Source: Bullera alba
Taxonomy: Eukaryota > Basidiomycota > Tremellomycetes > Tremellales > Bulleraceae
Direction: 5' to 3'
Assembly (NCBI GenBank): GCA_001600095.1
Contig: BCIX01000001.1
Span: 5,791,198 to 5,855,197 of the forward strand
DNA: 64,000 nucleotides
The stretch's first letter is position 1. The number at the start of each line of letters is the position of its first letter. The translations under genes and the position numbers were made by a program. The notes under the pieces are model-generated. The model was not told the origin of the DNA. It did no database searches and saw only the letters and a program-made list of their open reading frames with translations. Below are positions 1-64,000 of the stretch, in pieces.

Positions 1-43
1 GCTGCAGAGAAGGGCGATCGGTACTGCAACTACGGACGGGAGC

Positions 44-3000
44 ATGGGCACAGACACAACCTCGATGTCGACTGTGGAGCACAGCGGAGCGGATTTGGCC
101 CGAACCATGTCCGACTTGTCCAGCGGGGACAACAAGTCCGACGATGGGGGAACATACACTACCGAACTCACCAGCTCCCATGGACAACGCTTGAATTCGA
201 AACGGACTCGATCGGCAGCCCCATTGATCCCATCTACTGCCGGAACGATGACCGACATGACAAGCGAGAGCGGCTACACAGCCACAACGCAGTCGTCCGC
301 CCCTCGACGTGGAATGAGTCGCGGGAGCTACGGCATGACCGAGATCAGTGGCGAAATGACTGTGCCAGATGGCAAGACGACGTGGGGCGATGGAGGCGCG
401 TTGAAGGAGGTCAGCGAAGGAGGGAGTGGCGAACCAGAGTACGATCTCGCAGAGGAGGATAGTCCTTATCCAGAAGTACGAGCTTCGGTCTCGAATATCG
501 ATGACCCGGAGATGCCGGGTGAGTCAATCATGTGCGGAAATCGTGTATGGCCGCTGAACAGACTATAGCTCTGACTCTACGAGCGTTTATGCTCGGCATC
601 TTCTTCACTGTTCTGAGTTCCGGCATCAACACCTTCTTCCACTTCCGGAATCCGGCACCATACATCTCGCCCTTCATGATTCAGATTGTCGTCTATCCCG
701 TCGGCAAAGCGCTTGCTTGGATTATGCCCATTCGATCCTGGTACCTCCCCTCTTGGTTGGGCAGTTACGAGTTGACTTTCAACCCCGGTCCTTTCAACAT
801 CAAGGAACATACCTGTATCGTGGTCATGGCCAACGCAGCCATCGCGCCGACTTACGCGCTGTATCCCATCGTCTCCGCCGAACTGTGGTACAAGCACGAT
901 TTCGGAATTGGTTTCAACCTGCTCTACACCCTCTCCTGCCAGATCACCGGATTCTCGTTCGCGGGACTGTGTCGTCGGTTCGTCATCTGGCCAGCATCGA
1001 TGATTTGGCCAGGAATTCTCGTCGTCGCTACCAATCTCAACACTTTGCACGCCGAAGATGAGAGTTTCCAAGGTGGAATGACACGATTCAGGTTTCTCAT
1101 GATCACGGGTGGAGCGGCATTTGCATGGTACTTCCTTCCAGGTAAGTGGCGAATCCGGTAGAGAATCAGAGGAACAAACATTAAGGGTCATCTCGTCTAG
1201 GCTTCCTGTTCACAGCGTTGTCGTACTTCTCATTCGCGTGCTGGATCGCTCCTCGTAACAACATCGTCAATCAGCTCTTTGGTGTCTCGACGGGGTTGGG
1301 TATGGGTTTGATCACATTTGACTGGAGTCAGATCAATTGGATCGGGTCTCCCCTTACCGCACCTTGGTGGGCTCAGGTCAACATTGCTATCGGCTTCCTC
1401 CTGTTTTACTGGATTGTCACCCCGATTCTGTACTACTGCAACGTAAGTGAACTCCGCCTCAAATGGAGGTCAACTGATCGATTTGCTCCAGGTCTGGTAT
1501 ACTGCTCATTTGCCTATCAACGTGGTTCAAGCCGCAGATAGGTTTGGCTCGGCATACGATATATTCCAGATCCTCACGCCCGAGATCGATCTCAACACGA
1601 CGGCATATGCTCTGTACTCTCCCATCTATCTGTCGGCGACATTCAGCATGACTTTCATGCTGGCGTTTGCACTGGCGACGGGGCTGATCGTCCACACTGC
1701 ACTACACCACGGGCCAAGAATATACCGAGCGATCCTCAACGTCAGAACCGAGGCCGACGACATTCACATGAAGCTCATGCGGCAATACGCCGAAGTTCCC
1801 GATTGGTGGTACGCTGCTCTCTTCCTCGTGTGTTTCACCTTTGCCGTTGTGGCAATCGAGGTGTACGACACTGGTCTGCCAGTCTGGGGATACTTGGTGG
1901 CCATCTTGTTGTCCTTGATCTACTTCATTCCCGCGGCATTCATCTACGCGATGACCAGTCAGCTCATCGCCATCAACTTGATGGCCGAGTTGATCCCGGG
2001 ATTCATATTCAAAGGTCGGCCTATCCCCGGAATGGTGAGTTGACCGGCTGCGATGTACTGCCACTTGCGCTAATGTCTGCTGCCCGCTAGATTGCCAAGA
2101 GTTTCTCCGTCCAGACCCTCACAGAAGGCCTAGTCTTTGTTCAAGACCAGAAATTGGGTCATTACATGAAGATTCCCCCGCGATCACTGTTCATCGCTCA
2201 GTTGTCCGCCACGGCAATTTGCTCGTTCGTTCAAATCGGAGTCAAAAAGCTGCTCTTCGCCGTCGTCGATGACATGTGCAGCTATAAGCAGAAGGATCTA
2301 CTCATGTGTGCCAACACAAAGGTCTTCTTCACCTCAAGTATCATCTGGTGAGTGTCAGATACCTGCACTTCCACGTGAGGCTGACCCGCACTAGGGGATT
2401 GATCGGGCCATCACGCTTGTTCTCGAAAGGAGCCATGTACTACCCGCAAGTCTGGGCTGCACTCGGCGGCGCTCTGCTACCGATACCGCTCTGGCTGTGG
2501 ATGCGAAAGTACCCGCGGTCAGTATTGCGAAACGTCAATGTGCCGGTCATCTTCAACGGTGGAAACGCCATGCCTCCCGCCAACGGTGTCAACTATTCGT
2601 CCTTCCTCATTGTCGGATTCATCTTCCAGTTTTGGATCCGACGGAGACACTTTGCTTGGTGGTCAAAGGTGAGCGCGAGGACAGACAGTTGGTGTCATGT
2701 GGACCAAGCTGACACACTCGCAGTACAACTATGTCCTTTCGGCCGCTTTGGACGTGGGCACCGCGTTGTCAGCATTATTCATCTTCCTCGTGTTGCGTTT
2801 GCCCGGTGCGAACATCAGCTGGTGGGGGAACACCGTCTACACAGCGAGTGAGTGCATGCGGAGGCCGGAGACGGCGTGTCCATCGATCCCCGGCGGTCGA
2901 TCGCTGACATTTTCCGATAGCCGCCGATTGGGGAGGCGTGGGCGCTACTTACAAAGACACTCCCGTCACAGGCTTCGGTCCAGACACATGGCCGATCTAG
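44..3000 (+). CDS. Oligopeptide transporter, OPT family
   Basis: This is a multi-pass membrane protein that would import small peptides (typically 3-12 residues) with protons across the plasma membrane. A long Ser/Thr/Gly-rich cytosolic N-terminus leads to the acidic segment EEDSPYPEVRASVSNIDDP, which is typical just before the first helix. The family's NPG motif appears as FNPGPFNIKEH near 780-810. Many hydrophobic helices follow and the protein ends at a TAG at 2998-3000. About seven short introns interrupt it; the first runs from 519 to the TATAG acceptor near 568. The frame is open upstream to the window edge, so the true start may lie left of position 44. It points the same way as the secreted peptide precursor 2 kb downstream. 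In Cryptococcus an OPT protein (Opt1) imports the secreted peptide Qsp1, so a peptide-signalling role is possible but inferred. The family call is secure. Confidence 0.93.
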
Positions 3001-3760
3001 ATTTCAAGGTACTAGGTGAATCAGGGCGTCACCACTGACATCAATACGTCTCAACAGTAGACTAGCTTACTGTAGAGTGTAGAACGTACAAAGTGTAATA
3101 GTATGCCGTTTATCATGTAGAGTTCCTGATCGGCTCGGCAAGCGAAGACATCGTACTCCAAGGTATACTGTGGACCTGGTGAGACACCCCAACATGATAT
3201 CGTCGATGAGACGACGTCAACACTTCGGAGTTCGGACCCTTTGCACACACTGCACCATACGAGACCGAGATCCCGAGAGTACCAAACGTCTGGACCGCGC
3301 AGGATAAAGTTGTGCCACATACATAGCTGACGGGAACTGATCGACCTGTTTGAGCTTTGGTGTGTGATCGGCGAGATCATCCGCGACTGTTGCCGGGAGT
3401 CTCCGTGAGTCTGGCCTCGGCTCGATAAGGTCACAGGCATGTGTGCAGTGTGCGTGAGAACAGGTGAGAACACGACTGTGTCTGTGACTGCAAGGTCGCA
3501 TCCGAATCTCAAAGACCGACAGACTTGGCGAGACTCGTCAGATCGTCAGATCTGCAAACGGTGCCGGGAGAAACGCCAGCTCAAACTTTCCAGAAGATCA
3601 GCAACGTAAGAGACTGAGAGCGCGACTCGTCCGCGGACCCTCGTCCGGGCGGGCACGGCCCAGGACGGCACGTTCGGGATCCACCTGATTCCTCAGTCCA
3701 CATGCTGCGTCAGCCGTCGGTCTGTCCCAGTCCGTTCCACGGCCTCATGCTCTGTATGCC

Positions 3761-3786
3761 TTGATAGGCCTTGATAGGCCTTGATC
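3761..3786. repeat. 10-bp tandem repeat TTGATAGGCC, about 2.6 copies
   Basis: Two perfect copies of TTGATAGGCC are followed by a partial third (TTGATC). The period equals roughly one DNA helical turn and each full copy holds a GATA core. It sits about 1.2 kb upstream of the peptide precursor start. A regulatory role is only inferred. Confidence 0.6.
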
Positions 3787-4130
3787 TGCCAGTGTGCAAA
3801 GTGGGGAGACAGGATGACGAGTTTGGCATTCAGTTCCGAGTCTAACTCAAAGTGGTTAGCGCTTGAGCGGGATTGAGATCATCCGTTCGTGCCTCGGCGT
3901 CGCCAGGGCTCGCCAGGGCCTCGGCGCGGCGCAAGTTTGGTAAGCCAAAGGAACGCCTGCAACCTCCTGCAGCCTCCAGCTGCTCCTCCTGGAACGCGCT
4001 CGAGTGGAAGATTCAAGTGCTGATTGGGGTGCCTAAGTCGCGCATCGGCGGCATTTCAAGCTAGCGACGGGGCCGAGATGATCGACGAGTGCTCTGACAG
4101 CTCGGCATCAGGCCAGAGCGAGGCAAGATT

Positions 4131-4150
4131 GGTAACTTAAGGTAACTTAA
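4131..4150. repeat. 10-bp tandem repeat GGTAACTTAA, 2 copies
   Basis: Two perfect head-to-tail copies lie about 815 bases upstream of the peptide precursor start. This is a second unrelated 10-bp periodic element in the same intergenic region. Confidence 0.6.
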
Positions 4151-4841
4151 GCACCAAGCGGCACGAAGCCACAAACATGAGAGAACAATGAGGATGTCAT
4201 CGTGACTGTGTGACGGGACGTTTAGAAGATCAGTCAAGTTAAGCAGTACCAGGGGGAACATCCGGCTCTGTTTATAACCTAGCCGCGGTAAAAGCAAGCC
4301 GGCCGAAGAGCGCGTCAGAAGCACAAGCCCAAAAGCCAAAGTAAAATCAATCTACGCTATGCAACCAAGGGGGGGTTTAGAAGGAAAATGATGTAAAGGC
4401 GCTTTTGACCGAGCACGGGGAGCTCCACGAGTCCACCCAAGCTTAAAGGATCTAACGGCCAAAGGGGGGAGCACGCACTCTCTTGCGCCCCGATCCTACG
4501 CCCTGCGCCTCCCTGCCGGTCCCTCAATCATCTCGGACATTTGATCCTTGCTGTCACAAACGCCCCTCGCACCTCCCCTGTTTGTGATTCGATTGGAGGG
4601 CTCAGGGTAAACCTCCATCCATCACCCGGTCCCGCCGGCGCACACCTCCTTCCCCCACCCACCTGTGGATCTTTGCTTTATCGTTGCCTCGTTGCAGCGT
4701 ATAGGTAAGTATACTCCGCTGCTGGCCTCGTGTGTCTCACCTCCAACATCCTCTGGGCAGACGGCAACTCTAAATACCATTCAAACCGCTCGACAAAGAG
4801 CCCTCGTCACCAACTCGCACCCGTCGATCCCCCCCAGCCGC

Positions 4842-4852
4842 TATATATAAAG
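4842..4852 (+). promoter_or_regulatory. TATA box of the peptide precursor gene
   Basis: The string TATATATAAAG lies 113-123 bases upstream of the ATG at 4965 and is followed by a C/T-rich leader. Canonical TATA boxes are rare in front of fungal housekeeping genes and common in strongly regulated ones. The position would put the transcription start at about 4875-4890, which is inferred. Confidence 0.65.
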
Positions 4853-4964
4853 CACCGACACGTCCCCGGTCGTCATCTTCCACCCACCCCACCAATCCCA
4901 CTAGTCTCCACTGGTTCACCTTTCACCACTACACCCTTCGGTCTTCGCACCGACACCTCCCAAG

Positions 4965-5948
4965 ATGAAGGTCCTCTCCCTCCTCTTCGCCGCCGTTGCC
5001 GCTACTACCGCCTTTGCCGCTCCTATCGCTGAGCCAGCTACTACCACTGCTCCCTCCGGCCAGTGCTTCGGAAGATCATGTAAGTTTCGGTTCAATGACA
5101 TCAATCACCTGTGTTGCGCCTCCCGCTGATCTATCCCTACAGGCGGCGGCGCTCCTCCCTGGAAGCGAGAGGCTGAGGCCGCTCCAGTTGCCCAGACCAC
5201 TGCCCCCACTGGTCAATGCTTCGGCAGATCTTGTAAGTGGTCCTTTCAACACGACGACTCGCATGCATAGCTGACAATCATCTAGGCGGCGGTGCTCCTC
5301 CTTGGAAGCGAGAGGCCGAGCCAGTTCCAGAGGCTCAGACTACCGCTCCCACTGGCCAATGCTTCGGTCGATCATGCGGAGGTGCTCCCCCTTGGAAGAG
5401 GGAGGCTGAGGCTGAGCCAGTCCCCGAGGCTCAGACCACTGCCCCAACTGGTCAATGCTTCGGTCGATCTTGTGGTGGTGCTCCCCCTTGGAAGAGAGAG
5501 GCTGAGGCTGCCCCAGAGGCCCAGACNNNNNNNNNNNNNNNNNNNNNNNNNNNNNNNNNNNNNNNNNNNNNNNNNNNNNNNNNNNNNNNNNNNNNNNNNN
5601 NNNNNNNNNNNNNNNNNNNNNNNNNNAAGAGAGAGGCTGAGGCTGCCCCAGAGGCCCAGACCACTGCCCCAACTGGTCAATGCTTCGGTCGATCTTGTGG
5701 TGGTGCTCCCCCTTGGAAGAGGGAGGCCGAGGCCGCCCCCGAGGCTCAGACCACTGCTCCCACCGGACAGTGCTTTGGCCGATCGTGTGGTGGTGCTCCC
5801 CCCTGGAAGCGAGAGGCCGAGGCCGTCCCAGAGCCCCAAACCACTGCCCCAACTGGCCAGTGCTTCGGCAGGTCCTGTGAGTAACCCCTCGTACCCTTGG
5901 CAAACTCATTACTGACATCAATTAGGCGGTGGTGCTCCACCTTGGTAA
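4965..5948 (+). CDS. Secreted multi-copy peptide precursor (Kex2-processed, alpha-factor/Qsp1-like)
   Basis: A signal peptide (MKVLSLLFAAVAATTAFA) is followed by tandem units of about 30 residues. Each carries the conserved core TTAPTGQCFGRSCGGAPPW, then KR and a spacer such as EAEAAPEAQ. Seven cores are visible and at least one more must lie in the 100-N gap at 5527-5626. The last unit stops directly after PPW. Exons are 4965-5079, 5143-5232, 5286-5876 and 5926-5948. All three introns are phase 1 and split the codon of the second core cysteine. If the gap is real in size the protein is 272 residues. KR is a Kex2 site, the X-Ala/X-Pro spacers suit a Ste13-type dipeptidyl peptidase, and a Kex1-type carboxypeptidase would expose the terminal Trp. 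The core shares F-G, G-G-A and terminal P-W with Cryptococcus Qsp1. It would act as a secreted signal. The family assignment is inferred; the precursor architecture is read directly. Confidence 0.92.
5143..5876 (+). repeat. 90-bp tandem coding repeats of the peptide precursor
   Basis: Units of 90 bases (96 in the copy with the longer spacer) encode one peptide plus one Kex2/Ste13 spacer. Exon 2 is exactly one unit. Copies near the gap are almost identical in DNA, which suggests recent duplication or gene conversion. The first copy (in exon 1) is the most divergent, with Ser instead of Thr before Gly-Gln-Cys. Confidence 0.9.
5527..5626. other. Assembly gap of exactly 100 N inside the repeat array
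   Basis: Flanking sequence is in register with the repeats. Joining them by whole units requires 55 + 90n bases, so 100 is not a permitted repeat length. The gap is therefore a placeholder and the copy number is unknown. The reading frame survives only because 100 and 55 leave the same remainder on division by three. Confidence 0.95.
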
Positions 5949-6549
5949 ACAACTGGTGATACCAATATCGGCTTGGTAATTTCGGCTCGTCGTCGCGTCA
6001 ATTGAACTGCCAACCAATGTAGTCAAGACACCAATTCCAATCACGACCGACCGGAGTATCAACCTTTCGATCCCGTTTCACCTGTCCTGTATACCTCGCA
6101 CATAGATACGCACTCGCTCTTCTTGGACTCTCCGACCTACTTCCCACCCCCTCGCCACCTCTTAATATGCCCAAGCCCTTTCCCCTTCCTCCCTTTCTAT
6201 CGGCACGAACGCTGGCTCGTACTGCTTTTTTCTCTTTCATGTTCTCCTGGACCCAACGAAACTACGAAACAACAAACGTCTTGCTATGTGACTACGACTG
6301 GGGATGTGGAATGACGACAATTTCCGAAGGTGTGAATACAGACAGGGTTCGATCGTAAACTATCTTGTATATACTTCTTCTATCATGCACATAACGTCGA
6401 GTCAGATTTGGTTACACAATGATGAGGCCGACGTGCGACATGGTGATCACGATCCGCTTACAGCAAAGAATATATACATCTGGGCAACGAGCGGGTAACA
6501 TGCGATCGTATGATTGACGCTCTCGTGTTTCTAGTTGTACAGCGCCTCT
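5949..6549. other. Intergenic, convergent 3' regions
   Basis: This holds the 3' untranslated region of the peptide precursor and the downstream end of the Zn2Cys6 regulator. It has several T-rich and C/T-rich runs. No supported coding sequence was seen. Confidence 0.5.
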
Positions 6550-9376
6550 TCAATGCCCCCAATCGTACAAGAATTGCTTGTTGGGTTGATGGGTGTTTGA
6601 TGGTGCGGTATCTTGAGATGTAGAATACGTGACCCCACCACTGAACGCGCCAGAGGCTGTGCCCAAAAAGTCAAAGGCGCCATTGAGGCCTACTCCATCT
6701 GCCGCTCCCGTCCCGGTGAAGTTGTACCCAGATCCGGTTCCAGTCCCGCTGCTGCTCCCATACCCACCGATTTCGTAGCCAGTACCGTGCCCATTACCGT
6801 GACCACCAGCCACATCTCCATATCCAGGTTGCTGATAGCCAAACGCCGAATTATCGTATGGATAGGCCCCATACTCGAATGAGCTGGTCGTGCCAGCCTG
6901 GTTGCTGTGGTCTTGATTCTGCGGCACCGAAGGCGCTGGGTCTGTTGATCCGAGGCTGAATGGCCAATCTAGGAACAGACTATCCGGCAACTGAAACTGC
7001 TGTGACGGGCTGACATTGCGAGATGGAACCCAATCGCCAAGATTGAATGGCGGCAGCGATGCCGATGATGGCGAGGGTGGGTAGCCCGCCAAAGGCGCCG
7101 GCAAAGCATTTGCAGCGTAGGCTGAGTGATTGCTCGACACGGTTGGACCAGGTCCAAACCCACGACGGTCTTTGGCCTCGCTCTCCATCGATGCTATGAC
7201 TGTGCCACCGTGGGATACAGCTCTGAGGGCCGCTTCCGTCATATAATTGTCGATTCGGGAGACATGGGCCCTGATCTTGTTGGCAATGTCCATAGTGGCG
7301 GATTTGAGCGCGACCTCGAGTACCGACAGGAAATCTGCCAGATTGAGCAGGACAGTCCTCACCCGGACGTAGTCGTGCTGTGACAGAGGAGATTGGATGA
7401 CAGATCCGAGCAGGTGGCCGACACCCGCCAGGTGGTGTATCTAAACACAAATGTTAGCAAGCCATGACTCGGCGTGGACCTGGTACACTAACCATTGGAG
7501 CCGAAGTCGCCTGAATGTAGCAAATCGGGATGGTACTGAGAGCGTTCAGAGTTTCTGCTGCGATCGTGCTCCGCTGATGTACGTCGGCTTCCTCCGTTCC
7601 TGTCACCACCATTCGCAGTGTTTGCATCGTGATGATGATGTTGGCGGCTGTAATTTGGCAAGGGATTAGTCTTGTAGTTGGAGAGCCACGCCCATATTGC
7701 TCACCGATGAAGCCATGACTATCTCTCTGGAAATCGCCATTCATCTCGCTGACATACTTAAACTCCCTGGGCAAGGCTTCATAAAGGCCAGAAACGTGAT
7801 CGAGCACTGCTCCCGGATCAGGCCCCGATTTGCTGGTATAGACACTGGTTACGATCTCGTGGGATTCATGACCCAATGCGCCGTGTCGTTTCATGCGTAA
7901 TCGATCCGTGGCGTGTTCCAAGATTCTGTAAAGATCGGTGACAAAGTTCCACCCGCGGAACTGGGCCATAGGCGGACTCGCCGAAGATGGTGATAGCGAA
8001 TTGCGAGGGTGAACCGAGGGAGCAGCGGGTCGGTAGCCGTGTACCGTGATTTGCGATTCGTCTATGACCTCGGTTGGGTACTGAACGTGTATCTGGGCTT
8101 CTCTATGTCTGATCATTCCGCCCCAAGTGACGGTCACGTAGACGTCAATCTGGTATACCTGCCAGCACTGAGGTACAGATGATCAGCAATGATCTTGCTT
8201 GGAGTCATTACTCAACAGCTCACCAAGCGGCGCCGTTCCTCCACTTCGATCGCATTCAAGCCATGAGGCCATCTCGCTTCATTGTAAAACCCCTCACTGG
8301 CGTTGATGGTGATGACATCGCCTAGATGGCACAAACTCTCCTTGATCCTTCCGTACTGAATGCACAGCATCGCCATGACTGTCTTTGCTCTGCGATATTC
8401 GAAATCCGTTGCCTGTAGCGTATCCACTGGGAGGGCGTGTAATGCCGCCTGATAAAAGCTTTCCGAGGGGGGATACGATCTGTGGTCTGAGGTAGGAGGA
8501 GGAGGCCGCAGTCGTGGATCCATGCCGAGATTGTGATGATCCTGGGGGTATGGGTAGGAAGACGAGGACGTAGGTCGGGACGACTTCTTCGGTAGACGCG
8601 CTCCATCACGCAGTCTGGCGGTGAACATGGCGCAGACGGCCATGACGGTGCAGTAGAACGGTCTATCACGGAGATAACGACGGCGCCTTACGTCCGCAGA
8701 GAAAGATGGCCAGTGATAGAATGATTGGCTAAGGGTTGGATGAGAACCATGATCACCCGCGTCGATCGATACTTGCAACTCACATTGGATAGACGATGAG
8801 GTGGTATCCTTCGACCAGCTCCTCGATAGCCTCTGGCGAAGCAATCTCCATCGCCTGCCAGTGATCTGTATCCTCTACTTTGGGCACCCTTGCCCGCTTC
8901 CTACTCGCAGAGCCCGGCTCGCCGGACTCCACAGCCCTTGTAGGAGCTCTCGGCTTGCTCGCGGGTATGTGCTCCAGCTTGACTTTCGAGCTACAGGCAT
9001 TTTGGTCCTCTTCCTCGTCGTCGCGATATCCAGAGTGAATTTTCGAAGTCCCACTAGATTCTCTCCCATGACTGGTGATCGATGCGCCCTTGTGATCTCG
9101 CCTATCCCCGTTTTCAGGCGGTTCGCCGCTGTTGCTGATAGAATCTTTGCGCGGAGGACCTCGCCTTTTGCGTGGTCTGTCGTATGTGCACTCCGAGCCG
9201 AACGATGCGCAGGGCATACACGTCGACGAGTCTTCCGAGGGCGCACATTTGATACCACCCTTGTGACATCGATCACAGGCTCGCGTTATTCTCCTCCGCT
9301 TCAGCGGCACCGGCAGGTGACCTGATGTCGAGGTCGATCCCGAGTTTGGCATCGAGCCTGAATGCCCTGTCAACAT
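6550..9376 (-). CDS. Zn2Cys6 fungal transcription factor
   Basis: The N-terminus carries a binuclear zinc cluster after the basic run LKRRRITRACDRC, with spacing C-x2-C-x6-C-x8-C-x2-C-x6-C. The basic linker RPRKRRGPPRK follows. The middle, across exons at roughly 8780-8220 and 8180-7710, is a fungal-specific regulatory domain (SFYQAALHALP, ECRR-like EVEERRRL, then WQVYQIDVYV). The C-terminus is long and rich in Gly, Tyr, Ser and Gln, as in activation regions, ending in QFLYDWGH at 6550. About four introns are present. It would bind DNA in the nucleus as a dimer. Targets are unknown. It is convergent with the peptide precursor, whose 3' end lies 600 bases away. The start at 9376 is the first Met in frame with the zinc cluster; an extra 5' exon cannot be excluded. 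Confidence 0.88.
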
Positions 9377-9836
9377 GTTGGCGCGTGTTTCGACACACAG
9401 GGATCAGACTCGTGATTCGGTGTGTGGCCAGGTAGCGAAAAAACGTTTGAGACGGACTGGTCGAGCAGCATAGCCTCGTTGAGCCATGCGAGGCCATCCA
9501 GTTGACCAGAGTTAACCTGTTCCGGCACTCGCTCCCGGTTGAAAACAGATCTCACTAATTCAGGGACAAGAGACAACTTCGTAATAGCGGGGTCAAATCA
9601 TTCGGAAATGGATCGTTGAATCGTTTCAGACCTAAATCTAATCAGGTCATGTTAGCCTAATACAGGGTGGCAAATGCTGTTAATCCAACTAGCTAATTAG
9701 TCAGTCCGTTTCGTAGTCGTGAAAAAGTTGGACAACGTTGCGCTCAACAGTCAACACTACTGTTACCTACTGCATCGCATTTACTGCTGTACATCGTCTG
9801 ATCGACAACCCCGACCCAGCGGCATGTCGTGTGGAA
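9377..9836. other. Divergent promoter region, Zn2Cys6 regulator / CTU2
   Basis: The genes on either side point away from each other, so this stretch should hold both promoters. It has AT-rich blocks near 9640-9720. A 68-codon minus-strand reading frame at 9370-9576 overlaps the regulator start in another frame; I do not support it as a gene. Confidence 0.5.
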
Positions 9837-11673
9837 ATGAGGTGGAAGGCAGGGATGGAGAGAAGGCGGAAAGCCTTATGCCCAGTAAGTGACACTGCTC
9901 ATGTCCTGCCCGTCTCGAGCTGACCGGGCTCATCAACTAGAGAAACGAGTTGTCAAACGGGTAGACAAGAAGACATGTCAAAAGTGCAAGGAGCTCAAGA
10001 GCATGTTCATCATCCGGTCCATGACTTTCTGCACGTAGGTCATCCTTCTCCCACTATTTCTGCGTTTAATTCTGACACTTGATTTAGTGGGTGCTTCGAA
10101 TTCCAAGTCATGTCGAGATTTACAAAACAGCTATACCCACCTCTACACCCGTGGGGCGATCTGCCAAAGGCGCACAACGCCAGGAACCTATACAGACCGA
10201 AGCGGCAGTCTGGCACGGTGCTGATTGCCATGTCGGGCGGAGCGGGCAGTATGGCCATGCTGGACATGCTCCATCGCGGGGGTTACATCGGGAGACAAGG
10301 GGAGGATACCAAATTCGCCGACAAAACGAAAGGCGAGAAGGATGTCGTGTGGGAGAACGGTGTTGTCGTCCATGTCGACTGTTCCTCAGTGGTAGAAGGT
10401 GAAGCTGGCAAGGTCCTCGACCTGGGTACGGGGGCCAACGCTGCGGATTTGAGGGACAGACGAGATTGGATAAGGAGCTTAGCTGAGGAGAGGGGACTCG
10501 GGTTTCTAGGATTGAAAGCTGAAGATGTCTTTGACCCAACACTGTCAAGTCGGTTGCGCGGTCGAGGTGGCCAAAGCGACATCGCAGGATTCAAGGTGGA
10601 CTTGAGTGATTCAGGTAAGCACGATACCCAAATGTCGAGTAGAAATCGCTCTGACTCATAGTTCAGGCCTGCCGATACTTCCGCAAGCATCATCGTCCAA
10701 AACGCCATTGGAGTCACTGCAGAGTCTACTGGCTTCAGTGCCTCATCCTTCCCGCCCTGCGCTTATGTCCCACATCCTCAATGCCCTCTTGACCGCTGTA
10801 TCGACGTATCTACCGAACATCTCTCATCTACTTATTGGCGAGACGTCCACACGGCAAGCCGAGCGAATCATCTCCGCCACTGCCTCTGGTCGGGGGTGGG
10901 CACTGCCCTTGGAGCTCGCAACGACATTGAAGCTGGATAATGGTGTCAAGAGGATTTCCCCGATGAAGGATCTCAGCTACAAAGAAGCCGCTTTTAGTTG
11001 TCGTATACGCCGGTTAGAAACGAGGAATTACCGAGGATGGGACAGGACCAAAGTCGGAGCGAGTAGTGATAAACGGGAAGCAAGAGGGAAAGGCGGGGCA
11101 ATGAGTATAGAGGGGCTGACCGAGCGTGAGTTCAAGTGGGCAATCGGGAGGGTAGGAAAGCTCATTCGTATGTGTCAGAATTCATCACGGTGCTCAGTGC
11201 CACACATCCTGCTACTGTATCTACGATAGGCAAAACCGGGGACAAACTCGTCTTTCCCGGAGGGCACACCGAGCAGAAAAAGCTCTGTCCGCTTTGTCAA
11301 ATGTGAGTGCAGTCGAACCCCCGACGTAGCGGCAGCTAATGAATCTCTTTCTAGGCCCGTTGACCCATCTGCCCTGGAGTGGAAATCACGGACAGGGCTC
11401 ACTGCTCTACCTGGCAAATTGAACCCGCCTACCGGCCTCGATCCTGATCGACCAACGGATCCAAGTCGGCCACAATCGCAGTCAACACACTCAAGCCAGC
11501 TCGCCCCTCTGCTATGCTATTCGTGTTTGGCGACACTGACACCGAGCAGCCACGCGAAGAAGGACCAGCTGGCGTTGAATGATGTAGAGTTGCCAATATG
11601 GGTAGGACGCCGAGTGGCCGTCGAGAGAGATCAGATGCGGAGTCAAGTAGCAGAATTCCTGCTAGAGGATTAG
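9837..11673 (+). CDS. NCS2: Cytoplasmic tRNA 2-thiolation protein 2
   Basis: Ctu2/Ncs2 pairs with Ctu1/Ncs6 to thiolate the wobble uridine of cytosolic Lys, Glu and Gln tRNAs, using sulfur from Urm1. The N-terminal Cys pairs read TCQKCKELKSMFIIRS then FCTGCFE. The PP-loop-like segment VLIAMSGGAGSMAMLDML follows, and a C-terminal zinc pair KKLCPLCQMPVDPSALEW is near 11275-11385. The protein ends SQVAEFLLED. Exons 9837-9884, 9943-10034, 10088-10614, 10667-11167, 11230-11302 and 11355-11673 join in frame to 519 residues, close to the usual family length. The start is uncertain: in-frame ATGs exist at 9738, 9837 and 9855. The identification rests on the whole motif order and is strong. Confidence 0.9.
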
Positions 11674-11785
11674 TCTAATCCAAGCATACTCATATCAGAT
11701 AACACTGCGTGCAGCGCTGTCCACATACACATGTAACACTTGCATCTAGTCTGTGCTGTATGCAGCCCATCTATCCGTTCTACTT

Positions 11786-12633
11786 TTATTGGCTCTTCTC
11801 TGAGCTTTTGGCCTGACTACCAGGCTTCAATGATGCTGGTGGAGGATTACTCAATAGCAGATGCCCCTCTCCCCATCCACCGGGTTGACCACCGATACGC
11901 CACCCTCCTACGCCTCCAACTCCCACCCAAAGCCACTCGATACCTCTCCGCAGCTTGCCCACAACACTGGTCGGGTGGTATAAGGGCATAAACTCGGTCA
12001 AGCTGAAGTGAATCAGACCGTATGCGACGCCGAACAGGTACCCCGCCACGATCTGGATGGGCGAGTGATAGAGCAGGTACCATCTGTATCAGCGACGTAT
12101 CAGTCACATTGCAGTGTGTAAGAATAAGGCACGTCAGCTCACCTCGAGTAAGCGGTGAGTAACGACCAAACGACCAGACCAACCAGGTAAGCGCCAGTGC
12201 GAGCCTTTCTGATTGGTTCAACTCCGGATATGCGTGGAGCAGTACTCATACTCATCCTCTTATCTTGAGTCAAGGCATAAGCTATTCCCCATGCCGCCAG
12301 ATATCCCGCCGCTTGGGAGTGACTACTGGGCATGCCGTATCCATGGCCAATGTGCTCGTGACCAAAGTACGGTCTCTGACCCTTCAGCACTCTCTTCAAG
12401 ACCCATGACAAGACCTCGTTGATCAATGACCCAGCAGCGAGGAAGAGGACCGTTAATTGCCGGTTGAAGACCAAGAGCGTGAAGTATGATACGAATAGGA
12501 ATATCGGCGAGAGGGATAGTAGGGTGAGTGGGATCGAGAGGTATTTCGGGTGTGAAGGGTTGTACAGGATATGCGTGAGTGAGAATGATTTGAGGTCGAG
12601 AGACATTGCAGCGTTGGGATCTAGGGAGCCCAT
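11786..12633 (-). CDS. CAX4: Dolichyl-diphosphate phosphatase (PAP2 family)
   Basis: This ER membrane enzyme removes a phosphate from dolichyl diphosphate left after N-glycan transfer, so dolichol can be reused. Hydrophobic helices flank the three phosphatase motifs: KRVLKGQRP, then GMPSSHSQ, then SRWYLLYHSPIQ. The last has Gln where many PAP2 enzymes have Asp, which is usual for this subfamily. Exon 1 is 12144-12633 in sense (12143 included in the splice codon) and exon 2 is 11786-12083. Together they encode 262 residues. An alternative Met lies 12 codons upstream at 12669. The Gly-rich C-terminal tail after GGVGGWRIGG looks lineage-specific. It is head-to-head with the enoyl-CoA hydratase gene. 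Confidence 0.9.
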
Positions 12634-13093
12634 TCTGCTTGAGATTCGTATCAATTCGGTTGTAGGCAAAGATGCCGGGGCGAAAGACAGCAGAAGTTAT
12701 TAGGCAGAGCTTGAGCGCTTGAGCAGAGCAGAGTCGGAGTCCGCCAGCAATGAGATGGTGTGGAGTCCCGTACGGAAGCAAAGCAGGGGCTCCGGCCTAA
12801 CCCGGCCAGGATGTCACGGGCATCGCCTATGACGGCCGTTTGTCTAGGCTTGTCAAGATATCCTCTTGTGAGGCCCATTCGTTCTGGGACCCCCTTTGAG
12901 CGTTCGAACTGACGGAACCAAAACCTGCAGCTAGGTTGGTCGGCTAACGACATGGCCGGTGCACATCCACAAGCAAGAGGTGGACGACACAGGCAAGACT
13001 TTGCTCTGTCTTGTGCTCGTGAACTACAACTCCTACAGTCTTCAACTTAGCTTGTCATCAGGTATTAAACGACTCCACACTGCCCTAGACACA
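12634..13093. other. Divergent promoter, CAX4 / enoyl-CoA hydratase
   Basis: The stretch carries the 5' regions of both flanking genes. The frame of the hydratase is open from 12959, but the Met at 13094 (context ACACAATG) aligns best with the family start. No other gene is seen. Confidence 0.5.
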
Positions 13094-14118
13094 ATGTCCA
13101 CTTCTTACACCAAGCTCTCCCGACCCCACCCGGCCGTCTGGCAGATCGACCTGACCGCACCCCCGGACAACCGGCTGACCCCGGACCTCCTCGCATCCCT
13201 CGCTGCAAACTTGGACACTGTCGAGGCAGAATGGCGAAAGTCTTCCGGAAAGAGGGATCAGCAAGGACCAATGTCCGACCCCAAGACGTTTGGCGAGCAT
13301 AAAGGTGCAGGGGCGCTCGTCCTCACGGGTTCAGGGAGGTTTTTCAGTAATGGTCTCGACTATGCCAAAGCCATGGCCAACCCGCGTTTCTTCGAGGGTG
13401 AGTGAGGAGGTCTATCGATTAGTGAGATGAATGCTGATAGTCTCATCCTTAGAGACGTACGATCCGGTCCTCTACAGACTTTTGACATTCCCCTTGTACA
13501 CTATCGCTGCGATCAACGGACATGGTGAGTCCGTTTCGAAGTTTCGGATGGTGGAAGCAGCGTTCTGACCTCTCTGTAGCCTATGCCGGTGGAATGGTCC
13601 TGGCTCTGGCTTGTGATCACAGGGTCATCACCTCCGGCAAAGGTCTGATGTGTATGAACGAGGTGAGCGAGACGTCGAGTAGAGGTTCATGCTCGAGCAC
13701 TTCTGACGATTTGCAGTTGGTCTTTGGTTCCCCTATACCCAACTCGTTCGGAGCCATACTACGACTCAGAATGCCATATGGAAATCACCTTCGGGACACG
13801 ATGCTGGCTAAACGGTGGACACAAAAGGATCTACTAGAGGCTCATCTGGTAGACCTCGTCGTTGAGCAAGATCAGGTTGTGTCCAAGGCCGTCGAGCTGG
13901 GTGTGTCGGAAGGTGCCAAAGTCGCTGGAGGGGCATGGGGCCAGATCAAGGTGTGTACCGTTTCGCGAAAAGAATCCAAAGAGAGGGCTGATCGCAAGTG
14001 ACAGGACACTATGTATCACGACATCATCGACGCATCAAGATCTAACAGACCGCTGTTGATGCCGATGCTCGAGGCAAAGGCCTTCTGGAAGCGAGTTGGC
14101 TCTCAGGCCAGGTTGTAA
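13094..14118 (+). CDS. Enoyl-CoA hydratase/isomerase family protein
   Basis: The crotonase fold is shown by GAGALVLTGSGRFFSNGLDYA (oxyanion-hole region), then AAINGHAYAGGMVLALACDHRV and NELVFGSPIPNSFGAILRLRM. The family acts on acyl-CoA in fatty-acid oxidation, as a hydratase or as a delta3-delta2-enoyl-CoA isomerase; the sequence here is closest in feel to the isomerase type. Exons 13094-13397, 13453-13524, 13580-13662, 13717-13950 and 14005-14118 join in frame to 268 residues, a normal length. The C-terminus is SQARL, where final ARL resembles a peroxisomal targeting signal type 1 (variant of SKL). Peroxisomal location is therefore likely. Substrate is inferred only. Confidence 0.85.
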
Positions 14119-14202
14119 GGGTATCAACCGTCTCCTCTGCATCGTTATGTATCGTGATCATGATCTACCCAGCACATGCGCTTCCTTGAACGCATTGACC
14201 TC

Positions 14203-14795
14203 CTATAAGCCCAGATAGTACTTCTTCTGCAGCAGCATCCACGCGAGACCCGACGCTAGAGGTAGGGTATCAGCTGACGGCCTCACTTCTCACGTCAAAC
14301 ACCCAGCTACTCACTCGATACGATCATTGGCGCCGCACTCGCTCGGTTGAACTTGACCGAACCAAAGACGAGGGTCTCGAGCGCGAAGTGCGACAGAGAC
14401 ATGAGGTATGCCGACATGCCCAAGTTGTAGCACCTGACAGTCAATAGTCTTAGCAAGTGCAATCTGTTGGGTTTGAGGAGGACTCACGCCGGGCTGGTCA
14501 AGTTGTAGGCAGCGATCAATCTGGCAATACTGACCATTCCGGTGTAATATCCGAATATCCTACTCGCAAGCGGGGTGACTATCGAGGAATTAGCATCCCG
14601 ATTCTAGGCCAAAGTCATGGCGAGTGACTTACTCTCATCTGCCTTCTTGGAGTATATCTCCTTGGTCTGCCAGACCTGGAGGTGCGCTTGGATCATGTTG
14701 TAGATGCCAGCAGCCGAGGTGAGGATCAGCCACCATGGAAGGAGGTCACCCTTTGCCGGGGTCACAGGAAGTTGCAGGCTGCCAAAGAAGCTCAT
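14203..14795 (-). CDS. ERG28: Ergosterol biosynthesis scaffold protein
   Basis: Erg28 is a small ER membrane protein that tethers the C-4 demethylation enzymes Erg25, Erg26 and Erg27. Four exons (14795-14633, 14578-14488, 14433-14315, 14255-14203) encode 141 residues, the usual size. Visible family segments are LLPWWLILTSAAGIYN, SRIFGYYTGMVSIARLIAAYN and MSLSHFALETLVFGSVKF. Four hydrophobic helices are evident. The gene is convergent with the enoyl-CoA hydratase gene, only 84 bases apart, and divergent from the Med19-like gene. Confidence 0.92.
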
Positions 14796-15146
14796 GTCGG
14801 AGTTTGAATGCTGGCTCTGTCTGGTTGATGTATGATTACTGTTTGATTGTTGACGATGTATGGTTGCACGACCTTGAGCGCTGAGCCCAGTCCCGGCCAG
14901 TACCACCTAACGTCGAGCTTGAAATTCTGCTTCCGTCGATCGCAGAGTGGGGTTAGACAAATCCACAACCCAGGACTGGTCTACTTGAGAACCTGCAATC
15001 CACATACGCCTTCTCCAAGACAACGATCCCAAGGCTGTCAGGTACTCAAGGCTTAAACGTTGCGCCAAAGAGGCGCAGATGGTCTCGCAATAGCAGCTTC
15101 GTGATCGCCGACTGGAGTCACACCACTAATCTCGCCCTCAACGGAC
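14796..15146. other. Divergent promoter, ERG28 / Med19-like
   Basis: The gap between two head-to-head genes should contain both promoters. No coding sequence was recognised and no clear named motif stands out. Confidence 0.45.
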
Positions 15147-16554
15147 ATGGACATTCCCCAGTATGGCGAGAGCAGCAGGTCTCCGCAAGCAATTAGGACG
15201 GGCTTGAATGGCAGCATGGGCTCGAATGGGGATACAGCGAATGGCCATGCAGAAAGTCTGGATAGGAAACTTGCCAGGTTGATCCTACCTGAATGGGACG
15301 GTACGTCCATTCAATGCCTTTGTTCACCTTTGTGGAATTCGGTTTCTGATATACGCTCCAGTTCCACCGGCCAAGCACCTGCATGTATCACACGATGCCA
15401 TCACGCTCTTACACCTGGACACGCTGTACAACGCCCACGTTCGACCATATGCCAATCCGAACATCGGCGAAGATGGGGTCAAGGATGAGCACGACGATGA
15501 CGATATGGGAGAGACGCATGGCGCAAAGCGGAAGAAGGGCCCAAAGAGGAGAAAGATGGAGAAGGGGTATACCCATCTCATAGACGACTGCATAGGTGGG
15601 TGCGAAGGGTGGCTGCCGGGCTCGATTATGCTTATGCTGAACTCGACTTCTTGGCTGCAGACCCCACACCATTGGGTGAAGGTCGGAATACACATTCACT
15701 GCTGCCCCTCATACCAGATATGATGCAGCCTCCATTAGGTCCGCCGCCGGAGCTGTACCCCGACGCTCTCACCGTACTGCCGAGTGGGATATTCCAGAAT
15801 GCTCGGTTGGAAGCTGGCTCAAAGGTTGACGGAGTGAGTTCCGCGGGAATGGCACAAAGCCGCTTGCTGACCTCTGAGCAGTATTCGAATGGTGTGAAAG
15901 CCGGAGTGGCAGAAGCAGAGGAGAAGCGGCGGGTGAGCTGTCCAAATCCTGCTCCTGGTGCAAGTTCTGACAGATCTCCAGCGGAAAAAGCTCAGGCAGT
16001 CGCAATCGGCATTACCGCCGGATCTACCATCTCCAGCGCTTCCCTCGCCCATGGACAGCTCAGAGCTCGCCGTGCCTGTCCAGCCAATAGCGCCTCCGGC
16101 GCATCTCGCCCACCGGACGCCATTCCCTGTAAACACGACTGGTAGAGGAGCATTCCGAGGAGGGGCAGGTACACCCAGCCGAGGGGCTTTCCGAGGTCGG
16201 GGCGCAGGTCCATTCACCCCTTCGCGCGGAGGTACACCCGGCACACCGATCTCGTTGAGAGGTAGAGGTGGATTCCCGGGCCCCGGCACGCCGAGAGGCA
16301 CGCCTTCGAGAGGCGGCATGGGCGGGATGGGAGGAGGTACACCTCGACTGCCTAATCCCGCCTGGAACCGAGATGGGCCAGGGAGCGGTGTCAAGCGGCC
16401 CGCCGATGGCAATTCGACTTATACACCAGATCCCAAACGGTCAAAAGCGGGTCAAGAGAGTCGGTCAGTCAGTCCGTTTGTCGGGGAGCAAGCTGGGTCA
16501 ACGCAGGGCAGACCAGGTATCGGCAAGACGCCCAGGAGCAAGACCGGAGAGTAG
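15147..16554 (+). CDS. Possible Mediator subunit Med19/Rox3-like, Gly/Arg-rich tail, frame break
   Basis: The first exons read ARLILPEWDVPPAKHLHVSH then LLHLDTLYNAHVRPYAN, a basic run, and KGYTHLIDDCIG. A later segment has SLLPLIPDMMQPPLGPPPEL. The order (globular start, basic Tyr-rich motif, PDMM-QPP segment) resembles the Med19/Rox3 family, but the match is weak. The C-terminal 190 residues are rich in RGG, FRG and TPSRGG, suggesting RNA binding or disorder. Exons 15147-15300 and 15362 onward, then 15882-15932 and 15982-16554, splice cleanly. Near 15595-15600, however, the coding frame shifts with no normal-sized intron available, so a sequencing indel or an unusual splice is present. The gene reality is firm and the family name is tentative. 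Confidence 0.55.
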
Positions 16555-16701
16555 TGGACGCCAATCGCTGGCCTGTTTTTGTCATACGCATTATGGCGTT
16601 GCATTCATCATGTCAAGTCATCATCGAGGGAGCTACGTGCCATCCCTTTCTCACTTCTTCTTGTCTTTCCTACCTCTAGCACTGGCCAGACTGGCCTCTC
16701 C

Positions 16702-17283
16702 CTAGTACTCGCCAGACTGGTCGAGGGCCTGGATGGCCTGCTGCTTGGCGTGTCGCTTGGCCTCTTCTCGGTCGAACATGTCAAGGCCTGAGTCGGGTGT
16801 CAGTGTCCTGTAGACATTCTGAGGCCAGAGACGCACCTCGAGTTTCGAAAAGCCGGTCCACCTCTCCAGCCGCAAAGCCTGCGAGAAGCTCTTTAGCGAG
16901 CTGATGCTGGATGGTCGTCAGCGTGAGGAGGGAGTTGAAACACAGAACGGGCCGAACTCACGTTGGCGGGCTTGCCCTCTCGACGGAGGTGGTCCTCGTA
17001 AGCTTTCATGGCCTCGAAGCCGGCTGCTCCACTACCCAACGACTAGTCAGCACGTGTGTCATGCACGACCCAGCCTTAGCACTCACCCGATGAGCTCGTG
17101 GGAGAACTTGGCCTGGTGTTCTTGGTTATTAGGGTCGACGTTGCTGAGTGCGAAAGATCGTCAGCTCGGTTTTCGGAGATTTGAGTTTTCAATCCGTGGT
17201 AGAGGGCGTACAACCTTGCAGGCAACTCACTAGACTTGGTTTCGGCCAGAGTCGTCGTTGTTGAAGAAGTCGAAGAGTCCCAT
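16702..17283 (-). CDS. CipC-like stress-associated protein
   Basis: This small soluble protein matches the CipC family, first described as induced by concanamycin in Aspergillus and common in stress or infection expression sets; its biochemical role is unknown. Visible family segments are MGLFDFFNNDD at the start, then HQAKFSHELIG, EAMKAYEDHLRREGKPAN and DREEAKRHAKQQA near the C-terminus. It stops after SGEY at 16702. Several small introns separate these blocks. The start at 17283 is the obvious Met. A 600-base upstream region separates it from GH115. Confidence 0.87.
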
Positions 17284-17882
17284 GGTTGCTTGAGTTGTTG
17301 TTGGTGGAGTTTAGTACGAGTAGTTTGCAGATGGGTGTGGAATGATTGATTTGAGACCACCTGTGGTACAGACGTCGCGGCTTATATAGGTTGCGAGAAC
17401 CACAGGAGCTGCCTCGTTGCCAGCGTCGTGACGTGTGACTCCACTGACACCGCATCCCACCCAACCTAGAGACAGGTCCCCCGCAGCAGGACGCTTGATT
17501 GACGCAGTCTGACGCTGATCGACCTCGCTGTGTCATGTGTCGACTAAAACTGGATCACCGGATGCCATAATTAGACACAACCTTCAAACATGTGCACCAC
17601 CGCCTCATCAAAGACCGGAACACGTTGAGGTCCGTAGATGGTGGTTTCGAATCCAAGATCCGTCACTCCCGTCGCCAGAAATAGCAATACTGCTGCGTTT
17701 CACCTCAAAGCCCAGTGGTGCCCTCTGGCCCAGTGACCTCCGCAGCTCTGGGCACCGAGGCAGCGGCGTAGCGGCGTGAGTGATGACGAAGCTGTAACAT
17801 CATTGTGTCTCGACTCTCAATGTCCCTTGATGTACATAGGGCTAGTGCATACTATTACTCTGGCTCAGATCACTTCGCAGAC
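17284..17882. other. CipC promoter and GH115 3' region
   Basis: About 600 bases with no supported gene. The part next to CipC should hold its promoter. A TATATAGG string lies near 17382, about 100 bases upstream of the CipC start, and may be its TATA box on the minus strand. Confidence 0.45.
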
Positions 17883-20800
17883 CTACACTCTGAGCGACTC
17901 TGGAGGTCCGAGGTAACTGTAACCCCTATCATGAATACCTCCAAAGTCGATCCAGATCCTCTCCACCACCACACCGGTCGACATTCCCCACACGGTCAAG
18001 CTGTGCTTTCCGGCCTGCTCAAAGTCCACTGACAAGGTGACGTTTCTGACATCGCTCTCCACCACGCCGATCCAGTCGGGCGGCACGGCGCCGACAAAGA
18101 TTGGCTCCTGGCCCGGTCGAACTTCAACTCCACCGAGTCGGTCCGTGGTGATGGGTTGTATCTCTTTAGCTGGCTGATCGTCCAGCTGAACTCCGAAAGA
18201 GAGTTGTTTGCCGCTGATGAAATTGAGCGAAGGGCCGATCTGGACGTTGATCTCGGCCTTGCCAGAGTCGTGGGTCCAAAAGTCGTATGTCAGAGAAGGA
18301 CCTTGACCAACGGTGAAATTTTGGAAATCGGTAGGGAACATTTCCAATCCGCTGAACGTACGTCCATACCCCTCCATTTCCTCCCAGGCGTACCCCTCCG
18401 CAGAAGCATTGTGGCTGAAGTGCGCAGCTTCCATGACCACATACCCATCACCCTGGACGAAGCCATGGTAGTCATCGTCCACTGGCAGAGGGACAAAGAT
18501 TGGCGCGGAAACGGTGACATTAGCACCATCGGAACCTTGGATCAAAATGTGGCCGTCGTCGATCTGGCCCACAAGGTCGGAGGGAAGTTTGGACCAATCC
18601 ACGCTGACGAAGATTCGCTGATCGGTCGAACCGTCCCGTTTCACTCGACCCTTGCTCTCGGAGACCTTCAACCATGGCACGTTTGGCTTAGCTGTCCATC
18701 GGATATCCTTTGGTCCTCCTGCGGAAATATCGATCCACCTCGATTTCGCGCCGTACGGGTCCATGGTGTACAGGGTCGGGTCGGGGCATTTCATCCATTT
18801 GGGGCAGTTGTCCGCAGTTCTACCTGGCCACGCGCCATAGCTGTTTTCGACGGTCACTCGTGTGCTGAAAGCATAAGGAATATGCAGCTCTGGAACGGGA
18901 ATACCCATGAGGACCGGCTGGTGGGGGTTGATGAAGGAGACGGGCGCAAGGGTGTCCTTGTCTGGTTCGAGGGAGTCGAACCAGTTGATATGGGTTTGAT
19001 CCAGCATATGGTCCCATCGACCTCCGTTCAGCGAGTGGAAGACGTCGGTCAGCCTGGCATCGTTCTTGAACGCGTCGATGGCTTCGTGGGCGTAATAGTT
19101 GGCGGCGTTTCTTGATTGTCGAGAGTACAAGTTTGATCGGCCGACTGAGCAGCATGAGCTGATCAGTTGAACTCATCAAGTCAAGATGAGGAATTGACTC
19201 ACCCGCCGTGTGCAGCTTGTTGATGTTCGCCTGCATCTCGCACAACATCAAGACCGACTGGTAGAAAGCCGGTCGAGTCGCCTTCGGCAAGTGGTCATGA
19301 ACCTTCTTCGCCCGGATTGCCAATTGATTCCACTCGTGCTGGACCCGCTCAGCTCTGCGCCCAGGTGTCAGAGTCGTCAAAGTCTCGGGCAGCCCCCTTT
19401 CGGATCAAGACTCACTCGTTGTAATTGATGAGAGACCAGATAGTTGAGTTCAGTAGCTCAGGCTTGGACCTCGATGCATATCGCTGTTAAGGTATCAGTA
19501 ACCATCGCGTACCGGACAGCAGTTGACTCACGCCGTAGTGAACCATGATGTCCGCTACCTCCTTTTTCACTTCCTGGCCAAAGTCTCGCCCGGCCCATTC
19601 TTCCAAGAAATGTCTCACTGAGCTCCTTGGCCACGCATCAAAGTCGTATGCGAGGGACAAGAAGTGTTCGGTAGGCATCTCGAGTGGTTTGAGGGACCCG
19701 ACATTGACAATCCAGATTTGGTTGGTGTTGAACGATCGAGCGATGTTCATCTGCTCCCAGGCTGACCAAGTCGTTCAGTGTCGCTCTGGAGAGTGAGCAG
19801 AGTGTACTCACTTTTGGCCAGGTTGATTGTGTTGATCCATTTGTACGCTCTCGGGACGCCAACGTAGTCTACGTGATAGTAGATACCAGCTCCTGCGGGA
19901 TGCGGGTCCTCTTTGGAGTAGACAGACATGATGTTACCCCAGTTGTCATCGGAGAAGAGGATTGTGACTGGGTTGCGGGTCAGTACCGAACGCTTTCAAG
20001 GCAGTTGCTCTACACACTGTCATCGGGGATCTCAAGCTACGGTACTATTAGCATTTCTTCGCGGTGAGGCGAGGAGAGCCACTCACACCATCGACGTAGT
20101 AGTCCGCGACCTCTTTGTACATTGCCCACATCTTCGGAATGCTGGGCACGGCATCTGTGCCATACACCTCCTCGAGGATGTTCAGTTGCGCAGCGGTGAT
20201 ATCTGGTCATTATGAGCGCAGCTCCAAGTCTGGGACCATGTTCACTCACTCTCGACCAGACCGATACTGGCACCCGAAAGCGGCTCGTCACCATCACCTC
20301 TCATTCCCATGGTGAAGAGCACTTCTCGTCCTTTAGCCCGTTCAGCCCCGAACTTCCAGTGCTTAGTCAAGACATCCTTGTTGGTCCAGTCCCAAGGGCC
20401 GACCTTGACATGGTCCCACTCTGGCTTTGTCCTGTCCATGGGCTCGTGATGGCTGAGGCCCATGACGATACCCATGTCGTTGGCTAGGACTTGGTTGGGC
20501 CCTGGAATCGGCTCATCCGGTACTCCAGGCAATCCGTCAACGCCAAACATACTAATGTACACTGAGAAACTCAGCATCATTCTATACGATATACAGCGAC
20601 TGGAGGGTCGACTCACTCGCTGGCCAGTGATAGTTTGCCTTGAGCCTGAGCATCATCTCGAACCATGGGGCGTAGAAGTCGGTCTGGAAAGCGGCCTCCC
20701 ATGGCTGTCTCTTGAAGTACTCCTGAGCCCAGCCCCATAGCGCTGGATGCTCGTCGTTGATGAAGATACCTCTGTACTTTACAGTCGGTTCACCATGAGC

Positions 20801-21486
20801 TAGCACCTGGTCGCGTTTGAATGTGATTGACGGTTGAGCATGAACCGGTACGTCAGACCAGAAGTGCCATGGTGAGACGCCCATCTGCTCAGACAGGGTA
20901 TATAGACCGTAAATAGTCCCTCTCTAAGACTCTCATCAGCTCTCGCTGCCCAAACAGACCTGTAGCTTTCTTAGAGACGTTCACTCACCCTATCGCTGCC
21001 GGTGATCACCAGAGCTTCATCTGCTCCGTGAACGGCTTTCTTGACTCGGACATCATAACTCTCCCATTTACCCTGCAAGCCCTCGGCCTCCATCTCATCT
21101 ATCAAGGCAGATCCTAGGCTTCCAACGACGATGGCCCGTCGTGTACGTTTGGGCAGAGTGTCATTGTACAAACGAGGTCGAACGCCCGTTACGCGGTATA
21201 CGTCCTCTGCGAACGTTTGCGCCGCGATGTGAATGGCCACATTGTCCTTGGAATCGAGTAAGAGGGGTGCAGCATAGTGGTGGTGTCTAGAGGCGATCAC
21301 AAAGTCGCTCGGTCGGTGGATGGTAGAGTCGGCGGTAAAGGAAATTTGTTGACCTTCATTTTGCTGAATTTCGAGTTCGAAGTCGGAAGTCGACAGATCG
21401 GGAAAGGAAATGACTCTCGGTTCGCCGAGCGCATGGACAATCGTCCCAGTGGCTACTAGCCCCAAAGCTACGATACTAGGCCACAT
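17883..21486 (-). CDS. Secreted GH115 family alpha-glucuronidase
   Basis: GH115 enzymes remove (4-O-methyl)glucuronic acid from xylan. A signal peptide (MWPSIVALGLVATGTIVHALG) opens the protein. Next come SDFVIASRHHHYAAPLLLD and IVVGSLGSALID of the N-terminal domain. The catalytic barrel shows VKYRGIFINDEHPALWGWA, FYAPWFEMMLRLKANYHWPA and MGIVMGLSHHEPMDR, then VLFTMGMRGDGDEPLSG. The C-terminal beta domains end in GGIHDRGYSYLGPPESLRV. Roughly ten introns are present. A reading frame nine bases longer starts with GTG, so I chose ATG at 21486. Secretion of a xylan side-chain enzyme points to a plant-litter or wood habitat, although action on other glucuronylated glycans is possible. The family call is strong. 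Confidence 0.93.
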
Positions 21487-21902
21487 CCTGCGCACAGGTA
21501 GAGGTCAGTATAGATGTTCAAGCGTCGTAGCAACTCTAGAGGTGTCCTTATAAGGTGGTGAAGCAACACATGTCCGGCCCGGAAGTGGCCGAAGCATCTT
21601 CGGACAAAGTCTGGCCGGTGTTGTTATGCGATGAGCAGGCAGCCGGCCAGATGCTGTCATAACAATCCCGATGGACTTGAGACCTATCACCCAGCAGGTG
21701 ACAGCATGAGCAACACAGGCCGCACATGATCTCGTCCCAGACCATCTGGCACGTAAGCCGGTTCCGGTGCCGGTTGCAACGCTCAGAGGACTGGCCACAA
21801 CTCCTCGGAATAGAAAAGCTGTTACGCCGAGCTGGCATCCGCAATGACAATTGTACATGTGATACTTCTGACAACTCTTACCCGACCGCTACACAGGTGA
21901 AA
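21487..21902. other. GH115 promoter region
   Basis: This stretch is the 5' region of GH115 and the 3' end of the LURP-one-like gene, both on the minus strand. No other coding sequence is supported. Confidence 0.45.
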
Positions 21903-22735
21903 CCTAGTTCTTCTCGTTCTTCGCCTCATCGAAACAGATACAGATGGCAGCCATCAGAGCGAGGTCGACGCCCGGTGCACAAGTGACAAAGTACTACCCA
22001 GATCAGTTTCGATACTTGCAGCAACACCGTTTTGAGACTGGCACTCACTGTCTGCTTGTCGGTGAAAACCTCCCTCATGTTGGCCATCTGTCTGGTGATC
22101 TGAGCGACGGTAGGTCCACCTTCAACCGTAAGATCCCCCGATCCACCCCAGAAGTCGCCCCGAAGTTCAATCACCGTCTCCTTGTTGGTCGAGTGGTTGA
22201 TAAACTTGGCTTCCATCTTGGTTCCAACTGAAACCAGGCGACTTGTAAGCGCAGAATATATTGAGCACGAAGGGCTACTTACTGGCCATTCTCTTGGTGA
22301 CACGGAAGATCTCATTACCATTGGCATCTTCGGCAACAAACGTCTTGTGAATCGCGATCATTTTGTTACGAAGGTTGAATAGGACCTTTCCAGTGGGGTC
22401 GGTGATGACTGGAGGGGGTGGATTAGTCGAGCTAAGATACCGCTTACAAGGTGCCGACGAGCTCGCTCACCCTTCTTGTCCCGGAAGGACATGGACGAGC
22501 CTTTACACCGAACAACAGCTTGGCCATTCTGGTCCTTCACGGCAAAGTCGTCCTGCAGTCACCGTCAGCTTGGGTCCAGCCTATTCGGAGACAGTCTGCT
22601 CACGCCACTGAAAGAGAATGCGGCCTCCTTCAGTACCAAAGTGACTGGATGCGGCAGGCAGTAGACCGGGAACACGCCCAAGGGCGGGTTGACGGGATGA
22701 AGAGCAGCAGGTGCGTTGGAACCGAAGAAACCCAT
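21903..22735 (-). CDS. LURP-one-related (tubby-like) protein
   Basis: Five exons encode a small beta-rich protein. It starts MGFFGSNAPAALHPVNPPLGVFP and then has LVLKEAAFSFSGDDFAVKD, QAVVRCKGSSMSFRDKK, VLFNLRNKMIAIHKTFVAED, FRVTKRMA and the closing helix VDLALMAAICICFDEAKN. These are the repeating strands and central hydrophobic helix of the LOR/tubby C-terminal fold. Proteins of this family may bind membranes or phosphoinositides, but no enzyme activity is known and the role in fungi is unclear. The stop is TAG at 21903-21905. It is divergent from the dehydratase gene. Confidence 0.83.
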
Positions 22736-23181
22736 GTTGTACGTTGCTGTCTGGCGATATGTCACTGAGGAGGGTCGATTTGTGATGTGTAGATATGTCA
22801 AGTGGCCAAGGCTCTTACAGGTCTGAGGGATTGTAGATTGTCTAACATCGAGTGAAGCGGTGCTGTCGACAATGTTACCCGCTCACAGGATGCAAGCTCA
22901 CTGTTCGCTCATATGCTCATTGCGGTGCTCCGCGCTAAAGCCTTGATATGACGTCAGCAAAGGTCGGGCGGGCCGCCAGGAGAGGCCAGGAGGGACAGCG
23001 GACAACAACCGCAAAGTAGCGGAGGTCGCCGACGATGGCAGATGATTGCTCGCGGTTCCACGCGGCCCGGTGCCAGCTGTTTCATGTTTCAACTTTCAGC
23101 CGACGATTGCTCACTAAAGCCCGAGTCGGTTCTCTATCATATTCCACCTGAATCTTCGCACTGTAATCGCACGTAGGCATC
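22736..23181. other. Divergent promoter, LURP-one-like / dehydratase
   Basis: This region lies between head-to-head genes. No gene is recognised. A GC-rich, GGCC-containing block occupies about 22960-23010. Confidence 0.45.
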
Positions 23182-24292
23182 ATGGGTGCTGACACGCACA
23201 CCAAGCCCGAGCTCAAGGCGCCCTGGATCAAGACGCCTCTGCTAGAGTCGCCTGCTTTGTCAAAAGTTGCTGGATGGTGAGTTGTCGAATTGATCGGTCG
23301 GGTGGTAGCTGACTGCGCCAAAGTCGGATCTTCCTCAAGCTTGATAACCTTCAGCCCTCTGGCTCTTTCAAGCAGAGGTCAGCTATCTTGATTTGACGGC
23401 CTGGTACCAGCTGACATGTCACAGAGGCATCGGTAACATGCTATTGGAACACCTCAGTTCAGCCAACAACGACCCTTCGGCGACTCCCCATTTCTACACT
23501 TCTTCCGGGGGTAACGCCGGTCTAGCCTGCGTCTCGGCATCCGTTGCCCTGGGATACCCATCGACGGTGATGGTGCCGACATCTACCAAACCCCATATGC
23601 TAGAGAAGATCAAGTTGGCCGGCGCATCTCAAGTGATACAACAGGGCGCAACGTGGTTCGAAGCCGATACATACTTGCGAGAAGAAGTACTGCCCAAAGA
23701 CGCAGGAGGAGTCTACGTCCCGCCCTTCGACCATCCAGCCGTTTGGAGGGGACACGCCACGATGATAAGCGAGATCAAAGCTCAACTGGCCGACATGAAC
23801 GGTGATGACTCGTTCGACGCTTTGGTCTGCAGTGTAGGGGGAGGAGGACTGTTTAGCGGTCTTATGCAGGGCTTGGAGGAAGCCGGGGATACAGTCAAGG
23901 TCGTCGCAGTAGAGACTTTGGGAGCCAACTCTCTCAATGCCGCACTCGAAGCTGGCGAACTGATCGCCATACCAGGCATCACGTCAATTGCGACCTCTTT
24001 AGGCGCTGTCAAGGTCGCCAAAAGGGCGTTCGAGTATGGTCAGCAAGATAACGTATCAAGCGTTGTGGTCACGGACAAAGAGGCCTGTGTGGCTTGTATT
24101 AGGTTCGCCGAGGACGAGAGGATGTTGGTGGAGCCCGCATGTGGTGCGACGATAGCTCTGGCCTATGACAACAAGCTGAGAGAGATACTGGGCTCGCCGG
24201 ATAAAGACCAAAAGGTCGTTTTGGTCGTTTGTGGAGGACGGAATATCAGCTTGGATCTGCTGGCAGAGTGGAGAGAATTGTATGGACTTTAG
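23182..24292 (+). CDS. L-serine/L-threonine dehydratase (PLP enzyme)
   Basis: The enzyme deaminates serine to pyruvate or threonine to 2-oxobutyrate using pyridoxal phosphate. The lysine motif reads KLDNLQPSGSFKQRG across a splice site, with the PLP-binding Lys in SFK. The substrate loop SSGGNAGLA and the glycine-rich phosphate loop SVGGGGLFSG follow, and VVCGGRNISLDLL ends the fold. Three exons, 23182-23276, 23324-23377 and 23425-24292, encode 338 residues, typical for the short catabolic cytosolic type without a regulatory ACT domain. The start at 23182 follows ATC and gives the expected TPLLESPALSK N-terminus. Confidence 0.93.
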
Positions 24293-24423
24293 GGCGTATC
24301 ACGAGTCTAGCAATGAATCTCACCTGCAAAGCAGCGCAAGTAACCCTCCGCGGGAGCTTTGACTCGATTTGCATCACCTGCACCAAGCGATACATCACTC
24401 TGACTGTAGTACGATCAGAACAC

Positions 24424-25322
24424 CTATGCCGCCTCCGCTTCTGCCTTCTTCTTCTTCTCGTCGACCTGTATGAAGTGTGAGCGGACAAGTCAGTCATGCT
24501 GCACTCCACTCACCCTGACGACCTGATCCGCTGGAGCTCCTTTGAGCTCTTTCACCTGGTTCCGCAGCATTTCAACCTGTTCAGCTCGTCAGCCCATGCT
24601 CTTGCCATTTGCATGCACCGGTCAGACTCACGACATCGTCCCCAACATCGCCTTGGATCACAATCTCCTCTTCACCCGCCGCGGTCTTACTGACGCTAGC
24701 CCCAGTAGCGAACTTCGAAGCCATCATCTTGGCCGCTTTCTTCAGGTCAATTCCGAAGTAATGTAGACCGTGGATGTGCGTCGCGTGCTTCCGTTTCGTC
24801 CTCTCAGATCGCTTTATCGTGATCTAGTAGACTGTCAGCAGTCTGAGCTCTATACCGCAGGACCGAAGAGACTTTGCGGGCTGAGACAAATCACCCACTT
24901 TGGCAGACTAAAACAGCCAGAGATCAGCATTCTACCCTTTCCACTCAAACCCCCCGCTCACCTCTTTGGCTTTGGCCTCGGCGGCAGCTTTCTTCTCAGC
25001 CTTCCTCTCAAGCTTGGCCGCATCGGCTTCCAACTTCTCCTGCTTCTCCGCCGTGAGTGTGCCCATCCGAGCGGTCAGAGTTTCTGGGTTTGATGATGGT
25101 CAGTACGCCATGAGGTGGTCAATGTCGCGAAGGAAGGATGTGGCACGAGAAATCTCACTCACCCTCTCCCCAAACCCGGTTGTACTCTTCCCCATCCTTC
25201 TCCTCGAGCCAGGACTTGCATTTCGAGACCGAGGGTCCAAATTCGCAATACTCGGTGGGTAGGGTGCAGACACCGCAGTAGAATGGGTGAAGCGGTTTCG
25301 AAGATGGTCCAGCGATAGCCAT
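24424..25322 (-). CDS. TMA22: DENR/Tma22 translation factor
   Basis: DENR works with MCT-1/Tma20 to recycle 40S subunits and re-initiate translation. The N-terminus has the family's cysteine cluster (FYCGVCTLPTEYCEFGPSVSKC). A charged Ala/Lys/Glu linker follows. The SUI1/eIF1 domain reads VITIKRSERTKRKHATHIHGL then FGIDLKKAAKMMASKFATGASV and EEIVIQGD. The C-terminus is VDEKKKKAEAEAA. Four or five small introns are present. The start is the Met at 25322. The ordering of domains and length fit Tma22 closely. Confidence 0.93.
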
Positions 25323-25652
25323 GATGTATATGATTGATGCGGTAGCAAGATGTGTGCGGGATAAGCAGAACTCGGAGGTGGTGAGGAGAAGATGAAGCAA
25401 GTGCACAGACAAAGCAGAGAGCAGCTCGCAGCTTTCATTTCATCACTCGAACTAAAGCATAGTCGGCTGTCCATTGGAGATTTGCTTCCACGTCACGACT
25501 TTTCAACCTAACTGAGCGATGAGGCGATGAGCTCATGAGCCGTGAGCGACTGGTCGAGCGAGTCACAGAACACCTATCGTTTACGCAAAGCGACGAGTCA
25601 TCCGCTGACCACTGACAGAAGCAAGACACTCAGCTTTACAACCCTGCCCAAG
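25323..25652. other. Divergent promoter, TMA22 / USP-like
   Basis: Head-to-head genes flank this stretch of 330 bases. No gene is supported in it. Confidence 0.45.
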
Positions 25653-28600
25653 ATGTCCCTCCATGAGCCTACTTTCCAGCAGCTCAAGGACATGGGCATC
25701 GACGCACCACTAGCCCGAGCAGCCGCCTTGCGATTCTCCACAACGGATGCGGCTGTCAATTGGTGCTTTGGCGAGGGACAAAGCGTGGGTCCATGAACTC
25801 TGAAGATTGTGCTTGTGCATAGCTGAATGGGATGCTTTAGTGGAAACCTGAGGATGACAGGGCTCCCCCTTTGTATAACAGCGGTCGGTCAAAGTGTGAA
25901 TCGAGCTTTGTCTAGTCTGAGCCATGGGAACTTGACTGAAAGTGCTCTAGCACCCGACGTAGGCCACAGCGGTGTCGATACAAGGTCGTCGCCTCCGCCA
26001 ACACCTTTGCGGCCTCGACCTCAGTCTCTAGTAGCCCCACCCCATCCTCTGCCACCAAGACCCCGGGCTTCTCCAACGAAATACGATGCGCCTCTCTACC
26101 CCCCTCCCGACCATCCTCCACATACGGCTTCTTCTCCAAGAGATCCATCGACGAGTATAGCCCCGTTCGCATCGAACAATCCATTCAATATCGCCTCAAA
26201 CTCGCAACACACCACGAGTGTCGGCCCTATGGCGATGGAAGATGATGAGAATGAGGAACTGCAGCGAGCCTTGGAAATGTCGACTGGTACCGCTCAGGAC
26301 GGGACAACAGAAGACGACGGCCAGAGACGGAATGAGAGGGAGAGGAGCGTCAGAGCTAGTGGAGTCCCCCCTCCAAGCCCCGATATGGACGAGGCTCAGG
26401 TGATGGGCACGCTATTCGGCCCAAGCGAAAAGGACGACAAGGACGGGAGCATGGCTATGGTTCCTGCCACGTTGACTTCAGCGCCTCAAGTGAGTAGTCT
26501 TCGCCGTAGAGGCGAGCGAACTCCCATTAGTATAATCCTACTGATCTGCCCCGCGCAGAACAACGAAGACGACGATCTGAACAGAGCGATAGCCGACTCC
26601 CTCATGACCGCAAGCTTCCACTCGGCTTCAGCGATCAAGGACGTCAATCGGCCAGTACCCACTCAGCGGGCCGAAGGAGCGTGAGTAGGCTGGTGATACG
26701 TCTACAGCACCCATGAATCTTGCTGATATGGGCGACCAGACCTCTTGTGCTCTACTCGCAATCAGGCAACTCGACATACGCTGCAGTGTATCTGCAAGCG
26801 ATACTGGCAATCCCTCAGGTCCGGGAAGCGATTCTATTGTCTGTTGACTCTCCCGCTCCCGATACATCGACCTATATGAGTAAGTCGGATCCTTTGAGTG
26901 AGATCGTAGCGCTGAGCGAATTTGACAGAAATGTCATACCTGCAAGAATTGGCGGAGAGGATGACGCGGGAGGACAAGAGCTTCGAGGAAGTTGACCAGA
27001 CCCTCAAGGAGCTCAGAGATGGCAACGAGCCAGCCCAGCTCCCCCCGGCAGATGTAACAAATGGTGCGTGGTAGTAATCGTACTGACATCAGCTGGGATT
27101 CACGTGCTGATACAACCCATTTCCGACTCCAGACTTTCAACACCGTATGATAGGATTGCTGGATATCATCATTTCCGTTACCAAGGATAATCCGCTCTTC
27201 GACCGAACAAAAGCTACCCAGGACTACTGGTCGGATCCGAGCTCGTGAGTAACGACACAACACCCACTGTATTGGATACTGGCTGATCCACCCGGTATAG
27301 ACTATTTGCTTCGCGCATCATCATGGATGTAGAACAAAGCTCGACATTCGTCCACTTTGCCCGGGGCATCAAGAGCCCCCGGGATCTGTACACCGGTCTT
27401 GCGGACATTTTGTGGTCGTACCACAGTCCAAACTCGATAATCGACACCGCATCGGATGTGCTCACCGTCAAACTGCTTTGGGACCGCAATGCGGACAGAG
27501 AATTGTGGAGGATAGACGAGACGATATACTTAGGTGCGTATCGCTGCATTTATATTGCCAAGGACATTGCGATATTGATACGTCTGGTCAGACCGCTTCA
27601 TGCGAGAGAACGCCGCGACGTCGGCGCAGATACGAGCACAGCAAGCTGTCGCTCAGGGCAATGTCCGGCGCTTGAAGAGCAAAATCGACAGTCTTACCAT
27701 GCACGGAGTAAGTGGGCTGCTCGCTGCACGCCAATGTAACATCGTTGACCCGCCAACAGGGTCAGGATATACTGCAGAGTCTGTCGGCGTGAGTGTCACC
27801 AGGTTCAAGCTACTTTGGTGTCGAGCTGACTTTGTGAATAGACTTGTCGAGCACTATGAGACGAGTCCCAAGCTATCGGACGAGTTTAGACAGCAGAACA
27901 AGTCTGAACTGAAGCAGAAGGTGGGTGTCGACTGTAAAGCGAAGGGTGCCGCTGACCCTGGATAGCTCGTGGATACACTGGGACAGATAAAGACACTGAA
28001 GGCATCTTTGGACGAAGAGTTGGACAGAGAGGCAAAAGCAGCTGGCACGGCCGCATTCGACACTGAAGATCCGGCCTTCCAACGATACAAGGTGAGTTCA
28101 AACCGCCCCGCTGATGACCTATCGGCACATCTTCGCTGACATGTCCACAGTACACGCTGCGATCAGTCCTGTGCCACGATGGCTCTCTGGTCGCCGGTCA
28201 CCACATCTACGCTTACATCAGAGGCGACCACGGATCATGGTGGAGGATACAAGAACACGAGGCGACAAAGGTCAGTTCTCACTTGAATAAGTTTATTCCA
28301 GAGACATTATTGACACTTGCTAGGTCGAGTTCGAGACCATCGTCACTGATCGGACCGGATTGTTCATGGACGGAGGGCCTTATTACCTGTGAGTATATGG
28401 AGGGACTGTGTCAAGCCGATTCATTAGTTGTCGCGCCGAGCTGATTCCGATTCAGGATGTACTCTCGTGATGGTCCTAGACCAGCTTTCGAGCCTCGAGT
28501 CGATGCACAGGCTCCACCACAAGGTATCGACACCGATCTCTTGTCACACACCCCGGTCGACACGGTGCAAACCCAGGATGAACCAATGCAACCGGAGTCA

Positions 28601-28783
28601 ACAGGGACGAGCACGAACAAGCCCGCTTCATCAGAACCCGTTGTGGGCAAGGTGGCGACCGACGCCGAAGGGGCAGTAAGCGAGCCCCAGAGCGACAAAC
28701 TCGACAACCTCGACGGCGAACAAGTGGATGAGGTGAAGGTGAAGTCGGACACCCCAGCGGATATGGACATCAAGATCGGGTGA
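25653..28783 (+). CDS. USP25/28-type ubiquitin protease homologue, catalytic Cys replaced
   Basis: The protein starts with a UBA domain (FQQLKDMGIDAPLARAAALRF), then a Pro-rich stretch and two ubiquitin-interacting motifs, EELQRALEMS near 26255 and DLNRAIADSLM near 26575. This order is that of USP25/USP28 and yeast Ubp2. The Cys box, however, reads SGNSTYAAVYLQ at 26762-26797: Thr (codon 26774-26776) sits where GNTCY has the nucleophile. The His box is kept (HDGSLVAGHHIYAYI near 28180-28215), but the following Asn/Asp site reads RIQEHEATK. Between them runs a long helical insert. The C-terminus is acidic and disordered. It probably binds ubiquitin without cleaving it, perhaps as a scaffold. 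The family call is good; loss of activity is inferred. Confidence 0.82.
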
Positions 28784-29597
28784 GAATTGAGAGCAGTCCG
28801 AAGCCTGTCCCTGAAGGTCCTCTACCACAATCAGATGCGAAGGTCCGGATCAGGGCGGGATGTCGGTCCATGTGGGTCGTTGCAACAGGTTGCAACCGAG
28901 CCATGCCCACGGACTCGTCCTTGAAAGCAGTGTTTCATGCTATTGCTGTCCGTCGTTAGATGCTGTAGAATGCTGTCACACTCTAGGCAATGTTCTGCCA
29001 TAGTTGTCGCCCCAGTCATATTGTACCGATTGCCATAGAGTGACATGTACCATGCTTCGCTGCAACCTTGTATAATAGCCTCTGGATTTGTGAAAGGATG
29101 CGAGAATGCTTGCTCGTGTGACCAAGTCCCCAACCACTGTGATTGGGCGGGGAGTAGTTCTAATCAAACTCGGCGTGGGGACCCCGGCTCGTAATGATTC
29201 AGGGCAGCTATTACATCCAGGTCCGGGTGGCGGCTAATGCCTGCTAATAGCTGCTAATGCGCCTTTCTCGGCAGCTAAAAGCTGTTCCTTAAGCTTACTC
29301 TGGCTTATCGCTCCGGTGCGCGATTATGAGCTTTCTCCTCACTGTCAGCCCTCGAGCCCTCTAGTGGGCAAGGGGGGTCCCATCCAATTTCAATCACAAC
29401 CGCTGCACTCCCTGGCAGCCAGTGAACAATGGCCAAACTGGACTGGCGATACTCTGAGTAGGGTCCTGTTCGACTCCCGAAAGTTCACCTTCACTCCTAC
29501 CTTTCACTTCTCTTGGTGCAGCTAAAAATCACTCAACGATAAACGTGCGCCGAGCGGATCTGGGTATCCATCGCCATCACTGGAGATAGGCCATACG
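28784..29597. other. Intergenic region upstream of MYND gene
   Basis: About 800 bases with no supported gene. The left part is the 3' region of the USP-like gene. Three GCTAAT boxes spaced exactly 10 bases apart lie at 29233-29258, 340 bases before the next start codon. Confidence 0.5.
29233..29258. promoter_or_regulatory. Three GCTAAT boxes at 10-bp spacing
   Basis: GCTAAT occurs at 29233, 29243 and 29253, within TGCTAATR contexts, so equal faces of the helix are presented. A related GCTAAA follows at 29273. A transcription-factor binding array for the downstream gene is a reasonable but untested reading. Confidence 0.4.
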
Positions 29598-32480
29598 ATG
29601 TCAACGGTGGACACCGATGATGCTGCAACCACCGCCAACACCACATCGTCATTCTTGTCCAAAGTGCAGATCCCATGGTCGAACACGCTGAGCTACGGCT
29701 CTACGATCAGCTTGGCAAAATTCTTTGGAAGGCTTAATGGAAAGACCCATTCGGGGTCAAATTCGACTTCGGCCTCGAGCAAAATCACGGATGAGCACCT
29801 CGACGACGAAGAGGAGGGCGAGGAGGGGGACGCGGATGGAGACGTGGATGAAGAGTCTCTGATGTGGGATGCTCAGGTAGGTAGAGCCTCACGCCCAAGA
29901 CGGACGGCACCTGACAACGTCGCCGCTTAGGCCGCGCTGATCGCACATCAACATGGACTTGCGTTGGAGACATACACCATGGCCGCGCTGCCACCATATC
30001 GCTCGGCTCAGGCGTGTCTGGCTCTTGGAAATCTCTTGATCCGAGGAACGAGCTTCAGCTCCGCCCCAACGACGCCAACAGAAGATGGGACCGTGCGCAG
30101 AGATAGCAAGTCGTCACAGAACGAGTCGAGTCCTGCGGACAGTCTACCCTCGCCAACTATCGCCAAAGCATTTGCATCTTTCTTCCGCTCCACCCTCCCC
30201 AGTACACCGGCCGGCAATGACGACAAACGACCTTCACCCAGTCCCACGTATACGAAACGCTTCGATGTATCCTCGAACAATTGGGCAATCCGGAAAGAAG
30301 GCAAGAGAGCGATGCGAGACGTGGAGGGAATGGGAGTCGCTGGCGGATGGCTGGTCTTGGGTATCGCCTACATTGTGGAGGGTGAACTCCAGCGGCAAGA
30401 CATGAAGCGCAAGGCACAGCAAGCACAGGCGTTAGAGTTCAAGAAAAGATCACAGGTCGCAAGACCCATACCGGCCGCCGACGAAGGTACTGGTCATGTC
30501 GACGGTAGTGACAATGACGCTCTGGTCATCAGCTTCAAGCCTCGGTCGACTATACCGCTAGCCTCTAGTGAGGAGCAGACTCCCACTCCGAATCGAGCTC
30601 GGCATTTTGGGTCTTCCACCGAGCTCAGCTCAGAAAGCGCTTCTGTAAATTCATCCACCAGCGCATCCACCGTTACCCTCTCCCAAGATCGACCGAAGTC
30701 TCAGTCGGGCACCGAGGATACTGTGGAATCCGCAGAGCTACCCACACCGGGCGGCTTCATCGTCACTGCTGATGGCGTCAAGGTGGAGCGGAAGTCTGCC
30801 CCTGCATCTCTTGAAACCTTGAAGCTCATTGTGAGTGATCGCTATTTGATACCTTGCTGCTCTGTGCTAAAGAACTTTAGCTCGAGTTGCTCCAACCATT
30901 GCTACACCTGTATCGACACGGGCACATCCAAGCCTCTGATCCCGTATACCTCCCTCCCATCACCTCTTCGCAACTCCCCTCCATACTCAAAGTCACCGGC
31001 GATCACAACAAGCGCCGAAACGTCTGGGACCTCGGCGGCGTCGTGGCGATCAAGTTGGGGGAATTGGACTTGATCCGCGATACGACCGACGATCCATTGT
31101 TATACTCTCAGAGCAAGTCGTCAAAGGATGTCTGCCGGCTACAAGGCGGTATCAGGGTAATGCGGAGCTATCTGGTGAGTAGGCTAAGTTCGCACGAGAT
31201 TATGATGCTGAGACCATGCGCAGCTTGGGATGACCGCCCCCACCCACGTAAGAGAAGGGCACTTCCGAGCCATTCTCTCTGCAGGCCATACTGGTATCCC
31301 TGCGGCGGATGAGCTGGTCAGGCAAGCCGGTCAAAGACTGGACATCATCGCTCGAACACCCTCCCAATCACCGTTAGCACTTCGCTCTCCGACGCAAGAT
31401 GGATATCCCTTCCCAGTCTTTCCGAGCACGAGGACAAAGACGTCGCCAGGCTCTCGCTCTTCTGGTACGCATATGACTCGGAAGTCCTCGAATCTATCCA
31501 TGCTACAGGTACCACCCCGCCGGAGCGCTTCGAGGTCGTCGAGCATATCCCGTTCGGCAGGGTCGCATAGCTCTTCCAAACCTACTCACAACCGAGGTCC
31601 ATCCACCAGTTCGGTGACCAGTTTGTATCGAGGTGCCAATAGCCTGGTACTTAAGTCGGTGCACTCTACCGCGAGCCTATCGCTCGACACGATGCCTATG
31701 GACTCGCCCTCAGCCAATACTAAACCCTCGCCGCCTCGACAAGGTTCCGCTGTCGATACGCTCCGTCGTATCAGTCAGGATCATCAGGCCAGACTCAGAG
31801 CGGGTAGCCCTGAGGAAGCAGATGCACAGTGGCCAGATATATCAGCATGGAAGATCGGGCAGCCCAGCCCACCCGTCAGTCCTCCAATAGAACGTCCATA
31901 TAGCATTGAAGCCGCCATGTCGAAGACCGCCAGGACCGGCTCGACTGAAATCTCACCGAAGAAACCACGTCGAAATATCGACAAGCAATTAGCTGCCCTC
32001 CGACCTGTAGCGTCGTCGCCTAATATCACCGATCGCAGGGCTAGCTCGATAGGCGGCAACTCGCTCTTACGCTCGTCAAAGCCTTCTTCGGCGTCGCTCC
32101 TATGCGCGTCTCAACAAGACATCTCGTGCACAATCGACCCGGCATTGGCTGCAGCCGAGCTGGCATCGACATTGACAAAGCACGTCGCGTGTTCGGTCTG
32201 TGGTGCCAAGGGAGTCAACTTTCCCGAGTGCAGAAAGTGTGGTATGCGCTTCTGCTCAAGAGATTGCAGAGTCGGTGAGAAGGGGGCGGGGAACGGCAAG
32301 AGGTGAGTCTGAACCCGGTCACTAGAGGTGAACATGAATGAGCTGACGTGCTTGTCTCGAAGGCACATTTGCGGAACAGTCGATAGTAGAAAGAACAAGA
32401 TGAGCCTTAGCACGATCACCGAGCCTGTTGTAATGCCGCCAAGCTCGGCGTCTCCGACCATGCCGGTAGCCGCTTTCTAG
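29598..32480 (+). CDS. MYND-type zinc finger protein with Sel1/TPR-like region
   Basis: The N-terminus is Ser/Thr-rich with an acidic DDEEEGEEGDADGD run. Helical segments such as HQHGLALETYTMAALPPY and AQACLALGNLLIRG, then GVAGGWLVLGIAYIVEG, look like Sel1/TPR repeats. A second helical block contains LLHLYRHGHI and HFRAILSAGHTGIPAADELV. Long Ser/Pro-rich stretches follow. The C-terminus has a zinc-binding module CSVCGAKGVNFPECRKC, CSRDC, and after an intron RHICG; spacing matches a MYND finger except for a short last His-Cys gap. The stop is at 32478-32480. MYND fingers mediate protein contacts. I do not recognise an orthologue. Confidence 0.75.
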
Positions 32481-33016
32481 TTTGATTGGAAGCTTGCCAG
32501 CGCGTTGCTTGCGCCATTTGGTGCTTGACGGCCAAGGCCATTGATATGATAAATGGATTGCGAGCAAGCATACCCATGATAGAGAATTGTTGTATGTACA
32601 TGTTAGCACACACGATGCATTGCTGCGACCTGGCTGCTCCATAGTGAATCCACTGTTGCATGTCCTCACCGTGGATGTTGTGGACCCGGTAAACTAGGAG
32701 ACGCGGGAACCGGCGAACGCGTGGTTTCGTACTGTAAGTGGGGGGAAATAACATGTTTCACCCCCTGAGAGCCCGCGTTTGATAAATAACAAACCGCTCG
32801 AGAGGACAGACCTTTTTTTCCACCCAACAAGTACTGCGACAAGAGCTCATCATCCTCTCTAGCATCTCTCGCACAAGGTCAACCGAGCTGCTACATCCCA
32901 CACACGCTCGTTAAATACCAAACAGGTGTCTTGCCCACGTCCTTTTCATAATCGACCTGAACGAAAATCTGCACAAAAGGAACCCCCATCAAACAACACC
33001 TGAAAAAAGCAGCAAG
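32481..33016. other. Intergenic, elongase promoter
   Basis: No gene is seen. The right part (about 32780-33010) is A/C-rich and C/T-rich, typical for the promoter and leader of a strongly expressed fungal gene. A GATAAATA string near 32783 may act as a TATA-like element. Confidence 0.45.
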
Positions 33017-34781
33017 ATGAACCCTCTCAAAGCTTGGACGCCCGGACCGGGACCATTGTACACTGCCATCACGTCGACATGGACCGGCCTGGGGCTCAAC
33101 CCTCCTCCTATCGAGTACAGGACTTGGGTTCCCGGAAGCAGTGCGCTCAGCACCAACAAGGCCGTCGTGGCTGCTATTGGCACATACCTCCTGGTCATCT
33201 TTGGCGGAAGGGAGATTATGCGGTAAGTCAGGTAGTCACCTCGTCGTCCGCGTCCGCAGATCATTTGGTACTGTGTGTTGGTACAGGCCACACATCATGA
33301 AGCGCGATCAAACGTCCGAAACGCGGTATCTCGACATTACGCGAAGGAAACACGTAGAAAGCACGCGTTTAGAATCCAAGCTGACATTGATAAAATAGAT
33401 CTAGACCAGCATACAAGCTCACCACGTTGTTCCAAATCCACAACCTCCTCCTCACCTCCATCTCGGGTCTCCTCCTCCTTCTCATGCTCGAGGAGATGTA
33501 AGTGGAGCTTTTGCCAAGAAGTCTTCGCCGTGCCTTGCTGACATCTCGCGCCAGTGTCCCTCTTTACCTCAAACATGGTTTCTACTGGTCCATCTGCAAC
33601 CCGACCGCGTTTACCCCAGTGCGTATCATTGACTGCTCCGGTCGCGTTCTTCGTTCTGCTACAAGCACGGTGCTGACCTACCGTATAGCGTCTCGTCACC
33701 TACTACATGATCAACTACTACATCAAGTATGTCGAGCTCATCGACACTGTCTTCCTTGTCCTCAAGAAGAAGCCCCTTGGTGCGTATCGCCGAGTATTGG
33801 GACAAGATCTGTTTCCTGACCTATTTACAGCTTTCCTTCACGTCTTCCACCACGCAGCCACTGCCGTTCTGTGCTACACCCAGCTCAACGGAGAGACCTC
33901 TGTGGTGAGTACCATTGATCCCGGATCCACGGCCGAAGAGAGCTGAACATATTGCCTCTCAAGCAATGGGTTGTCATCACACTCAACCTGCTCGTTCACG
34001 TCATCATGTGTGAGTGGAGACTATCAGCAGATGAGTAGAGCGGAAATTGACAAAACGACAGACTACTACTACTACGCTACCGCGGGTGGTGCCAGGTTCT
34101 GGGTAAGTTCGAGCGGCGGCGCGATGATCTCTGTGTCTGAGCTGACTCGCACCTCACAGTGGAAGAAATATCTCACGACTTTGCAAATCACCCAGTTCAT
34201 CATCGACATTTGCATCGTCTACTTTGCCAGTGAGTCCAGATCGGATCCTTTCCAGTGCATCCCTACGACAGTCGCAATGAGAACATCACTGATGCACGAT
34301 CATAGCCTACCAGCACTTTGTCCACGCTCACCTCCCATTCCTGCCAAGACTGGTCAACTCCGACTGCACTGGCGGTGAAGGTGCTGCTCTGTTCGGTGCC
34401 TTCATCCTGACCTCTTACCTCTTCCTCTTCATCGCGTGAGTGCTCATACCCAAAAGCTATCGGCCCCTTTATGAATACGAATACTGACATTAACAAATCA
34501 GCTTCTACCGGGCTACCTACAAGAAGACTGGGTGAGTACACCTAATGGACTGGCTCGGGTACCGCCAGCTGATGCCTAATGTAGAAGCGCCTCCAAGTCC
34601 GCCAAGAAGGCCTCGGAGCAGCTTGCCAACAGCAGCGCCGCCTCTGACATCCGAGGGTCCAGCCAGAGCAAGGTGAGCGAAGCCGCGGCTAGTGGAGACC
34701 GTGGTCGGACTGCTGACGATGTAGCAGTAGGTCATCAAGACAGACAGTAGAGGGACGGTGGTGATTACCGAAGTGCATTGA
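33017..34781 (+). CDS. ELO family fatty-acid elongase
   Basis: This ER membrane condensing enzyme adds malonyl-CoA to acyl-CoA for long and very-long-chain fatty acids used in sphingolipids. The His box is [11 protein letters not shown]. Other family blocks are [22 protein letters not shown] before it, [18 protein letters not shown] after it, and [15 protein letters not shown]. About seven membrane helices are evident. At least eight introns split the gene; the first is long, about 33223-33405. The last intron ends in three stacked acceptors (TAG CAG TAG at 34722-34730). Only the third gives the tail [16 protein letters not shown]; the others stop at once. The chain length specificity cannot be read here. 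Confidence 0.92.
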
Positions 34782-35181
34782 CGCTTTGACACGAGAGTGA
34801 GACCCTGGGGAGCGTGGATGAGTCGTCGCAGAAGAGTGATCAGGGAGGCATCAGAGGAGAGGAGTACGGAGGTGCATTTGGCGACGAGGGCCAGCAGGAC
34901 AATTTCGCAATGTCACAACCGAGAAGAAGAACGGGCGGGACTGTAGGAGAGTGTAGAACGAGGAGGTAGTAATGGAGTACCTTCAGGTATTTTAATGTTG
35001 GAGGCGTTCTTCACCAGTTTCGGTATCCTGTATCGGGTATTCACTAGTTCTCTTTCGCGCATTTCCCACCATTATACACACAGCACACGATTCCCCGCAT
35101 CATGCATGACAGATCCTCGCGATCGATTGCTATTACACACACGAGGGCCGAGAATGTCGTCTCGCTAACACAGGACCGCGT
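34782..35181. other. Convergent 3' regions, elongase / PER1
   Basis: The two flanking genes end towards each other. No coding sequence was supported. The region is rich in GAG and GGAG on the plus strand. Confidence 0.45.
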
Positions 35182-36660
35182 TCAATCCTGTCGCTCAGGC
35201 TTGGGGCTTTTACCTGGACTTCTGCCCGGACTACCTCTTCGTTGGGGAGGGGCCGTAGCTGCCAACTTGGCAAATGTCGGTGTGTAGTTAAACGTCGGGG
35301 TGACTGGAGCCCTTGTAATGGCAATCGGATTGAAGTTGATGTTCTCGTTGCTCTTGGTCTCGCCGAACAACCCAAGATTCGGGTTCGGTGTACCCGGGTG
35401 TCTATCCGCTGAGACGGGGTACGACGTTGCGCCGGAGGATGGAGGTGGGAGTGTCTTCGAAGTTGGAGGATGACCCAATACAGCGCCCTCGTATTCGATG
35501 GCGTCGTCGTAGAAAAAATCCCACCAGACGGATGCTATGGGGATTGTAGCTGCGTGCCAGAGCGAATGGGCATCAACGACCCTCCACCAGGGAGCGAAAT
35601 CGAACAACTCTAGACCCATGGCCAATGTCGTCACAACAACCAAGAACAGTGGTTGAATGACATGAATAGGTCGATAGACGATCGGATCGTGAGGGGGGTA
35701 TGCGACGGGATAACTGAGAGAGTATCGACCGCCAAGCAAGTTGAGCGTGGGATACCTGAATTTGAAGGAGAACACCCATATGATCCAGAGGGCGTTCTGT
35801 GCGAGAGCCATCGCGACGACAAATTTGGTGTGGTAGCCATAGGGGAATTGACCCAATGGGAAGGATAGGAGGTATGAAAAGTGGGAAATGACCAGCAAGG
35901 CGATACCGACGACAACCGGGTAGACGAGGCGAGAAGTCGAATTTGGCGATTGGAGTCCAAGTGTTCGCAACGAGACGTACAAGAGCGACATAGCAACGGT
36001 AATTGTAGCCGAGAAGTAGTCCATCCTCTCGGTGAACGGGGTGTCTGGGTATACGGGTTAGCCTCTTCTCTCGGAAAATGTGTCGGGAGCAGCGCTTGAT
36101 ACACACCGTGACCCGACGAGACTCACCTCGAGAATGGAACACCGAGCTCCATATCCAAGTGTTGATCTGGGCCCAACCAGCCAGCTCCAACCATTTTCGC
36201 AGCTTGTTCTCACGTCGAACTCGTCTTCGGAGCGTTCTCACACCACGCCAATTGATCCACAGATTGCCCAGCGACATGAGGACCGAGAATGGCTCTTGAA
36301 TCGGACCTAGCCGGTAGAATGGCCATTTCCCATAGACTATAATCACCCACACTTGTCAATTCCAAGGCTGGGGATACAGAGAGTGACTGCCCACTCACAT
36401 TGATACCACTTTGACCCCTCACGGATGTTGTCGGTGAAGCTATGCGCACACTTGTATTTGCAGTCTGCCTCGCATGTCCATCCGAAAGCTCGTAGGTACC
36501 CCGCAATGGGCGGCTGCGATGGGTCACATTGCGAAGCTCCGCAGGACCGTAGGCAGTGCTGAAATGTGGGATTCCGATCTCCAATTGAGGCATGGACGAC
36601 GACCGTCAGGAACACCAGAACGAGCAATAATGATGCCCAGGTCCGGCTCAAGCTAGTCAT
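35182..36660 (-). CDS. PER1: Per1/PGAP3 GPI-anchor remodelling lipase
   Basis: Per1 removes the sn-2 fatty acid of GPI anchors in the ER before a saturated chain is added. A signal peptide (MTSLSRTWASLLLVLVFLTVVVHA) is followed by a Cys-rich lumenal part, FQHCLRSCGASQC and WTCEADCKYKCAH. Then YGKWPFYRLGPIQEPFSVLMSLGN starts the seven-helix CREST core. Conserved polar residues appear in WSSVFHSRD and WRVVDAHSLWHAATIP. The tail after WWDFFYDD is disordered. Three exons are used: about 36660-36400, 36339-36128 and 36041-35182. The start at 36660 gives the signal peptide, supporting it. Confidence 0.92.
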
Positions 36661-37314
36661 AGCGGGCGACTTGGTTTTGATGAGTACTCAAGGCAAGGTA
36701 GATGTTGATAGATGGCTCCCTGCCCATGTAGTTACCAGGGGTCCTGGGGATGCCCATCCGGGAACGAGCGAGCTTGCCGCAGATCTCAGGAACGAGCCAC
36801 GTGGCTGCCCTGGAAATGGGAGTTGACTCGCGCGTGCAGCGCAATCGATCGATGTCGATTGGAGATTGATTAATGGAGACGCTGTGTCCAGCCAGGTCCA
36901 GCCAGATTTCTAGACGTTGACAACATCTAGGTCAGCTTACAGCGAGTACCCATCGCCATAGCACCACTCGTCGAGTCGAATCCGGCCTCCCTGGTATCAT
37001 GATTGCTTGAGTATGACTGCCTCCGATCTCTCGAGACGCTGTGTCGAACCCGGGAGCCTTGAATATGGTGAGTAGATCTACAGATATCTACAGTTCTGGG
37101 GACTGGTACCCAGGCCATGCGCGCAGCGGAGCGACGTGTATCTTACTGTCATGATGTTGACCATGGCTTTATGGTAGTACAGTCATACCATGAACAGGAA
37201 TCCCAGAATAGCTGGTGACATCACAAAACTACGAGAAATACGAATCTACGGCAATCTGACCTAATTCACAAGAGTCTGGAGACTACCTGACGACTACGAA
37301 GTAGTGAATACGGG
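36661..37314. other. PER1 promoter region
   Basis: About 650 bases with no supported gene. A T-loop-like string GTGTCGAACCCGGGA near 37041 was examined as a tRNA and rejected for lack of an A box and cloverleaf. Confidence 0.45.
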
Positions 37315-38529
37315 CTACTCCTCGGTGTGTGAGGTTTGGTCCAAGCTGTCAGGAGCAGTGCTTCTCCCATTCCCGACAGAAGTCTTCCCACCGCTCGGTC
37401 TTGACGTAGATCCAGATCTCTGGCTGATTTTGAAATCAGTGGCGAGCTTGTCATGTTTCTTGGCAAGCATGGAGTACAACTCGCTCAGAGATTCGTTCTG
37501 CTGTTGCAGTTTACGGATTTGGTCGCTCAACCCGTCGAATTCTTTGCGCGAAACACAGTTGGTGTGCGAACCATCTCTGCTAGCGCCTTCCGATCCGGGC
37601 GCCGGCATCAGTCGTCGACGCTTCTGGCTGGCTTCGGAGGAGTTCAGGTAACTCTCAAATAACGCGGGGATAGACGGGGTGACCTGCTTGAGGATGGTCG
37701 GGATGAGTTTGCTGATGTCGACTTGGTACTCATGTATGGTTGTGCCCGTGTTGGTATTTCCTTGACTGGAGCCGTGATCGACCGTTGGATATCCCGGCGA
37801 GGTGCCCCTACCAGACCCACCGCGCGAGTTGGGTCCTCGAGCCCCTCCACGATTGGGACCTCCTCTTAACGGCATGGTTTGAGTAGTTCCGGTCTGGAAT
37901 CGGCCGGACTGCGCCAAAGTGGGCTGGGAGTCGAACTCGAACTGGAGGTTTTGCCTTGCAAGGGAGACGCCGTGTGAGGTGACACTGGATCCTTGCGAGG
38001 AGTTGTGACCGGGTACAAAGATCTTCCGTCCATTCTCGACTATCACGAGGCGGCCCCAAGTGCCTGGAATGTGAGTAGACTGATCTGTATGCACTGGTCC
38101 AGTAGCTGGGGCAGTTAGAATTGCAGTATTGCCACCCCGCAACCTGTTCAGCTCCGTCTGGAGTTCGGCAATCTTCCACGCCCCCTTCGTCTCATCCCAC
38201 GACGAATCTTCACTTGTTGGTCGCTTTTTGCCGGGCACAAGTGTCAAGGCGCCTCTACTGGTAGGCTGCATTGTACCAGCGCTGGGTGCGCGACCTCCGC
38301 CTGAGGAGTTGTTGTCAGGCGTTATTCTGCTCTGATTTCTAAGTAATTCGAGGAGTCGCTTGTTCTGCTCTTCCAACATTAGCATCTCCATGCCACCCTC
38401 GGTCTGACTTGTGTCTGATGGATCTCTTGGGCGGCCGTCAGCGCTTCGGGCTCTTTGGGTTTGATAAGCCGAGCCGGGTCGGAGAGTATTGTTCACAAAC
38501 CCGAAGTTCTGGCTGGTGTTTGGGTCCAT
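37315..38529 (-). CDS. Uncharacterised intronless low-complexity protein 1
   Basis: A single reading frame of 404 codons. The N-terminus is Gln/Asn/Ser-rich; a coiled coil (MEMLMLEEQNKRLLELLRNQ) lies near residues 47-66. A Gly/Arg-rich stretch (RGGPNRGGARGPNSRGG) lies near residue 225. The Lys/Arg patch QKRRRLMPAP near 305 may be a nuclear signal, and a second coiled coil (FDGLSDQIRKLQQQNESLSELY) lies near 330. The end is QTSHTEE. It belongs to a run of three intronless minus-strand genes, unlike the intron-rich genes around it. I do not recognise a family. Confidence 0.65.
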   Translation of the reverse strand: MDPNTSQNFGFVNNTLRPGSAYQTQRARSADGRPRDPSDTSQTEGGMEMLMLEEQNKRLLELLRNQSRITPDNNSSGGGRAPSAGTMQPTSRGALTLVPGKKRPTSEDSSWDETKGAWKIAELQTELNRLRGGNTAILTAPATGPVHTDQSTHIPGTWGRLVIVENGRKIFVPGHNSSQGSSVTSHGVSLARQNLQFEFDSQPTLAQSGRFQTGTTQTMPLRGGPNRGGARGPNSRGGSGRGTSPGYPTVDHGSSQGNTNTGTTIHEYQVDISKLIPTILKQVTPSIPALFESYLNSSEASQKRRRLMPAPGSEGASRDGSHTNCVSRKEFDGLSDQIRKLQQQNESLSELYSMLAKKHDKLATDFKISQRSGSTSRPSGGKTSVGNGRSTAPDSLDQTSHTEE

Positions 38530-39085
38530 GGCGTAGTGCTGACTGTTGGGTGGTGTCCTAGTTTATCCTTACTTCAAAGAGGTGATCTGACGGTTGTGAT
38601 TCGAATCTCGGAAGGATGGGGGAATTGGAAGAAGACTTTGGTCTTGCCGCTCAGACGACCAGTCTTATGTTCAGTTGGGACCGCCTGGGACGACTGTCGC
38701 GCTGTCATTAATCTCCCCGCCCGACGCATTTCCAGGCGCTCTGCACCAATGGATCGCCGTAGGCCGACACGCGTAACAAGTGGCCTTCGAGTAGAGTACA
38801 GACTCGCCTGCGCTCGCGCGCTGTCCTTTCATCCGGTTTGGCGTTTCACCTTCCCCAAAGGAGAAGCGCTAACGCCTGAGGTAGGCGTCATCGAGGCGAC
38901 ACGCTTGATAAATGCAGCTCTTCTTATCGATCGCGCTCGCGCCTCGCCTTGGCTCGGAGTCTCTGACAAGTTCGGAGTCAAACCAGACTCTTTGGGATTC
39001 GGCATATGTGCATGACTGAATAGTCAATAGTGTGTACGTGAGAATACGGTCCTACGGATCACCTGAGCGAAGCCCCTTGGAATGG
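38530..39085. other. Intergenic between intronless genes 1 and 2
   Basis: A plus-strand frame at 38455-39015 overlaps this gap but has no family features and runs antisense into gene 1, so I do not support it. Otherwise nothing is recognised. Confidence 0.4.
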
Positions 39086-40306
39086 TCAAACGTCTCCATG
39101 AGTTCCATCACCAAACAGCGAGTCAAGGTCTCGTAGATCCTGATCAGCAGCGTTTGGGTTGGAGCCCTCAGTATGAATGGTCTTATCTGTAGTCATGGTG
39201 GATCCTGTCTTCGCCTTTTCCCTCCAGGTCTTCGCTTCGTCTTCGAGCCTCTGAATTCGGTCTTGGAGGATGTTGAGCGCCACAGATCCCTCTTCTCTCA
39301 ACATCGTCTTTTGTAACTCCTTTTCGAAGTAGATATTGACCTGTTGATGATCATCAGCCCTGGTAGATAGCTTTTCTTGAGCTTCGCCAAACTTTGCCAG
39401 CTGCGAGGATAGTTCTGCCAACAATGGTGAAATCTCGCCCAGCGTCTTCTCGGTAGCAGCGGTGTAGGCTTTCACCGCCGCTTTGCTCTGGTTGTCGATC
39501 TCGCCTCGCATCCAATCAGGCAGTTGTTGAGCCGTAGTCGTTGAGGAAGCGGTTGGAACACCTTGACCGAATGTATTCGGAGCAAATTGACTGTTGGACG
39601 GAGAGGAGAAACCGACGTGGGAGGTGTTCGACCACGGTGGATTGGAGTGGACTGGCACAGTCGGGTTGGATCCCACAGGCATCGTGCCTACTCGTCCCTG
39701 CAGTGGCACTGGTAGCAGTGAATTCTGCGGGAAGTGGGATGCCGGAGCCCCTTGCATCAATTGCGGTCCCATCACGGTCAAAAGGCCCTGGTTTGTGTTC
39801 GAGCCATAGTTCATTGGGTTCCTGGTATAGGGACCGGCGCTAACGGCACGTTTGCGCCCGCCGCTTCCGTCTTCAGCAGTGGTATCTCCGACTGTCAGCA
39901 TGTCGTATCGCCTCTTATCAGGTCTATTCGTCAGGCCAGCGTTCGCGTTCGATGTGTTGATCTGGGTCTGTGTGTTCTGCGATTGTGTCCATTGTATCTG
40001 ATTCTGTGGTAGGTACCCCGGCGGTACGAACGATGTTGCGGAAGGGGTAGTGCCGAGTTGAGACGGGTTGTAACCAGAGCTTGACATCGCGCTGTTGACC
40101 AAACCCTGGGTAAAGGCCATAAGCTGTGAGATCTGAGCCAGTCGAGCGTGTACGTCGGACGGTGCTACATTTGACGTGTTGCTTATCTGCGCAGGGCTGA
40201 ACGTCTGGACGGCGGTGGTCCCAGTAAAGCTCAGCGGTGCTGGTGACCTCGCTCTCTGCTGGGATCCCTCTGCGCCGCCTGACTGTAGGTGCTGGTTATC
40301 GGCCAT
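39086..40306 (-). CDS. Uncharacterised intronless low-complexity protein 2
   Basis: A single frame of about 406 codons, starting MADNQHLQSGG (a Met three codons upstream at 40315 is also possible). The first half is rich in Ser, Thr, Asn, Gln and Pro. A basic patch (RPDKRRYDML, then GGRKRAVSAG) lies near residues 130-160. The C-terminal third is predicted coiled coil: AELSSQLAKFGEAQEKLS and ILQDRIQRLEDEAKTWREK. The end is acidic (DLRDLDSLFGDGTHGDV). The plan, disorder then basic patch then coiled coil, is shared with its two neighbours. Function is unknown. Confidence 0.65.
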   Translation of the reverse strand: MADNQHLQSGGAEGSQQRARSPAPLSFTGTTAVQTFSPAQISNTSNVAPSDVHARLAQISQLMAFTQGLVNSAMSSSGYNPSQLGTTPSATSFVPPGYLPQNQIQWTQSQNTQTQINTSNANAGLTNRPDKRRYDMLTVGDTTAEDGSGGRKRAVSAGPYTRNPMNYGSNTNQGLLTVMGPQLMQGAPASHFPQNSLLPVPLQGRVGTMPVGSNPTVPVHSNPPWSNTSHVGFSSPSNSQFAPNTFGQGVPTASSTTTAQQLPDWMRGEIDNQSKAAVKAYTAATEKTLGEISPLLAELSSQLAKFGEAQEKLSTRADDHQQVNIYFEKELQKTMLREEGSVALNILQDRIQRLEDEAKTWREKAKTGSTMTTDKTIHTEGSNPNAADQDLRDLDSLFGDGTHGDV

Positions 40307-40713
40307 GATGATCAACGTGCAAGCTCAAATGATGGGATGTGCGGGCGAGAATTTTGGATACTGAGGGGAAAAAAATTGTCAGCTCTTCAATAGGTCTACT
40401 CCAGCAGGCCGACCACTCACCTTGTCTTCGAGAGCGAGACTCAGATAGAGGAGGGATGAGCACAAAGGTCGTTCGCCGCCACACGTGTCAAGCCCCAGTG
40501 GGACGAAACAATTGGCCTCCTTTGACGAAGTGGAGCGATCTGACGGTGCAGCGACGTCACAATGTGTTTTGATCCTTGCTTCTTGTAGACCCACCACCCA
40601 AAGCGAGCTCAACAGGCTAGGTGGCGTCAGGCAAAGTCTCAGTAATGCATGTGACATATGTAAGCTGTTCGCATTCAATTTGAGTAGTTCAGGATTTATC
40701 GTACCGATGTGGT
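40307..40713. other. Intergenic between intronless genes 2 and 3
   Basis: About 400 bases that would hold the promoter of gene 2. No coding sequence is supported. Confidence 0.4.
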
Positions 40714-41439
40714 TCAGTTGACGTCAACTAGGTTTTGATAGTGCCGAAGGGATGGGGTTAACTGTTTCAAGTGAGACGCGTTCTCAAGAATCGAGAGCCT
40801 CGTTGAGACATCCTTCATCTGTCCCATCAGCAATTGCAGTTGCGACTGGAGTTCCGATATCTCGACATCCACTTCCGTACCAGTAGAATGTCGGGTCTCA
40901 TCATGTCCATCAATGTCAATCCGTGGTCTCTTGGAGGAAGACGTCGATCCGGTGACGAAATTGGTAGTGCCCGCAGATCTTTGTTTCTTTGACTCTCTCG
41001 ATATGGTCGCCAGGACATTCCTGCTAATGTCCTGGGTGAGCTGCTGTTGCAATTTTGCGCCATAGCCTTCCAAAGGGCCACATAGGTAAACACTAAGATC
41101 GCTCTTCAGAGTGGGGATTGATGACGTGTGAAGCCACATTTGTAGATCGCGTTGTGATTGACTGATCATGTCCTGCACCTTCGTGTGTAGCCACGCTTGT
41201 AGATCGTGATGTGATTGACCAATCATGTCATACACCTGCTGAGCTGGGGCTAGAGGTTGAGATCTAGATGAGCTTTCAAAGGGGTACGACGTTCTGGGTG
41301 CGAGTAACGAGGAAGCTGCGTCTTCGATGAAAACGCCGGCCAGAACGTTGAGAGGATCGGAGGCGTCATGTTGGCCTGTATCTGCAGCAGTTGACATTGG
41401 ATGCTCCTCATTTGCCGCGTTCTCCGAATGGTCCTGCAC
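40714..41439 (-). CDS. Uncharacterised intronless protein 3, with internal repeat
   Basis: A single frame of 241 codons. An imperfect internal repeat is visible: YDMIGQSHHDLQAWLHTKV then QDMISQSQRDLQMWLHTSS, near residues 69-106. A basic patch SSKRPRIDID lies near residue 170. A coiled coil (VEISELQSQLQLLMGQMKDVSTRL) follows near 190-215. The end is HYQNLVDVN. It shares the general plan of the two genes downstream of it. Start could be Met 1 or Met 15. No family is recognised. Confidence 0.6.
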   Translation of the reverse strand: MQDHSENAANEEHPMSTAADTGQHDASDPLNVLAGVFIEDAASSLLAPRTSYPFESSSRSQPLAPAQQVYDMIGQSHHDLQAWLHTKVQDMISQSQRDLQMWLHTSSIPTLKSDLSVYLCGPLEGYGAKLQQQLTQDISRNVLATISRESKKQRSAGTTNFVTGSTSSSKRPRIDIDGHDETRHSTGTEVDVEISELQSQLQLLMGQMKDVSTRLSILENASHLKQLTPSLRHYQNLVDVN

Positions 41440-42028
41440 TGTTCGTGGGTCGTTTGTCTGTTGATCATCATGCGAAAGATCACCTCTTGTGACTTGCTTT
41501 GAGTCTCCGTCCCGGGTATTCAGATCTGGCTTGCCGTTTTTGTATGTCTTCTGGATGAACGTTGTCGAACGTCAAATATCGGTGAAAGTGAGGCAAGCCG
41601 GCTTGAGTATGTCAGCTGGATGGCATGCAGCTGACACACGAGCTCTCCCATCCCGTTGGTCGACCTTTGTTCTCGTAGAAATGTGAGAGAGGTTTTGAGA
41701 GGCTGGGGCTGGCTGGGGAGGGCTGGGGTAGCAGCAAGGTAGCAGCAAGGTAGCAGCAAGGTAGCAGCAAGGTAGCAGCAGTGCGGGAGCACGATCACCG
41801 TATGGGCTCTTCAATTCCTTCCGTTGCCACCCGGTTTCGGGGAATTCCGGGGCACCGTCCACGTGGGGTCTACGGTCCGAAGCAACCTGTCCAACCGGAA
41901 CAGCCTGATGACGAGGGCGATCACTTGGGTAGCACTGAGGGTGTGCTTCAACAACCTCCCTAATCCACCAACTAAGACCCATATACGCAACATCTTCGAC
42001 AGCACTTGACAGCTATCATCAGCCAGCT
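41440..42028. other. Intergenic with short tandem repeat
   Basis: This lies between intronless gene 3 and TMEM14, which diverge. It contains a GGCTGGGG-rich block at 41700-41728 and an 11-bp tandem repeat at 41727-41781. No gene is supported. Confidence 0.5.
41727..41781. repeat. 11-bp tandem repeat GGTAGCAGCAA, five copies
   Basis: Four perfect copies and a fifth ending CAG run head to tail over 55 bases. It is a simple minisatellite in non-coding sequence. Confidence 0.9.
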
Positions 42029-42579
42029 ATGCGGGTGAGTAGGTATAGCCCAAACTCAGCGATCAACCCTCTGACTTCTCAAAATAGGACTACGAACCCA
42101 TCACCTATGTGAGTAGGACGCTACTGTCCTGTGGAGAACCAGGATGTCGGCGGTGACCTTGCATACTGATGCTCTTGTCAGTTGTCCGTCGCATCGATCA
42201 TTGGGGGTGTGACGGCGTATACGCGCCGTAACTCGTTACCCTCGCTGGTCGCCTCGTTGGGCTTGGGCGGTGTCATGGCCATGAGCGGGATGAGAGTGAG
42301 AGACGGCCTGAACTATGGATTGGAGGGTGCTGCCGGTGGGTCATAAGGCCTTATGAGATGATTTTCGCTGACGAAAAGACAGCTAGTTCATTAGCTCTGC
42401 TGATCCCTACCGCAAAGTGAGTAGCGAAGACAAACCCATAAAAACATCCTCGTATGGCATTTACTGACCGGATGTTTAGACGAGCAATCGCTACAAGAGC
42501 ACCTATTCCATCGGTCATCGCTCTCCTAGCCACCGCAACCACCGGATTCTACGCAAAGGAGATCGCCGAGAGATATTGA
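42029..42579 (+). CDS. TMEM14 family membrane protein
   Basis: This small protein has four membrane helices and Gly/Ala-rich packing, as in TMEM14/FAX proteins that move haem precursors or fatty acids across mitochondrial or plastid membranes. Visible segments are LSVASIIGGVTAYTRR, SLPSLVASLGLGGVMAMSGM and PSVIALLATATTGFYAKEIAERY. Exons are 42029-42034, 42088-42108, 42182-42335, 42383-42416 and 42480-42579, giving 104 residues. The first coding exon is only six bases (Met-Arg) and the second 21 bases, an extreme split. It is convergent with the ALKBH7-like gene. Its substrate is unknown here. Confidence 0.85.
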
Positions 42580-42769
42580 TGTCGATTTGAGATTTGAGAA
42601 TGGACCAGGAGTCAGTCGGATTCCGAAAGGACGTGGCAGAGACCTCAGACCACCGACCAATTGCGAGCGGTCGCGCCTGTACAGTATACAGTCACGAGGA
42701 AGTTGGACAGACATGCATTTATTGACTACATACAGGGTTATCATGGAACAAGGCACCACAGGGAGGTCC

Positions 42770-43800
42770 TCATTTCTTCAGAGCGTCCTGGACACAGGGT
42801 CAGCGGCGTCACTCCGAGTCTGTAGTGACTTACTCTAACCATGATGCTGATTCTATGCCCAGCCTCCAGTTCGCCGCCATCCCAATTAGATGCCTTACCA
42901 TATGGTAAGATGGAATGCTCATACTCGTATCGCACTGAGTCTCTGCGCAAAACGTCAGCGTGTCCCTGCTACCCGAAGCCCGGCCAATGCAGCTCACCTT
43001 TGGATGTACACTGATCCACCGGGCAACAAAACGTCCCATCCCTCTACAGTTCCGTCGTCACCTGCTCCTGTTTTCTTCAGCCGAAGAATACGATCCGCCC
43101 CGAGGCAGATACCCATTATGGTCCCTCCTGAGCTCTCCAGGTTGTCGACGTGCCCAAGGATCTCGCCCTCTGAGCCGAGGTGCAGCAGGTGGATCACTAC
43201 CGACGGTGGAATAGTCGATCCTGCCTCGATCCGAGGATTGTTTGGCATCAGATCGAGTGAGCGATTGAGCAGAGATTCAACATGTGCAGCGCTCGGTGAT
43301 GAGGGTAGTGATGACATGATCATCTCTCTGTATTGTCGAATGACAGAGTCGTAGTGGCCCTGTGCGGGAACCATTCAGTGAACCTAGCCGATTCTGAGGT
43401 TTCGGGTCCGACGTACATCTTCAAATCCATAGGCCTCGCTGAACAGAGCTTGCAAAGACCTTGAACCTGCAAGCTCCTCGTTAACCTCCGTCTGCATCGC
43501 CGTTTGACTCTTTCTCCGCCGATTCCGTCGAAGTTGTCCGTCCATCCCATCCAATTTCTGCAGAGCCATCTTCAACAGCGTCCTGCATTCTTTCACATCA
43601 TACCAGTCGGTATAAAAGGCAAAGTCTCGCTCCAGTGTACCTCGATTTCCGCTTGTGAGGTCAAGAGGTGCGCCAATTCTGCGGATGTATGGCGAGGGCT
43701 GAGTCAAGCGATGAGGCGCAGATTGTCTGATGGAGGTGCTAAGATTGCGGGCTACGCGACCTGCTATCCGGCTTCCTGGACGGCGCGCTAAACCAAGCAT
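42770..43800 (-). CDS. ALKBH7-like mitochondrial 2-oxoglutarate dioxygenase
   Basis: The N-terminus (MLGLARRPGSRIAGRVARNLS) is Arg-rich without acidic residues, like a mitochondrial presequence. The catalytic core begins with HYDSVIRQYREMIM and HVESLLNRSLDLMP. HLLHLGSEGEILGHVDNLESSGG holds the iron-binding His-x-Asp. After an intron come RDSVRYEYEHSILPYG, with the distal His, and GHRISIMVR, with the oxoglutarate-binding Arg. A short last exon adds DALKK. This is the ALKBH7 arrangement; in animals that protein acts in mitochondria in programmed necrosis and in RNA or metabolite control. The fungal role is unknown. Confidence 0.82.
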
Positions 43801-44085
43801 ATCCTCCAGTCTGTCTTATATTCGCAGGCTGGTCATTTGCAGCGGACGTAACTCATCGGGAGCAGGGTGATTTACAACCAAGAAGGATGGTTCAGACTTT
43901 TGGCTCACTTTGGACGAGTCGGACGACGAAAGTGGAGGTGGTTTGCCGCACAACGTGTTGCTCGATCATGCATCATGCCCGGCCTGGCCGATAAGCGCAC
44001 CTTGATTCTATCTTGCCTAATTGTTTTCCTCGCGCTATAGGTTCCTCTCCATCTTCACTCTTCAAACAGAGTAGCCGACGGCATC

Positions 44086-45076
44086 ATGTCAGACGTTCTC
44101 AACCCTGCTCCGCCACAGGCTGAGATGGCTCCCGTATCAAGAGAGAACCGACCGATGATCGTAGGACCCGACTCGCCCGAGAGCCCGTACCCGATGCCGC
44201 TGGAGGGTGTGGTCACCAAAGGCTTCGGCAGGGGTGCCAGGTTCTTGGGAATACCTACTGGTGAGTCCGGGCAGTTACAGAGTACAGTCAAGATAGGCAC
44301 ACACACTTCAGAGCATAGTCTCGGTGGTGTGATCTTGCTTATCAACGCAGTCTCCCCATCAATTTCTGGGGTATCAATCGCTAACACCTGGAATCCCTAG
44401 CAAACTTGCCCGACTCGTCACTAGGACCATTGAACGAGCTTCAGATGACAGGCATATACTACGGCTTCGCTCGAGTTCACCCTTCCACGTCAACGCCACT
44501 GCCCACGCCGGCATTATCGAGATCGACCTCTGCCGACCCCCTAGCCGCTGCCGGAAAGCTCTCTCCAGAGGCAATCTCCTCGATACCAAGCGAGACGGCG
44601 CCCTACCCTCCTGATTCGGTGCCGGGCGAGACGAGCACGATTAAAAGGCTCAAACCGGAAGATGGCAGGGTATGGCCAATGGTCATGAGCGTCGGATGGA
44701 ATCCGTACTTCAAGAATGAGAAGATCACAGCGGTGCGTGATGCGATCGCCTGGTATGCTTGGCCTGTGCAGTGATGCTGATAGTGGACACGTCGTTCTTG
44801 CCATTAGGAAGTCCACATCATACATCCATTCGCACACGACTTTTACGGTCACGACATGTCCGTGCTGGTTCTGGGATACATACGCCCCGAGCTGAATTAC
44901 ATATCAAAGGGTGAGTCTCTCATCCACAGTCAATGTCCATATCTGATCACAGCCTTCTAGACGCTCTCATTAACGATATCAACATCGACGTCAAGGTTGC
45001 GCTCAATTCCTTAGCTCGTCCAGATTACGCTTCTTACGCTACAGATGACATCTTCTTCAAGCGAGAGTCTGTCTAA
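44086..45076 (+). CDS. FMN1: Riboflavin kinase
   Basis: The enzyme phosphorylates riboflavin to FMN. The N-terminal core shows EGVVTKGFGRGARFLGIPTANLP, the ATP/flavin binding region, and GIYYGFARV. Later blocks are [27 protein letters not shown] and FYGHDMSVLVLGYIRPELNY. The end is DDIFFKRESV. A Ser/Pro-rich insert lies between them, encoded at about 44480-44640, which is absent from short homologues. Four exons are used. The start at 44086 (CATC ATG) leaves a short leader before the core. Confidence 0.93.
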
Positions 45077-45328
45077 GGGGTTCTGAATGGAGAATTTGTA
45101 CAGTCCACTATAGCATGACGAGGAGACACAGGAAATGCCGAGGTCGGATGATGGATAATTCCAAGACGCATCGGACAGGAGGCAGGATTGTAGAATTTCA
45201 TGTACATGAGATAGATGCGCGGAGTGCTGTTCAAATTGATTGCCACACTTTTGACTTCTGTGCTGCACAGCTACGAGGACAGGGCGTCCACTTGGACCTC
45301 TTCCTTTTTGACATATCTTCAGCACCCT

Positions 45329-46592
45329 CTATTTCCTCCCGACTGGGCTCTTACTCCTGCTGGCCATGCTGACACTTCGGACGCTTCTGGTCCTACTTCG
45401 GCTTCTGCTCCTGGAGACACTTCTCGACAAGCTTCGCTTCCCTGCTGGGCCGCCTCGCCTCACTGGGCTCCTGCTCCTGCTCCTACTTCTGCTCACACTC
45501 CTCGAGTATGACCTTTTCCTGCTTCGACTCCTGCTTCTGCTGGAGTATGGACTCGGCGACCTTCTTCTCGCTCCGTTTCCTGGACCACCCCGTCTCGGCG
45601 GCGACCTTGATCGAGAGTATGATCGTGGTCGAGGTCTGTAGTTTCCTCCTCCCCCTGCCGCACCGCCTCGTGGGCCACCTTGACCACCATATCCTCCTCT
45701 TCCGCCGTATCCGCCATGTCCACCTCTGCCACCGTCGTTGTAGCCGCCATAACCGCCTCGACCGCCTCGACCGCCACCTCCCCCGCGAGGGACATAGGAG
45801 TCTCGGCCACCTGGCGGTCCTCTGTATCCCCTCGGAGGGGAGGGTGATCGGCGTCTGAATCCACCAGGTCCGCCTCTTCGAGGCGATCTGGATCTCGAGC
45901 GGGAGTACGAAGGTGATCGCCTGCGTCGAGGAGGGGAGATCGATCGGCTCAATGAGCGAGAGTAGGAACGGGGTCGTCGAGCTATCGGCGCTGGAGCAGG
46001 CGAAGGGGCTTTTGGCGGAGGCAATGGATGTTCAGAGATCTGAAGAAGCGGTCAGTATTGGGACGATCCAGTGATCAGAGCAGGGATTGGTAAACTTACT
46101 TGAACTGTGAGGAATGCTCCATCAAGCTGACCTCCGTCCATATGTTTGACGGCTTTCGAAGCGAGATCGGGGGCTGCGAATTCGATGGCCGCTTTACCTC
46201 TATTCAATCCAGCTACAGAGTCCCATGTATCAGCACACACCTTGTTGGTGCGAAGCCGACGTAGACACTTTCTCGCACTCACAGACTTTGAACAGAGGCA
46301 TGTCAATGGCGGTAATCCTTCCATACACCCCAAAGATCTCTTCTAGATGGCCCTTGTGCACGTTCTTGGTCAGTCCACTGACGACGACGACCTTGAATCC
46401 TTCTTCTTTGATCCCATCGCCGTTGCGTTTGGGCGAGACTGTTCTCGACCGAGACCTGGAGCGAGAACGAGAACGAGAGCGGCTAACGGAACGAGTTCGG
46501 GAGCGTGACATGGACACGTCCCGCGCGTTGCCGCTGGCTCCTCTCGCGGGTGACAGTGGCTTTGGTGATCTGGATCTTCCTCGTTCCGACAT
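45329..46592 (-). CDS. RNPS1-like SR splicing protein
   Basis: One RNA recognition motif sits between two Arg/Ser domains. The N-terminal part is SRSRTRSVSRSRSRSRSRS. The RRM starts FKVVVVSGLTKNVHKGHLEEIFGVYGRI (RNP2 region) and continues NRGKAAIEFAAPDLASKAVKHMDGGQLDG (RNP1 region). The C-terminal half alternates RS repeats with a Gly/Tyr-rich stretch. This is the layout of RNPS1, an auxiliary factor of the exon-junction complex that stimulates splicing and nonsense-mediated decay. Two introns split the RRM. The start at 46592 gives MSERGRSRSPK. A high intron load in this genome makes such a factor expected. Confidence 0.85.
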
Positions 46593-46867
46593 GATGGGTG
46601 AATGGTAGTGTTGAGGAAGGAAGTCATCGTGGTTAGCTTTCGAAGGAGCGAGCATTGAAATCCACAGAATCACGGAAGCAAATCGAACGGGCCAGATCAT
46701 CATGCTTGTTTCCTCAGCTGCTCCGCGATAAGTCAGATAAATACGGTGCGCACTTCGCAGGACTCCCGACGCCTGGATAGGGAACGCCCATGTAGCTATG
46801 TCAAAGTTTGCATTTGCATCTGTCCAGACACTTCTAAAACACCACCCATGCCACTGCCAGGAAGAGA

Positions 46868-48099
46868 TTACGAGTTGAAGACGAAAGATGCACCCTGTGG
46901 CTCGAGTCAGCAAATGAATGCGCGTGTTGGGGGTATGTGTACTCACAACTTTGTGAGCGGCTTGGCCGGCGGTGGCTGGAAACACGAGTTAGTAAGGCAA
47001 GCCAACGGCCCGAATGATCCAAACACGTACCGTCGTTGATTCGGGTGCTAATGGTGACCGGTCAATATTTTTTAATGCGCAAAGAATGACCTATAACTCA
47101 CGTGTCGAGGGCGAGACCGAAGCCAGCCTTGACTCCTGGTCGGATGGCCTGGGTGTAGCCGAGGCAAAGGACACCAGAGTTGTTGATCTTGGCCTTGACG
47201 AAGGCAGCGTTGTCCTAATAGTAATTTCAGCGCACATCCACCTGTGCAAAAAGAATAGCTATCACTTACAAGGTAGGTCTTGGCACCGACCTCGAGCGAC
47301 ACACCGTTAAGGGTGGACTTGGTGTCGTAGATGGCCTTGGCACCGGCCTCGGTGTCCTTAGACACCTTGTGGTAGTACGAGGCGCTGAAGGTGGAGAGGT
47401 TTCCGAGACCGTGGAGGGTAACGGCGTACTCTGGGGCAGAGAAGCCGACGGCACCGGCGTATCGGGTGATGGCGCCGGACTGGACGTCATACGAGGCCTC
47501 GGCACCGACAAGGAAGCCGTCCCGGCCGACGACGGTGTCAGCGGTGAAGGTTGGGCCCTTGAAGAGGTCTACGGTAGCCCTGGTGTGGAGGGAGGGCTGC
47601 TTGTAGATGGCGGTGAGGATAGCAGACTTGCCGCCCTTGGCTGGGTTGAGCGAGGTAGCAAGGTCGAACTTGAGGCCCTTGGCGACAAGGTTCTCGAGCT
47701 CAACCTGGGTTCTAAGGATGTTGGTGGTGGTCCAGGCCTGGTTTCTGGGTCAGCAATGTGTCTGTCATGGTGATCTGTCCTTTCCACCCACCTGGGTCAC
47801 GCTGAGGCCGTTCTTGAAGTCGACGTATTTACCCTCAATGTCACCGAAGATCTCGGCGGATGGGGTTCGGACGCCAGCGACCTTGAAGGTGACATTGGAT
47901 GGCGTGAGGGTCTTGACCTCGAGGGTCGTTCCAGAGGTTGGGTAGTCTTTCTGGAGGAGATCACCGGCAGACTTGCCGAGGTCCTAGAAGAGATTGACAG
48001 ATCAGTATCGTGGTTTCAGATCGATGTCATGCCATAAAGATAGGGGCAAGGTGAAACTCATAAACATACTTTCCAAGAGGGAGGGACTGGTTGAGACAT
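46868..48099 (-). CDS. POR1: Mitochondrial porin (VDAC)
   Basis: The protein is a 19-stranded beta barrel of the mitochondrial outer membrane that passes ATP, ADP and other metabolites. The N-terminal helix region reads MSQPVPPSWKDLGKSAGDLL across an intron, then KDYPTSGTTLEVKTLTPSNVTFKV. The barrel has alternating polar and hydrophobic residues throughout, and the family block CLGYTQAIRPGVKAGFGLALD near the C-terminus. The last exon supplies GASFVFNS before TAA at 46868. Six or so introns are used. The first exon holds only ten codons. Confidence 0.94.
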
Positions 48100-48623
48100 G
48101 TTTACTACGCGTGGCAATGTCAGCGACCGGATCGAGGCTGTATCATAATTCCTCCGTGACCACTTACGATAAGATAGGAGAGTGACTATTCAGTAAGAGT
48201 GTTCAGTTGATGGCGGTGATACCAAACTTGTCTTGTAGTCTAGGAGAATATGTTGCGAGGTGTGCCGGGAGGGCGGTCGTCGCTGTGTCCGTTCCGAGAG
48301 AGTAGGAGGGGATGATGCGCAACTCACCCGGCACGCGGCATTACGGCGTTATCTCCAGGCGGGCGAGACAGGTAGGCACGGGCCAAAGAGGTTGTGGCAG
48401 TCTGGTCATATTAGTCCGGCTATTAATTACCCCCATTTAGTAAATCTGATCCCGGTCTAATCTGAAACGCGTCCTCGGCCGTCGGCTGAGTTTGCGATCC
48501 TAATATTGTCAATCGCCTTGCAGCAACCTTGCGTATAACGACCATGTCGTCGATGGTAGCTCTCGACAACACTCCATCATCAATGTGATACAGCCACCAG
48601 CTTCCTGGTCAAATCGCCTATCA
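48100..48623. other. Divergent promoter, porin / TFIIB-like
   Basis: No gene is supported. An AT-rich block (GGCTATTAATTACCC, near 48418-48432) may be a promoter element. An ATG at 48544 opens a short 14-codon frame that ends before the main start and could be an upstream open reading frame of the TFIIB-like gene. Confidence 0.45.
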
Positions 48624-50727
48624 ATGTACTGCGAACATTGTTACGCTGCGACCGGTAAGAAATACACCCTCGACACATCCGGCCCAGAGCCCGCCTGTCC
48701 AGAATGCGGCGTGGTGGACAGCCGTGGCAATCTGGTCGCCGCCCACGTTCAAGTCGGAGCGAGGATCGACGTGCGGACTCTTGAGCCCGACAACGTTCAC
48801 AGGAACAGTATCATCCAGTCGAACAAGGCATCACAGAACTACGACGTGAGTCAACCATCGGCGGCCTAAGTGCACGCTTACAGAGCTGACAGATCTCATT
48901 GCTAGGGTGTCGTTTCCGCGCTGATCAATACCTATGTCGAGGATGATCAGACTTGTATCCTGCAATTCCCTGCGCCTCACCTCAACAATGCCGTCAGGTT
49001 CTGGCTCAAAAAGCTTCGAGAAGCAGAAGCCGAGTATTTCACTCGTATGGCTAGGCAACGCGGAAACACCAAAACCAAGTTCAAGCCAGGTCACTCGGCC
49101 GATGTCATCAAGATGCCCTACCTCGTGGTCTGTGCTGTGAGGCTCGCATCTCTAGACAGCACCTGGCCATGTCTTCCCGTGTTGTCGGAGGAGTGTCAAC
49201 GGATAAAGTTCCCCACTCGAATGGACCCAGTGGTCCCGATCACTCTGAAGAATGCCTTTGTAAGCTATCATCAGTCCGACCGCTATTCAAGCTGACCTCT
49301 CGCTTCAGGACATCGCAAGAATGTACCCAAAGGGCGCCGTCGGCCATTTGAAGAACTTCGCTTCGCTAAACACGCATTTCACCAAGCTATGCGAGATCAT
49401 GAACACGGTGGAGAGCACAGAGGAGGAGGTCCTGGCATGTGTGTATCACGCTGTGGAGCGGATCAAATTCCTCACCAGCATGGACCACCCGAAACGCTTG
49501 GTGGAGATGAACAAGCTAGTCAATCGGCCCAACCGCAAGATCCCATCGAAAACGCTCTCGCAGGAGATACTCGAAATACACTGGGACTTTTTCAGCCGCT
49601 TCAAAATACCCTGGGATCACATAATGCCAACCGCTCAGCGACTTCTCCACGCTTCACACTGCGTACTACTGTGGGACGATCGACAGCCTCATCCTATCGC
49701 CGTCGCCTTGGTCATTGCCTCTATCGAAGCGGTAACTGAGCAAGTGATGCCTTTCCACACCCCCATCATCCGCGAACTGTCAAATTACATTGGAGCAGCG
49801 GAGTATGTCGCTGGAGAACGGTATGAGGAGTTGAACAAAATGGTGATTTCCTGGACGACCAGTGTTATCGATGCCGGTCTCACCTACCCTCAAGTCAACC
49901 CCCCTCCGGTGGGCTGTATCGGAAATGGATTGACTGGCTGGGGAAGCGATAAACGACGCAGGATACCCGAGAACGAGATGTTCGTCGCAGCAGCGTCTCT
50001 CATTGCTAGGAACTGGAGGGTGATCGCTTCGACTCGTGTCACCACACGGACAGAGGTGCTTACATGCGACGAAGAGTTCAATGCCGCACGTCTCACCTAC
50101 AGCAAGGCAGGTGCCAAGGGTACGCCACTACCTCCTGCTCTAATTGGAAAACCAGCAACAGATCGACCACCGTTGGTTCGCGAAGCATCGAATTATGCTG
50201 GGATTCTGGAGAGGGAAAGAGCGCAGTACATCAACGCTCGGAATTTGGCCGCTGTCACCAGAAAGAGGGCTCCAACCATGTCGGCGTCCGGCACGGACAA
50301 GGGGCAGTCGTCCGCCTCGCCGGGCAGTACGGCAGGCATACAAGATGGGGAAAGTGGCAACGGGCCAAGTCCGGCCAAGCGGGTGAAGAAATCACATCCG
50401 GAGTCCCGCGAAGAGCAAGATGAGCTGGAAAGGAGAACCCCGAGCGAAGAGCAGGTAGCTGCCGCTCTGATAGGAGAAAGCGTGGACGAGATCATCGCGG
50501 TCCCGCAACCGCCCCGCAAGAAGAAGTACACGACATTGCTAGGAGTCTCCAGGAACCGTACCCCAAGACCGTCAAAAAGGCTGGCTCCGAACTACAAAGA
50601 GATCCTAGCTCAAGCCGCGAGCGAGGTACCGTCAGATGACGAGGGTCTGAGCGTGATACAGGGTGCCTACTCGGAAGAAGGGGGTGTCGAGGAAAGGGAA
50701 GCGGAAGTAGCGGGGGACGAGTCATGA
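48624..50727 (+). CDS. Divergent TFIIB-type zinc-ribbon/cyclin-fold protein
   Basis: The N-terminus is a zinc ribbon, MYCEHCYAATGKKY then ACPECGVVDSRGNLV, like TFIIB, Brf1 and Rrn7. The central region is helical and spans two cyclin-like halves (FLKKLREAEAEYF near the start, MYPKGAVGHLKNFASLNTHF, then PIAVALVIASIEAVTEQVMPF). The C-terminal third is charged and disordered with EREAEVAGDES at the end. Three introns lie in the first 700 bases; the rest is one exon from about 49310. It probably works as a transcription initiation factor for RNA polymerase I or III, but sequence alone does not tell which. Conservation is weak outside the ribbon. Confidence 0.65.
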
Positions 50728-51037
50728 GGTGGAATACCGGTAGATGCCGGTGTGAGACAAAGTATAATGAAACGACGGACATGACACGACAGCCTAGACG
50801 ATCATTTATGCGAGGCAATCCACCAATACTAAATCACCTCTCAGGTGTGGATAGACGCCTCACGTATTCTCATCGGCTGCATTGTGAACCCATGTTCCCG
50901 TCCGAAGGGGAGCCGCGAGTCAGGTCGCCTGGACAGCGCAATTCTCACAGCGCGTCTCATCCTCAAGAATGGTGTTTGCATCGGCGCTTCTATCTGTTCC
51001 AAGATCATCCTTCCCTCCTTGCTCAATCCGGTGCAGC
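50728..51037. other. Convergent 3' regions
   Basis: The flanking genes end towards each other. No coding sequence is supported here. Confidence 0.4.
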
Positions 51038-51898
51038 CTACTCGGAAGTCTCGGAACCCTCGGGCTTGACCCTGTTGATGACTCGGAATGTCTCTGTGCA
51101 TGTAAGAGTCAGTTGCGAGTGTCACAGGGAAGAAGCTACTCACGCTGCCTCAACAGAACCCTGTCTGGGACTCTCTGCTCTCCAATGGGCTCGGACTTTC
51201 GGTATTCGAGCTCGGCCTCTACGTACACAACGGAGCTATATCGCGGGTTAGTGCCGTGATACTTGAATCGACCTTGCAGTCGATGAGGTAGCGAGGCACA
51301 GAACGGCGGAATCCACTCACCCCTTGCCTGCGGATTTGACATAGTTGTGAGAGGGTTCGCTGAAGTTGAACACGGTGTGCCACGAGGTGTCACCGTCCCT
51401 ATAAGCTAAGCGATGGTCAGTACAATGTCCGGTGGCAAGGTGGTGCTGTTACCAGCAAACTCACTCCCATCCTCTTGCTTAGTGGCGGCTGGTTGCGTGG
51501 CAACGACGTAGCTGTTCACATATATCAGACACGCATTCTCATATATCCCCGGCATTACACTCTTCCGGCAATATGGTCACTCACGTCAAGTACTTCTTTC
51601 CGGCGCCGGTCTACCAGACACTCGCATATCAGCATGATTCTCGGACCCTTCCTCCACTAGGAACTAGGGAGACGCACCTCTCGCTCGACTGGGTCAGTGC
51701 CCAATCGTCCGATCAGGGTGAGCTTTGACACATCGGCCTTGGCAATTGGCGAGGTGGAGAACGACTGAGTGGGGTGTGAGCGGCAATTCCATCTCAGAGA
51801 TGTGAATGCATTCCGTTTTCCGTCTCGTTGCGCGGGAACTCATAACTCACTCGAGCAAGAGCTCTGGTAGCTGGGACGGCTCTGAGTGCGGAGAACAT
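51038..51898 (-). CDS. RIM1: Mitochondrial single-stranded DNA-binding protein
   Basis: Rim1 coats single-stranded mitochondrial DNA during replication. The N-terminus MFSALRAVPATRALARSFSTSPIAKADVSK is a mitochondrial presequence ending in a typical SFSTS cleavage zone (split by an intron). The OB fold shows KLTLIGRLGTDPVEREV, then DGDTSWHTVFNFSEPSHNYVKSAGKG and VYVEAELEYRKSE. The C-terminus is INRVKPEGSETSE. About six short introns give many small exons. The gene is divergent from the glycosyltransferase gene. Confidence 0.9.
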
Positions 51899-52478
51899 GT
51901 TGTAGTCTGGAGTAGAATGAGGATTGGTATGAACGAGGAGAATGCGATTGACAGAGGAAGTTACTGGATTCGACGATATCGAGTGCGAAGTGGGAGCCAG
52001 CGTGACCCGAAGCGGAACCAATTTTGTTGTCACCGAGCCGGACCTGCAGGCTAACCACGTGACCCGATCAGGACGACCCCGCGCGCAGCCAGCAGCCAGC
52101 GCTACTCTGCGCTACTGTAGCCAGCGGGCCAGCGATGTGTTGGTAGTGTCGAGCTATACAGATTCCAAAGGGCATAAGAGGCCAGACACCCCGGCTGGCA
52201 AGATACCAACACGAATTCCAGCACGAAAGGCCAAATTCACTCTCTGCCCAGCGAGCATCGAGTCGTCAGGAGGATAGCCGAATCATCAACTCAGAACAGC
52301 AATAATTGATCAGACCGAGGGTCGACAATTCCACTCAGCTCCAGCTGAACGTGGTCGATATGAGGAGTTGACGACAGTTTCATAACAGCAACGCACGCAT
52401 CGGTGTCGACCGGACAGCCACCTAGCCTGGCGCCCGAAGGCCAAAGTCGAACGAGGTCACTCTCGAGATCCGCATTCC
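51899..52478. other. Divergent promoter, RIM1 / glycosyltransferase
   Basis: A 580-base gap between head-to-head genes. A CAGC-rich block with several CCAGC repeats lies at about 52080-52135. No gene is supported. Confidence 0.45.
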
Positions 52479-54031
52479 ATGTCGCCGGGCCAAAATTCTG
52501 CGCTGCACAGAATCCGCAAACGCTCAATCACCGAGGACGACTCGTTCACCTTCAAAGCCCAGGGTAGTCCACCAGATCCACCTATACCGCTCACAAGTCC
52601 ACCTGGCGCCAGGTCACAGCCGAAGCAACCGAAATCACGGGCCCCTTCTTTCTCCCTACCCATTCACCGGAAGACGATGTCGGACGGAAGAGGTGACTGG
52701 ACGTCAGTATGGAATGGGAGTATTGGGAGTATGAAGCGGTCCACCATGCGAACACCTTCACGGAGAAAGTACGGGATCATCGCGTTGCTAGCAACTACAT
52801 TACTGGTTGTAATCTGGCTCTGGACGAGGACGTACGAGCTGCAATTGGAGTTCTCGCTATTCTCCCGGCAATGGGTCAAGGACGAGTTCGACGCCACGGC
52901 CCCGCTCAAGGGGTGCTTCGACCCGGCCAACGTATCACCACTGTACGACCTGAAGCGACACCTGGGCCCAAAGCAGAATATGGTATCACCGGGTATCTCG
53001 CTCAAGAGAGGGGATGCGTGTTTCGACTTTGCCAGAACGATACAGTCGCTCGAAGGTGCCCAAAATAATTCACTCACATATCACACGTATTGGAGATCCG
53101 ACCTGATCTCCTTCGGAGAAAGACACGCCGCGACCTTGTCTTCCTTCCTCGCTACGCAGCCGCTGAGCAATTCGAAATTGATCCTGTGGACGAATGGCCG
53201 GGACGTAGTCGCGAACAATGCTTTCGTCCGGCCTTTCCTGCAGAAATGGGGAAACAACTTCGAAGTACGTCAGGCGGATCTGCCTGATTTGACAGAAGGA
53301 ACCGAGCTCGAGAGCATGTTCCCAAAGAAAGCCACTGGTAGCGGAGTGTTCGACAAAAAGGGTTGGGTGGATGGAGACGCAGTTAGACTGCTAGTATTGT
53401 GGCATCATGGCGGTGTGTGGTTCGACATGGATCAGATCCTTACTCGGGACATCCACCCATTGACGGAATATGAATTTGTGACTCAGTGGGACTGCTACGG
53501 TGAGCATCTCTAGCAATAATACCCTCATGGATCTCGCGCTCATTTATCACTTTGCCCACAGACAAACCATACTTTGCCATGAATGGCGCGTTGATGCATT
53601 TCCGACAACACTCGCCATATCTATGCGAAGCATTCCATGTCATGGCCACTTCTCCCCCACCTCAACCCAATACCTTCACCTGGGGCTCTCACCTCTATGC
53701 CAAGCTGCATCGGCGATTACTAGCGGAGGGCCAGACACCATTCGCGGTTTTACCCTGGTGTTTCGCCGACCCGAGGAATTGTCGCAATGACATCCGATTT
53801 CCTGATCCCTTCGATGCCGACCCGGGCTCTTGGGCGGGCAAGTCATGGGACACGAAGGGTGTGTCGAGTCAAAGCGGGCATCAGAAGCTCGAAGAGCGGA
53901 TAGGGCAGATATGGACGATACACCTGCACAATCAGTGGACCAAAGACTTCCCAAAGAACGGCTGGCTGGATAAGCTGTTGAAGAAGTACGACCGGACCTT
54001 GGAGGGTTTGGCAAGACATCGAGGAGATTGA
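52479..54031 (+). CDS. Type II membrane glycosyltransferase with DXD motif
   Basis: A cytosolic Ser/Pro-rich tail of about 105 residues precedes one membrane anchor (YGIIALLATTLLVVIWLW), so the catalytic part should face the Golgi lumen. The catalytic region has YWRSDLISFG, LILWTNGRDVV and the nucleotide-sugar motif GDAVRLLVLWHHGGVWFDMD, with Asp-x-Asp as the metal site. Later blocks are DKPYFAMNGALMHF and IWTIHLHNQWTKDF. Two exons, 52479-53499 and 53562-54031, encode 496 residues. It belongs to the DXD sugar-binding family that contains Och1 and alpha-1,4-galactosyltransferases. The sugar added is unknown; a part in cell-wall or capsule glycan assembly is plausible. Confidence 0.85.
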
Positions 54032-54187
54032 AGAAGGAGGAAGAAGATAGAACAGTAGACGTTTCTCTTATGCCATGTCACGATGATCGGTGATAATGCA
54101 TTGTTCTGCGTTGCGGCTAGGATCTACAGCGGGGTTCTGGGGGATATAGTTGGTGCTGGGTATATCATGTCGGATCGTTGTACGAGT

Positions 54188-54843
54188 TCAATCCTCGCTG
54201 TTCTGAGGCGGAAGAGGTGTCTGCATCGCACTGACATCTCCGGCTGTCGACCGAGTCTTGGGCGCTAACTCATCGACCGTATACAGGCTCTGACGCTCGA
54301 AACGTCTCAGTACATCCCTATTTCATTGTCAGCGTAGTTCCAAATTCCACCCCTTCGGAGCTTGACGAGTACGATCCAACTAGCTCATGAACGTCGAGCG
54401 GGATAGCGGGATAGTAAAATGATGGCTGTGTGAACTCACCTCCTGCTCTCCGCCTCCGCGTCGAGAAAGCTCGTGAGCTCCTTAATTTCTTCTAGGGAAT
54501 ACTGTCCCCCTGGGAGGTTGAACGCAGTCTGCCTCATCTCTTCTAGATTCGCAGCGAGCTCTCTTGCCTATACCCCTCAATCAGCCTCGCTTCTACGATC
54601 CTTGCTATGATGGCTTCAATCCGAACTGACCTGTTTGATGACTGCTTCACTGGCTTCGACGGCGTTCGAGGGATTCGCACTCGTGGCCTGTAGTCTGATC
54701 GTATCCAGCAGCCCGTCCAAAGTGGGCATTATCGACTGAGAGGACAAGGCTGGATGGGCGGCTTGAGTTGACGAGCTCGCTTCATTCGCCTGTGGCTCAG
54801 CGACTGCTGGCGTCGACGTGGACAGGGGGGTCGACTGAGCCAT
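54188..54843 (-). CDS. Possible Mediator subunit Med9-like protein
   Basis: A small coiled-coil protein in three exons. A Ser/Thr/Ala-rich start (MAQSTPLSTSTPAVAEP) leads to IMPTLDGLLDTIRLQ, then ARELAANLEEMRQTAFNLPGGQYSLEEIKELTSFLDAEAESR and VLRRFERQSL. The pattern of a helical pair with a central Leu-Pro-Gly and S-x-E-E-x-x-x-E-L is that of Med9/Cse2, a middle-module Mediator subunit. The C-terminal tail is disordered (TPLPPQNSED). Identity is inferred from the pattern only. Confidence 0.5.
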
Positions 54844-55196
54844 ACCAAGCGATGCTGGACGTGCGAATGTCTGCCGTGTAGTCAGGTAGTGTTTACGGGA
54901 ATGAGACGAGGTCCAAAGCAGCAGGAGGGTCTGACGTCTGAGACTGTCGGCTCCTTGCCGTGGTCGCAGAAGTGGAGGTCATTTATCCTCCTCCTCGAGT
55001 AGTCTCGGAACAACATGGGTCTCTCTGCCTTCGCTCACCACACGCCTCGCCAGAAGCGATCAACAGCCTAATGCATATCATGTACAATCGACCACCTCCC
55101 TGCCCCATGCCACAAATCGTCCTCAATGCATATCATGTCGTGTCCTGAATTATACGTTGTATCCGTCATGTCCTTGCCCTCGTCCTCATCCTCGGC
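54844..55196. other. Intergenic, PDK1 3' region
   Basis: A 353-base gap between two minus-strand genes. It contains a perfect 14-bp direct repeat, AATGCATATCATGT, at 55070-55083 and 55125-55138. No gene is supported. Confidence 0.45.
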
Positions 55197-58100
55197 TTAC
55201 GTCGATGCCCTCTTGATAGCCGCTATCCACTCTGCCCTCACTTCGACCGTGTCCGCTACGTACAACATACTTCCTCCACCGGAAAAGATCAAGAACCCTC
55301 TCGAGCCTTTCTCCTGCACCTCCACTAATCGATTCTTGCCCGCTGTCACGGACGTATTGGCTGGACTGTCGTTCAGATCGGTCACATTCTCGCCATTGGA
55401 TTTCCGATTCAGGATCGCTTCAAACTTGATCCTGGAGTTGGCAGAACCACCTTCTTCGTCCTTGACCTCGATGAGTCTTGGGAAATCGGTGAGGACGAGT
55501 TGTCGTCGCTTGGTTGAAGTCGGGAGGAGGAACGAGGGGATCAGACTCGAGGCGCCAGTAGGCGTAGGTCGGACGGTAATTGGGCTGCTGTATACGACCT
55601 TTTCATTGGCCAAAAGAACCGATGCCCTGTGACCAATTGTCAGTACAGCAGCCAGATATGGGATGACGCAGAAGACTCACCACTTTGCCTCTTGATTAAG
55701 AGGGGTTCCGGTCCTGGAGATACCTCTCGTCTCATCACTCCTATCACTTGTTCTGGACTCCCGGTTGGATCCCCTGGGGCTGTTGCCGTAACCAGCAGTA
55801 CCATTACCTTGCGAAGGCGTGCCAGTGCTGGTACCAGATGCGTGGATTCCAATCGTCTCCAGTAGGCCCGTCAAAGCTGTTCGATTACCGCCGCTAGAGC
55901 TCGAACTGGTTCTAGCGCTCCTCGTGCCGGATGACCATCTCGACCTTCGGCCAGCCTTTCCCGCGTCCATATACGCCGCCTTGGGTGGTTCAAGGGATCC
56001 AGAACTGTTCTGTCGATTATGCGATCCGCTACCGTTATTAATATTGCCATCGACGGATTGTACCGCTTCAGCAGCCATTAGACCATTGAAATGAGCCGAG
56101 CTGCTCTGGCCTTTTTTCTTGGTGCTCTTGCGACGTAGGAAGTTGTTGGGCCTACTCGCCGCGTCGGGTGGCTGTTCCATTGGAGAGGCAGCCTCGTCGT
56201 CGTCGTACTCAAATCCGCCGTCAGATACTTCGTCGTCGAACACGGCCCAGATGTCATCAGACTCGGAGGGATTGGCTGAAGAATGGATTGGTCCATTTAG
56301 ACCAGTCGCGAGGGGGACCGCAGGGACTTGCCAGATTGACAAAAAGTCCACGGTGGCGAAGAATGCGTGATTCTTGATGCTGACTGGTAGAGGTCGACAC
56401 ACAGGGTCGAGGTCCTATGCCACCATTTAGTTTGCAATCTTGAATTGTCCAAACTTGCACTCACGAGCAACAGGTCTATCAACGACCGGGCGTCTGGGTC
56501 CATTCCCTCCGGATACTCCATGTCCCGTTTGAGGATCTTTTGGAAAGTGAGGTAATCGGTGGCTCCTCTGAAAGGCGGTTTGCCAACGAGGAACTGGTAC
56601 AACATACACCCAAAAGCCCAGATATCCGAGCTGTACATCACAAGTCAGCTTGCGATCCTGCGGTCCAACATAGCATACTCACGCCAACCCTGCTGGCTCG
56701 TTACGTAGCACCTCTGGACTGACAAAGTCTGCCGAACCGACAAATGATCGCTTCCCGTTGCCATTGTCTTGCGGCTCGCCATCTCGATTGAGCAACTTTG
56801 CGCTACCAAAGTCGGTGACCTTGATCCGCATATCGTCGTCCAGCAGCACGCTAGGAAAGGAACATGAGCGCAACTCAGTAAGTCCCAAGATGCCAAATAG
56901 GGGTTGAGCTTGAGGCTCACTTTTCAGGCTTCAGATCTCGGTGAATCACGCCCCGCTCGTGCATGAACTCGATCGTGTCGATGAGCTGGGCTGCGTAATA
57001 CCTTGCCGAGTCGATATTCAATGAGCCGTACTACGGGCGGGTTTAGCCAGAGTCACGCAGGTTGACGTTGAGCTCACCTTCCTCAGCCAGGTCAAGAACT
57101 CGCCGTTCTTGGCCAGATCCAGAACAAAGTCTACAAGCCTGGTCAGCACGAGACCCGGTCGACAAAAAGACACACTTACATAGACTGGTTTGATCGTTGA
57201 ACGTCGAGTGTAGGCGGATGATTCCTGGATGCGCAACGCCCTGGCTTTTGCCCGACTTTGTCGATCTCATAGATCTTTCACTCTGAGCCACGCTCTCCCT
57301 CCGTTTCCGCTGTTGCTGCTTTCTCTCCGTAGCAGTGACCCCTCCTCCACCGCTCACATTACTCAGATCGGGGGTGGGCGGCGCAGTGCTGGACGTTGGC
57401 GAATTGGAAGTGCCCTTGACTGACACTCCGGTCCTTTGCTCGACGAGATATTCGGGCACCGCCTCAGTCGGAGGTGTTGTCCCGGTATGCGACTCCTCTC
57501 TGACTGGCGAAGGGGGTCTGGATCTCATTGCTGAAGGACCTGCCGAGGGCACTGTGTCCAGAACGTTCTCTTCTGAGCGCTCGGGGACCATCTCGGGTGG
57601 TTCAGCGGATCTGCTAGGTCGCCGGCCAGCGAGAGACTTAGAATGAAGTATTGGCGAAAGAGGTGTGCTGCCGCTCGAAGATGATCCATCCGTTGCTACC
57701 GATAGTCGATCTTTCGCAGCGCCGCCGGTGGGTATGTCGCGCCTCGATGACGCCGTAGAAATGCCATTTAGACTGCTGGATGTATTCTGCTTCGAGGTCG
57801 AAGAGGTCATGCCAGTAGAGCTGGAGCTCGACAAGCCACGACGATGTCCAGCGCGATGCGGTGTCGAGGGCGTGGCCAATCTGATCAAAGCGTCTCGTTC
57901 TATAACTGCGTATTTTGCCTTCTTCTCCGCTATCAGATGGGCCTGATTGATGATCTTGATAGCATACTCTCGAGGAGGCCGAGGTGAGGACGTGCTGGAG
58001 GGAGCATTACGAGCTGAAACTGCTTGAACGACCTGGAGCACATTCATCGTTCAGCTATAGAGCACTTTTCAACTTTCCAGCACCACTTACAGTGCTGTAA

Positions 58101-58972
58101 CTGCCTCTTCCTAGCTCTTCGCCCAAGACGAAATCCCTGATCGATGGCTTTCGAGGTGCAGACGCCGAAGTGCTCGAGTGGGCAGAAGCCTGACTTTGCC
58201 TTCTCTCTCTTGCCTCCTCGGCAGCAGCTTCTCTCCTGTCTACACTGAGCGTCCGCATCTGTCTGCCCGGCGATGTCCTTTCGATAGGGGATGATGGCGT
58301 CGACCATTGTCCAGCTCTTCCTCGACCCAAGCCTACTGGGAGCTGCGGCTGGGATAACCCTGCAGAGTCCATCGGGTCCATCGATACCGTCACCCTCAGC
58401 GGACCTTGTCCAGCACGTGAGCTGGGACCGGGGACAGGAGATGGTGAGGCAGAGCTCGTAGACCCATTGTTCCACCTATTCGGGCCCCTCGGCGTGGTAG
58501 GTGATAACTCGCCAGAAACCAAGCCCGCCACGGGATGTCTCTCAGGGGTGCTCCTGCCTGGTAGATCGACTGACGTAGGAGGACAGGTTATTATCGCGGG
58601 GGTGGTCGGTCGACTTAATGTTGGTCCCCGTGATCTAGGTCCATTCCGGATATTGAACCCTCTTCCAACATACCCGCCTCTCTCGCTCCTCGGGCTATGT
58701 GCACCAATACTCGCGTCTTCAGACTGCGGTTCCGCGCTTGGTGACCTGGACACCACTCGAGGCGAAGTCGTGGCTGCAGTTCTGGTCTCCGCCGGAGGTG
58801 GTCGGATGGGAGCAGCTATAAGCGACGATGTTGTCGAGGACACGGATGTGGAGGAAGATGTCGAAGCATTGCGTGACACGGTTGGTAAACGCGGGAAAGA
58901 CGAGTATGGAGGAGTGGGGGGCGTCGAGGCCGATGGTGTGGGCACCGGCGAAGGATGAAGAGTTGCCGCCAT
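55197..58972 (-). CDS. PDK1: Phosphoinositide-dependent kinase 1 homologue (Pkh/Pdk1)
   Basis: This AGC master kinase phosphorylates the activation loop of Ypk, Pkc and Sch9-type kinases in sphingolipid and cell-wall signalling. About 300 disordered residues precede the kinase domain: [18 protein letters not shown] (P-loop), [10 protein letters not shown] (Lys), [10 protein letters not shown] (catalytic), KVTDFGSAK (Mg), then [14 protein letters not shown] (activation loop) and [14 protein letters not shown] Ser/Thr-rich insert of about 210 residues splits the N-lobe between ERDALIRL and [14 protein letters not shown] (about 57241-57876). The C-terminus is a PH domain ([19 protein letters not shown] to [12 protein letters not shown]). 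About seven introns are used. The frame opens upstream to 59170; I chose the Met at 58972, which starts [11 protein letters not shown]. Confidence 0.92.
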
Positions 58973-59656
58973 CCGATTGTTGTTGTTGTTGCAACGAAGT
59001 GAATCGATGAAGTCTTCCGCAGTCAAATCCTGTCTACAGTGTCCAGACGGCGATCGTTCGTTTTGGATGCGTGTCCGTGCTGCTACTTCGACTCGTAGCG
59101 TTGAGCACCAGTCGCGTGAGAGCCGTAAATGGGGATATGCTGAGACACCTGTTCCGATCTCAGACCACAAATCCTATGTCGAATCCGGGCCGTAGAGTTC
59201 CACCAGAAACCGGTGAAACCGCTAAGATAGTCCCCGCACTGCCGATATCGATCTTCCTTTCTCTGACAACCCTTTGTGATAGGGACGATCGTCGATGGGA
59301 TGCTGACCTCAGAGCGGCATTGTCGAGTGAGCCGGGGGATCCCTGCTCGTGTTGACGATACAGTGATCTCTGCACTCAAGAGGTCCAAGGATGGATCAAA
59401 TTGGTGATCGTCATTTCGCTGGCCCAAAAAAGGTTCCAGGCCTTGGACGCGAGAGAAAAACAAACGCCACCCAGCGGATAGCGCTTAGAGTGCCGGTACA
59501 TCCGGGAACACATCCGCCAACAGCAACTGTCTGCTCGCTACATATGTGCAGGCGCTACATACGATACTAGTCTTCCAGCTCCGGGCGGCTCAGGAGTCTG
59601 GGTCCCTGGCCAGCCAGTACGCAGCCTGCATGTAGCTGTAGCTACTGTTCCCAGTA
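58973..59656. other. PDK1 promoter region
   Basis: About 680 bases with no supported gene, between two minus-strand genes. An N-terminal extension of the Pdk1 frame to 59170 is possible. A run of TTGTTGTTGTTG (CAA repeats on the coding strand) lies near 58978-58990. Confidence 0.45.
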
Positions 59657-62600
59657 TCAGGTGTACCGTCCAAGCAACCCCACCATCTCTCCTATCACTC
59701 GCTCCCGATGCTCTCCTGTCGCTTCCCCTGCGTCACCGTCCCCCGCACTGGTCCCTTGCCTCAACAACCCGTTCTTGTCCATCAGGTAATGAGCGAGGTT
59801 CCGCTGTCCATCATCCAAATCTGGAAACAAAGCCATCGTTGCCGTTGTATCCATAAGTACTGCTTGGATGGCGATGATGACCGTATTCGCAGCTTGACGT
59901 GTCGTCACAACTCTTGACTCGAGTGCCTGTAAGTGTGTCAATCAGCCAAGGGTCTAGGCCAGCCATTTGTTTCAAATACTCACCTCCATGACCAGAGGGC
60001 CTAGCTTGGCACCCTCGATACTGACGACTTCCTTGGGCAGCCTCAGGACACAGAGTCCCAGACCCGTGAGCCCGAATAAGTAGCCTGAGGCCCGGGCAGC
60101 CTCACCGCTCACCACCTCGGGCTTGCGTGTTAATCCGTTGGTCCGACTGGAATTGAGTGCTTCGGCGGGGTATTGCGTCAAGAATCTCTGCAATGACCCC
60201 ATGATGACGGACGAGAAGAATAGTGGTTCGGATGCGTCACACAGAAGCGATATAAGCGAGTTTGTCGATTCAAGAATCTACACGCGTGCGTCAGCGGTCG
60301 CACGAGATTGACCTTCTTGGCACTCACGACATTATTTGACGAAGTACGCAAGCGGAAGAGAGCATCGACCAATGTCGTATCTTTGTCCTCGAACAAGGGC
60401 CACTGATGCTGGACAAGCTCCCAGAGGGTCACAAGCCCCTGTTCCAGCAAATCTCGGGGCTGCTCGATCACATCAGCTTGTCCCCGACCTCGGTATTGGT
60501 CCTGACTCACGTTATGCGGGTCCAAGAACTCAATCAATCCCTCAAACAACCGTTCAAAAAGCCTCTCTTCTGCCCATATTCGGGTACTGTACCGGATCTC
60601 CTTATCGTCCCCTTTGATCGGGTACTTCTCACTGAACAAGGCCAGCTTCTGCAGATTCCTCATCTCAATGCTCCCGCTCTCTATCGCTTCAACGTCCCCT
60701 CTTATGCTCAAGTAAGGTGATGCACTATCTCCATTCCCATTCGACCTGCCGTTATGACCTCTCAGGGGACTCGCCTTGTCGAGCAATTGTTGTCGCTTGT
60801 ACCACCATCCCCGCTCGTGAGGCCTCTCTTTCAACTTGGTCAACATCTGCGGTGTCATTGCCTCGGGTTTGGGCGAGTCTTCCCATAGACGCCGGCCGTT
60901 CGAACTGGGCGAGGAACCATTCATGAAGTTTGTCAAGGGTGTTTTGAGCAGGTAATTCGAACCAACGCTGCTGGGACCGGCAGCACCATTGGCTCTCCCA
61001 TTCGAGCTCGTTCGCGCCGGCGTGACTGGAGTGAGCAGCTGAGTCGATGCTGGACCAGCTGGCTCTGTGTCGAGCAATCTTTCGGCTGAAGAGACCGCCT
61101 GTTCCGCTTGAGCTCGCATCTCGTCGGGACTGGCTGGTGCGACAGCGTGACCATTAGTTGGAGTGCTGAGCGTTGCACTAACGTGCAGATCCGACGCCTG
61201 TGACGAGGACGTCGGAAGCGATGGGCGTTGCATATCTGGCGTCCGAATCCCTTGTTTCGCTGTGGCCGATGTACCCAACGACGGCGACTTTGTACTGGGC
61301 TTGGATGGGGTAGTGGACTCGGGTAACTGATCTGTTCTACTCAAAGGTGACTTGACCAAACTCGGTGAGCCTTTCGACGACGTAGGACTCGTCGAATATG
61401 TGCGTTGCAGTGAAGACGATCGTGATCGGGTCAACAAATCCTGCGGTGCCGAGCCATTGCTCTTCGGTCCGACCTGCTTTGAGGGAGAACCGGCCAAGAC
61501 TGAATCTTGCTTCTCAGGTGAGCCATAAGGCGAGGTGTTGGACCGACCAATCATGGATTGCTTTTTCGTAGGCATGAACTGAGAAGAGACAGCACGCCCC
61601 ATTGTCCCTTTGTCGATGGAGGGCGATGCTGGAATGGGATTTGACACTGCTCTCGAGGACTCCGCCGCTCTGGACGCGGCCAGCTCGGCCGCTTTGGCTC
61701 TCCGCTTCTCCGCCAGCAGGTGAGACATGGCAGAACTCGCCTGAGGTTTCTTCGGTCCAGTCGGCTTGATCAAAGGCGCCTTGGCTGGTGACTCTGCGAC
61801 AACCGACGCGATCTCATGCTCGGATTCCGGCTTTGCTTTCTCCAGCTGCTTCCTGGCCGTTCCTTCGAGAGAGTCCATGATCGCCTGTGCTCGCGTCTTC
61901 CACACCTTTTGAAACGACCAATACGCCGCTCGCGCCGTTTCCCTCACTTGAGGATTCACGTCGACCAGCAGTTTCTTGATCACTGCTTCGATCTGATCCA
62001 TCAGACCAGCAGTTCCCTCTATGGTGGCCTTCGTTCTGGATCCGTGGACCGCAATGAATGTCTTCATATGCGAAATGGAGTGCTGGCGTATCTGTACGTT
62101 TTTATCGTTGATACCGGCGTAGATGTGAGATATGAAGATCCGGGGATGACTGGTGGTGTGCGTGATAATGGCTGATAATGAGTTCCGCGATCGTTCTGCG
62201 ATGATCTTTTTCGTGAAGCCCCTGTAGGTTCGTCAGAATTCTAGCTAGTGATCTTTCACGTCGGCACTTACGCCATCTTCCCAAGAACGACCAATAGATT
62301 CTCCACGAAAGGGTCCAAAGCCGAACCAAGACTTTCCGCCAGTTCCTGCACTAATGAGCACGATTGCTGAGCCACCGTGGTCCGCAGACTCAGCAGCTAT
62401 GAACCATTGTCAGCCGAGTGACAGGACATGGCAATCAATATAGGTTCCCCTTACCGTTTTTGAGAGTCCTTCTATGAACCCCCCTCTGAGCCCTGCTAGA
62501 AATGCGTCCGGGTATCTCTGATGGGCTTGGCCTCGGAGCATTCCTCGTATGCGTATCACGCCGTTCTCTCTCGGATTCCAATTATGCTCCGTTTCTTTGC

Positions 62601-63841
62601 CCTGGAAGTGTGGGAACATTGTTGCGAACTCGTGCTCGAGATCCTTCCCGCTTGCAATCTACATCGGAAGGGTCAGCACTTTTGTAACCATTTCCGACTC
62701 TTCAGCTCACGTAGACAATCTCGATCTCTTCATTGACCGGTGTGGCCACGCCTGAGGTAGTGCCTGGACCCAATGTAAGACCGCCGATGCCCTCCTCTAG
62801 ACCTGAGCCACTTGCTGGCGTATTGCGATCCGAAGGCGCCGCCGACTCCCCGGCAAAGATGCGCACCATGATACCGTCTGCTATCGTCTTTCTCACATTC
62901 CGAGCTTGAAGCAGTTTCTTGAGCTCGGTTCTGGCGGCAGCTGGTGTCGATGACGGCGACAGCATAGCTACTACAGTCTAAAAAGCGGGGTCAGTATGTT
63001 TCCTCCCTCAACATTCAGCTTGGGAGATCGAACTCAGCTTACCTCTCTGGCCTGATCTCTAACATTGCCGTCTCCGTCTTCCAATAGCTCGACAAGTGAA
63101 GGTAACCACGGCTTCAGAGCCAACTTGCTCTTCTCCTCTTGTCTCATTGCCAAAAGCACCTTCATAGCCTCGACTTTGCCCCTCCATCCCTTTCCCGACA
63201 AGCACTCTTTCACCATCCTTTCCCAGTACCCAATAAGAGTCTCCTTTTCTTTCCCCTTGCCACTGCTCGAGCTCACCATAGAGGTGGCCGTTCCTGCCTC
63301 TGCTTCGTAGCATTTCCGACCCAGGATCGCAACATTGGAAGACGCGGCGGCATTCACGCGTTCTTTCGGATCGTTAATCTTGTCCAAAAGTACCGGAAGA
63401 AATTGTCTCAGTGCGACCTGTAGGTGATGAGGTGGGTGTAGCGGTATTAGAGATGAATAGAACGGTAGGAATGAATTGAGGACAGAAGTCGAGAGGAGTT
63501 GCGATGAAGACTGAAGTAAGGGGGCGACTGTGAGCGTGAGGGCGTCGAAAGAGTCTTGCGGCAGCTAAGCAACTCTGTGTTATCATCTCAACATCCTCAT
63601 TGACAGCTTAGCAGCTGACCACGAATAGATGCTCACACTAGTCGCATCTTCCAGTTTCAGGCCGAAGAATTGAATTTGATCGACTTTCTTGTCATTATCT
63701 ACAATGTTCACGGTGATCAGCGATGTCCTACAGATAGTTGAACGGCTTCTGGGCCTGCTAAGCTCAGCTCGACTCACCCGCTTGCTTGATCTTGCTGATA
63801 AATGTCTCGACATCGCTGTCTGTCAATGGCCCTCCGTTCAT
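59657..63841 (-). CDS. STU1: CLASP/Stu1 microtubule-associated protein
   Basis: CLASP proteins bind microtubule plus ends and the spindle midzone and rescue shrinking microtubules. The N-terminal helical repeats (TOG-like) include [28 protein letters not shown] and [36 protein letters not shown] domain follows, with [43 protein letters not shown] and [21 protein letters not shown] Ser/Pro/Lys-rich linker carries basic stretches for microtubule binding (60900-61900). The C-terminal helical domain ends [12 protein letters not shown]. About eight introns occur. The start at 63841 ([11 protein letters not shown]) is the first convincing Met; the frame is open a further 15-20 codons upstream, so it may extend. 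Confidence 0.9.
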
Positions 63842-64000
63842 GGTCGAACCAGACGCGATGTCGTCGGATTTCTTCTCAGCTCGATGCTCAAACAAGTTGG
63901 TCGCTTCGATGACTGCAGACGATGTCGACTTTCGAACGCGCGGCTATCGTCCTTGGGTTGTGGTTGTGTAGACTGAAGTAATGCTCGAAGGACATCGACT

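What the first reader, a model, noticed from the sequence alone, without database searches (positions are those of the whole stretch)
4965..5948. Tandem secreted peptide precursor that joins a Qsp1-like core to alpha-factor-style processing sites
Seen: signal peptide, at least seven copies of a core ending CFGRSCGGAPPW, KR cleavage sites, X-Ala/X-Pro spacers and a last copy that stops at Trp. Known: Cryptococcus Qsp1 is an 11-residue secreted signal with F-G, G-G-A and a terminal P-W; basidiomycete mating pheromones are instead farnesylated. Inference: this gene is a multi-copy, Cys-bearing relative or analogue of the Qsp1 signal, perhaps with one disulfide (C-x4-C). I know of no described basidiomycete peptide of exactly this form.
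Basis: partly seen in the sequence, partly recalled or inferred. Interest (0 to 1): 0.95.

Follow-up and report, generated by a model that had tools for sequence, protein, structure and literature searches.

The report
Tandem Qsp1-type secreted signal peptide gene
A fungal gene that encodes a secreted protein made of many copies of one small peptide sits beside a peptide importer, in the same gene neighbourhood as the quorum-sensing signal Qsp1 of Cryptococcus, which suggests it is that signal's counterpart built in the style of yeast mating factor.

Summary
Window 4965-5948 (+) encodes a four-exon precursor with seven readable copies of GQCFGRSCGGAPPW. A 100-N assembly gap probably hides one or more. 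Each core is followed by Lys-Arg or, in the last copy, by the stop codon. All 12 variable nucleotide sites in the core are synonymous. Every spacer keeps the X-Ala/X-Pro dipeptide register, 29 of 29. This predicts Kex2, then Ste13-type trimming, to QTTAPTGQCFGRSCGGAPPW.

Resemblance to Qsp1 is only modest (1,265 of 200,000 shuffles reach it). The neighbourhood carries the case. The adjacent gene is a complete OPT oligopeptide transporter. About 6 kb away lies a PAP2 gene with a dolichyldiphosphatase-like motif. In C. neoformans, QSP1, OPT1 and dolichyldiphosphatase are CNAG_03012, 03013 and 03014, and Qsp1 uptake needs Opt1. A third published neighbour, a tyrosinase, was not found.

Best reading: the QSP1-locus counterpart in another basidiomycete, a tandem Kex2-repeat precursor whose peptide is probably re-imported by the neighbouring transporter. 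Locus counterpart: likely. Import and signalling: inferred.

The parts
4844..4851 (+). TATATAAA, candidate TATA box about 115 bp upstream of the ATG
   Evidence: only occurrence in the window, both strands; function inferred
4965..5948 (+). Precursor gene, 4 exons (4965-5079, 5143-5232, 5286-5876, 5926-5948)
   Evidence: GT-AG introns, CTGAY branch motifs
4965..5018 (+). Predicted signal peptide MKVLSLLFAAVAATTAFA
   Evidence: sequence: basic start, hydrophobic stretch, A-F-A before AP; no signal-peptide program was run
5058..5162 (+). Core copy 1, split by intron 1 (5080-5142) in the second Cys codon
5211..5305 (+). Core copy 2, split by intron 2 (5233-5285) at the same codon
5354..5395 (+). 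Core copy 3, no intron
5450..5491 (+). Core copy 4, no intron
5527..5626 (.). 100-N gap inside the array; both flanks are the same repeat unit, so copy number is open
5675..5716 (+). First core copy after the gap, no intron
5765..5806 (+). Next core copy, no intron
5855..5945 (+). Last core copy, split by intron 3 (5877-5925) at the same codon; ends Trp then stop
1..2890 (+). OPT oligopeptide transporter gene, 3' part (the gene starts about 826 bp before the window); assembled protein of 1121 residues has a full OPT domain; end of the last exon approximate
   Evidence: E 2.2e-182, profile 2-622 of 623
6550..9403 (-). Zn(II)2Cys6 transcription factor gene, next neighbour downstream
   Evidence: (PF00172 E 1.8e-05), gene model; link to the peptide not shown
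11789..12696 (-). PAP2 gene, candidate dolichyldiphosphatase (YGMPSSHSQ motif); exon ends approximate
   Evidence: (PF01569 E 2.4e-06, 27.8 bits, cut-off 27.2); the naming of the motif is recalled

Best explanation
This is the QSP1-locus counterpart in a basidiomycete that is not named here. It encodes a secreted autocrine (population-density type) peptide signal whose precursor is built as a tandem Kex2-repeat protein.

Proposed mechanism. (1) The signal peptide sends the precursor into the secretory pathway. (2) Kex2 cuts after each Lys-Arg, and a carboxypeptidase removes Lys-Arg, so every product ends in Trp; the last copy already ends there. (3) A Ste13-type dipeptidyl aminopeptidase strips EA, EP, AP, VP and VA pairs and stops at Gln-Thr, giving QTTAPTGQCFGRSCGGAPPW, possibly with a Cys-Cys disulfide. 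(4) After release, and perhaps after further trimming as Pqp1 does for Qsp1, the peptide is taken up by the OPT transporter encoded next door and acts inside the cell on a transcription programme.

Shown by sequence: the repeats, the processing sites, the protein-level conservation of the core, the OPT neighbour, the linkage to a PAP2 gene with a dolichyldiphosphatase-like motif, and one place each for a Kex2-type P domain and a DPPIV-type domain in this genome. Inferred: secretion, actual cleavage, the disulfide, import and signalling.
For: Gene and array. All 12 variable core sites synonymous. Spacers of 8 or 10 residues with Ala/Pro at 29 of 29 even positions against 4 of 29 odd ones, and the one length difference is exactly one dipeptide. 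Kex2-type P_proprotein at one place in the genome (2 exon matches); DPPIV_N at one place (2 exon matches).

OPT gene immediately upstream on the same strand with a complete domain. The ORF of at least 150 aa lying between them has a negative coding score. OPT matches occur at 12 places genome-wide (53 exon matches). Rough chance that a random gene has an OPT neighbour is 0.3%, and that a given single-copy gene lies within 8 kb is 0.08%, assuming 7,000 genes.

C. neoformans: QSP1 = CNAG_03012 (PMC6687208 passage; PMC8561399 passages). OPT1 = CNAG_03013, needed for Qsp1 transport (PMC8092252 passages). The two are adjacent on chromosome 3 (PMC2848560 passage; PMC3618354 passage). CNAG_03014 = dolichyldiphosphatase (PMC9765290 passage); its place next to OPT1 is inferred from its number. 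The PAP2 gene here carries YGMPSSHSQ; among the 7 PAP2 matches at 6 places in this genome no other showed it, though two places (L043, L044) showed no motif of that type at all.

No GGAxPW coding site above background elsewhere in the genome: 16 matches, 7 in this gene, 9 elsewhere against 7 for the reversed control, and none of the 9 reads GGAYPW.
Against: Core-to-Qsp1 similarity is modest: 1,265 of 200,000 shuffles reach it, and 9,445 of 200,000 with terminal PW kept. Local order differs: OPT, peptide, TF, an unnamed ORF region, PAP2 here, against consecutive numbers 03012, 03013, 03014. The third known C. neoformans neighbour (tyrosinase, CNAG_03009) was not found in this genome (no positive control). 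The PAP2 match is just over its cut-off, and no tool named it dolichyldiphosphatase.

Qsp1 as described is matured outside the cell by Pqp1 (PMC7537855, passages); those passages mention no Kex2 array. A 20-residue, perhaps disulfide-closed peptide would be a large OPT cargo (recalled). OPT orthology to Opt1 could not be tested, because I had no C. neoformans protein sequence. No expression or peptide data.
Confidence: 0.66

Rival explanations
1. An alpha-factor-like pheromone or hormone sensed at the cell surface by a G-protein-coupled receptor, with the OPT neighbour coincidental.
For: Precursor architecture (KR, EA/EP/AP spacers, C-terminal Trp) is that of ascomycete alpha pheromones; Le Marquer et al. 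found such precursors in basidiomycetes, including one releasing QSWGGCGGRGTPCW in Trichosporon oleaginosus, and speculated on GPCR sensing (PMC6339444 passages).
Against: No STE2 family match in this genome (no positive control); STE3 matches (4 exon matches) at two places on other contigs, the receptor class for farnesylated peptides in basidiomycetes (recalled). The OPT and PAP2 linkage would be unexplained.
Confidence: 0.15
2. A secreted defence or structural peptide (antimicrobial, repellent-like or cell-wall peptide) from a Kex2-repeat protein, with no signalling role.
For: Some Kex2-repeat proteins have structural or toxic products and many have no known role (PMC6339444, PMC7329392 passages).
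Against: Ste13-type signatures are said to be absent from the structural Rep1 and from toxic cyclic tetrapeptide precursors (PMC6339444 passage). The core is Gly/Pro-rich with one Arg, not cationic-amphipathic. Linkage to OPT unexplained.
Confidence: 0.12
3. A precursor of a cyclised ribosomal peptide (dikaritin type) modified by UstYa-family oxidases.
For: Tandem Kex2-cut cores of 8 to 14 residues are the substrate of that pathway (PMC7329392 passages).
Against: No UstYa family (PF11807) match in the whole genome (no positive control). No Tyr in the core, a residue those products usually need (recalled). No UstYa hit among the 40 stretches around the gene scanned with Pfam; shorter ORFs were not scanned.
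Confidence: 0.04
4. A Kex2-repeat signal peptide of independent origin that lies in the QSP1 neighbourhood because it replaced, or inserted beside, an ancestral QSP1.
For: Weak core-to-Qsp1 similarity; different maturation route.
Against: Shared F-G, G-G-A and P-W in order, a similar neighbourhood, and no separate GGAYPW site in one exon in the genome.
Confidence: 0.2

Closest known systems
Qsp1 (CQS1, CNAG_03012) of Cryptococcus neoformans, NFGAPGGAYPW
   Same: F-G, then G-G-A and a terminal P-W; gene beside an OPT transporter; dolichyldiphosphatase in the neighbourhood.
   Different: Qsp1 is an 11-residue peptide without Cys, matured outside the cell by the serine protease Pqp1; here there are at least seven copies, two Cys per core, and Kex2 plus Ste13-type sites.
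Trichosporon oleaginosus Kex2-repeat protein releasing QSWGGCGGRGTPCW (Le Marquer et al. 2019, PMC6339444, passages)
   Same: Basidiomycete yeast; repeated peptide beginning with Gln and ending in Trp, two Cys, Gly-Gly, Ste13-type dipeptides after KR.
   Different: Alignment with our 20-mer is not significant (6,707 of 100,000 shuffles), nor is its alignment with Qsp1 (17,843 of 100,000). Its neighbourhood is unknown to us. It was compared with Sordariomycete alpha pheromones; the paper does not mention Qsp1.
Ascomycete alpha pheromone precursors (such as MFalpha1, Ppg1, Ccg-4)
   Same: Signal peptide, tandem peptides, KR sites, X-Ala/X-Pro spacers; some with two Cys and terminal Trp.
   Different: No clear relation in the core (scores 11 and 21 with two recalled peptides, not tested by shuffles); no STE2 found here (no positive control); OPT linkage.

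Membership tests
Kex2-processed repeat proteins (KEPs) | Signal peptide, then repeated near-identical peptides separated by dibasic Kex2 sites | tested here: met
   signal peptide by inspection only
Kex2-processed repeat proteins (KEPs) | Kex2-type convertase in the genome | tested here: met
   P_proprotein at one place, E 5.9e-15
Ste13-signature KEPs | X-Ala/X-Pro dipeptides between KR and the mature peptide, and a DPPIV-type enzyme | tested here: met
   29 of 29 dipeptides; DPPIV_N at one place
QSP1 (quorum-sensing peptide) orthologue | Same genomic neighbourhood (OPT1, dolichyldiphosphatase) | tested here: met
   met in part: candidates for 2 of 3 published neighbours lie within about 14 kb (OPT adjacent, PAP2 about 6 kb away), tyrosinase not found; order differs
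QSP1 orthologue | Peptide sequence related to NFGAPGGAYPW | tested here: inconclusive
   0.6% of shuffles, 4.7% with PW kept
QSP1 orthologue | Adjacent OPT orthologous to Opt1 and importing the peptide | not testable with these tools
   no C. neoformans sequence available; OPT domain complete
QSP1 orthologue | Peptide secreted, matured by Pqp1-type protease, acts intracellularly | not testable with these tools
   needs peptidomics and genetics
Ascomycete alpha pheromone | STE2 receptor in the genome | tested here: inconclusive
   0 matches, but no positive control rang
Dikaritin-type RiPP | UstYa (DUF3328) gene nearby | tested here: inconclusive
   0 matches genome-wide, but no positive control rang; none among 40 neighbouring stretches

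The most novel reading that the evidence does not exclude
Qsp1 of Cryptococcus is a reduced descendant, or sister, of an alpha-factor-style tandem precursor. Peptide gene plus adjacent OPT importer form an old linked ligand-importer module in basidiomycetes, comparable in logic to the bacterial export-process-reimport peptide systems. The peptide letters diverge between lineages while the module stays.
Probability: 0.42. Interest if true: 0.86.

Novelty: new variant of a known kind. Interest (0 to 1): 0.72.

Why it matters
Qsp1 is an imported peptide signal of a fungus, and its evolutionary origin is unclear to us. A counterpart at the same locus, with a conventional Kex2/Ste13 tandem precursor and the importer next door, would join two literatures that the held papers do not connect: no paper in the library holds both words Qsp1 and Kex2. 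It gives a direct prediction for how such signals arise, and a simple search rule, an OPT gene beside a Kex2-repeat gene, for finding peptide signals in other basidiomycetes. It also suggests a function for basidiomycete KEPs with Ste13 signatures, whose roles are described as unknown (PMC6339444, passages).

Tried and rejected
The question 'does the core occur in other Tremellomycetes' therefore could not be asked. One scan each of viral contigs (99 stretches matched a pattern) and genome contigs (592), collections of viral and of bacterial and archaeal DNA, confirmed no relatives by tblastn. That says nothing about other fungi.

One further hit of the CFGRSC pattern, L001 (C1:5753942; 8 matches in all, 7 of them this gene), and three extra KR-EAEA pattern hits (L023, L024, L032; 10 matches in all, 7 of them this gene, 4 for the reversed control) were rejected: each sits once in its open frame, with no repeats. 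One search had read L023 and L032 on the wrong strand; one search replaced it.

Kwoniella identity for the source was considered because contig C1 is 8 Mb (for chromosome numbers). It was dropped because nothing tested it. Prp8 against the PDB was tried for kinship and was uninformative. Weak Pfam hits of the peptide exon (DUF2694 at 23.4 bits, just over its cut-off of 22; DUF5637 and DUF569 under theirs; no stretch passing on its own) were set aside as composition. The PAP2 exon has no PDB match and no NCBIfam match. The peptide exon has no PDB match. The sigma-70 scan does not apply to a fungus.

A relation to the T. oleaginosus peptide was tested and not supported by alignment.

Full report
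What is there. Window 4965-5948 (+) reads, after removing three GT-AG introns of 63, 53 and 49 nt, as one open frame of 273 codon positions counting the stop: MKVLSLLFAAVAATTAFA, a short lead, then seven readable copies of GQCFGRSCGGAPPW separated by KR and acidic Ala/Pro spacers, the last copy ending Trp-stop. A gene finder given only the region and strand returned identical exons; the same finder stopped early in the OPT gene, so it is rough. The window's only N run, exactly 100 bases, lies in the array at 5527-5626. Its two flanks are the same repeat unit, so the assembly probably broke on the repeat and the copy number is unknown.

Selection. Among the seven readable cores 12 of 42 nucleotide sites vary and every change is synonymous (139 pairwise synonymous differences, 0 non-synonymous, 21 pairs). 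Anything in the gap is not counted. The copies are related by descent and may exchange sequence, so the figure of 5e-8 is a guide, not an exact probability. The spacers do change amino acids, but always so that the second residue of each pair is Ala or Pro: 29 of 29 second positions against 4 of 29 first positions in the seven spacers, and the one longer spacer is longer by exactly one pair. This is the pattern expected if a Ste13-type dipeptidyl aminopeptidase trims the product. It stops at Gln-Thr, which predicts the 20-mer QTTAPTGQCFGRSCGGAPPW from each readable copy except the first, whose lead differs (ATTTAPSG...). The genome has one place with a Kex2-type P domain and one with a DPPIV N-terminal domain.

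Introns. Copies 1, 2 and the last are split by introns at the same point, inside the second Cys codon (T|GC). The four other readable copies are not split. The three intron sequences align pairwise at 31 to 38 identities over 60 to 69 gapped columns; whether that exceeds chance was not tested. I read this as an old intron-bearing unit from which an intronless unit arose and was amplified in the middle. This is inference.

Neighbourhood. Directly upstream on the same strand is an OPT oligopeptide transporter. Its exons, partly outside the window, join to at least 1121 residues with a full OPT domain at 450-1101 (E 2.2e-182) and a long N-terminal extension. The splice sites were chosen by me from the candidates, and the last exon's end is uncertain. 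OPT matches fall at 12 places in the 19.4 Mb genome (53 exon matches, a lower bound). Between OPT and peptide gene the one ORF of at least 150 aa has a negative coding score. Downstream on the other strand is a Zn(II)2Cys6 transcription factor, then an unassigned ORF region, then at 11789-12696 a PAP2 gene, about 6 kb from the peptide gene. The genome has seven PAP2 exon matches at six places. Only the window gene shows YGMPSSHSQ; two places (L043, L044) showed no PS[GSA]H motif in the stretch held. I recall this motif from dolichyldiphosphatases. No tool named it so: the Pfam match is just over its cut-off (27.8 against 27.2 bits), and NCBIfam and the PDB had no match.

Why this matters for identity. 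In C. neoformans QSP1/CQS1 is CNAG_03012 (PMC6687208 and PMC8561399, passages). OPT1, required to bring Qsp1 into cells, is CNAG_03013 (PMC8092252, passages). [quoted passage not shown] CNAG_03014 is called a dolichyldiphosphatase gene (PMC9765290, passage); that it lies next to OPT1 is inferred from its number. So of the three named C. neoformans neighbours I could learn about, two have candidates here within about 14 kb. The third, the tyrosinase CNAG_03009 (PMC12167027, passages), has none in this genome, though that search had no positive control. Order is not the same. Rough chance figures, 0.3% for an OPT neighbour and 0.08% for a given gene within 8 kb, assume 7,000 genes and independence.

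Sequence relation to Qsp1. NFGAPGGAYPW occurs in four held papers (search listing). Its best alignment to the 20-mer shares F-G, G-G-A and P-W. Shuffled 20-mers reach the score in 1,265 of 200,000 cases, or 9,445 of 200,000 with PW kept. So the peptide alone would not carry the claim. A genome-wide pattern for GGAxPW gave 16 matches: 7 in this gene and 9 elsewhere against 7 for the reversed control. None of the 9 has Tyr at x, so I saw no separate Qsp1-like GGAYPW site in one exon; a site split by an intron would be missed.

What is known. Le Marquer et al. (PMC6339444, abstract and passages) describe Kex2-processed repeat proteins across fungi, report basidiomycete ones with clear Ste13 signatures, and single out QSWGGCGGRGTPCW of Trichosporon oleaginosus. 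Its alignment with our 20-mer and with Qsp1 is not significant (6,707 and 17,843 of 100,000 shuffles). A second survey (PMC7329392, passages) gives an average of 1.00 KEP per strain in Tremellomycetes and a KEP type (P-7) shared by Talaromyces and Cryptococcus, whose sequence I did not see. Neither text holds 'Qsp1' (0 occurrences). No held paper has both Qsp1 and Kex2, and GGAPPW occurs in one citrus paper only. The library lacks most subscription papers, and I did not see the primary Qsp1 papers among the 20 of 27 listed, so prior description elsewhere cannot be excluded.

Receptor question. STE2 gave no match and STE3 gave four exon matches at two places. The fungal controls needed to make the STE2 absence firm were not available. 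The pattern fits a basidiomycete, where surface pheromone receptors are of STE3 type (recalled), and leaves import by the neighbouring OPT as the simplest route. In C. neoformans, cytosolic expression of mature Qsp1 rescues the mutant, from which its authors infer action inside the cell (PMC7537855, passages).

Verdict. I file the gene as a Kex2-processed repeat protein with Ste13 signature (features met) and as a probable QSP1-locus counterpart (position met in part, sequence inconclusive, function untested). That is a new variant of a known kind.

Noticed in passing
window 5080-5142, 5233-5285, 5877-5925: Introns sit at the identical codon inside the repeat unit in the first two and the last copy only; the four other readable copies are intronless, which suggests amplification of an intronless unit within an intron-bearing array.
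   Followed up: partly
window 6550-9403: A Zn(II)2Cys6 transcription factor gene is the next neighbour of the peptide gene; whether it belongs to the signalling module is open.
   Followed up: no
window 45332-46051 (-): An ORF with repeated SYSRS between dibasic sites was the only other hit of the Kex2-repeat scan; it was not examined.
   Followed up: no
window 17886-19172 (-): Glycosyl hydrolase family 115 C-terminal domain.
   Followed up: no
own genome, contig C4 near positions 11000-13500, 27000-29200 and 135700-138300: Three of the 12 OPT gene places lie within the first 140 kb of contig C4.
   Followed up: no
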